This document shows positions 1 to 64,000 of a stretch of 64,000 nt of DNA, piece by piece. Source of the stretch: Siphonodentalium dalli. Lineage: Eukaryota; Mollusca; Scaphopoda; Gadilida; Siphonodentaliidae. Under the pieces are notes generated by a model, which saw only the letters and a program-made list of their open reading frames with translations, had not been told where the DNA came from and ran no database searches. The stretch is taken from contig CP136069.1 in assembly GCA_032622095.1 (NCBI GenBank), forward strand, positions 7,022,036 through 7,086,035. The letters are read 5' to 3'. Made by a program: the position numbers and the translations under genes. Every line of letters starts with the position of its first letter. Positions within the stretch are counted from its first letter, which is position 1.

Positions 1-62
1 AACGAGTTATGTTGGGATATAAGATTTTATTAAACGAGTTATGTTGGGATATAAGATTTTAT
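1..62. repeat. Two tandem 31-bp units at the window edge
   Basis: The unit begins AACGAGTTATGTTGGGATAT and occurs twice. The same sequence opens a dispersed element at 28367 and closes a palindrome near 1600-1634 in inverted form. Confidence 0.85.
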
Positions 63-545
63 GAAACGAGTTCGCCAAATATGATTAAAACACACAGAAT
101 TAATGCATGAAAGTTCCGATGTGGAGAAAGATCAACCATCGAAAATTCAGTCTAGATCAGTAAGCAAAGTATCGTCAATGACGTCACGGGAAATGACATA
201 ATTCACTAGTGACCATTTTTAATTAACAGTGTTTTCAATGTAAATCGTGCATAGGAGTGTAATAAATTCTTATATCTCACTAGTGTGTAATGGGCACGTG
301 CTTCCCAGGATACTTGGCATCGTGCCAAGTAAATTACCATGCGGATTAATACTATTTAGAAAAGCCACACTTGACACCACTACCAGACATTGCAAATGAT
401 TGCTTCATTCAATTATTGTCCAACTTCTTTGCACTAACGAAAATAGGCACAAAAACAAAGAGGCAAATTGGGGGCTATATGTTTCGTCGTAAGGCAGAGC
501 ACACAATACTGTCATATATGGTTGTTGTATCGCACGGCGATAGTT
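63..545. repeat. Dispersed element X, copy 1
   Basis: Positions 69-270 recur at 15141-15258 with an internal deletion there. Positions 278-545 are an inverted copy of 1750-2015, also found at 31273-31520. The minus-strand reading of the related copies gives similar peptides (GLILFRKA, then KMIALFIK), so it may contain decayed coding sequence, but I do not recognise it. Confidence 0.7.
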
Positions 546-1480
546 AACTACTGGTTGGTGTAATGTGGTGTGACAGGTTTGTCAGTTGTTGCCGTGTACA
601 GTGTATTCATTGGTCGCGAACGCGTTGTAGTGGTCCCTAGTCACTGTGACTGAAAACAAAACAAGAATATTATGGGATAACATTCCCGCCATGAACTGAG
701 GAAAGGATTCACGACTGGATTCCTGGATATCATCGCCTGATTCGATAAAAATCCTCACACGAACTGAACTAGCATTCGTCTTTGCTTCCCGCCAATGCGT
801 AAGTGTTCGAGAACTTCGTCATAGAATAACTGCAATGACTGAGAATTCATGTGAATATTTCTGAACAACTGTACAGAGTTATGTGTAAAATAATACCATG
901 GTTATTGACTATTCGTACGAGGAATTGTGTATTTTATTGGATTCCTAATATGGACACATTCGCTGTAACTCATGTTCTACTATTATCTTGTCACTTCTCT
1001 CTCACTCGCGATCTCTATCTCAGTATTTCTCAACTGTCCATTCATCTGCAACTTTATCCTCACGCTACTGTTTACTTTTCATGTCTTCTGATCCTCCTTT
1101 TTTTCCTATTCACCATTTCCAGGTCTAGAGGATTTGTGATCGGTTGCATTCAGTATATTGTTTTGCATTGGACATATTGATACATTTACATTTATTCAAA
1201 GTTTATCATTTATTGGAATAGTGTTGTAAATATTCAAGGCTGGTTTTGAATTATTGCTGCTTTCAATGTATGGACTAGCTCATTATTTATTTCAAATTTG
1301 GTGTCACATGCAAATGGCTTTGTTATATTTTCTGTGACCTATGTCACACGCTTATGGTCTGTGGCACATGTCACACTCGTGTGACCATATCACTTATATA
1401 TTGTTTGTTCAACTTTCAGGTTGAAAATAAACCAATTTAGACAACCTTGGCGTGGATTTCATCCCCAGACGAAACAGTTG
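546..1480. other. Unassigned intron 11 sequence
   Basis: I find no gene, splice-flanked exon of the channel or clear repeat here. A weak run of GTGTCACA-like words lies at 1303-1385. Confidence 0.4.
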
Positions 1481-1499
1481 TGAAGCATCTCAACCATCG

Positions 1500-2054
1500 C
1501 CGTGCATGTATGATTTTATCAATTTTATGAAACGACGTTTGATAAATTTGATTCACAACTCATCTATGACGCGTTGTGAATCAAATTTATCAAACTCGTT
1601 TCATAAAATCTCTTATCCAAACATAACAAGTTGAAGATCTTGTATATCACATAAAAACTAGAGCTTTATGCCTTTTTAACAAATCAAAATCTTTAAAAGA
1701 GGCTGAAAATGCATGTAAAATAAAAACATGCACTGCGCTGGCTGAGACGCTACACAACCGTATAAGACAGTATTGCACGCTCTGCCTTGCGATGAAAAAT
1801 ATATAGTCTGCCAATTTGCCTCTTTGTTTTTGTGCCTGTTTTCATTTGTGTTACGAAGTTGAACAATAACTGAACTTTAATGAACAAAGCAATCATTTTG
1901 GAATGTCTGGTATTGGTTTCAAGCACGGCTTTTCGAAATAGTATTAATCCCCGTGGTAATTTTGTTGGCGTGATGCCAAGTATCCCAGGGAAACACATGA
2001 CTATTCGTCACTAGTGAGATATAAGGAAATATCTAATGGCTTTTTTTAATGATA
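1500..2054. repeat. Dispersed element X, copy 2, with internal hairpin
   Basis: It holds a palindrome with 37-bp arms (1523-1559 and 1574-1610, key word TTTGATAAATTTGATTCACA), then a 1750-2015 segment that is the reverse complement of 278-545. It is interrupted at 2055 by a family A MITE and resumes at 2267 (GGGGTTTCATGTGATAT), as shown by the uninterrupted copy at 31540-31590. Confidence 0.75.
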
Positions 2055-2266
2055 TACAGTAATGCCCTAAATAATCGACTCCTTAACCACAGCAGAATTA
2101 TGGGTAATTTTTCAGGATTTAGTCGGAAATATGGCTTGTTGCCATTCATAGGAAAGCTCTCACTGCTTTCAGATGAATGGCAACAAGCCATATTTCCGAC
2201 TTAATATGAAAAATTACCCATAATTCTGCTGGGGTTAAGGAGTTGATTATTTAGGGCATTACTGTA
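2055..2266. mobile_element. Family A MITE (Tc1/mariner type), full length
   Basis: It is a near-perfect palindrome from TACAGTAATGCCC to its complement. The related element X copy near 31555 has only ATATAAT at this point, so this is a filled site with TA duplication. The short size and absence of an ORF mark it as non-autonomous. Confidence 0.88.
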
Positions 2267-2381
2267 GTACCGGTAGGGGTTTCATGTGATATATAGAGAT
2301 CCAGGAGAGATGGGAACGCCGCAGTATACAGGGACAACTTGTCTTCGGTAACATGAACAAAGGCATATAATAAATAGAGGA

Positions 2382-2520
2382 TCTCACATGAGTTTCTATT
2401 TTATACGGAATTTATCAACCGAGTTCACTAAATTCGATTTGAGCCGAGGTTTACCGAGGCTCAAATAGAATTTAGAGGACGAGGTTGATAAATTACGTAT
2501 AAAATAGGACGAGTGTGAGA
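2382..2520. repeat. Palindrome, arms of about 62 bp
   Basis: The arms run from TCTCACATGAG to CGAGTGTGAGA around a GAGGTTTACCGAG loop. It contains ACGGAATTTATCAACC/GGTTGATAAATTACGT. It looks like a foldback MITE. Confidence 0.75.
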
Positions 2521-2529
2521 TACCTTTTA

Positions 2530-3185
2530 TCACATGATCAAATAAACCCGAAGCAATGCGAAATATTCATCGAAAACAACAATCATAAACTACAGCGATC
2601 TCAAGTTATTTGAAGAACGCCGTGACGTCATCGCACGCGCTGATATTAAATGTGTCTATTACCGATAATTATGAAACTGCTTTTATGGCCAAATTATGTG
2701 ACAAATCTAGATACACATTCCGAAGCGCCAAGTGGACAATTTATAAGTCAAATAAATAACAGAAGAATGCTTGGTGTTTTGAAATTTAGGAAATAAGAGC
2801 ATTCTATATGACAAGCATATGTGTACCAGTATCGTAGAATCATGCATCATTGTAATTAAAATGCATGTGTGTCATAAAAGTTTAAGAAGCTTCAGCAACA
2901 TGATTGTCCTATACCGGCAGTTTAGATAAAGATGGGACTGTGGAACATAGTGGGGTTTTACCAATTTTGAAATTCAGAACATATGTGAAGGTCGCAAGGT
3001 ATCGAAATGGTTAATTTAGAAATTTAGAGTTATGTACATGAGTAAGCAAGTGTAGATATGTAAATAATAGTGCAGGTATGTAGTAATATATACAAAATTT
3101 CACTGGAATTGTTGTCAGTTCTGTACCTGGTGATGGAGCATTTAAGCAACGTACCATCGCTTTTCGGCACTTTTAAACAATACAT
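2530..3185. other. Unassigned intron 11 sequence
   Basis: AT-rich, apparently unique sequence. I see no exon of the channel and no repeat with clear ends. Confidence 0.4.
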
Positions 3186-4795
3186 AGCCATATGTGTTAC
3201 ATTAATCACATAGCCCGGAGTGTTACATTAATTACATAGCCCATATGTGTTACATTAATCACATAGCTTGTATGTGTTACATTAATCACATAGCCTGTAT
3301 GTGTTACATTAATCACATAGCCCGTATGTGTTACATTAATCACATAGCCCGTATGTGTTACATTAATTACATAGCCTGTATATGTTACATTAATCACATA
3401 GCCCGTATGTGTTACATTAATCACATAGCCTGTATGTGTTACATTAATTACATAGCCCGTATGTGTTACATTAATCACATAGCCTGTATGTGTTACATTA
3501 ATCACATAGCCTGTATGTGTTACATTAATTACATAGCCTGTATGTGTTAGATAAATTACATAGCCCGTATGTGTTACATTAATTACATAGCCCGTATGTG
3601 TTACATTAATTACATAGCCCGTATGTGTTACATTAATCACATAGCCCGTATGTGTTACATTAATTACATAGCCCGTATGTGTTACATTAATCACATAGCC
3701 CGTATGTGTTACATTAATTACATAGCCCGTATGTGTTACATTAATTACATAGCCCGTATGTGTTACATTAATTACATAGCCCGTATGTGTTACATTAATC
3801 ACATAGCCCGTATGTGTTACATTAATCACATAGCCCGTATGTGTTACATTAATTACATAGCCTGTATGTGTTACATTAATCACATAGCCCGTATGAGTTA
3901 CATTAATTACATAGCCCGTATGTGTTACATTAATCACATAGCCCGTATGTGTTACATTAATTACATAGCCTGTATGTGTTACATTAATCACATAGCCCGT
4001 ATGTGTTACATTAATCACATAGCCCGTATGTGTTACATTAATTACATAGCCCGTATGTGTTACATTAATCACATAGCCCGTATGTGTTACATTAATTACA
4101 TAGCCTGTATGTGTTACATTAATCACATAGCCCGTATGTGTTACATTAATCACATAGCCCGTATGTGTTACATTAATTACATAGCCTGTATGTGTTACAT
4201 TAATCACATAGCCCGTATGTGTTACATTAATCACATAGCCCGTATGTGTTACATTAATTACATAGCCCGTATGTGTTACATTAATCACATAGCCCGTATG
4301 TGTTACATTAATTACATAGCCTGTATGTGTTACATTAATCACATAGCCCGTATGTGTTACATTAATCACATAGCCCGTATGTGTTACATTAATTACATAG
4401 CCTGTATGTGTTACATTAATTACATAGCCCGTATGTGTTACATTAATCACATAGCCCGTATGTGTTACATTAATTACATAGCCTGTATGTGTTACATTAA
4501 TCACATAGCCCGTATGTGTTACATTAATCACATAGCCCGTATGTGTTACATTAATTACATAGCCCGTATGTGTTACATTAATCACATAGCCTGTATGTGT
4601 TACATTAATTACATAGCCCGTATGTGTTACATTAATTACATAGCCCGTATGTGTTACATTAATCACATAGCCTGTATGTGTTACATTAATTACATAGCCC
4701 GTATGAGTTACATTAATCACATAGCCTGTATGTGTTACATTAATTACATAGCCTGTATGTGTTACATTAATTACATAGCCTGTATGTGTTAAGAT
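3186..4795. repeat. 27-bp satellite, about 59 units
   Basis: The unit contains CATAGCCCGTATGTGTTACA and ends TTAATTA or TTAATCA. Two C/T positions vary. Because 27 is a multiple of three and the unit lacks stops, both strands stay open for hundreds of codons; this is an artefact, not a gene. An 8-unit higher-order pattern is visible. Confidence 0.97.
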
Positions 4796-4834
4796 TAATT
4801 ACAATAAAACACATCAAAACACGAACCGACATCT

Positions 4835-4951
4835 TACAGTAATGCTCTCTAAGTAATCGACATCTTAACCACAGCAGAATTATGGGTAACTTTTCAGGAT
4901 TTAGTAGGAGATATGGCTTGTTGCCATTCATTGGAAAGCTCTCCCCGAGAG
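4835..4951. mobile_element. Family A MITE, left half
   Basis: Only the left arm to the central CTCCCCGAGAG loop remains; the right arm is missing. Confidence 0.85.
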
Positions 4952-4979
4952 TGGTTGATACAATAATTGGTTGCATTTG

Positions 4980-5166
4980 TTAAACCTTTCTTGATGGCAG
5001 CTGTGCTGGTGCAGCATTAAAGATCCTGTGCCAGTGCATTATCTTATATATGCGAGTATTTTGTCTTCTAGGGTGAGAATGCACTGGCTTACAAGGTCGA
5101 GATAAATATTTTGTTAGGCAATACATTGGCAAAATTTCAGGAAGCTCCAGTCATGAGAGGGTTTAA
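4980..5166. mobile_element. Family C element with TTAA ends
   Basis: It runs TTAAACCTTTC to GAGAGGGTTTAA and holds degraded hairpin arms (TATATATGCGAG). TTAA at both ends fits piggyBac-type insertion. It starts 57 bp beyond the exon 11 donor. Confidence 0.75.
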
Positions 5167-5222
5167 ATAGATTTTGTATGTTGTTGTTGTAACTGGTGGT
5201 CTGGAATGCATCTTTAATTTAC

Positions 5223-5345
5223 CTTTATGTGATAAGGTCCCAGCACTATCCACCCACAGAAAACAAAACCAAAATACAGCATGAATGTACAAGCCAGGAA
5301 TCGCAGTATGCTCGGTGTGCTGTTCTGTAATGTTAGAACCAACAC
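5223..5345 (-). CDS. TRPML: TRPML exon 11: S4-S5 linker and S5
   Basis: It encodes 41 codons, residues 510-550, phase 0 at both ends. It reads VLVLTLQNSTPSILRFLACT, then FMLYFGFVFCGWIVLGPYHI and K. The family signature is L-x-ALP-x-V-x-RF, then YLG(F/Y)-x-FCGW-x-VLGPYH-x-K. The usual Ala-Leu-Pro is STP here. The acceptor is TTCATTTGCAG|GTGTTG and the donor is ATAAAG|GTAAAT. A LINE 3' tail of GATAA repeats ends about 20 bp upstream of the acceptor, and a TTAA element starts 57 bp past the donor. The next exon (pore helix with NGDD, S6) was searched for by eye down to position 1 and not found. Confidence 0.95.
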
Positions 5346-5365
5346 CTGCAAATGAAGACGTTAAC

Positions 5366-6036
5366 TGATAAGATAAGATGATAAGATAAGACATGATAAA
5401 GATGATAAGATAAGATAATAAGATAAGATAAGATAAGATAATATAAGATAAGATAAGATGATAAGATATGATAAGATAAGATGATAAGATAATATAAGAT
5501 TTATTTGCATAAACATCAATAAAGGCAGTATGCTATTAACACAATGCATAATAAAACAATAATTAATAAATAATTACATGTGAACATGGCATGTCTATAT
5601 AACTATATGTGTTTTATTGTGTGATGGCGTGCATAATATTCATTCAGAATGCTTATCAAAGAAGTGCCGGACCATGTTGCAGATTTTGCTGCTGATGTCA
5701 GGGTTATCATTCGTCATTATAGAATTAAATTTCTGATCGTTTGACATACTTGTAAAATTACTGAGATAACTACCAACAATGTGGAAAAGTTCATTTCTGA
5801 GATAGAAATACCGGTAGTGTGGACATTCCATAATGAAGTGATACTCATTTTCTATATTAGAATCGGTCCTACATTTAAGGCACAATCTCTTCCCTTCCTT
5901 AATTATAGACTGATGATGTCTACCTTTCGCGATACAGAGTTTTGTAAAATTAATCCTATCTTTTACAGAAAGGGTGTTTGTTAAGTAAGTCTCTAAGACA
6001 TAACCATTTTTATGCATCACATGAATTCTAATGAGC
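5366..6036 (-). mobile_element. 5'-truncated LINE, 3' end with GATAA microsatellite tail
   Basis: A 132-codon frame (6038-5640) carries the C-terminal Cys/His motif of non-LTR retrotransposon polymerases (CLKC-x9-EYHFIMECPHY). The 3' UTR then ends in a GATAA-type repeat at 5366-5495. The clade is uncertain (I/Jockey group likely). It has the same orientation as the host gene, and its tail ends about 20 bp before the exon 11 acceptor. Confidence 0.85.
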
Positions 6037-6159
6037 AAAATTCAAGATTGAAATGGCAAAGAAAAGTAACTTCAACTATATGAGATTACAAAGGACATAA
6101 ATTTCCAAGAAATACTGAGCTAAACTTAATTGAATATAGTGATGCAATCCAACACAGTG

Positions 6160-6512
6160 AGCGGGCATCACCAAATTCACCCTCTGGGAACCTCATTCTG
6201 CCGGGGACTCAACTGCTATGGGAAGCCTAGGATCAGATTGCAGTTCCCAGTTGAAGTTGGTGATGTTCACCCATTAGTCACTACAATTATGCATTTTATC
6301 TTCTGCAAATTGGGGAAAACAGAAACTGAACAGAAAGGGGAAAAGCAACTAATTTAAGACTATAGATACTTCCCAGAAGAGGCCTGAGCCAAATGAGGTC
6401 CCAGAAGGAAAATTTAACGAAGCTAGCCCTCTGTATGGGTAGCGTCACTAAATTAACCCTCTGAGGACCTCATTCTGCAAATGACAGACACACTATTCCA
6501 ATGCCTGTTGTC
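6160..6512. mobile_element. Family B MITE, left end truncated
   Basis: It contains the half hairpin AATTCACCCTCTGGGAACC, the internal GTTGGTGATGTTCACCC block and the right hairpin, ending in CAAATGACAGACACACTATT. Confidence 0.8.
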
Positions 6513-6595
6513 AATGGCATGGTGATTTGATAAGATTTTTCTCAAGGAGAAATCATTTCTGTTATGAATACCTCAAAGATAAATTGATTGTTTAG

Positions 6596-6982
6596 TTAAC
6601 CCTTTACCCAACAGAACGGCCCTGTGCCAATACATTCTCTTATATATGCGAGTCGACCATAGGTCGCCTTGCATATATAAGAGAATGCATTGGCTTAACA
6701 CATATTAAAAATGATAAAAGTGTCAAAGAATGTAGAAAAATATTATCAATTTTTTTTTAGGCCAATGCATTCTCTTATATATGTGAGGCGACCTATGGTC
6801 GACTCGCATATATAAGAGAATGCATTGGCACAGGGCATAACTGTAACCATCACAATGTGGTCAATGAACCGGTTCCAATGATATCCATATTTGTATGGTG
6901 TTATTGAGACAGACCGAAGATATTTTAGGCTGTTGAAGCTTTATTTGGGCGTTTTTGGCCGTTTTGTTGGGTAAAGGGTTAA
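6596..6982. mobile_element. Family C element, TTAACCCTTTACCC type, complete
   Basis: The terminal inverted repeats are TTAACCCTTTACCCAACA and complement, and it holds two copies of the TATATATGCGAG hairpin. TTAA at both ends fits piggyBac-type transposition. A 41-bp host segment is duplicated on both sides (6552-6592 and 6993-7033). Confidence 0.88.
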
Positions 6983-7039
6983 CAGATTGGCTATCATTTC
7001 TGTTATGAATACCTCAAAGATAAATTGATTGTTGATTTA

Positions 7040-7184
7040 AGAAATAAATGCACTGCGCATTATGTGTATAGTACAATTTGGCCACAAAGAATTTGGTTGT
7101 AGGACGATGTGACGCGGAGTTCTACAATCAGTTTCTGTCATCAAATTTGACTATACACACCGATGCTCAATGCATTTATTTCTT
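7040..7184. repeat. Imperfect inverted repeat
   Basis: The arms start AAGAAATAAATGCACTGCGC and return as GAGCAATGCATTTATTTCTT-like sequence, with TGTGTATAGT/ACTATACACA inside. Probably an old foldback element. Confidence 0.65.
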
Positions 7185-7929
7185 CTGTAATTCGACTGTA
7201 TATTATCGTCAAAATTGTTGTGACAGACATGTGTAGATTTTCGTTTCCGAAACCGCTTTATAATAGCCCAGTTTAGATATGTGTAGTATGATTTTCCACC
7301 AAACAGCTCTTCTTTTGAAACTGTAACCTAAAAATGATGTAACTATTGAACAGTGGCTCTTTTTCTTTGGCAAAAATTTTGCATGGTAAGACTTATTTTT
7401 CTTCTATATTATACTAGAGGTGTGACTGTCCCAATGGGACTAAGGATACCCCCCGTTGTTTTTAAAATACTAAGATGTTTCACATGTCAGTAAACATTTA
7501 GTTAAAATAATAAAATAACAGTTCCCATTGCAGGTGCACAACCCTAACCCTAATCTTAAACCTATTGACCGAAAAAAAGTAGGAATAAAAGCTCGGACAA
7601 AATTATGCATGTTGCAAAAATGTTGTAAGTAAAAAAATGGGAATAATTCCACAAAAAAAGTCGGACAGACATCATGGGGTGGTGGTAAAATAAGAATCAG
7701 TGTTAGTAGCTAGTAATTTTATGTCTCTTTCTTCAGTCTAGTATGCTATTAACCAATTCATCTGTGGTTTGAATTATGAGCATTCTGATGTTTGAGGCAT
7801 TGGCAGCATTGCATTGATTGCACCATGATGTTGTGGTACAATTCAGAATATCTAGAATTTCAGAATATCTAGAATTGTAGTACTAAACGATGTTCCTTTA
7901 TCCATGGGTACACAGGCTACTGTGAAAGT
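7185..7929. other. Unassigned intron 10 sequence
   Basis: No gene. The words GAGGTGTGACTGTCCCAAT at 7420 recur at 39368, so part is a dispersed repeat. Confidence 0.4.
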
Positions 7930-8007
7930 GGTAGCCCAGTGGTTGGAGTGTTGGATTTGTAATGGTGTCAATGCACCGGCATGAGTTCACGCCCTGTCCG
8001 CACTGGA
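7930..8007 (+). mobile_element. tRNA-derived SINE head
   Basis: GTAGCCCAGTGGTTGGAGTG resembles a polymerase III A box and CATGAGTTCACGCCC a diverged B box. The body continues at 8551 after an insertion. Confidence 0.6.
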
Positions 8008-8542
8008 CCAAAATTTACTTTTGCCAAATGAAAAATATTTCTTGCCAAATTATTTTAGCATTTATCAAATGATATCCCCGATACATGTAGTATCATTTTC
8101 TGCAACATTAAGTCTTATGTTTTGACACTCGACTTTTGATATCGATAGAAAAGCAGTTAGTTAAAAATTAATTACACTCGCATCTCTATTGTGGTGTATC
8201 ATATAACAATAAGCCAATCACCGAACAATACAATGGTAGAAGGGTTGCTTCATCACACCACACTAAATATACTAGTAATCCCTCCAACCATCAGTACTAA
8301 TGCTATGAGATTAATTGTATATTAATAGAGGTGCTAACTTTTTCTAAACCTTATAAAACACAACTAATATAATTATGTTGTAAGAGTTTCCTGAAATGAA
8401 TGATATTGATTGACCAATATTTTTCAACTTTCTTGAGGAATTAAAAAGTGACTTGCCAAAATTTTTGCCAAATTACATATTTTTTGCCAAATGTGAACTA
8501 TTTTTGCCATTGACAAATTTGGCAAGTGGCAGCGCAAACCCT
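8008..8542. mobile_element. hAT-like element inserted in the SINE
   Basis: It is flanked by GCACTGGA and GCAGTGGA (7 of 8 match). The ends are rich in TTGCCAAAT/ATTTGGCAA inverted words, and the right end reads AGCGCAAACCCT. The left terminus looks shortened, so the class is tentative. Confidence 0.5.
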
Positions 8543-8550
8543 GCAGTGGA

Positions 8551-8878
8551 CTATCGTCTCCACAACAGTGGCTTGGCCGGATTAAGCGGTAAGTGTGCTA
8601 TATATAGCCACATGCTGTTTCAAATCCCGTGTCAGGTTGTGACCCTTGGGCAAGGTCACTTGTACTGTGCTAGCTTCGTCATAACTAGATGAGAAATAGG
8701 GACATGGTTGTTGGGCATGTGTAAGCCGCTCTTGTGAAGTACGTGCCTATAAAAATGCATGGCTGCATGCAGAAGACTCAGCATTATTCAACAGCTGGGG
8801 TAATAATGTGAAGCGCTTAAGGCCCTCGCGGGGATAGGCGCTATATAAGTATCATTATTATTATTACTGACCAATCAG
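8551..8878 (+). mobile_element. SINE 3' part with ATT tail
   Basis: The end GAAGCGCTTAAGGCC, GGCGCTATATAAGT and (ATT)n is typical of V-SINE-like 3' tails in aquatic animals. Confidence 0.7.
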
Positions 8879-8990
8879 GACGAGCCTTGTATGCAGGTTT
8901 AGGCAAGGTCGTATTACAATTAATTATGCACAATGCTAATATGGATTTCTAAAGATTAAGTACAGCCCTGTCACCGGCATTAAAACTCAC

Positions 8991-9104
8991 ATTGTATTTT
9001 TTGAAGAACTTTAGATATCTTAGTACTCCGAACCAGGCGAACAGACAACCTGTCCCCAACATCAATCCACAGAGGTCAAATATATTGGAAGAGCTCATCA
9101 CTTT
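8991..9104 (-). CDS. TRPML: TRPML exon 10: S4 region
   Basis: It encodes 38 codons, residues 472-509. It reads KVMSSSNIFDLCGLMLGTGC, then LFAWFGVLRYLKFFKKYN. This is the family's S4 block (LLGTS-x-LLVW-x-GV-x-RYL-x-FF-x-x-YN), including the G-V-x-R-Y and FFKKYN motifs. The acceptor is TTTGTTACAG|AAAGTG and the donor is TACAAT|GTGAGT. The donor lacks the usual AG before GT, but GTGAGT is strong and the frame continues cleanly into exon 11. Confidence 0.95.
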
Positions 9105-9190
9105 CTGTAACAAAAAACAAGACAGTCAATGACTGTGGGTCGCTCACCAGACTATCAGGACTGATTAGACTCGCACTATGAAGACTACAA

Positions 9191-9469
9191 CAGTCATTAC
9201 CCTGCAGGGAGCCCCACACATATATAGAAGCATATAGAAGAGTGTAGTCTGCTCATGTTTGTCTGGGGCTCTGTATGGGTGAAATTATAAAATTGTTAAA
9301 GAATACAAGAAAAAATTATTAAAATTGTAAAAAATTGTTAGGCCAATGCATTCTCTTATATATGCGAGGCGACCTATGGTCGACTCGCATATATAAGAGA
9401 ATGCATTGGCACAGGGTAAAAAAATCCCGACTTACGACTGGATTTGATATGGCGGGTCACAATTGATCA
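9191..9469. mobile_element. Hairpin element with GGCGGGTCAC right end
   Basis: It contains the CCCTGCAGGGAGCCCCACAC block, the TATATATGCGAG hairpin and the right end (CGACTTACGACTGGATTTGA, then GGCGGGTCAC). A complete relative is at 59902-60304. Confidence 0.75.
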
Positions 9470-9650
9470 CCCTAATGAAGTGTTTTATTTTAGAACTATA
9501 CACTCAGCTTAGAAATTACAGTGTTCACAGTGTCATACATGCACATCCTTAATTCAATTAATTTGAAGGCAGAGTACTAAATCTGCAAGGACTGCCCCTT
9601 CTTGAACAACCAACCCAATTTTATGGGAGGCCAAATTCACATTTAATAAT

Positions 9651-9772
9651 TAATTGTGCTTAAGCGCAATCAATTGCGCTTAAGCGCAATCATTGCGCTT
9701 AAGCGCAATTAATTGCGCTTAAGCGTAATTATTTGCGCATAAGCGCAATCAATTGCGCTTAAGTGCAATTCA
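9651..9772. repeat. Palindromic 20-bp array, left
   Basis: About six units of GCGCTTAAGCGCAATTAATT; both halves of the unit are self-complementary. Confidence 0.9.
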
Positions 9773-10289
9773 TGGTTATATGTAACAAAACACCCCTGGT
9801 GAATAAATAGGTTTCTCCATAACTTAGCATTAACTCCTATTGACATGTCACTTCTTGGTTTCATTGGTTTGGATGGGTAGGGAGCTAGCCCAACTTCTTT
9901 ATCAAAATGGCTGACTCGCAATAGTATCACCTTCTGTTTTAGTTGGAGCGATTCATGATAGCATTATATTATCTTCGGTATATATTAGTTGGGGCTACTT
10001 GCAATAGCATTACTCTCTGTATTAGTCGGGGCGACATTGATTTTCTTCAATTTTCGAGTATACAGGCACACCATATGAGGGAAGCAAGCCCTCGGTGACA
10101 CCACATTCACACTATATGATCATGGAAATACTATAGATTTGTGCAAGAGCTGCTGATTTAATAAGAAAAACTAGAGCTTCAGGACTGAGACACCAAAGCT
10201 CCAGTAATTACACACCATTTTTTGGACAGGGATGCTGATAATATGAAAATAGGGTTTTTTCCCCCTGATTTAAGTCAATAAGTAAACCA

Positions 10290-10503
10290 TACAGTAATGC
10301 TCTAATTAATCGACTCCTTAACCACAGCAGAATTATGGATAACTTTTCAGGATTTAGTTGGAAATATGGCTTGTTGCCATTCATCGGAAAGCTGTCGAGA
10401 GCTTTTCGATGAATGGCAACAAGCCATATTTCTGACTAAATCCTGAAAAGTTACCCATAATTCTGCTGTGGTTAAGAAGTCGATTAAATAGAGCATTACT
10501 GTA
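10290..10503. mobile_element. Family A MITE, full length
   Basis: Both arms are complete; the central loop is GTCGAGAGC. It lies inside the 9610-10985 element. Confidence 0.9.
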
Positions 10504-10810
10504 TGAGGTAAGAAAGCCCTCATGCAGTGACACCGCATGCATGTATAGGATATTACCATAGTAAAGGCTAAAATCTGTGCAAAAATACATTAAAAACATC
10601 ATACAAAACATTACTAGAGTTCCGGGAAGGCGACATCAATTCTTTGGATAGAGGGATGCTGATAATATGTAATTAGGGATTCTCCTTGTTGAACACATAC
10701 TCACAGTTTGACTGTTGAGTACAGGTCAAAATTAGCCCAATGCTCATGTTGTGTTGCTAGGTGATACACCAGGTCATGCTAATAGTTGATGGGTAGGTTA
10801 GATAGTAGTC

Positions 10811-10945
10811 ACAATTACGCTTAAGCGCAATTAATTGCGCTTAAGCGTAATTAATTACGCTTAAGCGTAAATGCCCTATTTGCGCTTAAGCACAATATGT
10901 GGTATTTGCGCTTAAGCGCAATTGATTGCGCTTAAGCGCAATTCA
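10811..10945. repeat. Palindromic 20-bp array, right
   Basis: Same unit as at 9651, with a spacer ATGCCCTATT and some decay. Confidence 0.88.
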
Positions 10946-10985
10946 TTATTAAATGTGAATTTGGCCTCCCATACAATTTGAGCAA

Positions 10986-11689
10986 ACCTGATATGAGATT
11001 CAGGTGTTGATATTTAATATGTGCACATGTGTTGGAAGAGAAAAAATTGCATTACAGTAACATTCATCAGAAGATTTATTTAAATCTGAAAAGTGAATGT
11101 TATCAGGAACTAAATTCTACAGGTAGTTCATACTCAAATTTAAATGTTAAAATAGTAGGATAAAACATACAAAGGGAATGAAAGGTTTTAGATAACCATA
11201 CCAGTCAGGTAAGCTTAATGAAACTGTTCAATGGTGTCCTCATCAGAAGCTGAACCCAACCCCATAATATTGTGTTATAAAATAATATATATGGGTAAAA
11301 TATTACAACTGGGAGCCCCTTCTCTTGATTTATATTGGGAGCCCCTCCTCTTGATTTATATTGGTCTATAATTTTAGATTCATTTTGGTATTTATAATTG
11401 ATTTTGGAAAAAAAATTAAATGTCATTGAAAAAATATGCAACCAACTGGCCATCCCCTCCCTTCCTGTTGGCACATCCCTGTGAGAAAATGACATTTGGG
11501 ATGATTTATTTGGATGCCTGACTTCTAACTCAGACAGGCAATTCAACACCAACCCCCATGTTCTATTTGAGTCAATACATGTGTGCCCCACTATGAATAC
11601 ACATAGAGATATAAATCAAGACTTTGAAAATAAACTAAGCTAGTGAAATCGGTAGGGATACTACTGGTTTACGTCAAAGTATGGTTGCC
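10986..11689. other. Unassigned intron 9 sequence
   Basis: A short tandem copy (GGGAGCCCCTTCTCTTGATT and GGGAGCCCCTCCTCTTGATT, 11310-11360) is visible; otherwise nothing. Confidence 0.4.
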
Positions 11690-12151
11690 TTAACCCTTTA
11701 CCCAACAGAACGGCCCTGTGCCAATGCATTCTCTTATATATGCGAGTCAACCATAGGTCGCCTCGCATATATAAGAGAATGCATTGGCTTAACACATATT
11801 AAAAATGATAAAATTGTCAAAGAATGTAGAAAAATATTATAAAAATTGTAAAAAAAATGTAAGAACAAATTATAAAATTGTTAAAGAATGTAAGAAAAAA
11901 TGGTAAAAAGTGTTAAAAAAAAGAATTTGTTTAGGCCAATGCATTCTCTTATATATGCGAGGCGACCTATACTCGCATATATAAGAGAATGCATTGGCAC
12001 AGGGCATAACTGTAACCATCACAATGTGGTCAATGAACCGGTTCCAATGATATCCATATTTGTATGGTGTTATTGAGACAGACCGAAGATATTTTAGGCT
12101 GTTGAAGCTTTATTTGGCCGTTTTTGGCCGTTTTGTTGGGTAAAGGGTTAA
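11690..12151. mobile_element. Family C element, TTAACCCTTTACCC type, complete
   Basis: TTAA at both ends, two hairpins, and the same right flank block (GTTCCAATGATATCC) as at 6596. The second hairpin has lost its GGTCG loop. Confidence 0.9.
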
Positions 12152-12870
12152 TCTTCTATAGCGGAATTTAAGCGTAAATCACCCAGTCATCTAAAATCAC
12201 CAATGATGGTATTAAAGGTACTCAATCCAATCAGATGCTCCTAAATTACTATTTCATTGGCTTCGGGGGTAAAAAATATTTAATTCGAGTTGAGGAACCC
12301 ACCCATCAAAGTTCTGAGTGATCAGATATTGATTTTTGAAGCTTGTTATTTCTCGAGATGTGTAATAATATGTGGCCCAGAAACATGTGGTCAAACGGAG
12401 GACTCGGACAAAATTGCGGATAAAGATGGATAACTCTAAAATCAATTGGTAATACAGTCAAATTTTGTGATATTTTAGTGATAATACAGCCATATTTTGT
12501 TGAACAAAATGTTGATAAATAACAAGTTTTGGAAAATTTATAACATATAATAAGTTTACAGTGGTTAGCATTATTTTGTTGCAATAAATCAATTCTGATA
12601 TCTAAAGCATAAATTGAAGAAATGTTGTTGTTGTTGTTTTATCTTGATGATATGGGACCGTCTGATCATTTTGAGTACCTTTAAAATATATCAATTGTGT
12701 ATGTAACCTGATATATTCCTTAGAAAACATCTAAACATTACAAGAATTGTCAACTGAAAGAAACAATTTAATATTAAAAATATATTTTATCACAATGTTT
12801 ACATAATTTCAAAAGAATACGAACTCATTTGACAGATTTCCACCACAAAAGTTTTATACATAAATAAACA
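12152..12870. other. Unassigned intron 9 sequence
   Basis: AT-rich; no exon or repeat with clear limits. Confidence 0.4.
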
Positions 12871-12880
12871 ATGTAACTAA

Positions 12881-13348
12881 GGCCAAACAAAAACAGAATT
12901 TTGGTTCTCGGGCAATTTGTTTTTCAAAACAATGAGGGAGGGAGGGTTTTATTTTTATTTTTTATTTTTTTCTGCACATAGTAAGCATGGACAAAGATAC
13001 CTTCCTCTGTCTAGTAATAACCATAAAGGTAGAGGGAACTGTTATGCATATAAACTCATTTAATCTTATATAAAAATGACATTGTACTACCAGTGTATGA
13101 CTGGGATTACCTAACATTATATAATGCCCCTGACATTAACTACTGTTATTATTGTCTAAAAAGACTGCAATTCACTTTTAACACATTACATGTTAGAGCT
13201 CAATGCACACTAATATTCAACACATATCTACTATGGACATGTTTATAAAAAAAAAAGTTTTTTTGTCATAACATCTGGCAAAAGGCCTAATGCAGCCCTT
13301 TTTATTCAATGTGGCGGGACCTGAGAACCAAAACTCTTTTTTTTGGCC
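12881..13348. mobile_element. PIF/Harbinger-type MITE
   Basis: The terminal inverted repeats begin GGCCAAA and contain TTTTGGTTCTC, with TAA on both sides as a 3-bp target duplication. No transposase frame. Confidence 0.7.
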
Positions 13349-13475
13349 TAATATTGTCACTTAAACTGCTTATGTCAGCTCTGGGATTAGGCATCTATTG
13401 GACATGGCAGAGCCTCGCCCAATAGATTCTCAAATCCCCCTCACAGACATAAAAAGTTTAAGCCACGACACTAGC

Positions 13476-13620
13476 TACAGCAATGCCCTAAATAATTGAC
13501 TCCTTAACCACAGCAGAATTATATGTAATTTTTCACGGTTTTCTGATGAATCCTAAATCCTGAAAAATTACCCACAATTCTTCTGTGGTTAAGGAGTCAT
13601 TTATTTAGGGCATTACTGTA
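13476..13620. mobile_element. Family A MITE, internally deleted
   Basis: The outer 60 bp of both arms are present; the centre is lost. It ends 32 bp beyond the exon 9 donor. Confidence 0.85.
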
Positions 13621-13651
13621 CATATTCTATCTAAATGAGTGTCATACATAC

Positions 13652-13801
13652 CCTGTTTTCTATCTGGATTTTTAACGATGAGCCAATGACTGTGACAGTG
13701 TCGTTGCATATAATCAGAAGAAACCAAAAGTTAAGGAAATCTAGTCTGTCAGCTAAACACAACTTCTTCCCAAATCTGCGTAGGAAAAACTTCACGGTTT
13801 C
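13652..13801 (-). CDS. TRPML: TRPML exon 9: S2-S3 linker and S3
   Basis: It encodes 50 codons, residues 422-471, phase 0 at both ends. It reads ETVKFFLRRFGKKL, then DRLDFLNFWFLLIICNDT and VIGSSLKIQIENR. This matches the conserved block of mucolipins where an aromatic linker is followed by a W/E-R-L-x-FLNGWY-like start of S3, then D-x-x-TIIGS-x-x-KI-x-IE. The usual Gly of FLNGWY is Phe here. The acceptor is TCTCCTCAG|GAAACC with a good pyrimidine tract, and the donor is AACAGG|GTATGT. Confidence 0.95.
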
Positions 13802-13984
13802 CTGAGGAGAAAGGAGGTGTGATGATATAAAGAAAATAATGAAAGGGTCAATGACGCTGTAGTTCAAAATGGAGAGGGGATAATTTCATGTGTCACAGTC
13901 AATGGAGCGATTAGGAATGCAGAAACTTGAAATTTTTTCTTATTATCTAGTAATACTAGATGTCAACATGAAGATATATATATA

Positions 13985-14355
13985 TAAATTAAAATCCAAG
14001 ATGCAGCCATGTTTTTCCAAAAAAATCCATGTTTTTTTATCAAATTTCGGAAAAAATTTATGGCTCCCATCTAGAGGTCATATCAACGATCCATATGAAG
14101 CTTTGTGATGATTGGATGAGGGGGTGGCCTGTAGGGTGTGGCAAAGGATTTTGTCATGCAAAGAGTAATATCCAAATTGACTATTGGTGGCCATGTTTTT
14201 TGACGAATTTTGAAAACATTTGATGGCTCCCATCTAGAGGTCACCCCAAAGATCCATATGAAGTTTGGTAATAATCAGATGATGGATGTGGCCTGTAGGG
14301 TGTGCCAAAGGATTTAGTCATGGAAAGAGTAAATTCCAAGATGGTGCAGGAGAAA
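13985..14355. repeat. Diverged CAAGATGGC-type tandem repeat
   Basis: Words AATCCAAGATG, CCATCTAGAGGTCA and GCCTGTAGGGTGTG recur about every 180 bp. Related to the blocks at 22445 and 43555. Confidence 0.7.
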
Positions 14356-14510
14356 TGACACAAAATTGGGAGTCTCCCGCCGAAATCGGGAAAGCAAACA
14401 GGTCTGCTTACTACACGATTTGCAATTTTTGTTTTCAAATCACTGTACCAGTTTGTTTACATATCAATGGTTTCGACACATGAAATTTAGTTCTTGGAGA
14501 ACTATGAATA

Positions 14511-14930
14511 ACTAGCTGTTGTGCCCGACTTCGTCTGGGCTATTTAGGGATTTCTTTGTGATCGCCTCCGTCTGGGCAGAATATACAGCATCCAGACAAA
14601 CTATTGTTCAATCGGTCTAGAAACATGTCTATATGAACATATATGAGCAAGGTCAAGGACACAGTTACACGTGAAATTGGACCCGCCCATATTGTTCCCG
14701 GGATCAAAGTAGGCCTACATACCAAATTTGAGTCGGATCAGTCGAGGTCCAGAAACATGCCTATACGACCATAATTATATGAGTGAGGTCAAGGACACTG
14801 GTCGCATGTGAAATTGGACCCGCCTATGTTGTTCCCATGATCAAATTTGAGTCGGATCGGTCGAGCAGTTTTTGAGTCTATAAAACACACACAGACAGAC
14901 AGAAGTTCCAAAATTTATAATAGATAAATA
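14511..14930. mobile_element. RTE-like retroelement 3' fragment
   Basis: It begins CTAGCTGTTGTGCCCGACTT and ends with ACACACACAGACAGACAGA and TTCCAAAATTTATAATAGAT, the usual form of RTE-type or derived SINE repeats. A 150-bp internal segment (GTCCAGAAACATG, GGTCAAGGACAC) is repeated. Confidence 0.6.
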
Positions 14931-14949
14931 TTGATATGAAGTACATGTA

Positions 14950-15120
14950 TATAGAGAGTAATCAATTGGTTTCCGAGAATTACGTTAAATAATTCACGAT
15001 AGGCGAGCGACGTCGGTAAAAAACGAGTGTGCATTAGCGCACGAGTTTCTTACCCAAACGTCTCTCGCCTCGAGTGAATTATTGAACTTAAATCTCGGAA
15101 CTAATTGATTACTCTATTTA
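14950..15120. repeat. Large palindrome, arms of about 75 bp
   Basis: Arms from AGTAATCAATTGG to its complement around GTGTGCATTAGCGCAC, with AATAATTCAC and AGGCGAG inside. A foldback element resembling those at 2382 and 32097. Confidence 0.8.
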
Positions 15121-15140
15121 TTAAAATTCTGCATCAATTT

Positions 15141-15258
15141 GGTTCGCCAAATATGATTAAAACACACATAATTCACTAGTGACATTACCATTTTCAATTA
15201 ACAGCGTTTTCAATAGAAATAGCGCAAGGAGTGTAATAAAGGAGTGTAATAAATTTAT
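15141..15258. repeat. Dispersed element X, fragment
   Basis: It matches 69-270 (TTCGCCAAATATGATTAAAA, then GGAGTGTAATAAA, which is doubled here) with about 90 bp missing. Confidence 0.8.
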
Positions 15259-15660
15259 TTATTCATGTTCTTCTTAGGTATAATTTACATTCGCTGTGCT
15301 GTCCGCCGGTTATCGATCTAAGCGGGCCATGCATTACCCAGTGTAAGCTACTGCAGACCGTATACAGATGAGCGGGGGCGGATAAGCATAGATGCTATCA
15401 AAATTATTGCTCTCAAATGTTTGTTAATCTTTGGTAATTATTGGCCCCAGATAAACACATGACTTCACTGCAGAGCGAATAACAATCCATATCGCAACCA
15501 GGTGATGATTCTGAATAATTTTATCCCGAAGATGAAAACCAGTTTGATGCAACCCCGAGTAGCTTCAATTCTTACTCGGGGCAGTATAAACACTTTATTG
15601 TTATCGCTGAACAACTAAAGCAGATAGGATCTTATCTGGCTTATGTATAAACACCCCCTT
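15259..15660. other. Unassigned intron 8 sequence
   Basis: No exon, repeat end or RNA gene seen. Confidence 0.4.
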
Positions 15661-15665
15661 AGTGG

Positions 15666-15860
15666 TGAATTATTTACAGGGTTTGCACATTTACCCACTG
15701 TGTTTGCCTTGGGTCAATTTTGTGGTGATCTTTTTACAGACTTCCATAGATTTTGCACATTTACCGACCGTGAGTGCCTTGGGTCGATTTAGTGGTGATA
15801 TTTTTTACAGACTTCTACATTTTTTGCACATTTACCAACATTTGAGTGCCTTGAATCCCT
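15666..15860. repeat. Degenerate 75-bp tandem repeat
   Basis: About 2.6 units, marked by TTTGCACATTTACC, TGCCTTGGGTC and TTTTTACAGACTTC. It lies just beyond the exon 8 donor. Confidence 0.8.
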
Positions 15861-15925
15861 TTAACTCATATACTGATCACGAAAGGTCTCAAATTGATAC
15901 AAATAAAGAAGAGAATAGTACATAC

Positions 15926-16041
15926 CCGTTTGAGGCGCTGTGCCCTGATAATCGACCGAGTGCATAGGATTACGGAGAGCAGACAGGCTGCAATGACGAA
16001 ACTATCATAAATCGTCTGTGTTAACTGGATACTGATATCAT
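15926..16041 (-). CDS. TRPML: TRPML exon 8: transmembrane helix S2
   Basis: It encodes the split Asp codon 383 and residues 384-421. It reads DISIQLTQTIYDSFVIAACL, then LSVILCTRSIIRAQRLKR. FVIAACLLSVILCTRS corresponds to family S2 (D-x-VVI-x-CSLSLVLCTRS-like), followed by the basic cytosolic S2-S3 linker. The acceptor is TTTTTGCAG|ATGATA and the donor is AAACGG|GTATGT. It ends in phase 0. A degenerate tandem repeat of about 75 bp begins some 65 bp downstream of the donor. Confidence 0.93.
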
Positions 16042-16129
16042 CTGCAAAAAGTCATAAAAAATGGAATAATTTAGAACTTTTTACACATCAGTTAAAATGG
16101 TCACATGTAGGATGAACATGCACCCATTT

Positions 16130-16505
16130 GGCACCTCGATTATACATTGTGTCGTCTGGCAATTTGGGGAAATATAGAGAAACTAAATTAAAAAATGAAA
16201 ACCTACTTTCTAAAGAAGTTTCTAAAGAAGATATAGAACTTGTTAATTTGCTAATAAAGATACTTTCCAGAGAAGAATGAATGAGGTCCCCAGAGGGTGA
16301 ATTTACTCTTAAACTGTTTAGTTTAATTTCTCAATATCACAAAATTGGCAGAAGACAGAATGCACAAATAAGGTGCCCAATGGGTGCACACCACCAACTT
16401 CAGCATCTGGGAACTTAAATATGTGTTTAGGTTTCCCATAGCAGATAAGGCAATGCAGAATGAGGTCCACAGAGAATGAATTTGGTGACTCTAGCCAGCT
16501 ATACT
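16130..16505. mobile_element. Family B MITE, degraded
   Basis: The GGTCCCCAGAGGGTGAATTT half hairpin is present, and the internal blocks (AATTGGGGAAATATAGA, GTGCCCAATGGGTG) occur in both orientations. Confidence 0.7.
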
Positions 16506-16511
16506 TTTGGC

Positions 16512-17010
16512 TGACAAATTAAATAAGTCGCTCTTCAAAAGCTTTCGCCTTAGGGCTTCTTCAGTTGAAATTATTCAGACAAAATCATTTGATGGCATTC
16601 AGATAAACATACAAATAACAATGGCGATATTTCACAATGACGTTAAAGGTCTTTCGTCAGAGAACGTCAACACCAAGCAACGCTATCGCAGCATAGACAT
16701 CCAGAAGTTGGCACCATTTCCTCTATCGTTGAAACTGTGGCCAGTCCGGGTTTTCAACTTAGCTATCCAACGGTCTTCACTTATCAGTCTCAGCTGTTTG
16801 TTCCTTTTCTAAAACCGATACCCTTATGTTGTCAATGGAATGTCCTGGTTGATTAAAATGTTCATAGGCCGGCTTATCGTCGTGAAGTCGAATGTCCCTC
16901 AGATGTTCCACAATCCTTTCTGACAATTGTCTCTCTGTCTTGCCAACGTACACAGCGTATACTTTTTTAGCTCGACATTTGATATATTTCACAACAAACA
17001 AAAACATAAA
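16512..17010 (-). pseudogene. Penelope-like element fragment, GIY-YIG domain, frameshifted
   Basis: The frame 17007-16777 reads VYAVYVGKTERQLSERIVEH, then HFNQPGHSIDN, the GIY-YIG nuclease of Penelope-like elements. After a shift near 16775 a second frame (RWIAKLKTRTGHSFNDRG, to a stop at 16683) supplies the domain's end. The 3' flank CTGAAGAAGCCCTAAGGCGA resembles Penelope 3' sequences. The reverse transcriptase is absent. Confidence 0.85.
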
Positions 17011-17097
17011 GTGATTTGGACAGAGAATTTTGCACCAAGTAACCAGGACAACACATAAAATTGTGGGAAACTATGCATTAAATATTCTAAATATCAC

Positions 17098-17234
17098 TAC
17101 AGTAATGCCCTAATTAATCGACTCCTTAACCACAGCAGAATTATGGGTAACTTTTCAGGATTTAGTCGGAAATATGGCTTGTTGCCATTCATTGGAAAGC
17201 TCTCACCGAGTCGATTACTTAGGGCATTACTGTA
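17098..17234. mobile_element. Family A MITE, right arm mostly lost
   Basis: A full left arm to CTCACCGAG, then a direct jump to the last 25 bp of the right arm. Confidence 0.88.
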
Positions 17235-17458
17235 GGTACAAAGGATGAAAATAAAAGTATAATCCTTTTAATAATTTCGACTGGAATTAAAGCATTTAAT
17301 TAGCAATTTTCCGGAAAATTCAGCAATGGTTTTATTTGGCAAAACTTTTAACAAAGAAAACGGTTAAGCCAAAATGAACAGGCCAGTGCTTTATATAATA
17401 CTGTGCAAATTATATTGGAAGTAAAATAATTGTAACATTCTAACCGTGATATAAATAC

Positions 17459-17555
17459 CTTCATTGATGACTATTCCACTACATATGAACTCTTTCAGCT
17501 TTACTTCCAAAGTGACGAGAATCTGCCCATCCATATCATTGTTGTCATAGTGTAC
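17459..17555 (-). CDS. TRPML: TRPML exon 7: end of the lumenal domain, fourth cysteine
   Basis: It encodes residues 351-382 plus one base. It reads VHYDNNDMDGQILVTLEVK, then FICSGIVINE. The YDN-x4-G-x-I-x-V strand pattern is typical of mucolipins just before S2, and the Cys closes the second lumenal disulfide. The acceptor is TTCTTCTATAG|GTACAC and the donor is ATGAAG|GTATTT. Only 17 intronic bases lie between the acceptor and the end of a full-length family A MITE (17573-17789), so the branch point and part of the pyrimidine tract must be inside the transposon. Confidence 0.93.
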
Positions 17556-17572
17556 CTATAGAAGAAGAGCCA

Positions 17573-17789
17573 TACAGTAATGCCCTAAGTAATCGACTCC
17601 TTAAACACAGCAGAATTAAGGGTAACTTTTCAGGATTTAGTCGAAAATATGGCTTGTTGCCATTCATCGGAAAGCTCTCAGGGAGAGCTTTCTGATGAAT
17701 GGCAACAACCCATATTTCCGACTAAATCCTGAAAAGTTACCCATAATTCTGCTATGTTTAAGGAGTTGATTATTTAGGGCATCACTGTA
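17573..17789. mobile_element. Family A MITE, full length, beside exon 7
   Basis: Complete palindrome. Its left end is 17 bp upstream (in gene sense) of the exon 7 acceptor. Confidence 0.9.
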
Positions 17790-17869
17790 TATGAGATACA
17801 TGTAGTTATTTTATTACAGTAGTGTCGAAGAAGAGCCAAATAGCAGATACATTAATGCATTAACCCTTT

Positions 17870-18101
17870 GAGTGCCAGGGGCCGATCTCATCGGCCCTAA
17901 ACCTACGCAATAAGTCTGTTAAAGAATATAAGAATAAATTATTAAAATTGTAAAAAAATTGTAAAAAAAAAAATATTGTTAGGCCAATGCATTCTCTTAT
18001 ATATGCGAGGCGACCTATGGTCGACTCGCATATATAAGAGAATGCATTGGCACAGGGTATATGGGTTGATACACAAATCTACTTGGCACTCAAAGGGTTA
18101 A
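17870..18101. mobile_element. Family C element, TTAACCCTTTGAGTGCC type, complete
   Basis: TTAA ends with inverted TTAACCCTTTGAGTGCCAGG-like termini and one hairpin. It contains AAGTCTGTTAAAGAATATAA, the empty form of the site filled at 41424-41887. Confidence 0.9.
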
Positions 18102-18266
18102 TAACCACAGCAGAATTATGAGTAATTTTTCAGGATTCAGTCGAAAATATGAGAGCTTTCTGACGAATGGCAACAAGCCATATTTCCGACTAAATCCTGA
18201 AAAATTACCCATAATTCTGCTGTAGCTAACTAAGCTAAGGAGTCTATTATTTAAGGCATTACTGTA
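18100..18266. mobile_element. Family A MITE, left end missing
   Basis: It begins at TAACCACAGCAGAATTATG directly after the TTAA of the preceding element. The centre is partly deleted and the right arm complete. A further 25-bp end fragment lies at 18311-18335. Confidence 0.8.
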
Positions 18267-18365
18267 GACCTGGTGGGACGTATACTGGGCTTCATGTTCC
18301 TACCACAAATTGATTATTTAGGGCATTATACTGTAGCAGATAGTCATTTTATTACACAACTTTTG

Positions 18366-18580
18366 CAAGCCTTGAAATAGTGTGTCTGTCATTTGCAGAA
18401 TTAGGTTCCCAGAGGGTGAATTTAGTGATGCTACCATCCTGCTTACAACTCATGTTCTGTGAAGTATCTATTGGTCTCAAATTAACATTGTTTTGCAGAA
18501 GGTAAAATGCATAATCGAGGTGACTAATGGGTGAACATAACCAACTTCAACTGGGGAACTTTAGTCTGATCCTAGGTCTG
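18366..18580. mobile_element. Family B MITE, left half
   Basis: CAAGCCTTGAAATAGTGTGT end and the internal CCAACTTCAACTGGGGAAC block; the right half is replaced by a family C fragment. Confidence 0.8.
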
Positions 18581-18733
18581 AGAATGCACTGGCTTACAAG
18601 ATCAAGGTAAATATTGTTAGGCTAATGAATTCTCTTATATATGCGAGGCGCCCTATGGGCGACTCGCATATATAACAGAATGCATTGGCACAGGGTTTTT
18701 GCAAAATTTCAGGAAGCTCCAGTCATGAAAGGG
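18581..18733. mobile_element. Family C fragment
   Basis: Hairpin arms TATATATGCGAG and the right-end block TTTTTGCAAAATTTCAGG, as at 4980-5166 and 61796-62060. Confidence 0.75.
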
Positions 18734-18900
18734 CCAACAGTTAACTGTGAACTATGCTTAGAGGATGAAGAAGATTTGAACACTTTCTACTGAACTGCCC
18801 AAAGCTTGCTAACAACAGATCTGTTCTATCTCGAATGGGCACTTTATACCAATTTATGCACAATGAGGAGACCTCTAACAGAGAAATAATTCGCGTCTAC
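18734..18900 (+). pseudogene. LINE polymerase C-terminal fragment, frameshifted
   Basis: It reads NCELCLEDEEDL, then after a one-base loss near 18777 EHFLLNCPKLANNRSVL. The C-x2-C...H-x4-C motif is the same as in the fragments at 5640 and 31200, but the sequence differs, so it is another family. It is opposite in sense to the host gene. Confidence 0.8.
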
Positions 18901-20073
18901 AGTACACCCAGCCAAAAAAAAAAATCGGCAGCGTGCTTATGAACCCCACAAAATCCATTTCCTAGTCATTTGCACACTATGGGTGTCTATCACATTGAAG
19001 CATGCGAGACTACAGTAATATTCTTCTGGAAACAATAAGAATGCAAAAAAGTTTTAAAAAAATACCCTAAACTGCATACATGTCCAAAATGCAGATGATT
19101 GCGTTGACAGTATATATTACGTATATGTACTATACGCTATGTACAAGGCAAAACAACTATTTTATTATATATTTACGTCCATCAACATTTGGTTTCAAAA
19201 AGAGCTGTAGTGGTACATACTCATAAAATTCATAAAGTCCATTTGCAAACACCATGAATACGATCCGTGTCAAAGGTGTGGTTTTATTTTGTTGTCAGCC
19301 AGGGACTATTTTATACAGAAAAACATTCGTATACTTCTCATTTATCGAGATTCATTAATGAATTTTTCAACTGTATAAAAGTAATTTCTCTTTCTATATT
19401 ATAAAGTTTAAGTTGATTAATTGACTCGCGACTGTGGACATTAGAAAACTAAATTGTCTCACTCTTTAGGCTCAACCATCTAGTTTCCAATAGCTCGTCC
19501 ATTAACCTTGACCTGAATGTGACCTAATTATAATATCTTGGGAGAAAATACTCTCTGGATAAATAAAATACTCTCTGGATATATAAAATACTCGCTGGAT
19601 AAATAAAATTTTATCTCTTTGCAAAAACAATTCTATTAGGTAAACATGTTCTGTCTGATCATTACCCAATCATGCATTGACGTACATTAGATGTATTTTG
19701 CACTGACAACGGGTAGAATGGGTCGATTAAAATGAGACTTGTTGTGATTTGAATGAGATTGCTCTACATATGAGGCCAAGAATTTTATCTCCGCCTTCCA
19801 CAGCATCCCCTATAAACAACGCAGTGGAAGTGGAAAATATCTGTCGGTCTTCAGTTAGTTCCGAGCTTTGTTTATAAACAAAAGTTTCTGTAATGTTTTT
19901 AATGTTTGTTTACATAACAAAGCATACAAAAGTGACAATAACATGCAATGTTTGTGATATTTGTGATTGGTATAAGATTAAAATCTGTCTATTATATAAT
20001 ATATAATTCTGTTTATGGTGGTTTTAGCGATGTGACTATTTTAACAGCAATAACCACCGCGAAGGCCACTCGT
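18901..20073. other. Unassigned intron 6 sequence
   Basis: Includes a 20-bp tandem triplet (AATACTCTCTGGATAAATAA) at 19537-19608; otherwise no feature. Confidence 0.45.
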
Positions 20074-20646
20074 CAAGCCTATCTGTCATTTGCAGAATGA
20101 GGTCCCCTGAGGGTGAATTTAGTGACTCTACCCCGCATAGCGGGCTAGCATCACTAAATTCACCCTCTGGGGACCTCATTCTACTCAGGCCCTCAACTGC
20201 TATGGCAGACCTAGGATCAGATTGAAGTTCCCCAGTTGAAGTTGGTGATGTTCACCCATTGGGAGCCTCGATTATGGATTTTATCTTCTGCAAATTAGGG
20301 GGATATAGAAACTTCCCAGAAGGGAAAATATAACTAAAAACAATGTTAATTTGATACCATAGATATTTCCCATAAGATGAGGCCTAAGCAGAATGAGGTC
20401 TCCAGAGGGTTAATTTAGTGATGCTAGCCGACTAAATTCACCCTCTGGTTCCCAATGGGTGTATCTCACAATATTCACCATTTGGGAACTTCAATCTGAG
20501 TCTAGCAGATAAGCACATGCAGAATGAGGTCCCCAGAGGGGGAATTTAGTCATGCTATCCCCCATAGCGTGAGCAGACTAGCATCACTAAATTCACCCTC
20601 TGGGGACCTCATTCTGCAAATGACAGGCGCACTAAACTCAGGCTTG
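20074..20646. mobile_element. Family B MITE, long copy with three hairpins
   Basis: Left and right hairpins are intact (TGAATTTAGTGAC/TAGCATCACTAAATTCACC) and a third degraded one lies in the middle, suggesting nested or recombined copies. Confidence 0.85.
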
Positions 20647-20655
20647 TTTGGAGGC

Positions 20656-20871
20656 TACAGTAATGCCCTAAGTAATCAACCTCTTAACCAAAGCAGAATT
20701 ATGAGTAACTTTTCAGGATTTAGTCGAAAATATGGCTTGTTGCATTCATCGGAAAGCTCTCGCCGAGAGCTTTCCGATGAATGGCAACAAGCCATATTTC
20801 CGACTAAATCCTGAAAAGTTACCCATAATTCTGCTTTGGTTAAGAGGTCGATTACTTAGGGCATTACTGTA
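20656..20871. mobile_element. Family A MITE, full length, beside exon 6
   Basis: Complete palindrome with CTCGCCGAGAG loop. It ends 105 bp past the exon 6 donor. Confidence 0.9.
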
Positions 20872-20975
20872 TATAAGTGAAACAGCCTCTGTTAAATAAT
20901 GCAATGCATGTGTTGCAATAGATATTGCAGATACATCAATCCGAATTACCAGTTTGATTTATAAAGTATACGTAC

Positions 20976-21069
20976 TGTAACTTTCTGTAAGAAGCATATG
21001 GGTCTTAGTCTGGTCTCTAGCTCAATATCGAATGTATGGAAAGCAAACTCCAAGTCAAATTTGATGAGT
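20976..21069 (-). CDS. TRPML: TRPML exon 6: lumenal beta strands, third cysteine
   Basis: It encodes one base of codon 319 and residues 320-350. It reads LIKFDLEFAFHTFDIELETR, then PICFLQKVT. Two bases (AG) from exon 5 plus the first base here give Arg, so the joined sequence is FHFPR-LIKFDLEF, matching the family pattern of a hydrophobic strand, R-x-x-C and a second strand. The Cys is 31 residues before that of exon 7, exactly the spacing of the second family disulfide. The acceptor is GTTTTACAG|ACTCATC and the donor is GTTACA|GTACGTA. The donor lacks a G before GT, but the intron side is strong. It follows the 14.9-kb intron 5. Confidence 0.92.
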
Positions 21070-21532
21070 CTGTAAAACATGACCAAATCATTCATTAAGA
21101 CATAGTATGGACTTAAAGACATAGTATGTACTTGTTGTGGTGTGTGAATCTGATCTGTTGGTATCCAGGCGCTATGCCAACCGGAGGAATATAGCATTCT
21201 ACTAACATTGCCGAAAATCTTAAGCAAATCGACCATACCACTCCATAGAAAACATAGTCTGAACTACGCTCAATTGTGAATATTTACTACTCGATTCGGG
21301 CCGCATCTATCGGCGATAAACTAACGAAAATGATTTCGCCACCGAAAGTCACTGCATTTAAGTAATATATAAGAATGACGGTGTGTGTTGTCAATCTGGA
21401 TATAATATTTGTAAAAATTACTACTTTGAACAAGATTATTCTCAAATTATATGTGATCGCTTTAACCAATAGTACTTACTTATAAAAACAATGAGGATTA
21501 TATCTGCAAGAACAGTTTACTTTAAATTAAGT

Positions 21533-21724
21533 GACACTAAATAATCGACTCCTTAACCACAGCAGAGTTATGGGTAACTTTACAGGATTTAGTTGGAAAT
21601 ATGGCTTGTTGCCATTCAATGAGAGCTTTCCGATGAATGGCAACAAGCCATATTTCTGACTAAATCCTGAAAAGTTACCCATAATTCTCTGGTTAAGGAG
21701 TCGATTTTTTAGAGCATAACTGTA
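21533..21724. mobile_element. Family A MITE, left tip lost
   Basis: The left terminus TACAGTAATGC is missing and the centre is shortened; the right end is complete. Confidence 0.85.
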
Positions 21725-21736
21725 TGTGAGCATCTA

Positions 21737-22440
21737 TTTGGCTCACCTATGCGGATATTCTCAATTTATCCATATCATTATTCATTCCAATATTGAAAAG
21801 CTACATACACAAAAGTCTGAAACATTCCAATATCCTTCGTATTACCACTGTAATATAGGGCTTTCCCTGCCTCTGCCAACATTTTGCATTTAAAATTCCT
21901 TGCGACTATCTTCTGATTGGCTCGACTGAGGCCTGTCGATATTTTTGGTTGCTGACAGATGTAATATTTTTTTAAAGGTCCACTTAATTTTCGAACCCCC
22001 AGATCAAATATATAAAATATATGCCATATTATATACCATTTGAAAGAGGAAGCTCCAAAATATTATATTATCAACTTATTCAGTGTGAACATGTCTATTT
22101 TTTTAGTTACACTCGTGTTTTTGTGCTTAAGTTATATCTGGATTGCAGTGCAAAGTGTATAATTTTCAATGGAGGGGGAATAACTTTATATTTTAAAGAT
22201 AGAGTTATTCCCCTTCCAATGAAAATATATTTTTAGTTTGAATTATGTTGCATTCAGGGAGCCATAATGGGGGAAATCTTTCTATGATTTCAGCTGTTTT
22301 CTATTTTTCTATGGGCATCATCTGAGACACAGATGTTTCAAATGGTGATGAATTATAGTATTTTAATTATATTTTATGGCATAGATTGTTATTAAAACCG
22401 TATATCAAGGCACTATAAAAAAAATGAAAAGTCTAAGTAA
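21737..22440. other. Unassigned intron 5 sequence
   Basis: A small inverted repeat, GGAGGGGGAATAACT/AGTTATTCCCCTTCC, at 22171-22218; otherwise nothing. Confidence 0.45.
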
Positions 22441-22444
22441 CACT

Positions 22445-23480
22445 AGATTATCAATCCAAGATGGTTGCTGATGGCTATGTTTTCCAATGAAATTCAAAAA
22501 CATTTGATAGCTTCCATCTAGTAGAGCAATATCAAGATTAATATGAAGTTTGGTGATGATCGGAATGAGAGAAGTGGACTGTAGGGTGTGCCAAAGGATT
22601 TAGTCATGCAAAGAGTAAAATTCAAGATGGCTGCTGGCGGCCATGTTTTATGGCCGATTGACCCCAAAATGACTCGTTAACATCTACATGTCAATATTAA
22701 CATTCATGACAAATTTCATGATGATCCGACCAAAGGTATGTCCTGTAGCCCATGCCAAAGGATTTGGTCATACAAAGAGTAAAATCCAAGATGGCTGCTG
22801 GTGGCCATGTTTTTTGGCCGAATGACCCCAAAATGACTCGTGCCCATCTATATGTCAATACATGTATTAACATAAATGACAAATTTCATGATGACCAGAC
22901 AAACAGTTCGGCAAATGGATTGAATTTTGAAATCTAAGATGGCCACTGGCAGCCATATTTTTTCGACGAATGAGCCCAAAATGACTCGTTTCCCATTTAC
23001 ATGTCAATGTTAACATCCATGACAAATTTCATGATGATCTGACCAAAGATGCGACCTGTAGACTGTGTCAAAGGATTTAGTCATGCAAAGAGTAAAATCC
23101 AAGATGGCTGCTGGCGGCCATATTTTTTGGCCGAACGACCCCAAAATTATTCGTTCCCATCTGCATGTCAATATTAATTTCCACGACAAATTTCATGATG
23201 ATCAGACGAACACTCCGGCCTGTAGCCCGTGCTAATGGATTGAATTTTGTAATCCAAGATGGCCACTGGCGGCCATGTTATTTTGCTGAATGAACCCAAA
23301 ATGACTCGTTCCCATGACAAATGTCATAATGATCTGACCAAAGGTATGACCTGTAGCCAGTGCTAAAGGAATTTGTTGACGAATCACGCCCACACACACA
23401 CGCACACAAACATGCACACACGGACCACGGATACTAAACCATGGCAATAGCTCAAACTTTACAAAGTAAAGTTGAGCTAA
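22445..23480. repeat. CAAGATGGC tandem repeat with microsatellite-like tail
   Basis: About five units of 160-170 bp with AATCCAAGATGGCTGCTG, GACCCCAAAATGACTCGT and ACAAATTTCATGATGATC. It ends in a CACACACACG run and TTACAAAGTAAAGTTGAGCT, a common terminal arrangement of marine invertebrate repeats. Confidence 0.85.
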
Positions 23481-23516
23481 TAATCAGCGACTCGAAAATT
23501 AAATGGGCCTTTAAGT

Positions 23517-23732
23517 AATGTAATGCCCAAAGTAATCGACCCCTTAACCATATCAGAATTATGGGTAACTTTTCAGGATTTAGTTGGAAACATGGCTTGT
23601 TGCCATTCATCGGAAAGCTCTCCCCGAGAGCTTTCCGATGAATGGCAACAAGCCATATTTCCGACTAAATCCTGAAAAGTTACCCATAATTCTGATATGG
23701 TTAAGGGGTCGATTACTTAGGGCATTACTGTA
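23517..23732. mobile_element. Family A MITE, full length
   Basis: Palindrome with CTCCCCGAGAG loop; the inner motif is ACCATATCAGAATTATG instead of the usual CACAGCAG. Confidence 0.9.
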
Positions 23733-23785
23733 ATGGGACTCCCTGTGTGATATTTCAGACTATCAAACACATAACACAGTGACTC

Positions 23786-24050
23786 CAAGCCTTGAAATGG
23801 TGTGTCTGACATTTGCAGAATGAGTTCCCCAGGGGGTGAATTTAGCAACACTATCCTGTACATTGGTCTAGCATCACTAAATTCACCCTTTATGAACCTT
23901 ATTCAACTTAGGCCTCAACTGCTATGGGACACCTAGGATCAGACTGAAGTTTCCCAGTTGAAGTTGATGCATGAAGTTGATGCATGTTGGGTAGCATCAC
24001 TAAATTAACCCTCTGGGGACCTCATTCTGCATACGTCAGACATATTAAAA
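23786..24050. mobile_element. Family B MITE, internally deleted
   Basis: CAAGCCTTGAAATGGTGTGT left end, internal GCTATGGGACACCTAGG, a short direct repeat (GAAGTTGATGCAT) and the right half hairpin. Confidence 0.8.
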
Positions 24051-24129
24051 CTCTTGGTACACTGAGACAGTGACTATGTGTGCAATATTTGATGAGGAGT
24101 GAGGTGATGACAAGGAAATGTGTGAATTA

Positions 24130-24220
24130 TTAATCCTTTATGGAACCCCAGACACAGAGATCAATGCACTGATGACTGTCGTCTGTTTGGGTATATGTGA
24201 GGCTCCATATGGGAGTGTTA
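24130..24220. mobile_element. Fragment of the 25201 TTAA element
   Basis: CCTTTATGGAACCCCAGACA, CACTGATGACTGTCGTCTG and GAGGCTCCATATGGGA match the repeat in 25201-25453. Confidence 0.7.
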
Positions 24221-24274
24221 ATTCACTGTTATATAATTATCGCTTTCATGACAGGAGCCACGCTGATGCAGCAT

Positions 24275-24528
24275 CAAGCCTTGAAATAGTGTGTCTGTCA
24301 TTTGCAGAATGAGGTCCCCAGAGGGTGAATTTAGTGATGCTACCCCGCATATCGGGCTAGCATCACCAAATTAACCCTCTGGGAACCTCATTCTGCTGAG
24401 ATGTAAGCAGAATGAGGTCCCCAGAGGGTGAATTTGGTGATGCTAGCCCACTATGCGGGGTAGCATCACTAAATTCACCCTCTGGGGACCTCATTCTGCA
24501 AATGACAGACACACTATTTCAAGGCTGG
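24275..24528. mobile_element. Family B MITE, two-hairpin core, 8-bp target duplication
   Basis: Flanked by TGCAGCAT on both sides (24267-24274 and 24529-24536). Two complete hairpins joined by a 10-bp linker make a nearly complete palindrome. Confidence 0.88.
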
Positions 24529-24743
24529 TGCAGCATTAAAGATCCTGTGCATTCTCTTATATATGCAAGTTTCCGATATGGAGCCTTGTATATATAAGAG
24601 AATGTACTGGCTAACAAGGTCAAGGTAAATATTGTTAAGCCAATGTATTCTATTATATATGTGCTCATATATGCGAGGCTCCCTATGGGAGGCTCCCTAT
24701 GGGAGACTCGCATATATAAAAGAATGCCATGACACAGGGTGAA
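24529..24743. mobile_element. Family C fragment
   Basis: CCTGTGC plus two degraded TATATATGC hairpins; the GAGGCTCCCTATGG loop is doubled. Confidence 0.75.
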
Positions 24744-25200
24744 CATTTTTTTTTGCTTATTTGGGGAGGAAGGACACCAGTCTAACCGGTCACCCTGGAA
24801 TCTGTAGTGCCTAGAGTGAAGTGCAGTGAAGGGGATTCCAATGAAGTTTGCGACATGAGCCATGAAATGTTTTCCCCATGATGTAGACCGTATGAGTAAT
24901 AGCGCTACATTACTGTGGACTCAGACCACTGGCTGAAATGTATGAAGTCCCATATCGATATAATCCAACTCTTGGTCTGGTGTCGGATAGACTTTTTTTT
25001 TCACTAAGAAGTCCTATCATTTGCCCTGATCCCAACCTCCATCTGTCCGTACTGTTGATGGGCTGTTATGAGAAGCAGGATTCCGAGCATGCCACTGACT
25101 GAGTCGGTAAACAAACTGTTTTTCATTAGGATTCAAACTAAACTGAGAAGTCACTGGCTGCTGTCTCCTTGATCTGAAGGCAGCCAGGAACTGAGATGAT
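24744..25200. other. Unassigned intron 5 sequence
   Basis: No gene or repeat end seen. Confidence 0.4.
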
Positions 25201-25453
25201 TTAACCCTTTATGGTGCCCCAGACAGAGAGAACAATGCACTGATGACTGTCGTCTGCTTGGGTCTGTGTGAGGCTCCATATGGGAATGTTATATAACCCT
25301 TTATGGAGCCCCAGACAGAGAGAACAATGCACTGATGACTGTCGTCTGCTTGGGTCTGTGCACAGGGGTTAATATAGCTATTCGAGTCGGGTTTACCCAG
25401 AACTGGTCATGTTCAAATATCACAAAAATCAGACTTGGCACTGAAAGGGTTAA
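25201..25453. mobile_element. TTAA element with internal direct repeat
   Basis: TTAACCCTTTATGG left end and CTGAAAGGGTTAA right end. An 80-bp block (CCCCAGACAGAGAGAACAAT onward) is repeated twice. Confidence 0.8.
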
Positions 25454-26004
25454 ACACTCCATGGAGTTGGAGGAGGAAAATATTATAGAAGCATGCACGT
25501 TTATTGTGGCTCCAGCCCAAAACCAGCAGGGACAGAGGGCATGTAGGAAGTGACATACAGAGGACAAGGAGCACCATGCGCCAGCGGCTCTTGCCGCTTC
25601 TTGCTGACCCCTGGATACAGATGAGTAGCTACGATTGATGCAGCTTGATTTCGAGTACCACACAGGCAGTGGGTATGCCAATGGAATGCCATGAGGGAAC
25701 AGATTGGTGTCCCTGTCGGGTCGATGGTCCAAGGTACCACTTCTGGGATGGATGGGTTGCCACTCCAATTGCACCTAGTTTTTGGATAACCATTGGCCTG
25801 AAGTGCTAAACTAGTGAGCGGATCCCTATTATCTGGTGTCTTACATCCAATGGTAGATGAAATCTTGCAGCGAGGGGAAGCAGCCTCCAGTGATCTGTTT
25901 CTCTGTCTGTAGGAAGAGCACACAACGTCGTTAACCTGTTGCCACCTAGGCCTAACATTGTCCTGTTAGTGGGGATCTCAGAGATCAGCAATTGACCTTG
26001 TTAG
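25454..26004. other. GC-richer unassigned segment
   Basis: Overlapping open frames of 140-157 codons occur on the minus strand but do not resemble a known protein or a channel exon. It adjoins a SINE head, so it may be SINE body or processed sequence. Confidence 0.4.
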
Positions 26005-26076
26005 AATACGCTGACCATGTTTCGATCCCCGGTCTGCTAGCAAGAGAGACCAGTATGCTACCTCTCAGCTACCGAC
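26005..26076 (-). mobile_element. tRNA-derived SINE head
   Basis: The minus strand reads GTCGGTAGCTGAGAGGTAGC (A box) and CCGGGGATCGAAAC (B box), close to a tRNA but without a full cloverleaf. The body probably continues toward 25470. Confidence 0.65.
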
Positions 26077-26229
26077 TTCACTTGTGTTGTATATGTATAT
26101 TGGATGAGTCAACTTTCCGAACTAATCACGATCACACGAAAGCCTTTGTGTACCAACATCGGAAACCGCCTGTTACTTATTAGAATGCAAAATTCTTTCT
26201 CAAATGATTCCGCATTGTATCATTAAACT

Positions 26230-26425
26230 TACCGTATTCTCGCGGGTATAAGCCCACTTTCGGGCATAAGACCACCCCAGTATTTTCACTAGAAGTAAGT
26301 TTTCCGGGGTATAAGACCAACCCCTCCCTGGCCCTAACCATAACCCCTCCAAAACGGGTTTATATACCAGTATTTGAGAAAAATTACTCCCCCAACACCT
26401 GTCTTATACCTGCGAGAATACGGTA
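26230..26425. mobile_element. MITE with TACCGTATTCTCGC ends
   Basis: The terminal inverted repeats are 23 bp (TACCGTATTCTCGCGGGTAT and complement). No ORF. Confidence 0.85.
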
Positions 26426-26658
26426 GTGGTCATCCCAACTGGCTGATCAAGGAGAAATTCATAATTATGAGGATGTGTATTGAATTGCGTATTAAAAGTC
26501 ATTCATGTTAGCGAATCATATCGTGACTGACTGATCATCCAAATAAAATTTTCACGAAGACTATCGACACAGATGACACTCTATTCCATCAATGAATATG
26601 ACCTCTCAGAAGCCGGATGATATATCGAAAGAGGCAACACCTTATAAAGCAAGGAGCT

Positions 26659-26833
26659 TTACCCTGCAGGGAGCCCCACACATATATAGAAGCATATAGA
26701 AGAGTGTCGTCTGCTCATGTTTGTCTGGGGCTCTGTATGGGTGAAATTATAAAATTGTTAAAGAATACAAGAAAAAATTATTAAAATTGTAAACAATTGT
26801 TAGGCCAATGCATTCTCTTATATATGCGAGGCG
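26659..26833. mobile_element. Hairpin element fragment flanked by a 20-bp duplication
   Basis: Starts at TTACCCTGCAGGGAGCCCC and ends in GCGAGGCG. The host word ACCTTATAAAGCAAGGAGCT lies on both sides (26639-26658 and 26834-26853). Confidence 0.75.
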
Positions 26834-26869
26834 ACCTTATAAAGCAAGGAGCTGGACTCCGCAAATATG

Positions 26870-27232
26870 CGACCTGCCATATCAAATCCAGTCGTAAGTC
26901 GGGATTTTTTTACCCTGTGCCAACGCATTCTCTTATATATGCGAGTCGACCATAGGTCGCCTCGCATATATAAGAGAATGCATTGGCCTAAAAATAATTA
27001 TCTTTTTTTTTAAATAAATGTTTCTTACAATTTTTAGGACATAAAATAAAAAACATCCATTACCCTGCAGGGAGCCCCACACATATATAGAAGCATAAGA
27101 AGTGTGTCGTCTGCTCATGTTTGTCTGGGGCTCTGTATGGGTGAAATTATAAAATTGTTAAAGAATACAAGAAAAAATTATTAAAATTGTTAGGCCAATG
27201 CATTCTCTTATATATGCGAGGCGTAACATAGG
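26870..27232. mobile_element. Hairpin element, GACCYGCC type, right part truncated
   Basis: Begins CGACCTGCCATATCAAATCC with the complete hairpin, the GACATAAAATAAAAAACATC block, then CCCTGCAGGGAGCC and a second half hairpin cut at GAGGCG. Same family as 59902-60304. Confidence 0.78.
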
Positions 27233-27234
27233 GT

Positions 27235-28366
27235 TTTACATACAAGTTATGACCACTTACCTCACGGTTACATCTCCATAAAAAACAGTCCACATGACAG
27301 TTAATCCTTATATTTATATACATTTAGCGAAAAAGCCACTTTTGTAAATGTATTTAAATCGAAAAGTGTATCGTGACAAAACCAGCCCAAAATATCCCAT
27401 AGCACCCTTGGCAAAAGTTAACAGGAACAACGAGGCGCTTTGTATTGAAACCCGATGATTTATTAAGTCAATCCTGTGCGAGTCCAAATGTGCCCAAAGC
27501 ATTACGCGTTCTTCTTTCCGAAATTGATGACGTGTCGATGTAATTATGGGGTTGCAGTTATGAGCTGTTGCGCGTTCACCGAGAAATAACTGCAACTAGT
27601 CAAGTGGGCGCCGACCAATCGGAATGCTGGATTTAGTGATAATCACACTTAGTATGTAAATATAATGAAATAAAGGTAAGAGAAGGTGCAGAATGAATAT
27701 TATAACAAAAGTAATTTGCTGCCAAACCCCTTATTATACTGAATCAGCTTTAGTGATACAAGATATAGAGGACTATAACCAAGCCATATTCCCCCATTCA
27801 AACTATTTCTTATTTACTTTACTTCATATTCATTTCTTCTCAAATCTGTTCATTACTTTCAATCAATCATGCCTCAATTGTTCTTTATCTTTATCATCTT
27901 AACTAGGGCTTGCCATGTTAATTGCTAATTCTCCAATTAAGCTTCATATAACTCTTATCAATTGACATAAATCTTTACACCTATTATTCTAAATGTCCAG
28001 GTGGCAAGTCCTGCTGTTAATTAGTATGCTTCAGGCTTTCACACGTCTTTGGCTAATCAAATCTATTGTTTCACTAAGTTGTATATATATATCAAAACTT
28101 CTAAATGTAAGTTAAGTAATTCATCTTTAGACTTCACTCTTCACGGCACCCGGTTCTTATTCTCTCTTCACGGCACCCGGATTATATATTGCATTTCATC
28201 GGCACCCGATAGACTGTTCAATACTTGTGTACCTAATATATGCTTGGAATTCAACAATAAATACTGTTATTACTATATGTCTGGAGTCCATTGATCATCT
28301 TCATATCAAAACCTACCAGAGCTAATTGACCCCGTGATATCAATTTCCAGTCCGTGTTAGGACCTC
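27235..28366. other. Unassigned intron 5 sequence
   Basis: CGGCACCCG occurs three times at 28144-28207, and an AATAAA lies at 28257. This might be the end of an LTR, but I see no paired copy. Confidence 0.4.
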
Positions 28367-28505
28367 CAACGAGTTATGTTGGGGGATATAAGATTTTATG
28401 AAACGAGTTTGATAAATTTGATTCGCAACGAGTCGTAAACGAAAATCAAAATCCTCTAATATAACAGAAGCTTAAAAATTGTTGGCTGAGACGCTTCACA
28501 ACCGT
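28367..28505. repeat. Dispersed element X, copy 3, left part
   Basis: AACGAGTTATGTTGGGGGAT to GCTTCACAACCGTATA. Compared with 1620-1775 the element is interrupted here and resumes at 31273. Confidence 0.8.
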
Positions 28506-28831
28506 ATAGATATTTTGAAAGTGTGGAGAGCGCGGGCACAGGTCGGAATCCGATTTCTTATGTAATTATTTCTATGGAACTAGCTAAATTTTGTTAGGTT
28601 GTGTCGGAAATTGACATAAATTTTGTTAGGTTGTGTCAGAAATTGACATAAATTTTGTTAGGTTGTGTCGGAAATTGACATGGAATAGTTTGTTGAGCAT
28701 TGTTGCCATTCAAAGATGGAACTAGCTAAATTTGTTTGTGTTGTGTCGGAAATTGACATAAAATATGTGTTGAGCACAAACAAAGGATAATGGTGTTGAC
28801 ATAGCTAAAAGTTAATTAAACTGCGTGTTAA
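28506..28831 (-). mobile_element. 3' untranslated part of the Penelope-like element
   Basis: Downstream of the stop at 28832. Contains a 32-bp unit repeated three times (GTTAGGTTGTGTCGGAAATT). Confidence 0.65.
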
Positions 28832-30892
28832 TCAAGGTCTGAGTCTAGATCGAACGAGCAAATCTCTCAAACTGGGATTTTTCTTGTAGGCAATAATCAC
28901 CCGTTTGTCGAGAGGCTCGGTCAATTTAGTGTTTAATAATGCAAAGTTTTTTCGGAAAATGCTTGCGATTTCAACATTTCTACGATTGTAGATCAGAGGA
29001 AAGCACAAGAAATTTTGAGAAACACCTTTGTAGTCAATGTTAAGTCCGAACGGAAGATATGTTTTAAGTACGCCCATCCAATGATTTTCGCGTTCTAGGC
29101 GTATTGAATCGGTTTGGTCTTCCTCGGCTAGAATTGGTGTCTGTTCTATTGGCTGAAAGCTGAAATGGGATTTAATGTTATGATTAGATGAGTTGAAATG
29201 ATCTGAAATTTGCGTGTCAAGTTCTTGGCGGACACTGGAAAGATGATTAGACATTCTAACTGTGAGAGCGGTTTTTGTTTGTCCAACATATTGTATACGG
29301 CACCTTTTGCATGTGATTAAGTAAATTACGTTTTTAGAATCACAATTAAGTTTGCTCTGCATTTGATACGATATGCGTGTTTGTTCGCTGGTGAAAGTGT
29401 TACCAGTATTGATATATTCCATTGTATTGATGTAACATCGTTTTCTGTGACAAAATGAGGCTGAACCATTACCCGACACCGGCCGATTGTGCCGTATCCT
29501 TGTTGGCTCAGTCGATGTTGGGTCATGGCGTAACGATTCCAATTCTCTGAGAGTTTCGGACTTTACTTGGCGCAGTAATCTACTAGAGTAGCCGCGCGGT
29601 CGTAAAGCCTGGAAGAGCACCGAACAAGCTTGATTTAGGTCGCTTCTGTTCGTGCAGTTCCGGTGATATCGAATGATTTGAGATTTAATCAATCCATTGA
29701 AAAGTTTTGGCGGATGGAAAGATTTACGATGAAGTAGCTGGTGAGAATCCGTTGGTTTCGTAAAAAGTTTTGTATCTAAAATGTTGCATGATGTAAATTG
29801 TGGGCCCTTAAATATTGTTAAATCAAGGAAATCAATGCTGGTTTGCGATATTGATTCTTTGAGTTGGATTGATTCGTCATGACTGTTCAAGATGTCCAAG
29901 AACACCCTAAACTCATCCAGACCATGAGTCCAAATGATAAATATGTCGTCCAAGAATCTATAATAGGCTAATGGTTGTTTATCAGATTTGGCTAGGGCGC
30001 CTTTCTCCCACTCTGCAACAAAAATTGAGGCAAAATTAGGACTAAACTTCTTGCCCATACTGCAGCCGGAGACCTGTAAATAATATCGTCCATAAATTCA
30101 AAGTCATTCCCTTTAAGAGAAAGTTCTAATAATTGAAGTAGTTCATCTCCAGGTCTATCAGGATCATGGTGGAAATCAAATGCATTCTTAATTGACTTTA
30201 ATCCGGCATCGATTCCAATATTTGTATACATAGATTTCACGTCGAGACTAATTAGGTAAGCAGAAGATGGAACTTCAATTTTCGACAATTTAATGAGGAA
30301 GTCCTCCGTGTCTTTTAGATAGCTCGGATGGCGGGTAGCAATTGGTTTCAAATAGAAATCAATAAACTCCGAAATGTGGTACGACTCCGAAGCCACGTCG
30401 CTGATGATCGGGCGACCGGGTGGTGTGTATGGATTAGTCCAACAGCTCAAAGGTTTGTGTATTTTAGGTAGCAAATAAAATGTCCTATTATTGGATTCAG
30501 GTTTTGCAATTAGATACTGAACATGTTTTTTCTTTAAAACGTCCTGGTCCAGCAAGCTTTTGAGAATGAGATTGAATTTTAAAACATTGGATTTCCAAAT
30601 TGGCTCATCCAATGGTTTGTAATATTTAGTGTTGCTTAAATGGCGCGTCGCTTCTAGAATGTAATTTTCTTTAGACATGATGACGAGCGAGGAGCTGCCT
30701 TTGTCACAATGTTTGATTACAATGTTTTTATTGCTGCGAAGAGTTTTTAGTGCAGTTCTTTCAACTTTAGTAAGGTTATCCTCGTTGTGAAATTTTGGTA
30801 AATTTGTTATGTCGGTTTTGACTAAGCCAGCGACCTCGGGAATGGAGTGGTCAATCTGGCGGTCAGAGGGGGGTCCACATCGAAGGTTCTTT
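28832..30892 (-). pseudogene. Penelope-like element: reverse transcriptase plus GIY-YIG nuclease, one frameshift
   Basis: The frame is open from the truncation near 30892: LRSNKNIVIKHCDKGSS, FYLLPKIHK, GRPIIS, SLDVKSMYTNI (first catalytic Asp), then after a one-base loss near 30080 SMGKKFSPNFASIFVAEWE, YYRFLDDIFIIW (catalytic Asp pair), a Cys-rich linker, and VIYLITCKRCRIQYVGQTK with R-x3-H and E-x2-W of a GIY-YIG domain. The RT and nuclease are nearly complete, but the N terminus is missing. It is inactive as it stands. It lies in the same sense as the host gene in intron 5. Confidence 0.95.
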
Positions 30893-31272
30893 AAATAGAT
30901 AGATAGATACTTTATTGCGCAATCGCTATACGGATACAGGATATGGCAAAGAAAGAAAAAAAATAAACATGCAAATAAAATATATGACTAGAATATTTGT
31001 GCTGAGTGATTACAGTGTTATTGTCGTAATATTTCGGCTTCAATTAAATATTTACTTAGAGATCTGCTCAGTTGTTTATCATTAGATTTGAATATTTCTT
31101 GAAGCTTTTGGCGCTCGTCTAACACATCGTAATTTGATATCACATTCTTCGCGTAACTGCTAAAGACTTGCCTAGGATTGTGGTACTTCGGGCAGTGTAA
31201 TAAAAAGTGAGACTCATCTTCGATAGGTTTATCTTTAGCGGGCATATTATGACTACATTGTTTGCAAGTTCG
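30893..31272 (-). pseudogene. LINE 3' fragment with ATCT tail
   Basis: The C-terminal coding part reads RTCKQCSHNMPAKDKPIEDE, then SHFLLHCPKY, to a stop at 31018. A 3' UTR follows, ending GCGCAATAAAGTATCTATCT. The tail abuts the truncated 5' end of the Penelope-like element. The part of the open frame above 31272 belongs to element X, not the LINE. Confidence 0.85.
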
Positions 31273-31590
31273 TTCCTCTATACAACAGTATTGCGTGCTC
31301 GAGTTGCCGATGGAAAATCTAGTCCCCCAATTTGCCTCTTTGTTTTTGTTTCTATTTTGGTTAGGAACAAAGTTGGACAATAATTTAATTTTAATGAACA
31401 AAGCGATCATTTTGCATTGTCTGATGTTGTTGCCATGTGCAGCTTTACGAAATAGTATTAATCCACCTGATTCAATGTAAAAGTCATCTGTTGGCGTGCT
31501 GCCAAGTTGGCAGGAAACCACTAGTGAGAGATAAGAAAATATCTAATGGTTTTTTAAATGATATAATAGGGGTTTCATGTGATATAAAAT
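31273..31590. repeat. Dispersed element X, copy 3, right part
   Basis: Matches 1775-2300 but lacks the family A MITE, giving the empty site near 31555. Confidence 0.82.
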
Positions 31591-32096
31591 AATTAATGAG
31601 CATTGTGTGCAGATATGCATGCATGGTTGTGGACCGCCAACATTGAGTCCTACCTGCACCGATTAAATTCCCATGATAACAATGGGCTACTGTTAGGAAA
31701 CCAGTGATAACTAAATAAGAAATGAAAAATCAAACGGAAAATGAACTCAAATATTCAGACAGTGTACATGCACAAAAGTACTGTGCAATTGAGTATGAAA
31801 TAAGGTAAACAAATGTTAAAAGGGATGGAAATCCAGATAAAGCACATGGTATCACTAGGTTACATCAAGTATTAATCCACTTCTCCCTGACGTCATTTCA
31901 GGGAAGACTTGCGGCCACACAGGGCGACTATTTCGCACACGTCGCCCCCTAGGCTGGTCCCTGCCTAGAGATTTCAAATTGGGAGAAATGACTTCTCCCT
32001 GTTGGGCTGTTATCATACACCCCAACATCACCCTTCTATGATCAATTAAGTATTACTCGACACAAGAGGCAATTTATAAACACATTATAGTAAATA
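31591..32096. other. Unassigned intron 5 sequence
   Basis: A short inverted pair around GACTTCTCCCTG/CAGGGAAGACTT and the word CTCCCTG recur; no gene. Confidence 0.4.
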
Positions 32097-32262
32097 CACA
32101 GAACGACACGATGTGTAAATGGGTTTGTCGATACGACACTCATGCTGTCGCGGAAGGATAGAACGAGAGGCGCAAGCAAGCAAGCGCCTCTCGTTCTATC
32201 CTTCCGCGACAGCACGAGTGCCGTATCGACAAACCCATTTACACATCGTGTCGTTCTGTGTT
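32097..32262. repeat. Large near-perfect palindrome
   Basis: Arms of about 76 bp with two or three mismatches (CACAGAACGACACGATGTGT to complement; inner GAACGAGAGGCGC) around AAGCAAGCAA. A foldback MITE, GC-richer than its surroundings. Confidence 0.88.
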
Positions 32263-32510
32263 TAATCCATGCTTCGCGTCCTAGAATCCGTGCATTAAAA
32301 ATACAGACTTAGAAGGTTTATTTAGGCACATAGAGGGCCAGTCTGGGTGAACGTCGACTCTATATTTGAAATCTAGAGTCTGGAGCTAATGTCGCCAAAA
32401 CCATTTCTATTCAGTGAAGGGCTTCCCCAAAATGACGTCACGGATTTTAAAAAATACATCGATGATTGACAGGTGTCCCCACGTGTTATTTGTTGTGCTT
32501 CGCAATAACA

Positions 32511-32804
32511 ATGGCCGACTCATCAACCCCTAGAAGGCCTGTGTCGTGACATAAACTTACAGAAGATAATATTTGTTGTGTGTGCGACTATTCTTTTTCG
32601 GGAGATGAACTCGCCGCATCAACGGGAAAGCTGCACCCGAGAGCAAAAAATAAGGTCGTCATGAAAAAAAATGATGCTTTTGAACTATTTAAAAGCATAA
32701 AATTAAGTGATTTCCTCGGTGTTTCAGATGACTTTTTTACGACAAATAATTTGATTTGCAAACCATGTTACAATAAAGTAAATCAAATACACGGACATGA
32801 GTGA
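32511..32804 (+). pseudogene. Candidate exon with C-x2-C/C-x2-C zinc-binding pair, in-frame TGA
   Basis: From ATG at 32511 the frame reads MADSSTPRRPVS, then TGA at 32547, then continues open: HKLTEDNICCVCDYSFSGD, a Lys-rich middle, FLGVSDDFFTTNN, LICKPCYNKVNQI and a stop. The two Cys pairs resemble the N-terminal zinc-associated domains of many invertebrate and transposon-linked proteins, but I cannot name a family. GTGAGT overlaps the end (32803), so it could be a first exon. The TGA could be a CGA mutation. A deleted hAT element begins 46 bp downstream. Confidence 0.5.
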
Positions 32805-32849
32805 GTTCTATTTATATTTATGGGAGGCAAAGTTTGTACCATACGCAGG

Positions 32850-33945
32850 TAGGGCTTCACGATATGATCAAAAATATTATCGATACGATATCCAAATTAT
32901 TATCGCGATATGGGTATATATCGATAATCTAAAGTTTTGAATTCCAAACTAATGTAATTTTAAATTGTATGCTTTCATGAAAAGTCGCGAACGAGCGTTA
33001 GCAATTTGCGTATTTTCGTTGTATACATAACATTTCCATGTTACTTCCGGTTGTAATTGAAAGTAAGAACTAAACGATAAGTTTACGTAATATAGTAATG
33101 TTTATTGAATTAACACAGCATTTGAATGAAAGAACATACAGTAAAACAATAATAACAAAAATGGCTAACAATATGAAGGTGACTTGCACAGAGACATATT
33201 TACATGTTTGACGCTAAGACCGCGCTGAATAACTATTAAGTTGCGTCGACGTATCCAGCTGGTCGAGAAAGCAGACACTATCCCGCGGCAAATACTAAGC
33301 AATCTACTAACACGTTTGTCGTCTTTCATAGAGTTGTTAACAGCCAGATTCAAATTGTGCCCGAAGCAGGAAAGGTGTTGCCATCTGAGTATGTCAACAG
33401 CTTTGATACTGTTTGACCCATTGTCTGTTGTGATGCACGACAGCTGATCGGGATTGAGACCCCACGACTTTAAACAATCAGGCAACACTTCCGCGATATT
33501 CTCGCTAATTTAATGACAACAATGACTCTGCTTTAGGGACACGCCAACATCGAACTTATAACTTAAATGGCTTCACGCCAGATTATCCACACGCAATACA
33601 ACCTGTGAAAACACTGCTTATATCACCACAACAGTGTTTAATCAACGAACTCAATTACTGAATGAGTAGCCTTCTTTTCACGTTAATTATTTGTAACGCC
33701 TTTAGCAATACAGCGGACTCTTTGTCTAGCCAGCCACCAATGCGGGTGACAGTCCCGCTATTTGCACGTTATCACACTGTTGGCTAGAATGCGCCTACAT
33801 TAAACTTTTTGTTTTATTTAATTCAAATTTATTAAACTTTGGAAATATATCGTTGATGACGATAATTTAGTTTTGGGTCGATACGATACGATAATTTAAA
33901 AATATATCGACATTCGATAATATATCGATATAGCGTGAAGCCCTA
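32850..33945 (-). mobile_element. Deleted hAT transposon with exact 8-bp target duplication
   Basis: TACGCAGG lies on both sides (32842-32849 and 33946-33953). The ends are TAGGGCTTCACGATAT and complement, followed by ATATCGATA-rich subterminal sequence. At 1096 bp it is shorter than an autonomous element and has lost most of its transposase. Confidence 0.93.
33165..33488 (-). pseudogene. hAT transposase fragment (ZBED-like)
   Basis: Reads CITTDNGSNSIKAVDILRWQ, HLSCFGHNLNLAVNNSM, then RLLSICRGIVSAFSTSW, the DDE-domain region of hAT/ZBED proteins (TDN-x-x-N and C-x-x-H-x-LNL). The BED finger, remaining catalytic parts and dimerisation domain are absent. Confidence 0.9.
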
Positions 33946-33953
33946 TACGCAGG

Positions 33954-34400
33954 CCTATCTATCAGGTCTAGAACATCCTTCAAATTAATCCGAATCGTAC
34001 CGAATATATAATTTCGAAGCCATTTTTTCTGTCTCTGTTGTATTGCAAGCCTCGCTTTCGATCGGAGAAATACCGACGAAATTCCGCTCTGTTACTATAT
34101 TTAGAGGTGACATTATGGGACAGTCTCTGCCCATTAACACTTGTTTATTAACCCATAACGGTTTCATTGGACGGAAAATAATTTACGCAATCAATCAGAT
34201 TACGGAATCCCGAGGACTTGGAAATGAGATAGCGATATTATCCGTCAGACCTAATATTCTATGTTGTTATGAATATTTAGGTATGAGTTTATTTAGACTG
34301 ATAGAGGGCATGTTTTGTCATGTGTGATGATGCTTTTATTTTATAGTTCCGGTTTCATGGTTCAGGCGAACATCATGTTCGTCATTTTATGTCAACGAGA
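33954..34400. other. Possible second exon of the zinc-binding ORF, or unique intron
   Basis: After a pyrimidine-rich stretch and AG near 34050 the plus frame stays open to 34327 (SLSIGEIPTKFRSVTIF, GLGNEIAILSVRPNIL). It resembles nothing I know and may be chance. Confidence 0.3.
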
Positions 34401-34402
34401 TG

Positions 34403-34450
34403 CGTATGGAACGTACGTTCCATGCGTATGGAACATACGTTCCATACGTA
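34403..34450. repeat. Short double palindrome
   Basis: GTATGGAACGTACGTTCCAT followed by GGAACATACGTTCC: two overlapping self-complementary words. Confidence 0.7.
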
Positions 34451-34523
34451 TTTGTAAATATGGAACAGCAATAACACTGTACTTATGGGAACAAGCATGT
34501 AATAAATATACTTTTAATGTGCT

Positions 34524-34630
34524 GAGAGCTTTCCGATGAATGGCAACAAGCCATATTTTCGACTAAATCCTGAAAAATTACCCATAATTCTGCTGTGGTT
34601 AAGGAGTCGATTATTTAGGGCATTACTGTA
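34524..34630. mobile_element. Family A MITE, right half
   Basis: Complete right arm from GAGAGCTTTCC to ACTGTA. Confidence 0.88.
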
Positions 34631-35075
34631 TGAGAGAGAAGTCACTTCTTCCTGGGATAAAAATAGGGAGAAATGGTAAATATGGAAAGATATCTCTCAA
34701 GTTGCCCTCTGGGCTGGTCCCTGCAAATGCCCAATTAAGAGATAAATAAGGCCCTCTAGGCCTTGAAATAGTGTGTTTGCCATTTGCAAAATGAGGTCCA
34801 CAGAGGGTGAATTTAGTGACACTATCCCAAATGGTGGGCTAGCATCAGCAAATTCACCCTCTGGGAACCTCATTCTGCTGAGGCCTCAACTGCTATAGGA
34901 GACCTAGTATCAGGTTGAAGTTTCCTATTTGAAGTTGGTGAAGCGCACCATTGGGCACTTTGATTATGCACAGCGGGCTAGCATCACCAAATACACACTC
35001 TGGAAATATCATTCTGCTTAGGTCTCATTTTTCTGGGAAGCATCTATAGTCTTTGTCCATTCTGTTCAGTTTATA

Positions 35076-35221
35076 CACAATGTGTTTGTATCGATTTATG
35101 TATCGCGACAAGGCTAGTTTTCATGGCCATATAGCGACGAGGCTATCTTGGTCGCCAAGTCGCTATATGGCCACGAAAACTAGGCGAGTCGCGATACATG
35201 AATCGTTACAAACACAATGTG
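35076..35221. repeat. Palindrome with CACAATGTGTTTGTA ends
   Basis: Arms of 60-odd bp containing TATCGCGAC and GGCCATATAGCGAC. Another foldback element. Confidence 0.82.
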
Positions 35222-35794
35222 CATAACACATTTATCTATAATTGGTGTGACAGAATCCACCGCACAAATTACATTGTAGGAGTTTCTTAAATGCCAAAAC
35301 TGTTGAATTTGCGTCCGACGATTAGCTTTCTTGAGTATATTCTCCCAACCTGCAAAGGTATCTGTGCCACGCGATTAGCTCGCTTTGCTAAATTTTCACA
35401 ACCTGCAAGTTTACGCGCATATGCCTAACGGAAATTGTATTCAATGGACAACATCTCTTACACTTATAATAAATTCTGAACAAATACATATAATAGTTAC
35501 TTTGTGATATGTTATACCATAATACCCATGATGGAAGCCTGGTACGCAATCAAATAATGTTAAAACCTTGGAACTATTTGTTTATAGTACGCAAGAATAT
35601 ACGTTGGAATGTCGTTGGATTTTTTACGCGATTGATATGACGTCAGTTCATTCATGATTTTGAACCATGCAACGACGTAACGAGCGCCTTGTATCGCAAC
35701 TGCAGTAATGATACGGATGCTTTTATCGCCAATTCGTTATCGCCAATTGTATCAGGGAATTTCGTAGGAAATGGTAGATAGAATGTGTTATAGA
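35222..35794. other. Unassigned insertion in the family B copy
   Basis: AT-rich, with several GCGATTAGC/CGCAAC words; no gene or clear end. Confidence 0.4.
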
Positions 35795-36018
35795 GGTGAC
35801 TAATGCGCGCCATCACCAACTTCAACTGGGAAACTTCAATTCAATCCTAGGTCTTCTCCCATACATGTAGCAGTTGCGGCCAAAGCAGAATGAGATCCCC
35901 AGAGGGTGAATTTAGTTATGCTAGCAGGATAGCATCACTGAATTCACCCTCTGTGTACCTCACTCTACAAATGACAGAAACACTATTTCAAGGCTTGCCC
36001 ACAATAATAACATCATAC

Positions 36019-36133
36019 CTTGGAAAGTGAAATGATTCGTTCTGAGATTGGGTGAATTCTGTGATATTATATCGCCATTCATAATTTCCAGTCGAACTGT
36101 TGTAGAATTTTGATTTATAAACATTGAAGCACA
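36019..36133 (-). CDS. TRPML: TRPML exon 5: lumenal domain, second cysteine
   Basis: It encodes the split Val codon 281 through 318 and two bases of codon 319. It reads CFNVYKSKFYNSSTGNYEWR, then YNITEFTQ and NESFHFP. The Cys is 25 residues after that of exon 4, matching the family's first disulfide. NSS, NIT and NES are possible N-glycosylation sites. The acceptor is TCATTTCAG|TGTGC and the donor is CCAAG|GTATGA. It enters in phase 1 and leaves in phase 2, matching exons 4 and 6. A full-length 115-bp copy with intact splice sites is at 40763-40877, and decayed copies lie 270 to 500 bp upstream. I take this copy as the functional one because it keeps the Cys and the right order. Confidence 0.9.
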
Positions 36134-36161
36134 CTGAAATGAGATGTAAATTCCATGATAT

Positions 36162-36378
36162 TACAGTAATGCTCTAATTAATCGACTCCTTAAACACAGC
36201 AGAATTATGGGTAACTTTTCAGGATTTAGTCGGAAATATGGCTTGTTGCCATTCATCGAAAAGCTATCCCCGAGAGCTTTCCGATGAATGGCAACAAGCC
36301 ATATTTCCGACTAAATCCTGAAAAGTAACCCATAATTCTGCTGTGTTTAAGGAGTCGATTAATTAGAGCATTACTGTA
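36162..36378. mobile_element. Family A MITE, full length, beside exon 5
   Basis: Complete palindrome, 28 bp upstream of the exon 5 acceptor in gene sense. Confidence 0.9.
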
Positions 36379-36404
36379 TATCGCCATTCTTATTGAAACA
36401 TGCT
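36378..36404. repeat. Spacer repeat of the exon 5 duplication cluster
   Basis: The segment TATCGCCATTCTTATTG with the following ACATGCTGAAT occurs here and again near 36534, joining the decayed exon 5 copies. Confidence 0.5.
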
Positions 36405-36502
36405 GAATTAATGTAGATTGGGTGAATTCTGTGATATTATATCACATATCATATGCATGGTTTATCTGTTGTAAAATTTTGATTCATAAACATTGAAACA
36501 TG
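36405..36502 (-). pseudogene. Decayed copy of TRPML exon 5
   Basis: It keeps an acceptor-like TCATTTCAG|CATG and reads CFNVYESKFYNR before a stop, then degenerates, although the end (ACAGAATTCACCCAATC on the minus strand) is still recognisable. It lies about 270 bp upstream of exon 5 in the gene's sense. No donor survives. Confidence 0.75.
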
Positions 36503-36517
36503 CTGAAATGAGATGTA

Positions 36518-36605
36518 ATTTCTGTGATATTATATCGCCATTCTTATTGAAACATGCTGAATGAATGTAGATTGGGTGAATTCTGTGAAATTATATCATT
36601 TCATA
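36518..36605 (-). pseudogene. Second decayed exon 5 fragment
   Basis: Two partial repeats of the exon 5 core are visible: the ATATCACAG and AATTCACCCAATC blocks, separated by a sequence shared with 36370-36420. There is no intact frame or splice site. Together with the neighbouring copies it suggests local tandem duplication around exon 5. Confidence 0.55.
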
Positions 36606-36874
36606 TGCCCAGCTAATCGGTTTTCATTCTAATTCACTAATTCAACCTCCTGACAGGTAAGTCCAATTTTGGCGACGCTAATTGGTCAGATGCCCAGGTG
36701 TAGCTGTCGTAAAATCATATGAATTTACATAGCTTGGCGCATGTGGCGAGCTATAGACCTGCTCATTAATACAAAATTCTGAAACTTTACGCAATCCCCC
36801 AGTAGTACATTCATTCCAAGGGACAACATTGTACACATCGGGAAAGTGTGTTTGAATCGCACATCGGCTTAATA

Positions 36875-37964
36875 TAACCCTTTCTCAACTAAAGCATCAT
36901 TGATGAGTAGTTATCCCATAGGAAATGTTCAGATAATAAGTGTAACCCTTTCTATACTAAAGCTTCATTGATGAGTAGTTATCCCTTAGGAAATGTTCAG
37001 ATAATAAGATTAACCCTTTCTATACTAAAGCATCATTGATGAGTAGTTATCCCATAGGAAATGTTCAGATAATAAGTTTAATCCTTTCTATACTAAAGCA
37101 TCATTGATGAGTAGTTATCCCATTGAAACGTTCAGATAATAAGTTTAACTCTTTCTCAACTAAAGCATCATTGATGAGTAGTTATCCCATAGGAAATGTT
37201 CAGATAATAAGTGTAACCCTTTCTATACTAAAGCATCATTGATGAGTAGTTATCCCATTGAAATGTTCAGATAACAAGTTTAACCCTTTCTATACTAAAG
37301 CATCATTGATCAGTAGTTATCCCATTGAAATGTTCAGATAATAAGTTTAACCCTTTCTCAACTAAAGCATCATTGATGAGTAATTATCCCATAGGAAATG
37401 TTCAGATAATAAGTTTAACCCTTTCTATACTAAAGCATCATTGATGAGTAGTTATCCCATAGGAAATGTTCAGATAATAAGTTTAACCCTTTCTATACTA
37501 AAGCATCATTGATGAGTAGTTATCCCATAGGAAATGTTCAGATAATAAGTTTAACCCTTTCTATACTAAAGCATCATTGATGAGTAGTTATACCATAGGA
37601 AACGTTCAGATAATAAGTTTAACCCTTTCTATACTAAAGCATCATTGGTGAGTAGTTATCCCATAGGAAATGTTCACATAATAAGTGTAACCCTTTCTAT
37701 ACTAAAGCATCATTGATGAGTAGTTATCCCATAGGAAATGTTCTGATAATAAGTTTAACCCTTTCTATACTAAAGCATCATTGATGAGTAGTTATCCCAT
37801 AGGAAATGTTCACATAATAAGTGTAACCCTTTCTATACTAAAGCATCATTGATGAGTAGTTATCCCATAGGAAATGTTCTGATAATAAGTTTAACCCTTT
37901 CTATACTAAAGCATCATTGATGAGTAGTTATCCCAAAGGAAATGTTCAGTTAATAAGTTCAACA
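36875..37964. repeat. 68-bp satellite, 16 units
   Basis: The unit starts TAACCCTTTCTATACTAAAG and ends GTTCAGATAATAAGTT; some lack AGG. The unit resembles the left terminus of the TTAA element at 58319, and the element's right part follows at 37965-38152. Confidence 0.95.
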
Positions 37965-38152
37965 AACGACCATAGTTAGTTTGTTGATCTTATTATCTAA
38001 ACATTTCCCTTAATAAATAGAGCTCCTTCAGCACTTTTATTTATCTGTCGTCTGCTTTTCTCACCTTACCATCCCTCCAAATGAATAATAGACCATTCCA
38101 ATGTACACTCTCTGACTGACTGGAAGAATCCACTTAGAATGGAAACGGTTAA
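37965..38152. mobile_element. Right part of the TTAA element that seeds the 68-bp satellite
   Basis: Shares TCGTCTGCTT, AATGAATAATAGACCATTCC and the GGAAACGGTTAA end with 58319-58516. Confidence 0.75.
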
Positions 38153-38295
38153 TTCAATGTTGAGAAATTTATTCAGACAACCTGTTTACTTGAAATAGGT
38201 CTTTCGAAACGAATCAATAGACGTCAAAATCTTGACGGAATGATGATGGGATTGACAGGACACAACATTGTTGAAACGGTTGTTCGCTATACTGT

Positions 38296-38440
38296 GAAGT
38301 TTGATGTGTTTACCTTGGCCACGAAACTTGTGAAGTTCAATGTGTTTACCTTGGCCACGAAACTTGTGAAGTTCAATGTGTTTACCTTGGCCACGAAACT
38401 TGTGAAGTTCAATGTGTTTACCTTGGCCATGAAACTTGTA
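38296..38440. repeat. 36-bp tandem repeat, four units
   Basis: Unit TGTGTTTACCTTGGCCACGA plus 16 bp. On the gene's strand each unit carries CCAAG|GTAAAC, a donor-like word. Since 36 is a multiple of three, an apparent plus-strand ORF results. Confidence 0.92.
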
Positions 38441-38666
38441 TTTACTTATATAATTTATGCATATCCAATGTCAAATGGATTTGATATGGGATTAGAGTCA
38501 ATATATTTCACAGTTTCCTCTCAGTTTATTTCTATTCGAAATATGGAACTATATTTTCATGGAGCCCGTAACCAATTAGTAACTAGACTAGTCTTGAGCA
38601 CAAGTCACGCTAGTCAGGTTCTTGCTATGCCGGGTGTGTCTGTTCTATTGTCTATACCTGAATAGG

Positions 38667-39283
38667 CTTATGTCATGGGGGTTTATTACTTATGTCATGG
38701 GGGTTTATTACTTATGTCATGGGGGTTTATTACTTATGTCATGGGGGTTTATTACTTATGTCATGGGGGTTTATTACTTATGTCATGGGGGTTTATTACT
38801 TATGTCATGGGGGTTTATTACTTATGTCATGGGGGTTTATTACTTATGTCATGGGGGTTTATTACTTATGTCATGGGGGTTTATTACTTATGTCATGGGG
38901 GTTTATTACTTATGTCATGGGGGTTTATTACTTATGTCATGGGGGTTTATTACTTATGTCATGGGGGTTTATTACTTATGTCATGGGGGTTTATTACTTA
39001 TGTCATGGGGGTTTATTACTTATGTCATGGGGGTTTATTACTTATGTCATGGGGGTTTATTACTTATGTCATGGGGGTTTATTACTTATGTCATGGGGGT
39101 TTATTACTTATGTCATGGGGGTTTATTACTTATGTCATGGGGGTTTATTACTTATGTCATGGGGGTTTATTACTTATGTCATGGGGGTTTATTACTTATG
39201 TCATGGGGGTTTATTACTTATGTCATGGGGGTTTATTACTTATGTCATGGGGGTTTATTACTTATGTCATGGGGGTTTATTAC
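38667..39283. repeat. 22-bp satellite, 28 identical units
   Basis: Unit TTATGTCATGGGGGTTTATT plus AC with no variation seen. Several frames are open by accident of unit length and composition. Confidence 0.97.
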
Positions 39284-39395
39284 TTGTGATGAAATTACTG
39301 TTTTGACTTTACCGGCTTGCCTTGTCACAACTTCTGAATCCATTCTGTTCAAAACTAAATAAAACTAGAGGTGTGACTGTCCCAATAAAATACTG

Positions 39396-39430
39396 TTTAT
39401 TCGGTTGATTTTCAGTACAGTATAGTTCTG
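39396..39430 (+). repeat. Inverted copy of the TRPML exon 4 acceptor
   Basis: The plus strand reads CGGTTGATTTTCAG followed by TACAGTATAGTTC. This is the last 14 intronic and first 13 exonic bases of exon 4 (minus strand 40134-40108), here inverted about 550 bp downstream in the gene's sense. Confidence 0.8.
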
Positions 39431-39635
39431 TTTTGTTTATGACCACCTCCAGGGTTAAGGCTTTTCAATGTCATTGGTGACTGAATTTCACAGCAATTTC
39501 TTAACTATTTTGAAGTTTTTCAAGATCTCCAAACCTTGTGGGAACCTGGAACCCTAACTCTAAGAGCTCTTTCCATCAATGTATCACATTATTATAATCA
39601 ATAAATTTGAAAAATGATAAAGGAAATATGGGTTG

Positions 39636-39668
39636 ATACAAAAATTGGACTTGGCACTGAAAGGGTTA
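39636..39668. mobile_element. Family C right-end fragment
   Basis: GGTTGATACAAAAATTGGAC and CTTGGCACTGAAAGGGTTAA. Confidence 0.75.
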
Positions 39669-39708
39669 AAACACACAAAAACTTTGAGATCTTGTTGCTG
39701 AACATACC

Positions 39709-39962
39709 CAAGCCTTGAAATAGGGTGTCTGTCATTTGCAGAATGAGGTCCCCAGAGGGTGAATTTAGTGATGCTACCCCGCATAGCGGGCTAGCATCAC
39801 CAAATTCACCCTCTGGGGACCTCATTCTGCTTACACCTCAGCAGAATGAGGTTCCCAGAGGGTGAATTTGGTGATGCTAGCCCGCTATGCGGGGTAGCAT
39901 CACTAAATTCACCCTCTGGGGACCTCATTCTGCAAATTACAGACACCCTATTTCAAGGCTTG
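39709..39962. mobile_element. Family B MITE, two-hairpin core, in the exon 4 donor
   Basis: Almost perfect inverted repeat made of two hairpins. Flanks are AACATACC (39701-39708) and AACTCACC (39963-39970), 6 of 8 matching; the right one is the exon 4 splice donor read from the other strand. Confidence 0.9.
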
Positions 39963-39969
39963 AACTCAC

Positions 39970-40120
39970 CTGTCTCTTGCTCGCTATCAAATACATAGGT
40001 CTCGTTACTGAAGAAGTTGCCTAGTTCATAGTAAGTCTTGCATAAAACAGGTGGTGTAACTGTACCATTCTGTACATCATACGTGAATGCTGACAGCGAT
40101 TGGTCTGGAACTATACTGTA
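39970..40120 (-). CDS. TRPML: TRPML exon 4: lumenal domain, first cysteine
   Basis: It encodes residues 231-280 plus one base. It reads YSIVPDQSLSAFTYD, then PPVLCKTYYELGNFF and NETYVFDSEQET. The LC-x3-Y pattern is the family's first lumenal cysteine, expected to pair with the cysteine of exon 5, 25 residues later. NGT and NET are possible N-glycosylation sites. The acceptor is GATTTTCAG|TACAGT and the donor is GAGACAG|GTGAGTT. The donor bases, with the last exonic G, form the right target duplication of a family B MITE (39709-39962), so the intron starts with 7 bp of host sequence and then the transposon. A family A MITE ends 37 bp upstream of the acceptor, and an inverted copy of the acceptor region lies at 39396-39430. 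Confidence 0.93.
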
Positions 40121-40156
40121 CTGAAAATCAACCGAACAAACAAGAAAGTCTTGAAA

Positions 40157-40361
40157 TACAGTAATGCCATAAATAATCGACTCCTTAATGACAGCAGAAT
40201 TATGGGTAATTTTTCAGGATTTAGTCGGAAATATGGCTTGTTGCCATTCATCGAAAAGCTCTCATGATGAATAGCAACAAGCCATATTTCCAACTAAATC
40301 CTGAAAAATTACCTATAATTCTGCTGTGGTTAAGGAGTCGATTATTTAGGGCATTACTGTA
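40157..40361. mobile_element. Family A MITE, beside exon 4
   Basis: Central loop shortened. 37 bp upstream of the exon 4 acceptor. Confidence 0.9.
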
Positions 40362-40364
40362 GTA

Positions 40365-40740
40365 TGTCTGTCATTTGCAGAATGAGATCCCCAGAGGGTG
40401 ATTTAGTGATGCTATCCTGCACAGCTAGAATCAAAAATTTCACCCTCTGGTGACTGCATTGTGCTTAGCCCTCATCTGATGGGAAACTTCTGTTAATTAT
40501 ATCCCCTAATTTGCAGAAGATAAATTGCATAATCAAGGTGACTAATGGGTGAACATCACCAACTTCAACTGGAGAACTTCAATCTGATCCTAGGTCTCCC
40601 ATAGCAGTTGAGGCTTAAGCAGAATGAGGTCCCCAGAGGGTGACTTTAGTTATGCTAGCCCGCTGTGTGGGATAGCGTCACTAAATTCACCCTCTGGGGA
40701 CCTCATTCTGCAAATGTCAGAAACACTATATCAAGGCTTG
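40365..40740. mobile_element. Family B MITE, left tip lost
   Basis: Abuts the preceding family A copy. Its right half and the next 22 bp match 35795-36018, linking it to the exon 5 duplication. Confidence 0.85.
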
Positions 40741-40762
40741 CCCACAATAATTAACATCATAC

Positions 40763-40877
40763 CTTGAAAAGTGAAATGATTCGTTCTGATATTGGGTGAA
40801 TTCTGTGATATTATATGGCCATTCATACTTTCCAGTCGAATTGTTGTAAAATTTTGATTTATAAACATTGAAGCTCA
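40763..40877 (-). pseudogene. Misplaced full-length duplicate of TRPML exon 5 (possible poison exon)
   Basis: It is the same length (115 bp) as exon 5 and about 90% identical, with intact acceptor (TCATTTCAG|TGAGC) and donor (TTCAAG|GTATGA). It lies in intron 3, upstream of exon 4, so it is out of order. Read in exon 5's frame it is open (SFNVYKSKFY, then NIT and NES sites), but the conserved Cys is Ser. Spliced after exon 3, which ends in phase 0, it would begin with TGA and stop translation at once. It shares with exon 5 an adjacent family B end and the spacer between them, so it moved together with the transposon. Whether it is used in transcripts cannot be told from sequence. Confidence 0.85.
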
Positions 40878-40885
40878 CTGAAATG

Positions 40886-40943
40886 AGAATTTGGTAACGA
40901 GAGCCCGCTGTCACTAAATTCACCCTTTGTGGACCTCATTCAA
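40886..40943. mobile_element. Family B fragment
   Basis: TCACTAAATTCACCCTTTGT and GACCTCATTC only. Confidence 0.65.
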
Positions 40944-41364
40944 GTAAAACAGGGTCAATAATACTCTCTGTTGATCAATGATTATTCCGTTAAAAAAATG
41001 TGTTTTTACAGGTAACAACTAGTGGGTGTTTGACCAGGCAACACGACTGTCATGTTATTAATGAACCTCATACCTAGCACACTAGTATAACAGAAACAAA
41101 GTCAAAATAATGGACGGACAGATTGACCAAAAGGCCTTTCAGATAGTCAAACAAGGAGATTATAGAAAAAAGTAAAACAGTTTAAAACATATTTGTCATG
41201 TAAAATTCCCCAACATAATATTGGCGGTGTAAAACAATACTTGGAAAGAAATAACTGGTTGACCCAAATATCTAAAAATCTATAGTAAAATAACAAGAGC
41301 TACATTCGATGATCTACGTTTCGTTAATTTTCCGCTATTTTATAGGCAAGCATGTAATAAATTA

Positions 41365-42048
41365 TTAACCCTTTGAGTGCCAGGGGCCGATCTCATCGGC
41401 CCTAAACCTACAAAATAAGTCTGTTAACCCTTTACCCAACAAACCGGCAAAAAACGCCCAAATAAAGCTTCAACAGCCTAAAATATCTTCGGTCTGTCTC
41501 AATAACACCATACAAATATGGATATCATTGGAACCGGTTCATTGACCACATTGTAATGGTTACAGTTATGCCCTGTGCCAATGCATTCTCTTATATATGC
41601 GAGTCGACCATAGGTCGCCTCGCATATATAAGAGAATGCATTGGCCTAAAAAAAAAAAAATTTAACACTGTTTACCATTTTTTCTTACATTCTTTAACAA
41701 TTTTATAATTTTTTCTTACATTTAAAAAAAAAAATTTTAATATTTTTCTACATTCTTTGACAATTTTATCATTTTTAATATGTGTTAAGCCAATGCATTC
41801 TCTTATATATGCGAGGCGACCTATGGTCGACTCGCATATATAAGAGAATGCATTGGCACAGGGCCGTTCTGTTGGGTAAAGGGTTAAAGAATATAAGAAT
41901 TATTAAAATTGTAAAAAAAAAAATGTTAGGCCAATGCATTCTCTTATATATGCGAGGCGACCTATGGTCGACTCGCATATAAAAGAGAATGCATTGGCAC
42001 AGGGTATATGGGTTGATACAAAAATCGACCTGGCGCTCAAAGGGTTAT
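41365..42048. mobile_element. Family C element, TTAACCCTTTGAGTGCC type, with nested insert
   Basis: Left end as in 17870-18101; right end GGCGCTCAAAGGGTTAT (TTAA changed to TTAT). Split by the element at 41424. Confidence 0.9.
41424..41887. mobile_element. Family C element, TTAACCCTTTACCC type, nested
   Basis: TTAACCCTTTACCCAACA termini, two hairpins and TTAA on both sides. The empty site is visible at 17929. Confidence 0.93.
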
Positions 42049-42109
42049 CTCTTTATATGTACTTCTGAAATAAGATATATTTGTTTCTGGTGCATAACTA
42101 CCATCTAAC

Positions 42110-42574
42110 CAAGCCTCAAAATATGGCGCTGGACATTTGCAGAATGAGGTCCCAAGAGGGTGAACTGAGTGATGCTACCCTGCACAGTGGGCTAGCATCA
42201 CTAAATTCACCCTCTGGGGACTTCATTCTGCTTAGGCCCATCTATAGTATCAAATTAACAACTTTTTGAGTTTCTTTAGAAACTTCTTCACATTGATTCT
42301 ATTTCTTTTTTAGTACAGTTTTTCTATATTCCCAAATTGGCAGACGACACAAAGCATAATCGAGGTACCCAATGGGTGTTCATGTACATCACAACTTTCA
42401 CCATTTGGGAACTTAAATCTGAGTCTAGGTCTTCAATAGCAGATGAGGCCATGCAGAATGAGGTCCCCAGAGGATGAATTTAGTGATGCTATCCCATTGT
42501 GAGGGGTAGCATCACTAAATTCACCCTCTGGGGACCTCATTCTGCAAATGACCAGCACCATATTTTCAGGTCTG
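42110..42574. mobile_element. Family B MITE, long form
   Basis: Both hairpins plus a T-rich centre (TTTCTTTAGAAACTTCTTC). Confidence 0.87.
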
Positions 42575-43108
42575 ATTAATTCACTATTTCAGTCAAAGTT
42601 AATTGTAAATGTTTAATAGACATTCGGTAGTAACTGTGTCCAGATCTGGAGTGTGGTAGATATAAGGCAGGATTTCGGGAGACTCCCACCTAAATCGGTA
42701 AATTAAGCATGTCTGCATAGTACTTTTATTTCATCGCTACCCACTTTGACTGAAACACGTATAGCTAACTTTGAGCAATATAAAATTATAATCAGTTTTC
42801 TTAGTCATGAAAAGGTGCATGAGGCGAGTCCACCGTGTTGGCTCGAAACATTTGTTGGGAGTATTGTCTAAACTGAACTGGATGATATACATATATATCC
42901 AGAATCAGCGACCGAATTGGAAATATCGGGAAATTAATGAAATTCTAGAATTATTATCGATAACGTTTGTTTCGAAGATTTGAATTTATTCTGTGATATA
43001 ATTTAATTCACATGGTTAATCTCTGGATTAGTCAACAACATTTCAGCGAGAAGAGCGCCTCTCTCTCTCTTGTGTGAACAATATAAAAACTGAAAGAATG
43101 CTAAATTT
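42575..43108. other. Unassigned intron 3 sequence
   Basis: No repeat or exon seen. Confidence 0.4.
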
Positions 43109-43208
43109 ACTAACTAAGCCCCTGATAAAGATTGCTCAAGTTAAATTTCTGTTGTCCTAATCTTATTTTCAAAGCCGTCATAACATGAGTATCTTGTGAT
43201 ATTCCTAC

Positions 43209-43400
43209 CTGGTTTAATGCAAAGTCTAAGTGCTCAATAAGAGACTGCCTCGTATATAGAGCATAGGCACCAGTCGCGGGAGGATAAGGTAAGGTCTCGT
43301 AGCTAGGATCCCAGTCTTTGAGCAGCAGATGTTTCATAGCAATCGAGTTCCTCTCAACGTAGTCAACAAACTTACATCTGTATTTACCAAACAGCACGAG
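43209..43400 (-). CDS. TRPML: TRPML exon 3: rest of S1 and start of the lumenal domain
   Basis: It encodes 64 codons, residues 167-230, phase 0 at both ends. It opens with LVLFGKYRC, completing S1, then ERNSIAMKHLLLKDWD, PYPPATGAYALYT and HLDFALNQ. These match the first lumenal strand and helix of mucolipins (family pattern N-x-AFKHLFLK, then PPATG-x-YA-x-YT). The acceptor is CATTTTTAG|CTCGTG and the donor is AACCAG|GTAGGA. The first 40 to 45 exonic bases and about 30 intronic bases upstream are copied several more times inside intron 2 (43430-43480 and 45713-45957), each keeping an AG. The reading frame itself is clean. Confidence 0.95.
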
Positions 43401-43429
43401 CTAAAAATGAAAGACAATTCATCAGCAGA

Positions 43430-43480
43430 ACGTAGTCAACAAACTTGCATCTGTATTTACCAAACAGCACGAGCTAATGA
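43430..43480 (-). repeat. Copy of the TRPML exon 3 acceptor
   Basis: On the minus strand it carries an AG followed by the first 40-odd exonic bases of exon 3, with one or two changes. It lies 30 bp upstream of the real acceptor and would act as a decoy 3' splice site. Confidence 0.8.
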
Positions 43481-43554
43481 AAGTGTCAATGACACTGTAG
43501 CTCAACTTTGGTTAGAAGTTAAATTTGTGTGATGAGCAATGAATGGAAAGATTT

Positions 43555-45710
43555 GGAATTGAATTTTGAAATCCAAGATGGCCACTGGCAGCCATGTTTT
43601 TTGTCCGAATGACCCCAAAATGACTCGTTCCCATCTACATTCCAATTTAAACAGCCCTGACAAATTTCATGATGATCAGACTAAAGCTACGACCTGTAGC
43701 CCGTGCTAAAGGATTTAGTCATGCAAAGAGTCAAATCCAAGATGGCTGCCAGCGGCCATGATTTTTGGCCGAATGACCCCAAAATTACTCGTTCCCATCT
43801 ACATTCCAATTTCAACAGCCATGACAAATTTCATGATGATCAGACTAAAGGTACGACCTGTAGCCTGTGCTAACGGATTTAGTCATACAAAGAGTAAAAT
43901 CCAAGATGGCTGCTGGTGGCCATATTTTTTGGCCGAATAACCCCAATATGACTCGTTCCCAACTACATGTCATTGTTAACATCCATGACACATTATATGA
44001 TGATCCGACCAAGGGTACGACCTGTAGGCCGTGCCCAAGAATTTAGTTCCCATCTATATGAACATGTCAATGTTAACATTCATGACAAATTTCATGATGA
44101 TCAGACCAAAGGTACAACCTGTAGCCCGTACTAATGACTCGTTCCCATCTACAATCCAATTTCAACAGCCATGACAAATTTCATGATGATCAGACTAAAG
44201 GTACGACCTGTAGCCCGTGCTAAAGGATTTAGTCATGCAAAGAGTAAAATCCAAAATGGCTGCAGGCAGCCATGTTTTTTTGCCGATTGACCCCAAAATG
44301 ACTCATTCCCATCTACATGTCATTGTTAACAACCATGAAAAAATTTATGATGATCCGACAAAAGGTACGACCTGTAGGCCATGCCAAAGAATTTAGTCAT
44401 GCAAAGAGTAAAATCTAAGATGGCTGCCGGTGGCCATGTTTTTTGGCCGAACAACCCCAAAATTACTCGTTCCCATCTACATGTCAATATTAATATCCAT
44501 GACAAATTTCATGATGATCAGACGAACAGTACGACCTGTAGCCCGTGCTAATGGATTGAATATTGAAATCCAAGGTGGCCACTGGCGGCCATGTTTTTTC
44601 CCCGAATGAACCCAAAATGACTCGTTCCCATCTACATGTCAATGTCAACAGCTATGACACATTTTATGATGATCCGACCAAGGGTACGACCTGTAGGCCG
44701 TGCCAAAGAATTTAGTCATGCAAAGAGTAAATCTAAGATGGCTGCCGGCAGCCATGTTTTTTGGCCGAAAGACCCCAAAATTACTCGTTCCCATCTACAT
44801 GTCAATGTTAACATTGATGACAAATTTCATGATGATCAGACTAAAGGTACGACCTGTAGCCCGTGCTAAAGGATTTAGTCATACAAAGAGTAAAATCCAA
44901 AATGGCTGCTGACGGCCATGTTTTTTTGCCGAATGACCCCAAAATGACTTGTTCCCATCTACATGTCATTGTTAACATTCAAGACAAATTTCATGATGAT
45001 CAGACCAAATGTACGACCTGTAGCCCGTGCTAATGGATTGAATTTTGAAATCCAAGATGGCTGCCAGCGGCCATGATTTTTGGCCGAATGACCCCAAAAT
45101 TACTCGTTCCCATCTACATTCCAATTTCAACAGCCATGAAAATTTCATGATGATCAGACTAAAGGTACGACCTGTAGCCCATACTAAAGGATTTAGTCAT
45201 ACAAAGAGTAAAATCCAAAATGGCTGCTGGCGGCCATGTTTTTCTGCCGATTGACCCCAAAATGACTCGTTCCCATCTACATGTCATTGTTAACATCCAT
45301 GAAAGGTACGACCTGTAGGCCGTGTCAAAGAATTTAGTCATGCAAAGAGTAAAATCTAAGATGGCTGCCGGTGGCCATGTTTTTTGGCCGAACAACCCCA
45401 AAATTAGTCGTTCCCATCTACATGTCAATATTAACATGCATGACAAATTTCATGATGATCAGACGAACAGTACGACCTGTAGCCCATGCTAATGGATTGA
45501 ATATTGAAATCCAAGATGGCCACTGGTGGCCATGTTTTTTTCCCGAATGAACCCAAAATGACTCGTTCCCATCTACATGTTAATGTCAACAGCTATGACA
45601 AATTTCATAATGATCCGACCAAAGGTACGACCTGTAGGCCGTGCCAAAGAATTTAGTCATGCAAAGAGTAAATCTAAGATGGCTGCCGACAGCCATGTTT
45701 TTTGGCCAAA
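43555..45710. repeat. CAAGATGGC tandem block, about 13 units
   Basis: Units of 160-170 bp built from AAATCCAAGATGGCTGC, GGCCGAATGACCCCAAAA, TGACTCGTTCCCATCTAC and GGTACGACCTGTAG, with several truncated units. Flanked on both sides by copies of the exon 3 acceptor. Confidence 0.9.
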
Positions 45711-45712
45711 CG

Positions 45713-45957
45713 TAGTCAACAAACTTACATCTGTATTTATCAAACATCACGAGCTAAAAATGAAAGACAATTCATCAGCAGAACGTAGTCAACAAACTTA
45801 CATCTGTATTTACCGAACAGCACAAGCTAAAAATGATTGACAATTCATATACAATAATGCCATAAATAACCGACTCCTTAACCACAGCAGAACGTAGTCA
45901 ACAAACTTACATCTGTATTTACCAAACAGCACAAACTAAAAATGAAAGACAATTCAT
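45713..45957 (-). repeat. Tandem copies of the TRPML exon 3 acceptor (three units)
   Basis: Three units of about 70 bp start near 45713, 45783 and 45892. Each carries the first 40-odd bases of exon 3 and the upstream intron including AG. The second and third are separated by a 43-bp fragment of the family A MITE. The block lies directly beyond the CAAGATGGC tandem block, about 2.3 kb upstream of exon 3. Confidence 0.8.
45850..45892. mobile_element. Family A MITE, 43-bp end fragment
   Basis: TACAATAATGCCATAAATAA to CACAGCAG, between exon 3 acceptor copies. Confidence 0.8.
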
Positions 45958-45961
45958 ATAC

Positions 45962-46341
45962 AGGAGGCCCACACCCCCCCCCTTTTCGTACGCCGTATTC
46001 CATGCCCTGTTATGAGGTACGCCGTATTCCGGCCCCTCTGTTAGGAGGTATTCGGTATTCCAAAAATACCGGTATTCGTACGCCGACCTTCGACACCTTC
46101 CAAAAAATGATCATAATAATAATATAAATGCGATTTTTGCCACAATAAATTCACGGTTTGATATACAGATCGTCGATCATCGTCATTTTAGATCATTTTA
46201 GACGTGGACACTGCGGAATGACCGGCGTTCGTACGGCAATAGAAAATTTATCTGGAAAATTCCAATTGGCTGTTAACTGGTATTCCGTATTCCACCATCT
46301 GTGTTAAGTGGTATTCCGTATTCCAGGGGGTGGGGGCCTTA
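45962..46341. mobile_element. Element with GGCCCCCACCCCC inverted ends
   Basis: Ends AGGCCCACACCCCCCC and GGGGGTGGGGGCCTT, with repeated GTATTCCGTATTCC and CGTACGCCG words. No ORF. Confidence 0.65.
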
Positions 46342-46558
46342 TACAGTAATGCCCTAAATAACCGACTCCTTGACCACAGCAGAATTTGGGGTAATTTTTC
46401 AGGATTTAGTCAGAAATATGGCTTGTTGCCATTCATCAGAAAGGTCTCACTGAGAGCTTTCCGATGAATGGCAACAAGCCATATTTCTGACTAAATCCTG
46501 AAAAATTACCCATAATTCTGCTGGGGTTAAGAAGTCGATTATTTAGGGCATTACTGTA
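46342..46558. mobile_element. Family A MITE, full length
   Basis: Complete palindrome flanked by TA, abutting the preceding element. Confidence 0.9.
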
Positions 46559-46964
46559 TACCCATTTATTAGATGATTTTCACTGAAATAACAGAGTTTT
46601 GTCTGCAACATAATAAGGGGGAGGGGGAATTGTAGTTGAATATTTAAAGGTGAGCAATTGAGACCCTGTAGCCACGTCCCTGTTTACAAGTTTCAATTCA
46701 AATGGTCTAGCTATTCTTAATCCGTTTTGATATTCAGATGAAATATGCAAATAACCAACAGGGAAACATGGATTCATTTGCAGGGAAGGTCAATCCGTTA
46801 ATAAGAGTCCAAAGCTGTTGTTGAAGTTACTAGGGACCAGCCTAGAGGTTTCAAATTAGGAGCAGTCACTTCTCCCTAGACTGGTGCTCAGAAACCAGCC
46901 TAGAGGTTTCAAATAGGGAGAGGTAACTTACTAACTTAATCGGTAACTACTCAAGAAGTATTTG
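46559..46964. other. Unassigned intron 2 sequence
   Basis: A small direct repeat, ACCAGCCTAGAGGTTTCAAA, at 46836 and 46892; nothing else. Confidence 0.4.
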
Positions 46965-46972
46965 GTTATCAA

Positions 46973-47416
46973 CAAGCCTGTCATTTGCAGAATGAGGTCC
47001 CCAGAGGGTGAATTTAGTGACGCTATCCCACATAGCGGGCTTGCATCACTAAATTCAACCTCTGGGGACCTCATTCTGCTTAGGCCTCATCTTCTCTGGA
47101 AAGTTTCTTTATTATCAAATTTCTATAGAAACTTCTAAACATAGATTCTATTTCTTTTTTAGTTAGTTTCTCTATATCCCCAAATTAGCAGATGACACAT
47201 TGCATAATCGAGGTTCCCAATGGGTGTACATCACAATATTCACCATTTGGGAACCTCATTCTGAGTCTATGTCTCCCACAGCAGATGAGGCCATACAGAA
47301 TGAGGTCCCCAGAGGGTGAATTTGGTGATGCTAGCCAGCTATGTGGGATAGCGTCACTAAATTCAACCTCTGGGGACCTCATTCTGCAAATGACAGGCAC
47401 ACTAAACTGAGGCTTG
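46973..47416. mobile_element. Family B MITE with exact 8-bp target duplication
   Basis: GTTATCAA on both sides (46965-46972 and 47417-47424), CAAGCC start and GGCTTG end. This copy fixes the family as hAT-type. Confidence 0.93.
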
Positions 47417-47517
47417 GTTATCAAAATGTTATAGTGCAGTTCTAAAATTTAGGAGATAATAAAAATAGATTGTCTATTAGTAATTTACCGTAGTTCATTT
47501 ACACATAAGGCTAAATA

Positions 47518-50500
47518 AGTTAAAATAATGTGCGTTCTCAGGCTCCTCCCTCGTCACCCAAAGTGAGCCTCTTAAAACAAATTAAAATAATGTGTTCTGA
47601 GGCACCTCCCTCATCACCCAAAGAGAGCCGCATAAAAAAATAAAAATAACGTTCTCAGGGACCTCCCTCGTCACCCAAAGAGAGCCTCATGAATAAATAA
47701 AAATAATGTGTGTTCTCAAGGATCTCCCTCATCACACAAAGAGAGCCTCATAAATAAATAAAAATAATGTGTTCTCAGGCACCTCCCTCATCACACAAAG
47801 AGAGCCTCATAAATAAATAAAAATAATGTGTTCTCAGGCACCTCCCTCATCACCCAAAGTGAGCCTCTTAAAACAAATTAAAATACTGTGTTCTCAGGCA
47901 CCTCCCTCATCACCCAAAGAGAGCCTCATAAATAAATAAAAATACTGTGTTCTGAGGCACCTCCCTCGTCACACAAAGAGAGCCTCATAAATAAATAAAA
48001 ATAATGTGTTCTCAGGCACCTCCCTCATCACCCAAAGTGAGCCTCATAAATAAATAAAAATACTGTGTTCTGAGGCACCTCCCTCGTCACACAAAGAGAG
48101 CCTCATAAATAAATAAAAATAATGTGTTCTCAGGCACCTCCCTCATCACCCAAAGTGAGCCTCTTAAAACAAATTAAAATACTGTGTTCTGAGGCACCTC
48201 CCTCATCACCCAAAGAGAGCCGCATAAAAAAATAAAAATAACGTTCTCAGGGACCTCCCTCGTCACCCAAAGAGAGCCTCATGAATAAATAAAAATAATG
48301 TGTTCTCAGGCACCTCCCTCATCACCCAAAGAGAGCCTCATAAATAAATAAAAATACTGTGTTCTGAGGCACCTCCCTCGTCACACAAAGAGAGCCTCAT
48401 AAATAAATAAAAATAATGTGTTCTCAGGCACCTCCCTCATCACCCAAAGTGAGCCTCTTAAAACAAATTAAAATACTGTGTTCTGAGGCACCTCCCTCAT
48501 CACACAAAGAGAGCCGCATAAAAAAATAAAAATAATGTGTGTTCTCAAGGACCTCCCTCATCACACAAAGAGAGCCTCATAAATAAATAAAAATAATGTG
48601 TGTTCTCAAGGACCTCCCTCATCACACAAAGAGAGCCGCATAAAAAAATATAAATAACGTTCTCAGGCACCTCCCTCATCACCCAAAGAGAGCCTCATGA
48701 ATAAATAAAAATAATGTGTTCTCAGGGACCTCCCTCGTCACCCAAAGAGAGCCTCATGAATAAATAAAAATAATGTGTTCTCAGGCACCTCCCTCATCAC
48801 CCAACGTGAGCCTCTTAAAACAAATTAAAATACTGTGTTCTGAGGCACCTCCCTCATCACCCAAAGAGAGCCACATAAAAAAATATAAATAACGTTCTCA
48901 GGGATCTCCCTCATCACACAAAGAGAGCCTCATGAATAAATAAAAATAATGTGTTCTCAGGCACCTCCCTCATCACCCAAAGTGAGCCACATCAAAAAAT
49001 ATAAATAATGTGTTCTGAGGCACCTCCATCATCACCCAAAGAGAGCCGCATAAAAAAATAAAAATAACGTTCTCAGGGATCTCCCTCGTCACCCAAAGAG
49101 AGCCTCATGAATAAATAAAAATAATGTGTTCTCAGGCACCTCCCTCATCACCCAAAGAGAGCCTCATAAATAAATAAAAATAATGTGTTCTGAGGCACCT
49201 ACCTCATCACCCAAAGAGAGCCTCATGAATAAATAAAAATAATGTGTTCTCAGGCACCTCCCTCATCACCCAAAGAGAGCCGCATAAAAAAATAAAAATA
49301 ACGTTCTCAGGGACCTCCCTCGTCACCCAAAGAGAGCCTCATGAATAAATAAAAATAATGTGTTCTCAGGCACCTCCCTCATCACCCAAAGAGAGCCGCA
49401 TAAAAAAATAAAAATAACGTTCTCAGGGATCTCCCTCGTCACCCAAAGAGAGCCTCATGAATAAATAAAAATAATGTGTTCTCAGGCACCTCCCTCATCA
49501 CCCAAAGAGAGCCTCATAAATAAATAAAAATAATGTGTTCTGAGGCACCTCCCTCATCACCCAAAGAGAGCCACATCAAAAAATATAAATAATGTGTGTT
49601 CTCAGGCTCCTCCCTCGTCACCCAAAGAGAGCCTCATGAATAAATAAAAATAATGTGTTCTCAGGCACCTCCCTCATCACCCAAAGAGAGCCTCATGAAT
49701 AAAAATACTGTGTTCTGAGGCACCTCCCTCATCACCCAAAGAGAGCCTCATGAATAAAAATAATGTGTTCTCAGGCTCCTCCCTCATCACCCAAAGAGAG
49801 CCGCATAAAAAAATAAAAATAACGTTCTCAGGGACCTCCCTCGTCACCCAAAGAGAGCCTCATGAATAAATAAAAATAATGTGTTCTCAGGCACCTCCCT
49901 CATCACCCAAAGAGAGCCGCATAAAAAAATAAAAATAACGTTCTCAGGGATCTCCCTCGTCACCCAAAGAGAGCCTCATGAATAAATAAAAATAATGTGT
50001 TCTCAGGCACCTCCCTCATCACCCAAAGAGAGCCTCATAAATAAATAAAAATAATGTGTTCTCAGGCACCTCCCTCATCACCCAAAGAGAGCCTCATGAA
50101 TAAAAATACTGTGTTCTGAGGCACCTCCCTCATCACCCAAAGAGAGCCTCATGAATAAAAATAATGTGTTCTCAGGCTCCTCCCTCATCACCCAAAGAGA
50201 GCCTCATAAATAAATAAAAATAATGTGTTCTCAGGCACCTCCCTCATCACCCAAAGAGAGCTGCATAAAAAAATAAAAATAACGTTCTCAGGGATCTCCC
50301 TCGTCACCCAAAGAGAGCCTCATGAATAAATAAAAATAATGTGTTCTCAGGCACCTCCCTCATCACCCAAAGAGAGCCTCATAAATAAATAAAAATAATG
50401 TGTTCTGAGGCACCTACCTCATCACCCAAAGAGAGCCTCATGAATAAATAAAAATAATGTGTTCTCAGGCACCTCCCTCATCACCCAAAGAGAGCCGCAT

Positions 50501-52057
50501 AAAAAAATAAAAATAACGTTCTCAGGGACCTCCCTCGTCACCCAAAGAGAGCCTCATGAATAAATAAAAATAATGTGTTCTCAGGCACCTCCCTCATCAC
50601 CCAAAGAGAGCCGCATAAAAAAATAAAAATAACGTTCTCAGGGATCTCCCTCGTCACCCAAAGAGAGCCTCATGAATAAATAAAAATAATGTGTTCTCAG
50701 GCACCTCCCTCATCACCCAAAGAGAGCCTCATAAATAAATAAAAATAATGTGTTCTCAGGCACCTCCCTCATCACCCAAAGAGAGCCTCATGAATAAAAA
50801 TACTGTGTTCTCAGGCTCCTCCCTCATCACCCAAAGAGAGCCTCATGAATAAATAAAAATAATGTGTTCTCAGGCACCTCCCTCATCACACAAAGAGAGC
50901 CTCATGAATAAAAATAATGTGTTCTCAGGCTCCTCCCTCATCACCCAAAGAGAGCCTCATAAATAAATAAAAATAATGTGTTCTCAGGGACCTCCCTCAT
51001 CACCCAAAGTGAGCCTCTTAAAACAAATTAAAATACTGTGTTCTCAGGCACCTCCATCATCACCCAAAGAGAGCCTCATAAATAAATAAAAATAACGTTC
51101 TCAGGGACCTCCCTCATCACCCAAAGAGAGCTGCATAAAAAAATAAAAATACTGTGTTCTGAGGCACCTCCCTCATCACCCAAAGAGAGCCGCATAAAAA
51201 TATAAAAATAACGTTCTCAGGGACCTCCCTCGTCACCCAAAGAGAGCCTCATGAATAAATAAAAATAATGTGTTCTCAGGGACCTCCCTCGTCACCCAAA
51301 GAGAGCCTCATAAATAAATAAAAATAATGTGTTCTCAGGCACCTCCCTCATCACCCAAAGAGAGCCGCATAAAAAAATAAAAATAATGTGTGTTCTCAAG
51401 GATCTCCCTCATCACACAAAGAGAGCCACATAAAAAAATAACAATAACGTTCTCAGGCACCTCCATCATCACCCAAAGTGAGCCTCTTAAAACAAATTAA
51501 AATACTGTGTTCTCAGGCACCTCCATCATCACCCAAAGAGAGCCTCATAAATAAATAAAAATAACGTTCTCAGGGACCTCCCTCGTCACCCAAAGAGAGC
51601 CTCATGAATAAATAAAAATAATGTGTTCTCAGGGACCTCCCTCGTCACCCAAAGAGAGCCTCATAAATAAATAAAAATAATGTGTTCTCAGGCACCTCCC
51701 TCATCACCCAAAGAGAGCCGCATAAAAAAATAAAAATAACGTTCTCAGGGATCTCCCTCGTCACCCAAAGAGAGCCTCATGAATAAATAAAAATAATGTG
51801 TTCTCAGGCACCTCCCTCATCACCCAAAGAGAGCCTCATGAATAAATAAAAATAATGTGTTCTCAGGGACCTCCCTCGTCACCCAAAGAGAGCCTCATGA
51901 ATAAATAAAAATAATGTGTTCTCAGGCACCTCCCTCATCACCCAAAGAGAGCCGCATAAAAAAATAAAAATAACGTTCTCAGGGACCTCCCTCGTCACCC
52001 AAAGAGAGCCTCATGAATAAATAAAAATAATGTGTTCTCAGGCACCTCCCTCATCAC
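47518..52057. repeat. 59-bp satellite, about 78 units
   Basis: Unit AATGTGTTCTCAGGCACCTC, CCTCATCACCCAAAGAGAGC and an AT-rich tail. Two main subtypes (AACGTTCTCAGGGACC...GTCACCC and AATGTGTTCTCAGGCACC...ATCACCC) alternate in places. The array ends abruptly in a family B element. Confidence 0.96.
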
Positions 52058-52063
52058 ACGGAC

Positions 52064-52454
52064 ATTTACAGAATAAGGTCCACAGAGGGTGAATTTAGTG
52101 ACGCTATCCCGGCTAGTGGACTAGCATTACTAAATTCACTTATGTGGACCTCATTCCGCTTAGGCCTCACCTTCTCTGGAAGGTATCTTAATTATTAAAT
52201 TAAGAAGTTTTTTGGTTTCTTAAGATATTTCTTCAGAAGGTTTCTCTTTTTCTTTTTTAGTTTTAAGTTTCTCTATTTCACCAAATTGGCAGATGACACA
52301 ATGCATTTATAATCAAGCTGACCATTGAATGAGTGCAGATCACCATCTGGAAACTTAAATATGTGTCTAGGTCTCCCATAGCAGATGAGGCCATGCAGAA
52401 TGAGGTCCCCAGAGGGTGAATATGATGTGGAGTAGCATCACTACATTTCCCCTG
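52064..52454. mobile_element. Family B MITE, right hairpin degraded
   Basis: Starts within the last unit of the 59-bp satellite; left hairpin and T-rich centre present. Confidence 0.8.
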
Positions 52455-52713
52455 TGGTAAATAATATGTTGTGTATAATGTAATCTGGTCATTCGAAAAT
52501 TAAGTGGGCCTTTAATCTAAGGAATATAATATGATTATTCGGCGCACCTACAGTTACGGAAATCGGCTCTTATCAGGGAATGGATTTGGAAAGTCCACAT
52601 CGTATCCATTGTTGGTTTTCGCACAAGCCCCAGAGTGAGTACTTAATCATATTAAAGGTATTCAACTGTGACATTTTACAAATGTCTGGCATCTTATTAT
52701 CAGGCCTGCTGTG

Positions 52714-55700
52714 AATCATAATAACTAACCTGATATGTGACTAACCTGATATGTGACTAACCTGATATGTGACTAACCTGATATGTGACTAACCTGATAT
52801 GTGACTAACCTGATATGTTACTAACCTGATGTTACTAACCTGATATGTTACTAACCTGATATGTGACTAACCTGATATGTGACTAACCTGATATGTGACT
52901 AACCTGATATGTTACTAACCTGATATGTTACTAACCTGATATGTTATTAACCTGATATGTTACTAACCTGATATGTTACTAACCTGATATGTGACTAAAT
53001 TGATATGTAACTAACCTGATATGTGACTAACCTGATATGTGACTAACCTGATATGTGACTAACCTGATATGTTACTAACCTGATATGTGACTAAATTGAT
53101 ATGTAACTAACCTGATATGTGACTAACCTGATATGTATCTAACCTGATATGTGACTAACCTGATATGTGACTAACCTGATATGTGACTAAATTGATATGT
53201 AACTAACCTGATATGTGACTAACCTGATATGTATCTAACCTGATATGTGACTAACCTGATATGTGACTAACCTGATATGTATCTAACCTGATATGTGACT
53301 AACCTGATATGTGACTAACCTGATATGTAACTAACCTGATATGTGACTAACCTGATATGTGACTAACCTGATATGTGACTAACCTGATATGTATCTAACC
53401 TGATATGTGACTAACCTGATATGTAACTAACCTGATATGTAACTAACCTGATATGTGACTAACCTGATATGTATCTAACCTGATATGTGACTAACCTGAT
53501 ATGTGACTAACCTGATATGTATCTAGCCTGATATGTGACTAACCTGATATGTGACTAACCTGATATGTGACTAACCTGATATGTATCTAGCCTGATATGT
53601 GACTAAATTGATATGTGACTAACCTGATATGTGACTAACCTGATATGTGACTAACCTGATATGTGACTAACCTGATATGTGATTAACCTGATATGTTACT
53701 AACCTGATATGTTACTAACCTGATATGTTACTAACCTGATATGTTACTAAATTGATATGTAACTAACCTGATATGTGACTAACCTGATATGTGACTAACC
53801 TGATATGTGACTAACCTGATATGTGACTAACCTGATATGTTACTAACCTGATATGTGACTAAATTGATATGTAACTAACCTGATATGTGACTAACCTGAT
53901 ATGTATCTAACCTGATATGTGACTAACCTGATATGTGACTAACCTGATATGTTACTAACCTGATATGTGACTAAATTGATATGTAACTAACCTGATATGT
54001 GACTAACCTGATATGTATCTAACCTGATATGTGACTAACCTGATATGTGACTAACCTGATATGTATCTAACATGATATGTGACTAACCTGATATGTGACT
54101 AACCTGATATGTGACTAACCTGATATGTGACTAACCTGATATGTGACTAACCTGATATGTATCTAACCTGATATGTGACTAACCTGATATGTAACTAACC
54201 TGATATGTAACTAACCTGATATGTGACTAACCTGATATGTATCTAACCTGATATGTGACTAACCTGATATGTGACTAACCTGATATGTATCTAACCTGAT
54301 ATGTGACTAACCTGATATGTAACTAACCTGATATGTAACTAACCTGATATGTGACTAACCTGATATGTATCTAACCTGATATGTGACTAAATTGATATGT
54401 GACTAACCTGATATGTGACTAAATTGATATGTATCTAACCTGATATGTGACTAACTTGATATGTGACTAAATTGATAAGTATCTAACCTGATATGTGACT
54501 AAATTGATATGTAACTAACCTGATATGTGACTAACCTGATATTGACTAACCTGATATGTGACTAAACTGATGTGACTAACCTGATATTGACTAGCCTCAT
54601 ATGTGATTAACCTGATGTGTGACTAACCTGATATGTAACTAACCTGATATTGACTAACCTGATATGTGACTAACCTGATATTGACTAACCTGATATGTGA
54701 CTAACCTGATGTTGACTAACCTGATATTGACTAACCTGATATTGACTAACCTGATATTGACTAACCTGATATGTGACTAACCTGATATGTGACTAACCTG
54801 ATATGTGACTAACTTGATGTGTTCATAGTGACTAAATTGATATGTGACTAAATTGATGTGTGACGAACCTGATATTGACAAACCTGATATGTGACTAACC
54901 AAGTAACTAACCTGAAATGTGACTGACCTGATATGTGACTAACCTGGTATGTGACTAACCTGATGTGTTCATAGTGACTAAATTGATATGTGACAAACTG
55001 ATATGTGACTAACCTGACATGTGACTAACCAGATATGTGACTAACCTGACATGTGACTAACCTGATATGTGACTAACCTGATATTGACTAACTGATATGT
55101 TACTGACCTGATATGTGACTAACCTGATAAGTGACTAACCATGTGACTAACCTGATATGTGACTAACCTGATGTGACTAACCATGTGACTAACCTGATAT
55201 GTGACTAACCTGGTATGTGACTAACCTGATATGTGACTAACCTGATATTGACTAACCTGATATGTTACTGACCTGATATGTGACTAACCTGATAAGTGAC
55301 TAACCATGTGACTAACCTGATATGTGACTAACCTGATATTGACTAACCTGATGTTACTGACCTGATATGTGACTAACCTGATAAGTGACTAACCTGATAT
55401 TTGACTAACCTGATATGTGACTAACCATGTGACTAACCATGTGACTAACCTGGTATGTGACTAACCTGATATGTGACTAACCTGATATTGACTAACCAGA
55501 TATGTGACTAACCTGATATTGACTAACCAGATATGTGACTAACCTGATATGTGACTAACCTTATATGTGACTAACCTGATATGTGACTAACCTGATATGT
55601 GATTAACCTGATATGTGACTAACCTGATGTGTGACTAACCATGTGACTAACCTGATATGTGACTAACCTGATGTGACTAACCATGTGACTAACCTGATAT

Positions 55701-56608
55701 GTGACTAACCTGATATGTGACTAACCATGTGACTAACATGATATTGACTAACCTGATATGTGACTAACCTGATATGTGACTAACCTGATGTGTGACTAAC
55801 CATGTGACTAACCTGATGTGTGACTAACCTGATGTGACTAACCATGTGACTAACCTGATATGTGACTAACCATGTGACTAACCTGATATTGACTAACCTG
55901 ATATGTGACTAACCTGATATTAACTAACCTGATGTGTGACTAACCTGATATTGACTAACCAGATATGTGACTAACCTGATATGTGACTAACCTGATATGT
56001 GACTAACCTGATATGTGACTAACCTGATATGTGACTAACCTGATATGTGACTAACCGTGTGACTAACCATGTGACTAACCTGATATGTGACTAACCATGT
56101 GACTAACCATGTGACTAACCTGATATGTGACTAACCTGATGTGTGACTAACCTGATGTGTGACTAACCTGATGTGACTAACCATGTGACTAACCTGATAT
56201 GTGACTAACCTGATATGTGACTAACCTGATATGTGACTAACCTGATATGTGACTAACCTGATGTGTGACTAACCTGATGTGACTAACCATGTGACTAACC
56301 TGATATGTGACTAACCTGATATGTATCTAACCTGATATGTGACTAACCTGATATGTGACTAACATGATATTGACTAACCTGATATGTGACTAACCTGATA
56401 TGTGACTAACCTGATATGTGACTAAACTGATATGTGAATAACCTGATATGTGACTAACCTGATAAATGACTAACCTGACGTGTGACTAACCTGATATGTG
56501 AATAACCTGATATGTGACTAACCTGATAAATGACTAACCTGATGTGACTAACCATGTGACTAACCATGTGACTAACCTGATATGTGACTAACCTGATATG
56601 TGACTAAC
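52714..56608. repeat. 16-bp satellite seeded by the exon 2 splice donor, about 240 units
   Basis: On the gene's strand the unit is GTCACATATCAGGTTA. It continues exon 2 without a break: 12 exonic bases (codons VTYQ) plus GTTA. Variants include ATATCAGGTTAGATAC and shortened 14-bp and 12-bp forms, more frequent toward the exon. Nearly every unit holds CAG|GTTAG. Confidence 0.97.
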
Positions 56609-56856
56609 CTGATATGTGACCAGAATAACCTTGATGAGCTGCAGCATGAGTTTGTAAGGCACTCTCCGTCGAGCTTTAAATTTCTGAATCGGGTCCATAA
56701 AATGAAACTTGAGCATTCTGCGGAATCGGTCTTCCATGTGAGGCGTATACGCTGACTTCATGTCATGATCGGCTCTCTGGATATCTTCCTCCTGTATGCT
56801 AGCATGAGATGCATCCCTCACGTCGAAATGACCCCCACTGTTTTCTTCTTCATCAT
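56609..56856 (-). CDS. TRPML: TRPML exon 2: polybasic lipid-binding segment and start of S1
   Basis: It encodes residues 84 (split) to 166. The end is diagnostic for mucolipins: EDRFRRMLKFHFMDP, then KFKARRRVPYKLMLQ, then IKVILVTYQ. The Arg/Lys cluster matches the family's PI(3,5)P2-binding pocket, and LMLQLIKVILVTYQ starts transmembrane helix S1, which continues in exon 3. The acceptor is TTTACTTTAG|ATGATG and the donor is ACATATCAG|GTTAGT. It begins with two bases of a split codon and ends in phase 0. The last 12 exonic bases plus four intronic bases are the exact monomer of the 3.9-kb satellite that follows in the intron. Only 11 bp of intron separate the acceptor from the TTAA end of an inserted element. 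Confidence 0.95.
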
Positions 56857-56867
56857 CTAAAGTAAAA

Positions 56868-57043
56868 TTAACCCTATCTTTACTAAGTTAATTCTGCCAT
56901 TCAGTAAATGTATACAATGGAATTGTTTTTTATCATCTGGAGGGATGTAAAATAAGCAGACGACAGATAATACAAAACAGAAGGATTCCTATTCATAGGT
57001 GGGAAATATTCATAAAATAAGTTCAACAAACAGCCTGTGTTAA
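56868..57043. mobile_element. TTAA element beside exon 2
   Basis: TTAACCCTATCTTTACTAAG start, shared words GCAGACGACAGATAATA and AAAATAAGTTCAACAAAC, TTAA end. Related to 58319 and 37965. 11 bp from the exon 2 acceptor. Confidence 0.7.
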
Positions 57044-57256
57044 CCCTTTCAGTGCCAGGTCCGATTTTTGTATCAACCCATATACCCTGTACCATCTGAT
57101 ATATGCGAGTCGACCATAGGTCGTCTCGCATATATAAGAGAATGCATGGCCTAACAATTTTTCATCATTTGTTATTATTTTTTACAATTTTATACAATTT
57201 TAATAATTTTTTCTTATATTCTTTAACAGACTTATTTTGTAGGTTTAGTGCCAGGG
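57040..57256. mobile_element. Family C element, right end decayed
   Basis: TTAACCCTTTCAGTGCCAGG start, one hairpin, and an inverted TTTAGTGCCAGGG near the right end. Shares its TTAA with the preceding element. Confidence 0.78.
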
Positions 57257-57359
57257 AATCTTACGTTTTTTATGGGCATCAAAATTATTACTATGAATAC
57301 TTGGTGATAGTTTTGAGTTATAACATGCCCCTAAGGTTTTATCCAGTTTGTTTTTAAAT

Positions 57360-57960
57360 TCGCTATAGCACACCCAAAAAAAATTCAACCCAAACAAATT
57401 AAAAAAAAAAATTTTAGGGCCGATTTTACAGACTGTAAATTAGGTAACCGACCATGTGTCCCCCCCCCCAAAAGGTGGCTTTTCTCCATGTATAAACAAG
57501 AGCATCGCTAGAGAATGTTAAAATACACCTGTTAGCCATTTCGAAATGCACTACAGCAAAAGCTTACAAAGAATATCTGATATACCCCTAATTTCAATGC
57601 CAAAATGTAGCCAATTTCTAAGTCGAAAAAGGGCCATAACTCATGTGAAAATAATTGGAATAACTTGGTCTGTGGTTTAGTTTGGAAACACACATACAAG
57701 CTTTGGTTCAGATCAAATAATCCAAACAGGAGTTATAGATCAGAAACCGAAATGTTATAAAATCGGTTAAATTCTAAGTCGAAAAAGGGTTGTACATGTA
57801 ACTCATGTAAAAATAATTGGACAGAACCCATATTCAAACTTGGACTACATGTACATATTTGTTCAGATAAAATGATCCAAACTGGAGTTATTGGTCGGTA
57901 ACCAACAATGTTAACACCCCGACTTGCGGACTGATGGAAGGACTAATTACATAATATGAC
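57360..57960. repeat. Dispersed repeat with two diverged units
   Basis: CTAAGTCGAAAAAGGG, AAAATAATTGGA and GATCCAAACTGGAGTTAT recur about 180 bp apart (57617 and 57777). This type of repeat is common in molluscan and related genomes. Confidence 0.6.
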
Positions 57961-57975
57961 AGTTTTTTTTCAAAC

Positions 57976-58297
57976 GGGCGTATAAAGCGGGTTAGCATCA
58001 CCAAATTAACCTTCTGAGACCTCATTCTACTTAGGCCTCACCTAGTAGAAAATATCTATAGTCTCAAATTAACATTGTTTTTAGTTACTATTTCCCTTCT
58101 GGGAAGTTTCTATATCACATAATTTTCAGAAGATAAAATCCATAATCGAGGTGCCCTATGGGTCTCCCATAGCAGATGAGGTCTAAGCAGAATGAGGTCC
58201 CCAGAGGGAGAATTTGGTGATGCTAGCCCACTATGCAAGGTAGCGTCACTAAATTCACCCTCTGGGGACCTCATTCTGCAAATGACAGACACACTAT
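57976..58297. mobile_element. Family B MITE, left hairpin half lost
   Basis: Half hairpin TAGCATCACCAAATTAACC, internal blocks and a full right hairpin. Confidence 0.82.
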
Positions 58298-58318
58298 AAT
58301 CATGCCAATGAATAGGTA

Positions 58319-58516
58319 TTAACCCTATCTTTATTAAATACTCATTGACGCATAGTTCCTTTATGAAATTGCCAAATAATAGGTCCAATAACAGCATTCT
58401 ATCAAAAATCAGTCGTCTGCTTATATCCTGAAAACCCCTCAAAATGAATAATAGACCATTCCAATATACTCTATTATAACTAGGTGGGAGAATCAATTTA
58501 GTAAAGAAAGGGTTAA
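58319..58516. mobile_element. TTAA element, complete
   Basis: TTAACCCTATCTTTATTAAA to TTTAGTAAAGAAAGGGTTAA. Its left end is the relative of the 68-bp satellite unit. Confidence 0.82.
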
Positions 58517-59689
58517 GTACTTCATATAAGGCCAATATAAATAAATAGCTAGATTTACATTTTCAGAAAAAATGTGGTGGGAGGGCAAATTTTATTTTTT
58601 ATATATTATAGCTGGGGTACCTGGCATTGCTCGGGTAAAGAATCAGTAAATTATTAGTGCCCCTTCAAGTCATTTAAATTAATTATTAGCCACTTAAGGT
58701 AAACTTTACAAATGCCCTTTATTGCTAATTATTAGTTCCTTTTTAATTCATCTGAGGTCAATGGCACCTATGGATGACACTCCCTGTGACACTTCCCCCA
58801 TATTTTCTGAGCTGATAATAAATGCTCTTTATTGAACATTTACATGTATGTTAATATAATTTACCTGTTTTACCTGACTATGAATTTTGCCGTCGACTAG
58901 TCAGAACATAGTGCATTAGTTACACGTATAACGCTTTCAAGATCGATTCCGGCATAAACGGTGTTAACTGCGCGTAAGTTACGGTAAGTATAACGTTTGG
59001 TGGCACCCGGAATTGACAGTATTACTAGTATAGACACATGGTGACCCGACTATTAATTGAAAAAATGAAATTGACAACACAATGTCTCACTCGTCGTTTG
59101 AGGTCAAAGACATCACTGCGACATGATGGCAATGATTGACGCAGCTTTATCGTTTGTCGGAGACCGCTTTGATCTAGACACTGTGTTTATTTCAATTCAT
59201 CTCGCACCGTCGGGTTATGATGTGACGCTGTGTGGAGGTCGCTTAAGGTGACGTCATTGGTGCTACCGTATATAAATGATACTGACATTAAAAACTGGCT
59301 AATCGAGCCTATCGTATTCTACAACGTAGCCTATACTATAGGGCGTATTTAGTCGGAACATTAACATTTTATAGTGACACCGCTCGGCACCAGTTTATTG
59401 GTGATCACGTGACTAAGCGAAAATTCGAACGCTGATATTAAATTAAAAACCTGTATAATTGATTGTGTTTCTGATCATTTTCCACCACATGTCTAATTAT
59501 ATAATTACATTCAGTGTGTTGGATAAATATCAAGATGTTTACTGTATTATTTCCCAAATAAATTGGTGTATATGCAGGGAAATGCGCTACACAATAGACC
59601 GTCATTGCATCAGTCATCAGTGTACGCCATGTACGATGAATTTTCCGTACCATGTTATATTTGAAAGTTTTGATATCAGGTACCGACTA
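58517..59689. other. Unassigned intron 1 sequence
   Basis: AGCTGGGGTACCTGGCATTG at 58610 is the end of a common retroelement-like repeat. The part after 58880 may be the interior of a hAT element whose right end is at 59750; no transposase frame is seen. Confidence 0.4.
59405..59413. promoter_or_regulatory. CLEAR-like E-box in intron 1
   Basis: TCACGTGAC; on the gene's strand GTCACGTGA, nine bases of the TFEB/CLEAR consensus. Lysosomal genes, mucolipin included, are TFEB targets in vertebrates. A single site could be chance. Confidence 0.3.
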
Positions 59690-59756
59690 GTCGACGCAAC
59701 GCGACTTTTGGGCCTCGACTAGTCGACTTTGAAATTCACTAGTCGTTTCAACACTA
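59690..59756. mobile_element. hAT-like terminus
   Basis: The inverted reading TAGTGTTGAAACGACTAGTG with CGACTAGTCGA repeats is a usual hAT end. The matching left end was not located with certainty (CGACTAGTC at 58894). Confidence 0.5.
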
Positions 59757-59901
59757 TAGAGCATTTACTGTATATCAATTAATTATTAGTGCACTGAAGC
59801 ATCTGAGGTCAACAGGACCAATAGGTACATGTATCTAATAAGATTCCCCGGGTCAAATTATGCCTATGTAAACATTTTCAGCTCCGAGGGTCCAGCCATT
59901 T

Positions 59902-60304
59902 GTGACCCGCCATATCAAATCCAGTCGTAAGTCGGGATTTTGTTACCCTGTGCCAATGCATTCTCTTATATATGCGAGTTGACCATAGGTCGCCTCGCAT
60001 ATATAAGAGAATGCATTGGCCTAACAATTTTTTACAATTTTAATAATTTTTTCTTGTATTCTTTAACAATTTTATAATTTCACCCATACAGAGCCCCAGA
60101 CAAACATGAGCAGACGACACTCTTCTATATGCTTCTATATATGTGTGAGGTCCCTGCAGGGTAATGGATGTTTTTTATTTTATGTCCTAAAAATTGTAAG
60201 AAACATTTATTTAAAAAAAATGATAAAAAATATATAAGAGAATGCAATTTGGCACAGGGTAAAAAAATCCCGACTTACGACTGGATTTGATATGGCGGGT
60301 CACA
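59902..60304. mobile_element. Hairpin element, TGTGACCCGCC type, complete
   Basis: Inverted ends TGTGACCCGCCATATCAAAT and complement, over 60 bp long. Carries the same TATATATGCGAG hairpin and TTCTTGTATTCTTTAACA block as the TTAA elements. Confidence 0.85.
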
Positions 60305-60471
60305 TTTGGCTACAGCATGGACAAACAATAAGAATTGAGTATTATTAGTATAGATTCTTTCTAACTAGCTGGTCATGGACAGTTCTAGATAAGCTGACTT
60401 AGATTGTCCAATTTGATCAAAATAAACTAATTAATTTGTTACTGAAATGTAATTTGTAACTCATCAAAAAA

Positions 60472-60586
60472 CTCTCAGTGAGAGTTTTCCGATGAATGGC
60501 AACAAGCCATATTTCCGACTAAATCCTGAAAAGTTACCCATAATTCAGCTGTGGTTAAGGAGTCAACTATTTAGGGCATTACTGTA
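60472..60586. mobile_element. Family A MITE, right half
   Basis: From CTCTCAGTGAGAG loop to ACTGTA. Confidence 0.88.
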
Positions 60587-60788
60587 CAATGAACCCATTT
60601 TTTCAAGCGTTTATAGCATAAATGATGCACAACTGTCTTTAACTACTCAAAAGCTGATGTTTCATGTTATTCTACAGAGATAGTGTGTCAAAAAATATCA
60701 CCAACTGTAAATGAATGGAAATCAAGTAACTTTACATACATGTACTGTAAGTGAGTATCAAAGTGTTAAGTTATCAAAGAAATAAACA

Positions 60789-61216
60789 CTAAACATACCT
60801 GAGTCACGAAATAACACTAAACTTACCTGAGTCACGAAATAACACTAAACATACCTGAGTCACGAAATAACACTATATGTAACTGAGTTAAGAAATAACA
60901 CTAAACTTACCGGAGTCAAGAAATAACACTAAACATACCTGAGTCACGAAATAACACTAAACTTACCGGAGTCAAGAAATAACACTATATGTAACTGAGT
61001 TAAGAAATAACACTAAACTTACCGGAGTCAAGAAATAACACTAAACTTACCTGAGTCACGAAATAACACTAAACATACCTGAGTCACGAAATAACACTAA
61101 ACTTACCGGAGTCAAGAAATAACACTATATGTAACTGAGTCAAGAAATAACACTAAACGTACCACGTCAAGAAATAACACTAAACATACCACGTCAAGAA
61201 ATAACACTAAACGTAC
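60789..61216. repeat. 28-bp tandem array seeded by the exon 1 splice donor, about 15 units
   Basis: On the gene's strand each unit holds TTGACTCAG|GTAAGTTTAG or variants (GTATGT, GTACGT, CCGGTAAG). It runs directly from the exon 1 donor; the first two intronic units have lost CTCAG. Confidence 0.95.
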
Positions 61217-61466
61217 CTGAGTCAGACAAGTCACTATTGTCCAGGTTACCCAGATAGGAAATTTTCGATTTTGTCCGCCTTTTACTGAAATCATCAGGCC
61301 TGAGTCGATTGTGGTCAGCCATATTGTCAGATGACCCATAAGTCATAGCCCTCTGACGACCAGTAGAATCTGTACTATCCACATCATCCACAGTAATGTC
61401 AGTGTGACGTCTGATAGCTGGTGCTCCAGGACTTCGACTCCGATTGCGATAAATTGATGGGTTCAT
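61217..61466 (-). CDS. TRPML: TRPML exon 1: start codon and variable cytosolic N terminus
   Basis: It encodes residues 1-83 plus one base of codon 84. ATG is at 61466-61464 and an in-frame TAA lies at 61478-61476 with no AG acceptor between, so this is probably the true start. The sequence is hydrophilic, rich in Ser, Asp and Arg (MNPSIYRNRSRSPGAP, then DVDSTDSTGRQR), with no membrane segment and no domain I recognise. I assign it to this gene because its donor (CTCAG|GTACGT) leaves one base and the exon 2 acceptor supplies two, making an Asp codon that continues an acidic run. Family N termini are poorly conserved, so homology does not prove the link. The donor is followed at once by a 28-bp tandem array carrying the same splice signal. 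An unseen upstream non-coding exon is possible. Confidence 0.75.
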
Positions 61467-61795
61467 TTTTTTTATTTATTTAAGTGTCAACATGTACAAT
61501 GTAAGGTTGTAGAGTACATTTGTAGATAATACTCAAAAACATATTGACATAGTAGACAAGATAAAATGTAATGGAAGCCTGATAGCTATCCTATCATGAG
61601 GTGATCTGTACTGTAAGTGATATTCATATCCAGTCCTCTGCTTACAACCATAATGTAAACAAACCAGAGAGAAAGTGCTAACACCTAATTAAACTATGCT
61701 CATATCTCTGTGATGTAAATCCATCTTCTCTAATTGTGTTTGGTTCAATGCATCCTGCAATGAGAAATCAGAGTTTCCGCTAGGTTTAACACTTT
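61467..61795. other. 5' flank or 5' UTR of the TRPML gene
   Basis: Upstream of the start codon on the minus strand. AT-rich; I see no clear TATA box or acceptor. Confidence 0.4.
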
Positions 61796-62060
61796 CAATA
61801 TGGGAGTGATGCTGGTGCAGCATTAATGATCATGTGTGCCAGTGCGTTCTCTTCTATATACATGAGTCTCCCATAGGAAGCCTTGCATACATGTATGTAA
61901 GAGAATGCACTGGCTTACAAGGGCAAGGTAAATATTAATAGACCAATGTATTCTCTTATATATTCGAGACTCCCTACATGTATGGGAGACTTGCATATAT
62001 AAGAGAATACATTTGCACAGGGTTTTTGCAAAATTTCAGAAAAAGTCATGGAAGGGTTAA
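61796..62060. mobile_element. Family C element, TTAACACTTTC type, complete
   Basis: TTAA ends, GCTGGTGCAGCATTAA block, two degraded hairpins and the TTTTTGCAAAATTTCAG right block. Complete relative of 4980-5166. Confidence 0.85.
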
Positions 62061-62229
62061 TGGGTCATAACCACCAACACTTCTCATTTGGAATGAATCG
62101 CGAGTGTTATTGGATGATTTTAATTTAAATTCATATCTGTTAATTTTGAAGTTAATGTTCGGATAAATTGATGTCAAGGTAGAGTTTGAGAAATTCTCTT
62201 CTTTGAAATAAATATTTTGATTTATAAAT

Positions 62230-62467
62230 AAAGTATTGCCCTAAATAATCGACTCCTTAACCACAGGAGAATTATGGGTAATTTTTCAGGATTTAGTCGG
62301 AAATATATATTGGCTTGTTCAAGTTGTTGCTAGCTATTATTCGGAAATTAAGCTCTCAATGAGAGTTTTCCAATGAATGGCAAAAAGGCATATTTCCGAC
62401 TAAATCCTAAAAAATTACCCATACTTCTCCTGTGGTTAAGGAGTCGATTATTTAGGGCATTACTGTA
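62230..62467. mobile_element. Family A MITE with small internal insertion
   Basis: Both arms are present. About 30 extra bases (around CAAGTTGTTGCTAGC) lie in the left arm. Confidence 0.85.
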
Positions 62468-62627
62468 TATGAAACATATGTGGTATCGGTATTGAAATTT
62501 CTATGAAATTGAGCTGTGGAACTTGTCACATTTTTTAGATGAAAGCTGGGACTAATATAACACTAATATAATATATTACTATTAGTCCCAGATGAAAGTA
62601 AATTAATCATGAGACCATAAAGGCATA

Positions 62628-62712
62628 AACCCTTTAATGACGGCTGCGCTGGTGCAGCATTAAATATATCCTGTGCCATTGCATTCTCTTATATATGTGA
62701 GCCTCCCATAGA
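62628..62712. mobile_element. Family C fragment, left end
   Basis: CCCTTTAATGACGGCTGC, GCTGGTGCAGCATTAA and the first hairpin arm, then cut. Confidence 0.75.
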
Positions 62713-64000
62713 CTGTTGTAGCTGTATTCTCACATTTGCCAGACCTGGTCATCGGTTCATTGTGTGCATATTTACGCTGGTTCACTTTGCAAGTTGAAGT
62801 ATTGGAAGTTTCAAAAAGTTGACATTAAAGCCTAGCTCGAAGTAAGCTGGACTAAAACTAAAAGATCGCATATCTTTAACTGTAACTTACACTACATATC
62901 CATGTGCACAATAATACATGTAGCTACACTAAAATAAACAGATTTGTCAAAGATAACGACAACTTTTAGGGCGGTGTTTGTTTTTCCCTACAGCTGATGC
63001 GGGTTTTTCCCCCAACATCACGTGATTATTACCGAAAGTAGAAACTGAGCACGTGTCACTAGCGTAAAATATAACCAAAACAATAGTTGTCGCCGACAAT
63101 TGACCGCTTTATAATCAGATGTGAAGTTTTTTCATTTATATTGACGAGAAATGTCATTATATCTATGTGTTATATAAAACATAATTTCAATTATAAGTTT
63201 TAACGACATTCGATAAAATTTAAGAAATGTAGCTTGCAACTGCGTTATACGTGCAAGACATAATCCGTACCCTTTATGAGACTAAATTTGTATAGGCCGC
63301 CCATAACTGAAGTTATGCCGATTCATGCGATTGAATATTTCATCATAGATTATGCGGTCTGGATCGATATTTCTATGTAATAATTAGATAAAGGAATCTG
63401 TTTCAAAAATGAATATGCTGCCCAGAGAGCAAATATATATTTTGTCCGTGAGAGTTAAATCTTAGTTAGCAATTTTGTTTAAGTTTAATTAAAATTGAAG
63501 AAATATTAAATGAATTGTATAAAAAGACGTTAATTATTTCGCAAAAACATAATTATATAAAAATTCACTTTGATATATTCTAAGATGTCCAGACTCTTCA
63601 ACTGGTTTTGTTCTCGCCATCTAAATTCAGTATTAGAAGACATTTGTTTGATATTCTGACTGACAGCAAAGAGGCCTACATATAGCTGGTCACGGCAGTA
63701 TAATTATGTTGTCTTTGGGTAAACTGTTAAACAAACTGAGGACTGGTCAGCTGTTACAAGTGAACACGAGTAAAACAACACGAGTTAGCATACAGGGAGC
63801 TAATCAATTTCAAAACAAACTCACACCTTGACTGTATATGCCCTAATTAACAACCACTTTATTATATCTTATTATGCATCACATTATTGACAAGATTATC
63901 CAACAATCAACATTGAAAAACATGTACCGGTACTGTACTATATGGTGGATAAAGAAGGAATAAAATAAGCTGGGACCTTTAAACAGATTTATAGAGGTAA
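62713..64000. other. Upstream intergenic or promoter region
   Basis: No repeat family with clear ends and no coding sequence. Likely to hold the TRPML promoter or a non-coding first exon. Confidence 0.4.
63018..63055. promoter_or_regulatory. Pair of CACGTG boxes upstream of TRPML
   Basis: TCACGTGA at 63018-63025 and GCACGTGT at 63049-63056, 1.55 kb upstream of the start codon. The first is the palindromic core bound by MiT/TFE factors. CACGTG also occurs elsewhere in the window, so this is suggestive only. Confidence 0.3.

Follow-up and report, generated by a model that had tools for sequence, protein, structure and literature searches.

Tandem arrays at splice donors of a mucolipin gene and of other genes in Siphonodentalium dalli

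Repeats known at exon ends

Human CBS carries a 31-bp VNTR, c.1444_1467+7(16_21), in 16 to 21 copies (PMC2630376). By that name its unit takes in the final 24 nucleotides of an exon and the initial 7 of the intron, with a donor in each copy. Two arrays in a mucolipin (TRPML) gene of the scaphopod S. dalli have this layout, the unit straddling the donor with 12 + 4 nt at exon 2 and 8 + 20 nt at exon 1. As presented in the cited passages, the VNTR concerns a single gene in humans, with some 20 copies and a copy number that is polymorphic in people, whereas here a single assembly has about 240 units in one array, a second array in the same gene and further arrays in other genes. The minisatellite of human IFI6 (6-16, G1P3), described by Turri, Cuin and Porter in 1995, reportedly has a 12-bp unit in about 26 copies. 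Two of its downstream units are used as donors, yielding three mRNA species (PMC4526556). As far as the passages cited go, the resemblance to the mucolipin arrays is that a minisatellite provides multiple splice donors; in contrast to the used units of IFI6, the downstream mucolipin donors that were tested all give a predicted early stop. An earlier note on this DNA knew of no described satellite of this kind, a statement that the layout of the CBS VNTR and the extra donors of the IFI6 minisatellite contradict. In human segmental duplications, expanded tandem repeats on exon-intron boundaries alter splicing; introns of recent human paralogues show 27 modifications, and variable repeats average 30-bp units in four copies (PMC2812944). 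These repeats share their position on exon-intron boundaries with the mucolipin arrays, and the cited passages describe no donor-specific excess among them. Intron gain by tandem duplication, as is reported for potato RdRp (PMC4974935), is alike in that the duplication provides splice sites, but it creates a new intron, whereas the mucolipin intron was already present, as in its paralogue.

In the open literature, with most subscription papers outside that scope, no title was found that treats donor-straddling arrays as a common genome feature. What is new here is the size of the array, the presence of two in one gene and their apparent frequency, the layout itself having human precedents. The human precedents CBS and IFI6 are isolated cases, and about 9% of sampled donors (13/140) lie in arrays here. 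Such a genome would offer natural replicates on spliceosome choice among many identical 5′ splice sites, and would show both a route of intron growth and a place to seek a duplication process linked to donors. An extreme test case would be the mucolipin gene, where exon 2 has about 240 units, exon 1 has 16 and the acceptor of exon 3 is duplicated.

Two donor arrays in the mucolipin gene

The window, meaning the whole 64-kb stretch analyzed (C9:7022036-7086035, from a 2.23-Gb genome in 9 contigs), contains the mucolipin gene on its minus strand, with eight coding exons placed by means including tblastn with a human mucolipin-1 sequence as query. Read directly, the coding part of exon 1 from the ATG, an assumed start codon (61217..61466, minus strand), ends TCTGACTCAG|GTACGT in phase 1. 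Exon 2 (56609..56856, minus strand), identified by tblastn, PDB mucolipins and its open frame, ends VTYQ in phase 0, and exon 3 (43209..43400, minus strand) begins LVLFG after TTTTTAG and joins the open frame. Further coding exons on the minus strand were placed at 39970-40123 and near 16012, 13804, 9080 and 5348. A search of the genome with the Pfam MCLN_ECD profile gave no match, so exons between 39970 and 16012 are unplaced. All splice sites are predicted from sequence; exons 1 to 3 form one open frame across the phase 1 and phase 0 introns. Exons 2 and 3 match PDB mucolipins with E values down to 9e-20, and the alignment crosses their junction without a gap (...ILVTYQ|LVLFG against ...MVTIQLVLFG of mucolipin-3). 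The likening of VTYQ to a conserved V-T-x-Q fits the three solved mucolipins in the alignments listed. By TRF, two of the eight placed donors are inside arrays.

Of these two, the larger consists of 16-bp units (52724..56620, minus strand) and occupies 3.9 kb of intron 2, which is 13.2 kb long. TRF reports a single array of period 16 (250 copies, 88% matches), and cutting it into units gave 239-240 pieces. Raw sequence and TRF agree with the earlier note that some 240 units run unbroken from exon 2; as minor corrections, the TRF edge is 52724 rather than 52714, and the last base of exon 2 is 56609. The end of exon 2 reads GTC ACA TAT CAG (VTYQ), written GTCACATATCAG|GTTA, and the exon-most unit, the presumed seed (56605..56620, minus strand), is exactly those 12 exonic nucleotides plus intronic GTTA, as had been claimed. 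Exact GTCACATATCAGGTTA makes up 104 pieces. The array contains 173 copies of CAGGTTAGT, each with CAG|GTTAGT intact, in keeping with the predicted hundreds of 5′ splice sites in intron 2, and 218 copies of GGTTA. Shortened units are indeed commoner near the exon, full 16-nt pieces numbering 68/120 in the exon-proximal half and 112/120 in the far half. Intron 2 reads GTTAGTTATTATG beyond the last unit, from which it follows that the duplication linked position +4 of the intron to position −12 of the exon; by eye, the joint shows 2 nt of homology (GT).

A 32-mer of two units matched the genome 43 times, always at the exon 2 locus, and its reversed pattern matched nowhere, which excludes chance. 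A 20-mer of the unit, with at most one mismatch, had 143 matches (2 forward, 141 reverse) against none for the reversed control; among the 100 of 143 matches listed, 61 exact and 38 one-mismatch sites lie at the exon 2 locus, and one, a single one-mismatch site, lies on C6. Thus no array of this unit was found elsewhere in the 2.2-Gb genome, taking all matches of the 32-mer and the 100 of 143 listed for the 20-mer, and the satellite at many unrelated loci, named beforehand as a refuting result, was within that scope not seen. The other refuting result, an orthologous exon 2 end unlike the unit, was not seen either in the one comparison made, with a paralogue. This mucolipin paralogue (C9:6892514-6894295) is on the same chromosome, at a distance of about 180 kb. 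Its exon 2 ends ATTCTGGTTACAACTCAG|GTAGGA and encodes VTTQ, with 9 of 12 bases like the exonic part of the unit; an intron follows at the same position, and the matched exons 2 and 3 are about 1.4 kb apart. No donor array was found in the paralogue's exon 2-3 intron; the array is therefore younger than both the exon end and the position of the intron. Together with the finding of the array at the exon 2 locus only, the array-free paralogous exon shows that the exon seeded the array, as first proposed from its protein-conserved end. Intron gain by tandem duplication was considered for intron 2 and is ruled out by the paralogue's intron at the same position. Deeper in the paralogue's intron, a 70-bp array of four copies resembles a 68-bp array at window positions 36875-37963.

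A second donor-straddling array, found by TRF and absent from the earlier note, follows exon 1 (60777..61224, minus strand; 28 bp × 16) and includes the last 8 nt of that exon. Its unit, GACTCAGGTAAGTTTAGTGTTATTTCTT, joins 8 exonic to 20 intronic nucleotides and multiplies the donor GACTCAG|GTACGT. Thirteen donors in it score 6.5-12.6, several downstream ones above the first. With up to two mismatches, the unit has 10 matches in the genome, all at the exon 1 locus. The two units are unrelated and each was found as an array only at its own exon; the two arrays are independent of each other. The arrangement is not peculiar to exon 2, being present at exon 1 as well, and in other genes of the genome.

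That a dispersed satellite or transposable element simply lies beside exon 2 and resembles its end by coincidence is barely credible. The window and the genome do contain such families (e.g., an element of about 103 bp, GCAGAATGAGGTCCCC, and, at L008/L010, units of CCAATACAGGTAAGTG); against this, 12 exonic nucleotides are identical to the unit, the array was found only at the exon 2 locus, and other exons show the same layout with a different unit. A dispersed satellite family as source of both mucolipin units was likewise considered and rejected, each array having been found only at its own exon (for exon 2, among all matches of the 32-mer and the 100 of 143 listed for the 20-mer).

Other repeats accompany this gene. 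The first 45 nt of exon 3, in a feature likewise absent from the earlier note, occur in an extra copy with its own AG, read directly 73 nt upstream (43429..43475, minus strand), an acceptor-side duplication of two copies. On another chromosome, a stray 126 nt of exon 3, 97.6% identical, was found at positions 348-473 of C3:90574900-90575800 (L156). A mucolipin intron holds a 22-bp array at window positions 38667-39285 (28 copies, 100% TRF matches, minus-strand unit TAATAAACCCCCATGACATAAG), and a 36-bp array of four copies at 38293-38439 has a donor-like GGCCAAG|GTAAACA in its minus-strand unit; no exon was recognized beside either. At 5367-5500, an array of TTATC type ends about 20 nt upstream of the exon near 5348, on its acceptor side.

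Probable tolerance and use of the donor copies

We consider it fairly probable that a duplication across a 5′ splice site was tolerated and that arrays then grew within the intron. A short tandem duplication spanning the site would copy the last bases of the exon together with the first bases of the intron, and the exon-most copy would keep the original exon-intron joint. With that donor left in place, the mRNA would be unchanged as long as the exon-most donor is used; further copies would lie in the intron, where slippage or unequal exchange could multiply them freely. The mucolipin gene would have undergone this on separate occasions, at exon 1 with a 28-bp unit and at exon 2 with a 16-bp unit. 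Consistent with tolerance, exon 2 is protein-conserved and is kept in the paralogue that has no donor array. The downstream donors tested, six in intron 2 and ten in intron 1, all lead to a stop within 10 codons of the exon end, so selection should act on use of the exon-most donor, but need not act on the remainder of the array. The exon-most donor is presumably the one used, and the arrays would persist through tolerance at donors rather than through benefit. With donors of equal strength, splicing may well use intron-proximal copies.

Two of the same observations could be read as signs of function, in which many U1-binding donors at the start of a long intron would recruit U1 snRNP, stabilize donor choice or switch expression by sending transcripts to premature stops: the 173 perfect CAG|GTTAGT sites lie in one intron, and all alternative donors tested give early stops. 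Also in this direction, donor-centered 9-mers are the best preserved of the exon 2 array (186, 184 and 173 copies; the worst have 124-128), a possible hint of constraint, except that amplified variants are not independent; the units being copies of one another, no conclusion is drawn from this preservation. We nevertheless regard maintenance for function as quite improbable. Units of other arrays in the genome include up to 72 exonic nucleotides, needless for a U1 site, first donors are weak at five loci (scores 3.5-5.6 in L041, L044, L072, L076, and L088), the donor is gone from some units at exon 2 (e.g., AATTTA in place of AGGTTA), and the mucolipin paralogue does without an array.

Donor arrays elsewhere in the genome

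Donor arrays recur in other genes. Exons were sampled from Pfam domain matches to kinesin (100/123), myosin (27/85) and ABC transporter (13/19), 140 exons at 66 gene loci; left out were 23/123 kinesin matches (7 near-duplicates within the first 87 and a further 16 within the final 36), 58/85 myosin matches (most of them tandem-cluster copies) and 6/19 ABC matches. For each exon, 450 bp on either side were searched with TRF (score at least 60, period at least 9). An automatic score assigned the splice sites, with manual correction at 11 loci picked because arrays were present (donors of L060, L072, L097, L117, L119, and L148; acceptors of L087, L091, L100, L134, and L149). The search returned 56 arrays. 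In successive 75-nt bins from −150, donor-side array starts numbered 1, 13, 2, 6, 2, 3, 3, and 2; the bin size was picked after the data had been seen, and bins of 50 and 100 nt gave the same picture. The 13 starts represent exons whose last 75 nt hold the start of an array that runs into the intron, all read by eye, and amount to 12 events, as L117 and L119 share one. By family, they fall in kinesin (10/100), myosin (2/27, one shared event) and ABC transporter exons (1/13). The sample suggests that about one exon in eleven of this genome carries such a repeat at its splice donor.

Unit length in the 13 straddling arrays ranges from 30 to 95 bp, the exonic part from 12 to 72 nt and the intronic part from 5 to 33 nt; unit length is a multiple of three in 6/13, as expected of roughly arbitrary duplications. 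Examples are ATGAACCTAGTAGATTTAGCAG|GTAACTATGACT in 14 copies (L062), CACGATTACTCAAA|GTATGTATAAATCTCT in 14.5 copies (L060) and a 60-bp unit in eight copies in an ABC gene (L148). Later donor copies in these survey arrays are mostly as strong as the first, and weaker than it in L097, L117, and L119. Homology at the joint, judged by eye, was seen at L068 (7 nt, TTAACCC) and L076 (3 nt) as at mucolipin exon 2, and was not evident at the other loci read. Three near-identical kinesin copies on C7 share a 30-bp donor array with 14.5, 14.5, and 11.5 units; on the simplest reading, that array is older than the duplications of the copies and its copy number has changed since. A different repeat, a 37-bp array in the intron upstream of the kinesin exon, occupies positions 1-182 of L060 (C7:209492254-209493297) and ends about 275 nt before the exon; about 26 nt of its unit resemble the interior of the exon itself (GTAACGTAATCAGCRCCCTCGGTRAT), and the two paralogues have it as well.

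Across the 140 exons, the last 75 nt of exons have about 4-fold the density of array starts seen in an intron bin of 75 nt, an excess that tolerance alone does not predict. Twelve of 28 events fall in the donor bin, against one bin in six expected (binomial p 0.001), and 12 of 25 when three copies of a dispersed element are set aside (p 0.0003). Such figures are what would be seen if, in this lineage, tandem duplications had a mutational hotspot at 5′ splice sites, e.g., through strand exposure, pausing or repair acting co-transcriptionally near exon ends, with seeding far commoner at donors than elsewhere. In favor of a hotspot, the 13 straddling rows and 12 events stand against 16 starts in five intron bins, and straddling arrays more often reach at least three copies (8/13 versus 2/18 of other donor-side arrays, p 0.005). 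Acceptors show no comparable excess among the 140 exons: four array ends lie in the first 75 nt of exons (L060, L091, L100, and L149, that of L060 exactly at the junction) and 19 in the five nearest intron bins (3, 3, 6, 4, and 3), so that 4/23 fall at the exon (p 0.55). The difference between donors (12/140) and acceptors (4/140) has a one-sided p of 0.034. We nonetheless hold a hotspot to be unlikely. With the exons split in the order of sampling, the first 80 carry the excess, with nine donor events against eight intron starts over five bins (p 0.0007). The 60 that follow, with three events against eight starts (p 0.27), are not significant alone and so do not confirm it by themselves. Moreover, 100 of the 140 exons belong to one domain family, kinesin, intronic arrays may vanish or diverge faster, and selection against acceptor duplications could alone yield the asymmetry.

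A word test asked for a copy, within 150 nt, of the 20-mer across the donor. Copies were present at 9/80 donors, at 3 to 13 of 76-80 intron positions from +60 to +240, and at 1/80 acceptors at position 0 and 4/80 at −15. Array starts are the fairer measure; the counts at intron positions arise in part from donor arrays that reach that far. A broader and tentative picture of this genome we judge possible but doubtful: 5′ splice sites would be the birthplace of private minisatellites, nearly a tenth of introns would start with a donor-seeded array, introns would grow outward from their donors by a process that spares acceptors and mid-intron sequence, and the spliceosome would have to select, among equal sites numbering up to hundreds, the one nearest the exon.

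Triple-donor motifs gave examples in unrelated genes, and no rate. Three copies of CAGGTAAGT matched the genome 1330 times versus 396 for the reversed motif, and three of AAGGTAAGT 111 times versus 35. Use of these counts as an enrichment test was dropped, as the reversed motif is widespread too, mostly owing to a small number of dispersed repeat families, and match counts are therefore unclean. Among the matches listed for CAGGTAAGT, seven loci were represented; an exon with its donor in the array was evident at four (L005, L006, L009, and L011) and not at the other three. The matches listed for AAGGTAAGT came from about 22 loci, and the 5′ edge was examined at 20: seven have an evident exon (L159, L161, L168, L169, L172, L173, and L174), 11 have none (L166 doubtful), and at L160 and L162 the edge was beyond reach. 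Pfam was run on 10 of these 11 exons (L159 left out) and matched four; the other six are supported by a good acceptor followed by an open frame. L006 is USP47_C (1.6e-12) and L172 a signal peptide peptidase (1.3e-6; PDB 5e-4), both above cut-off. L161 resembles an SLC7-type amino acid transporter (amino acid permease; Pfam 1e-5, below cut-off; PDB 5e-7), and L169, weakly, a dynein heavy chain (dynein lid; Pfam 2.7e-4, below cut-off; PDB 0.009). At L011 (C2:28654400-28655700), a small exon-like frame is followed by GTGAGTGTATT.. units and then by CAGGTAAGT units. On C1 (231979802-232057385), a 26-bp satellite, CAGGTAAGTCTCGTACATACAACTAA, extends in pieces over at least 77 kb, many of its units having a perfect donor consensus.
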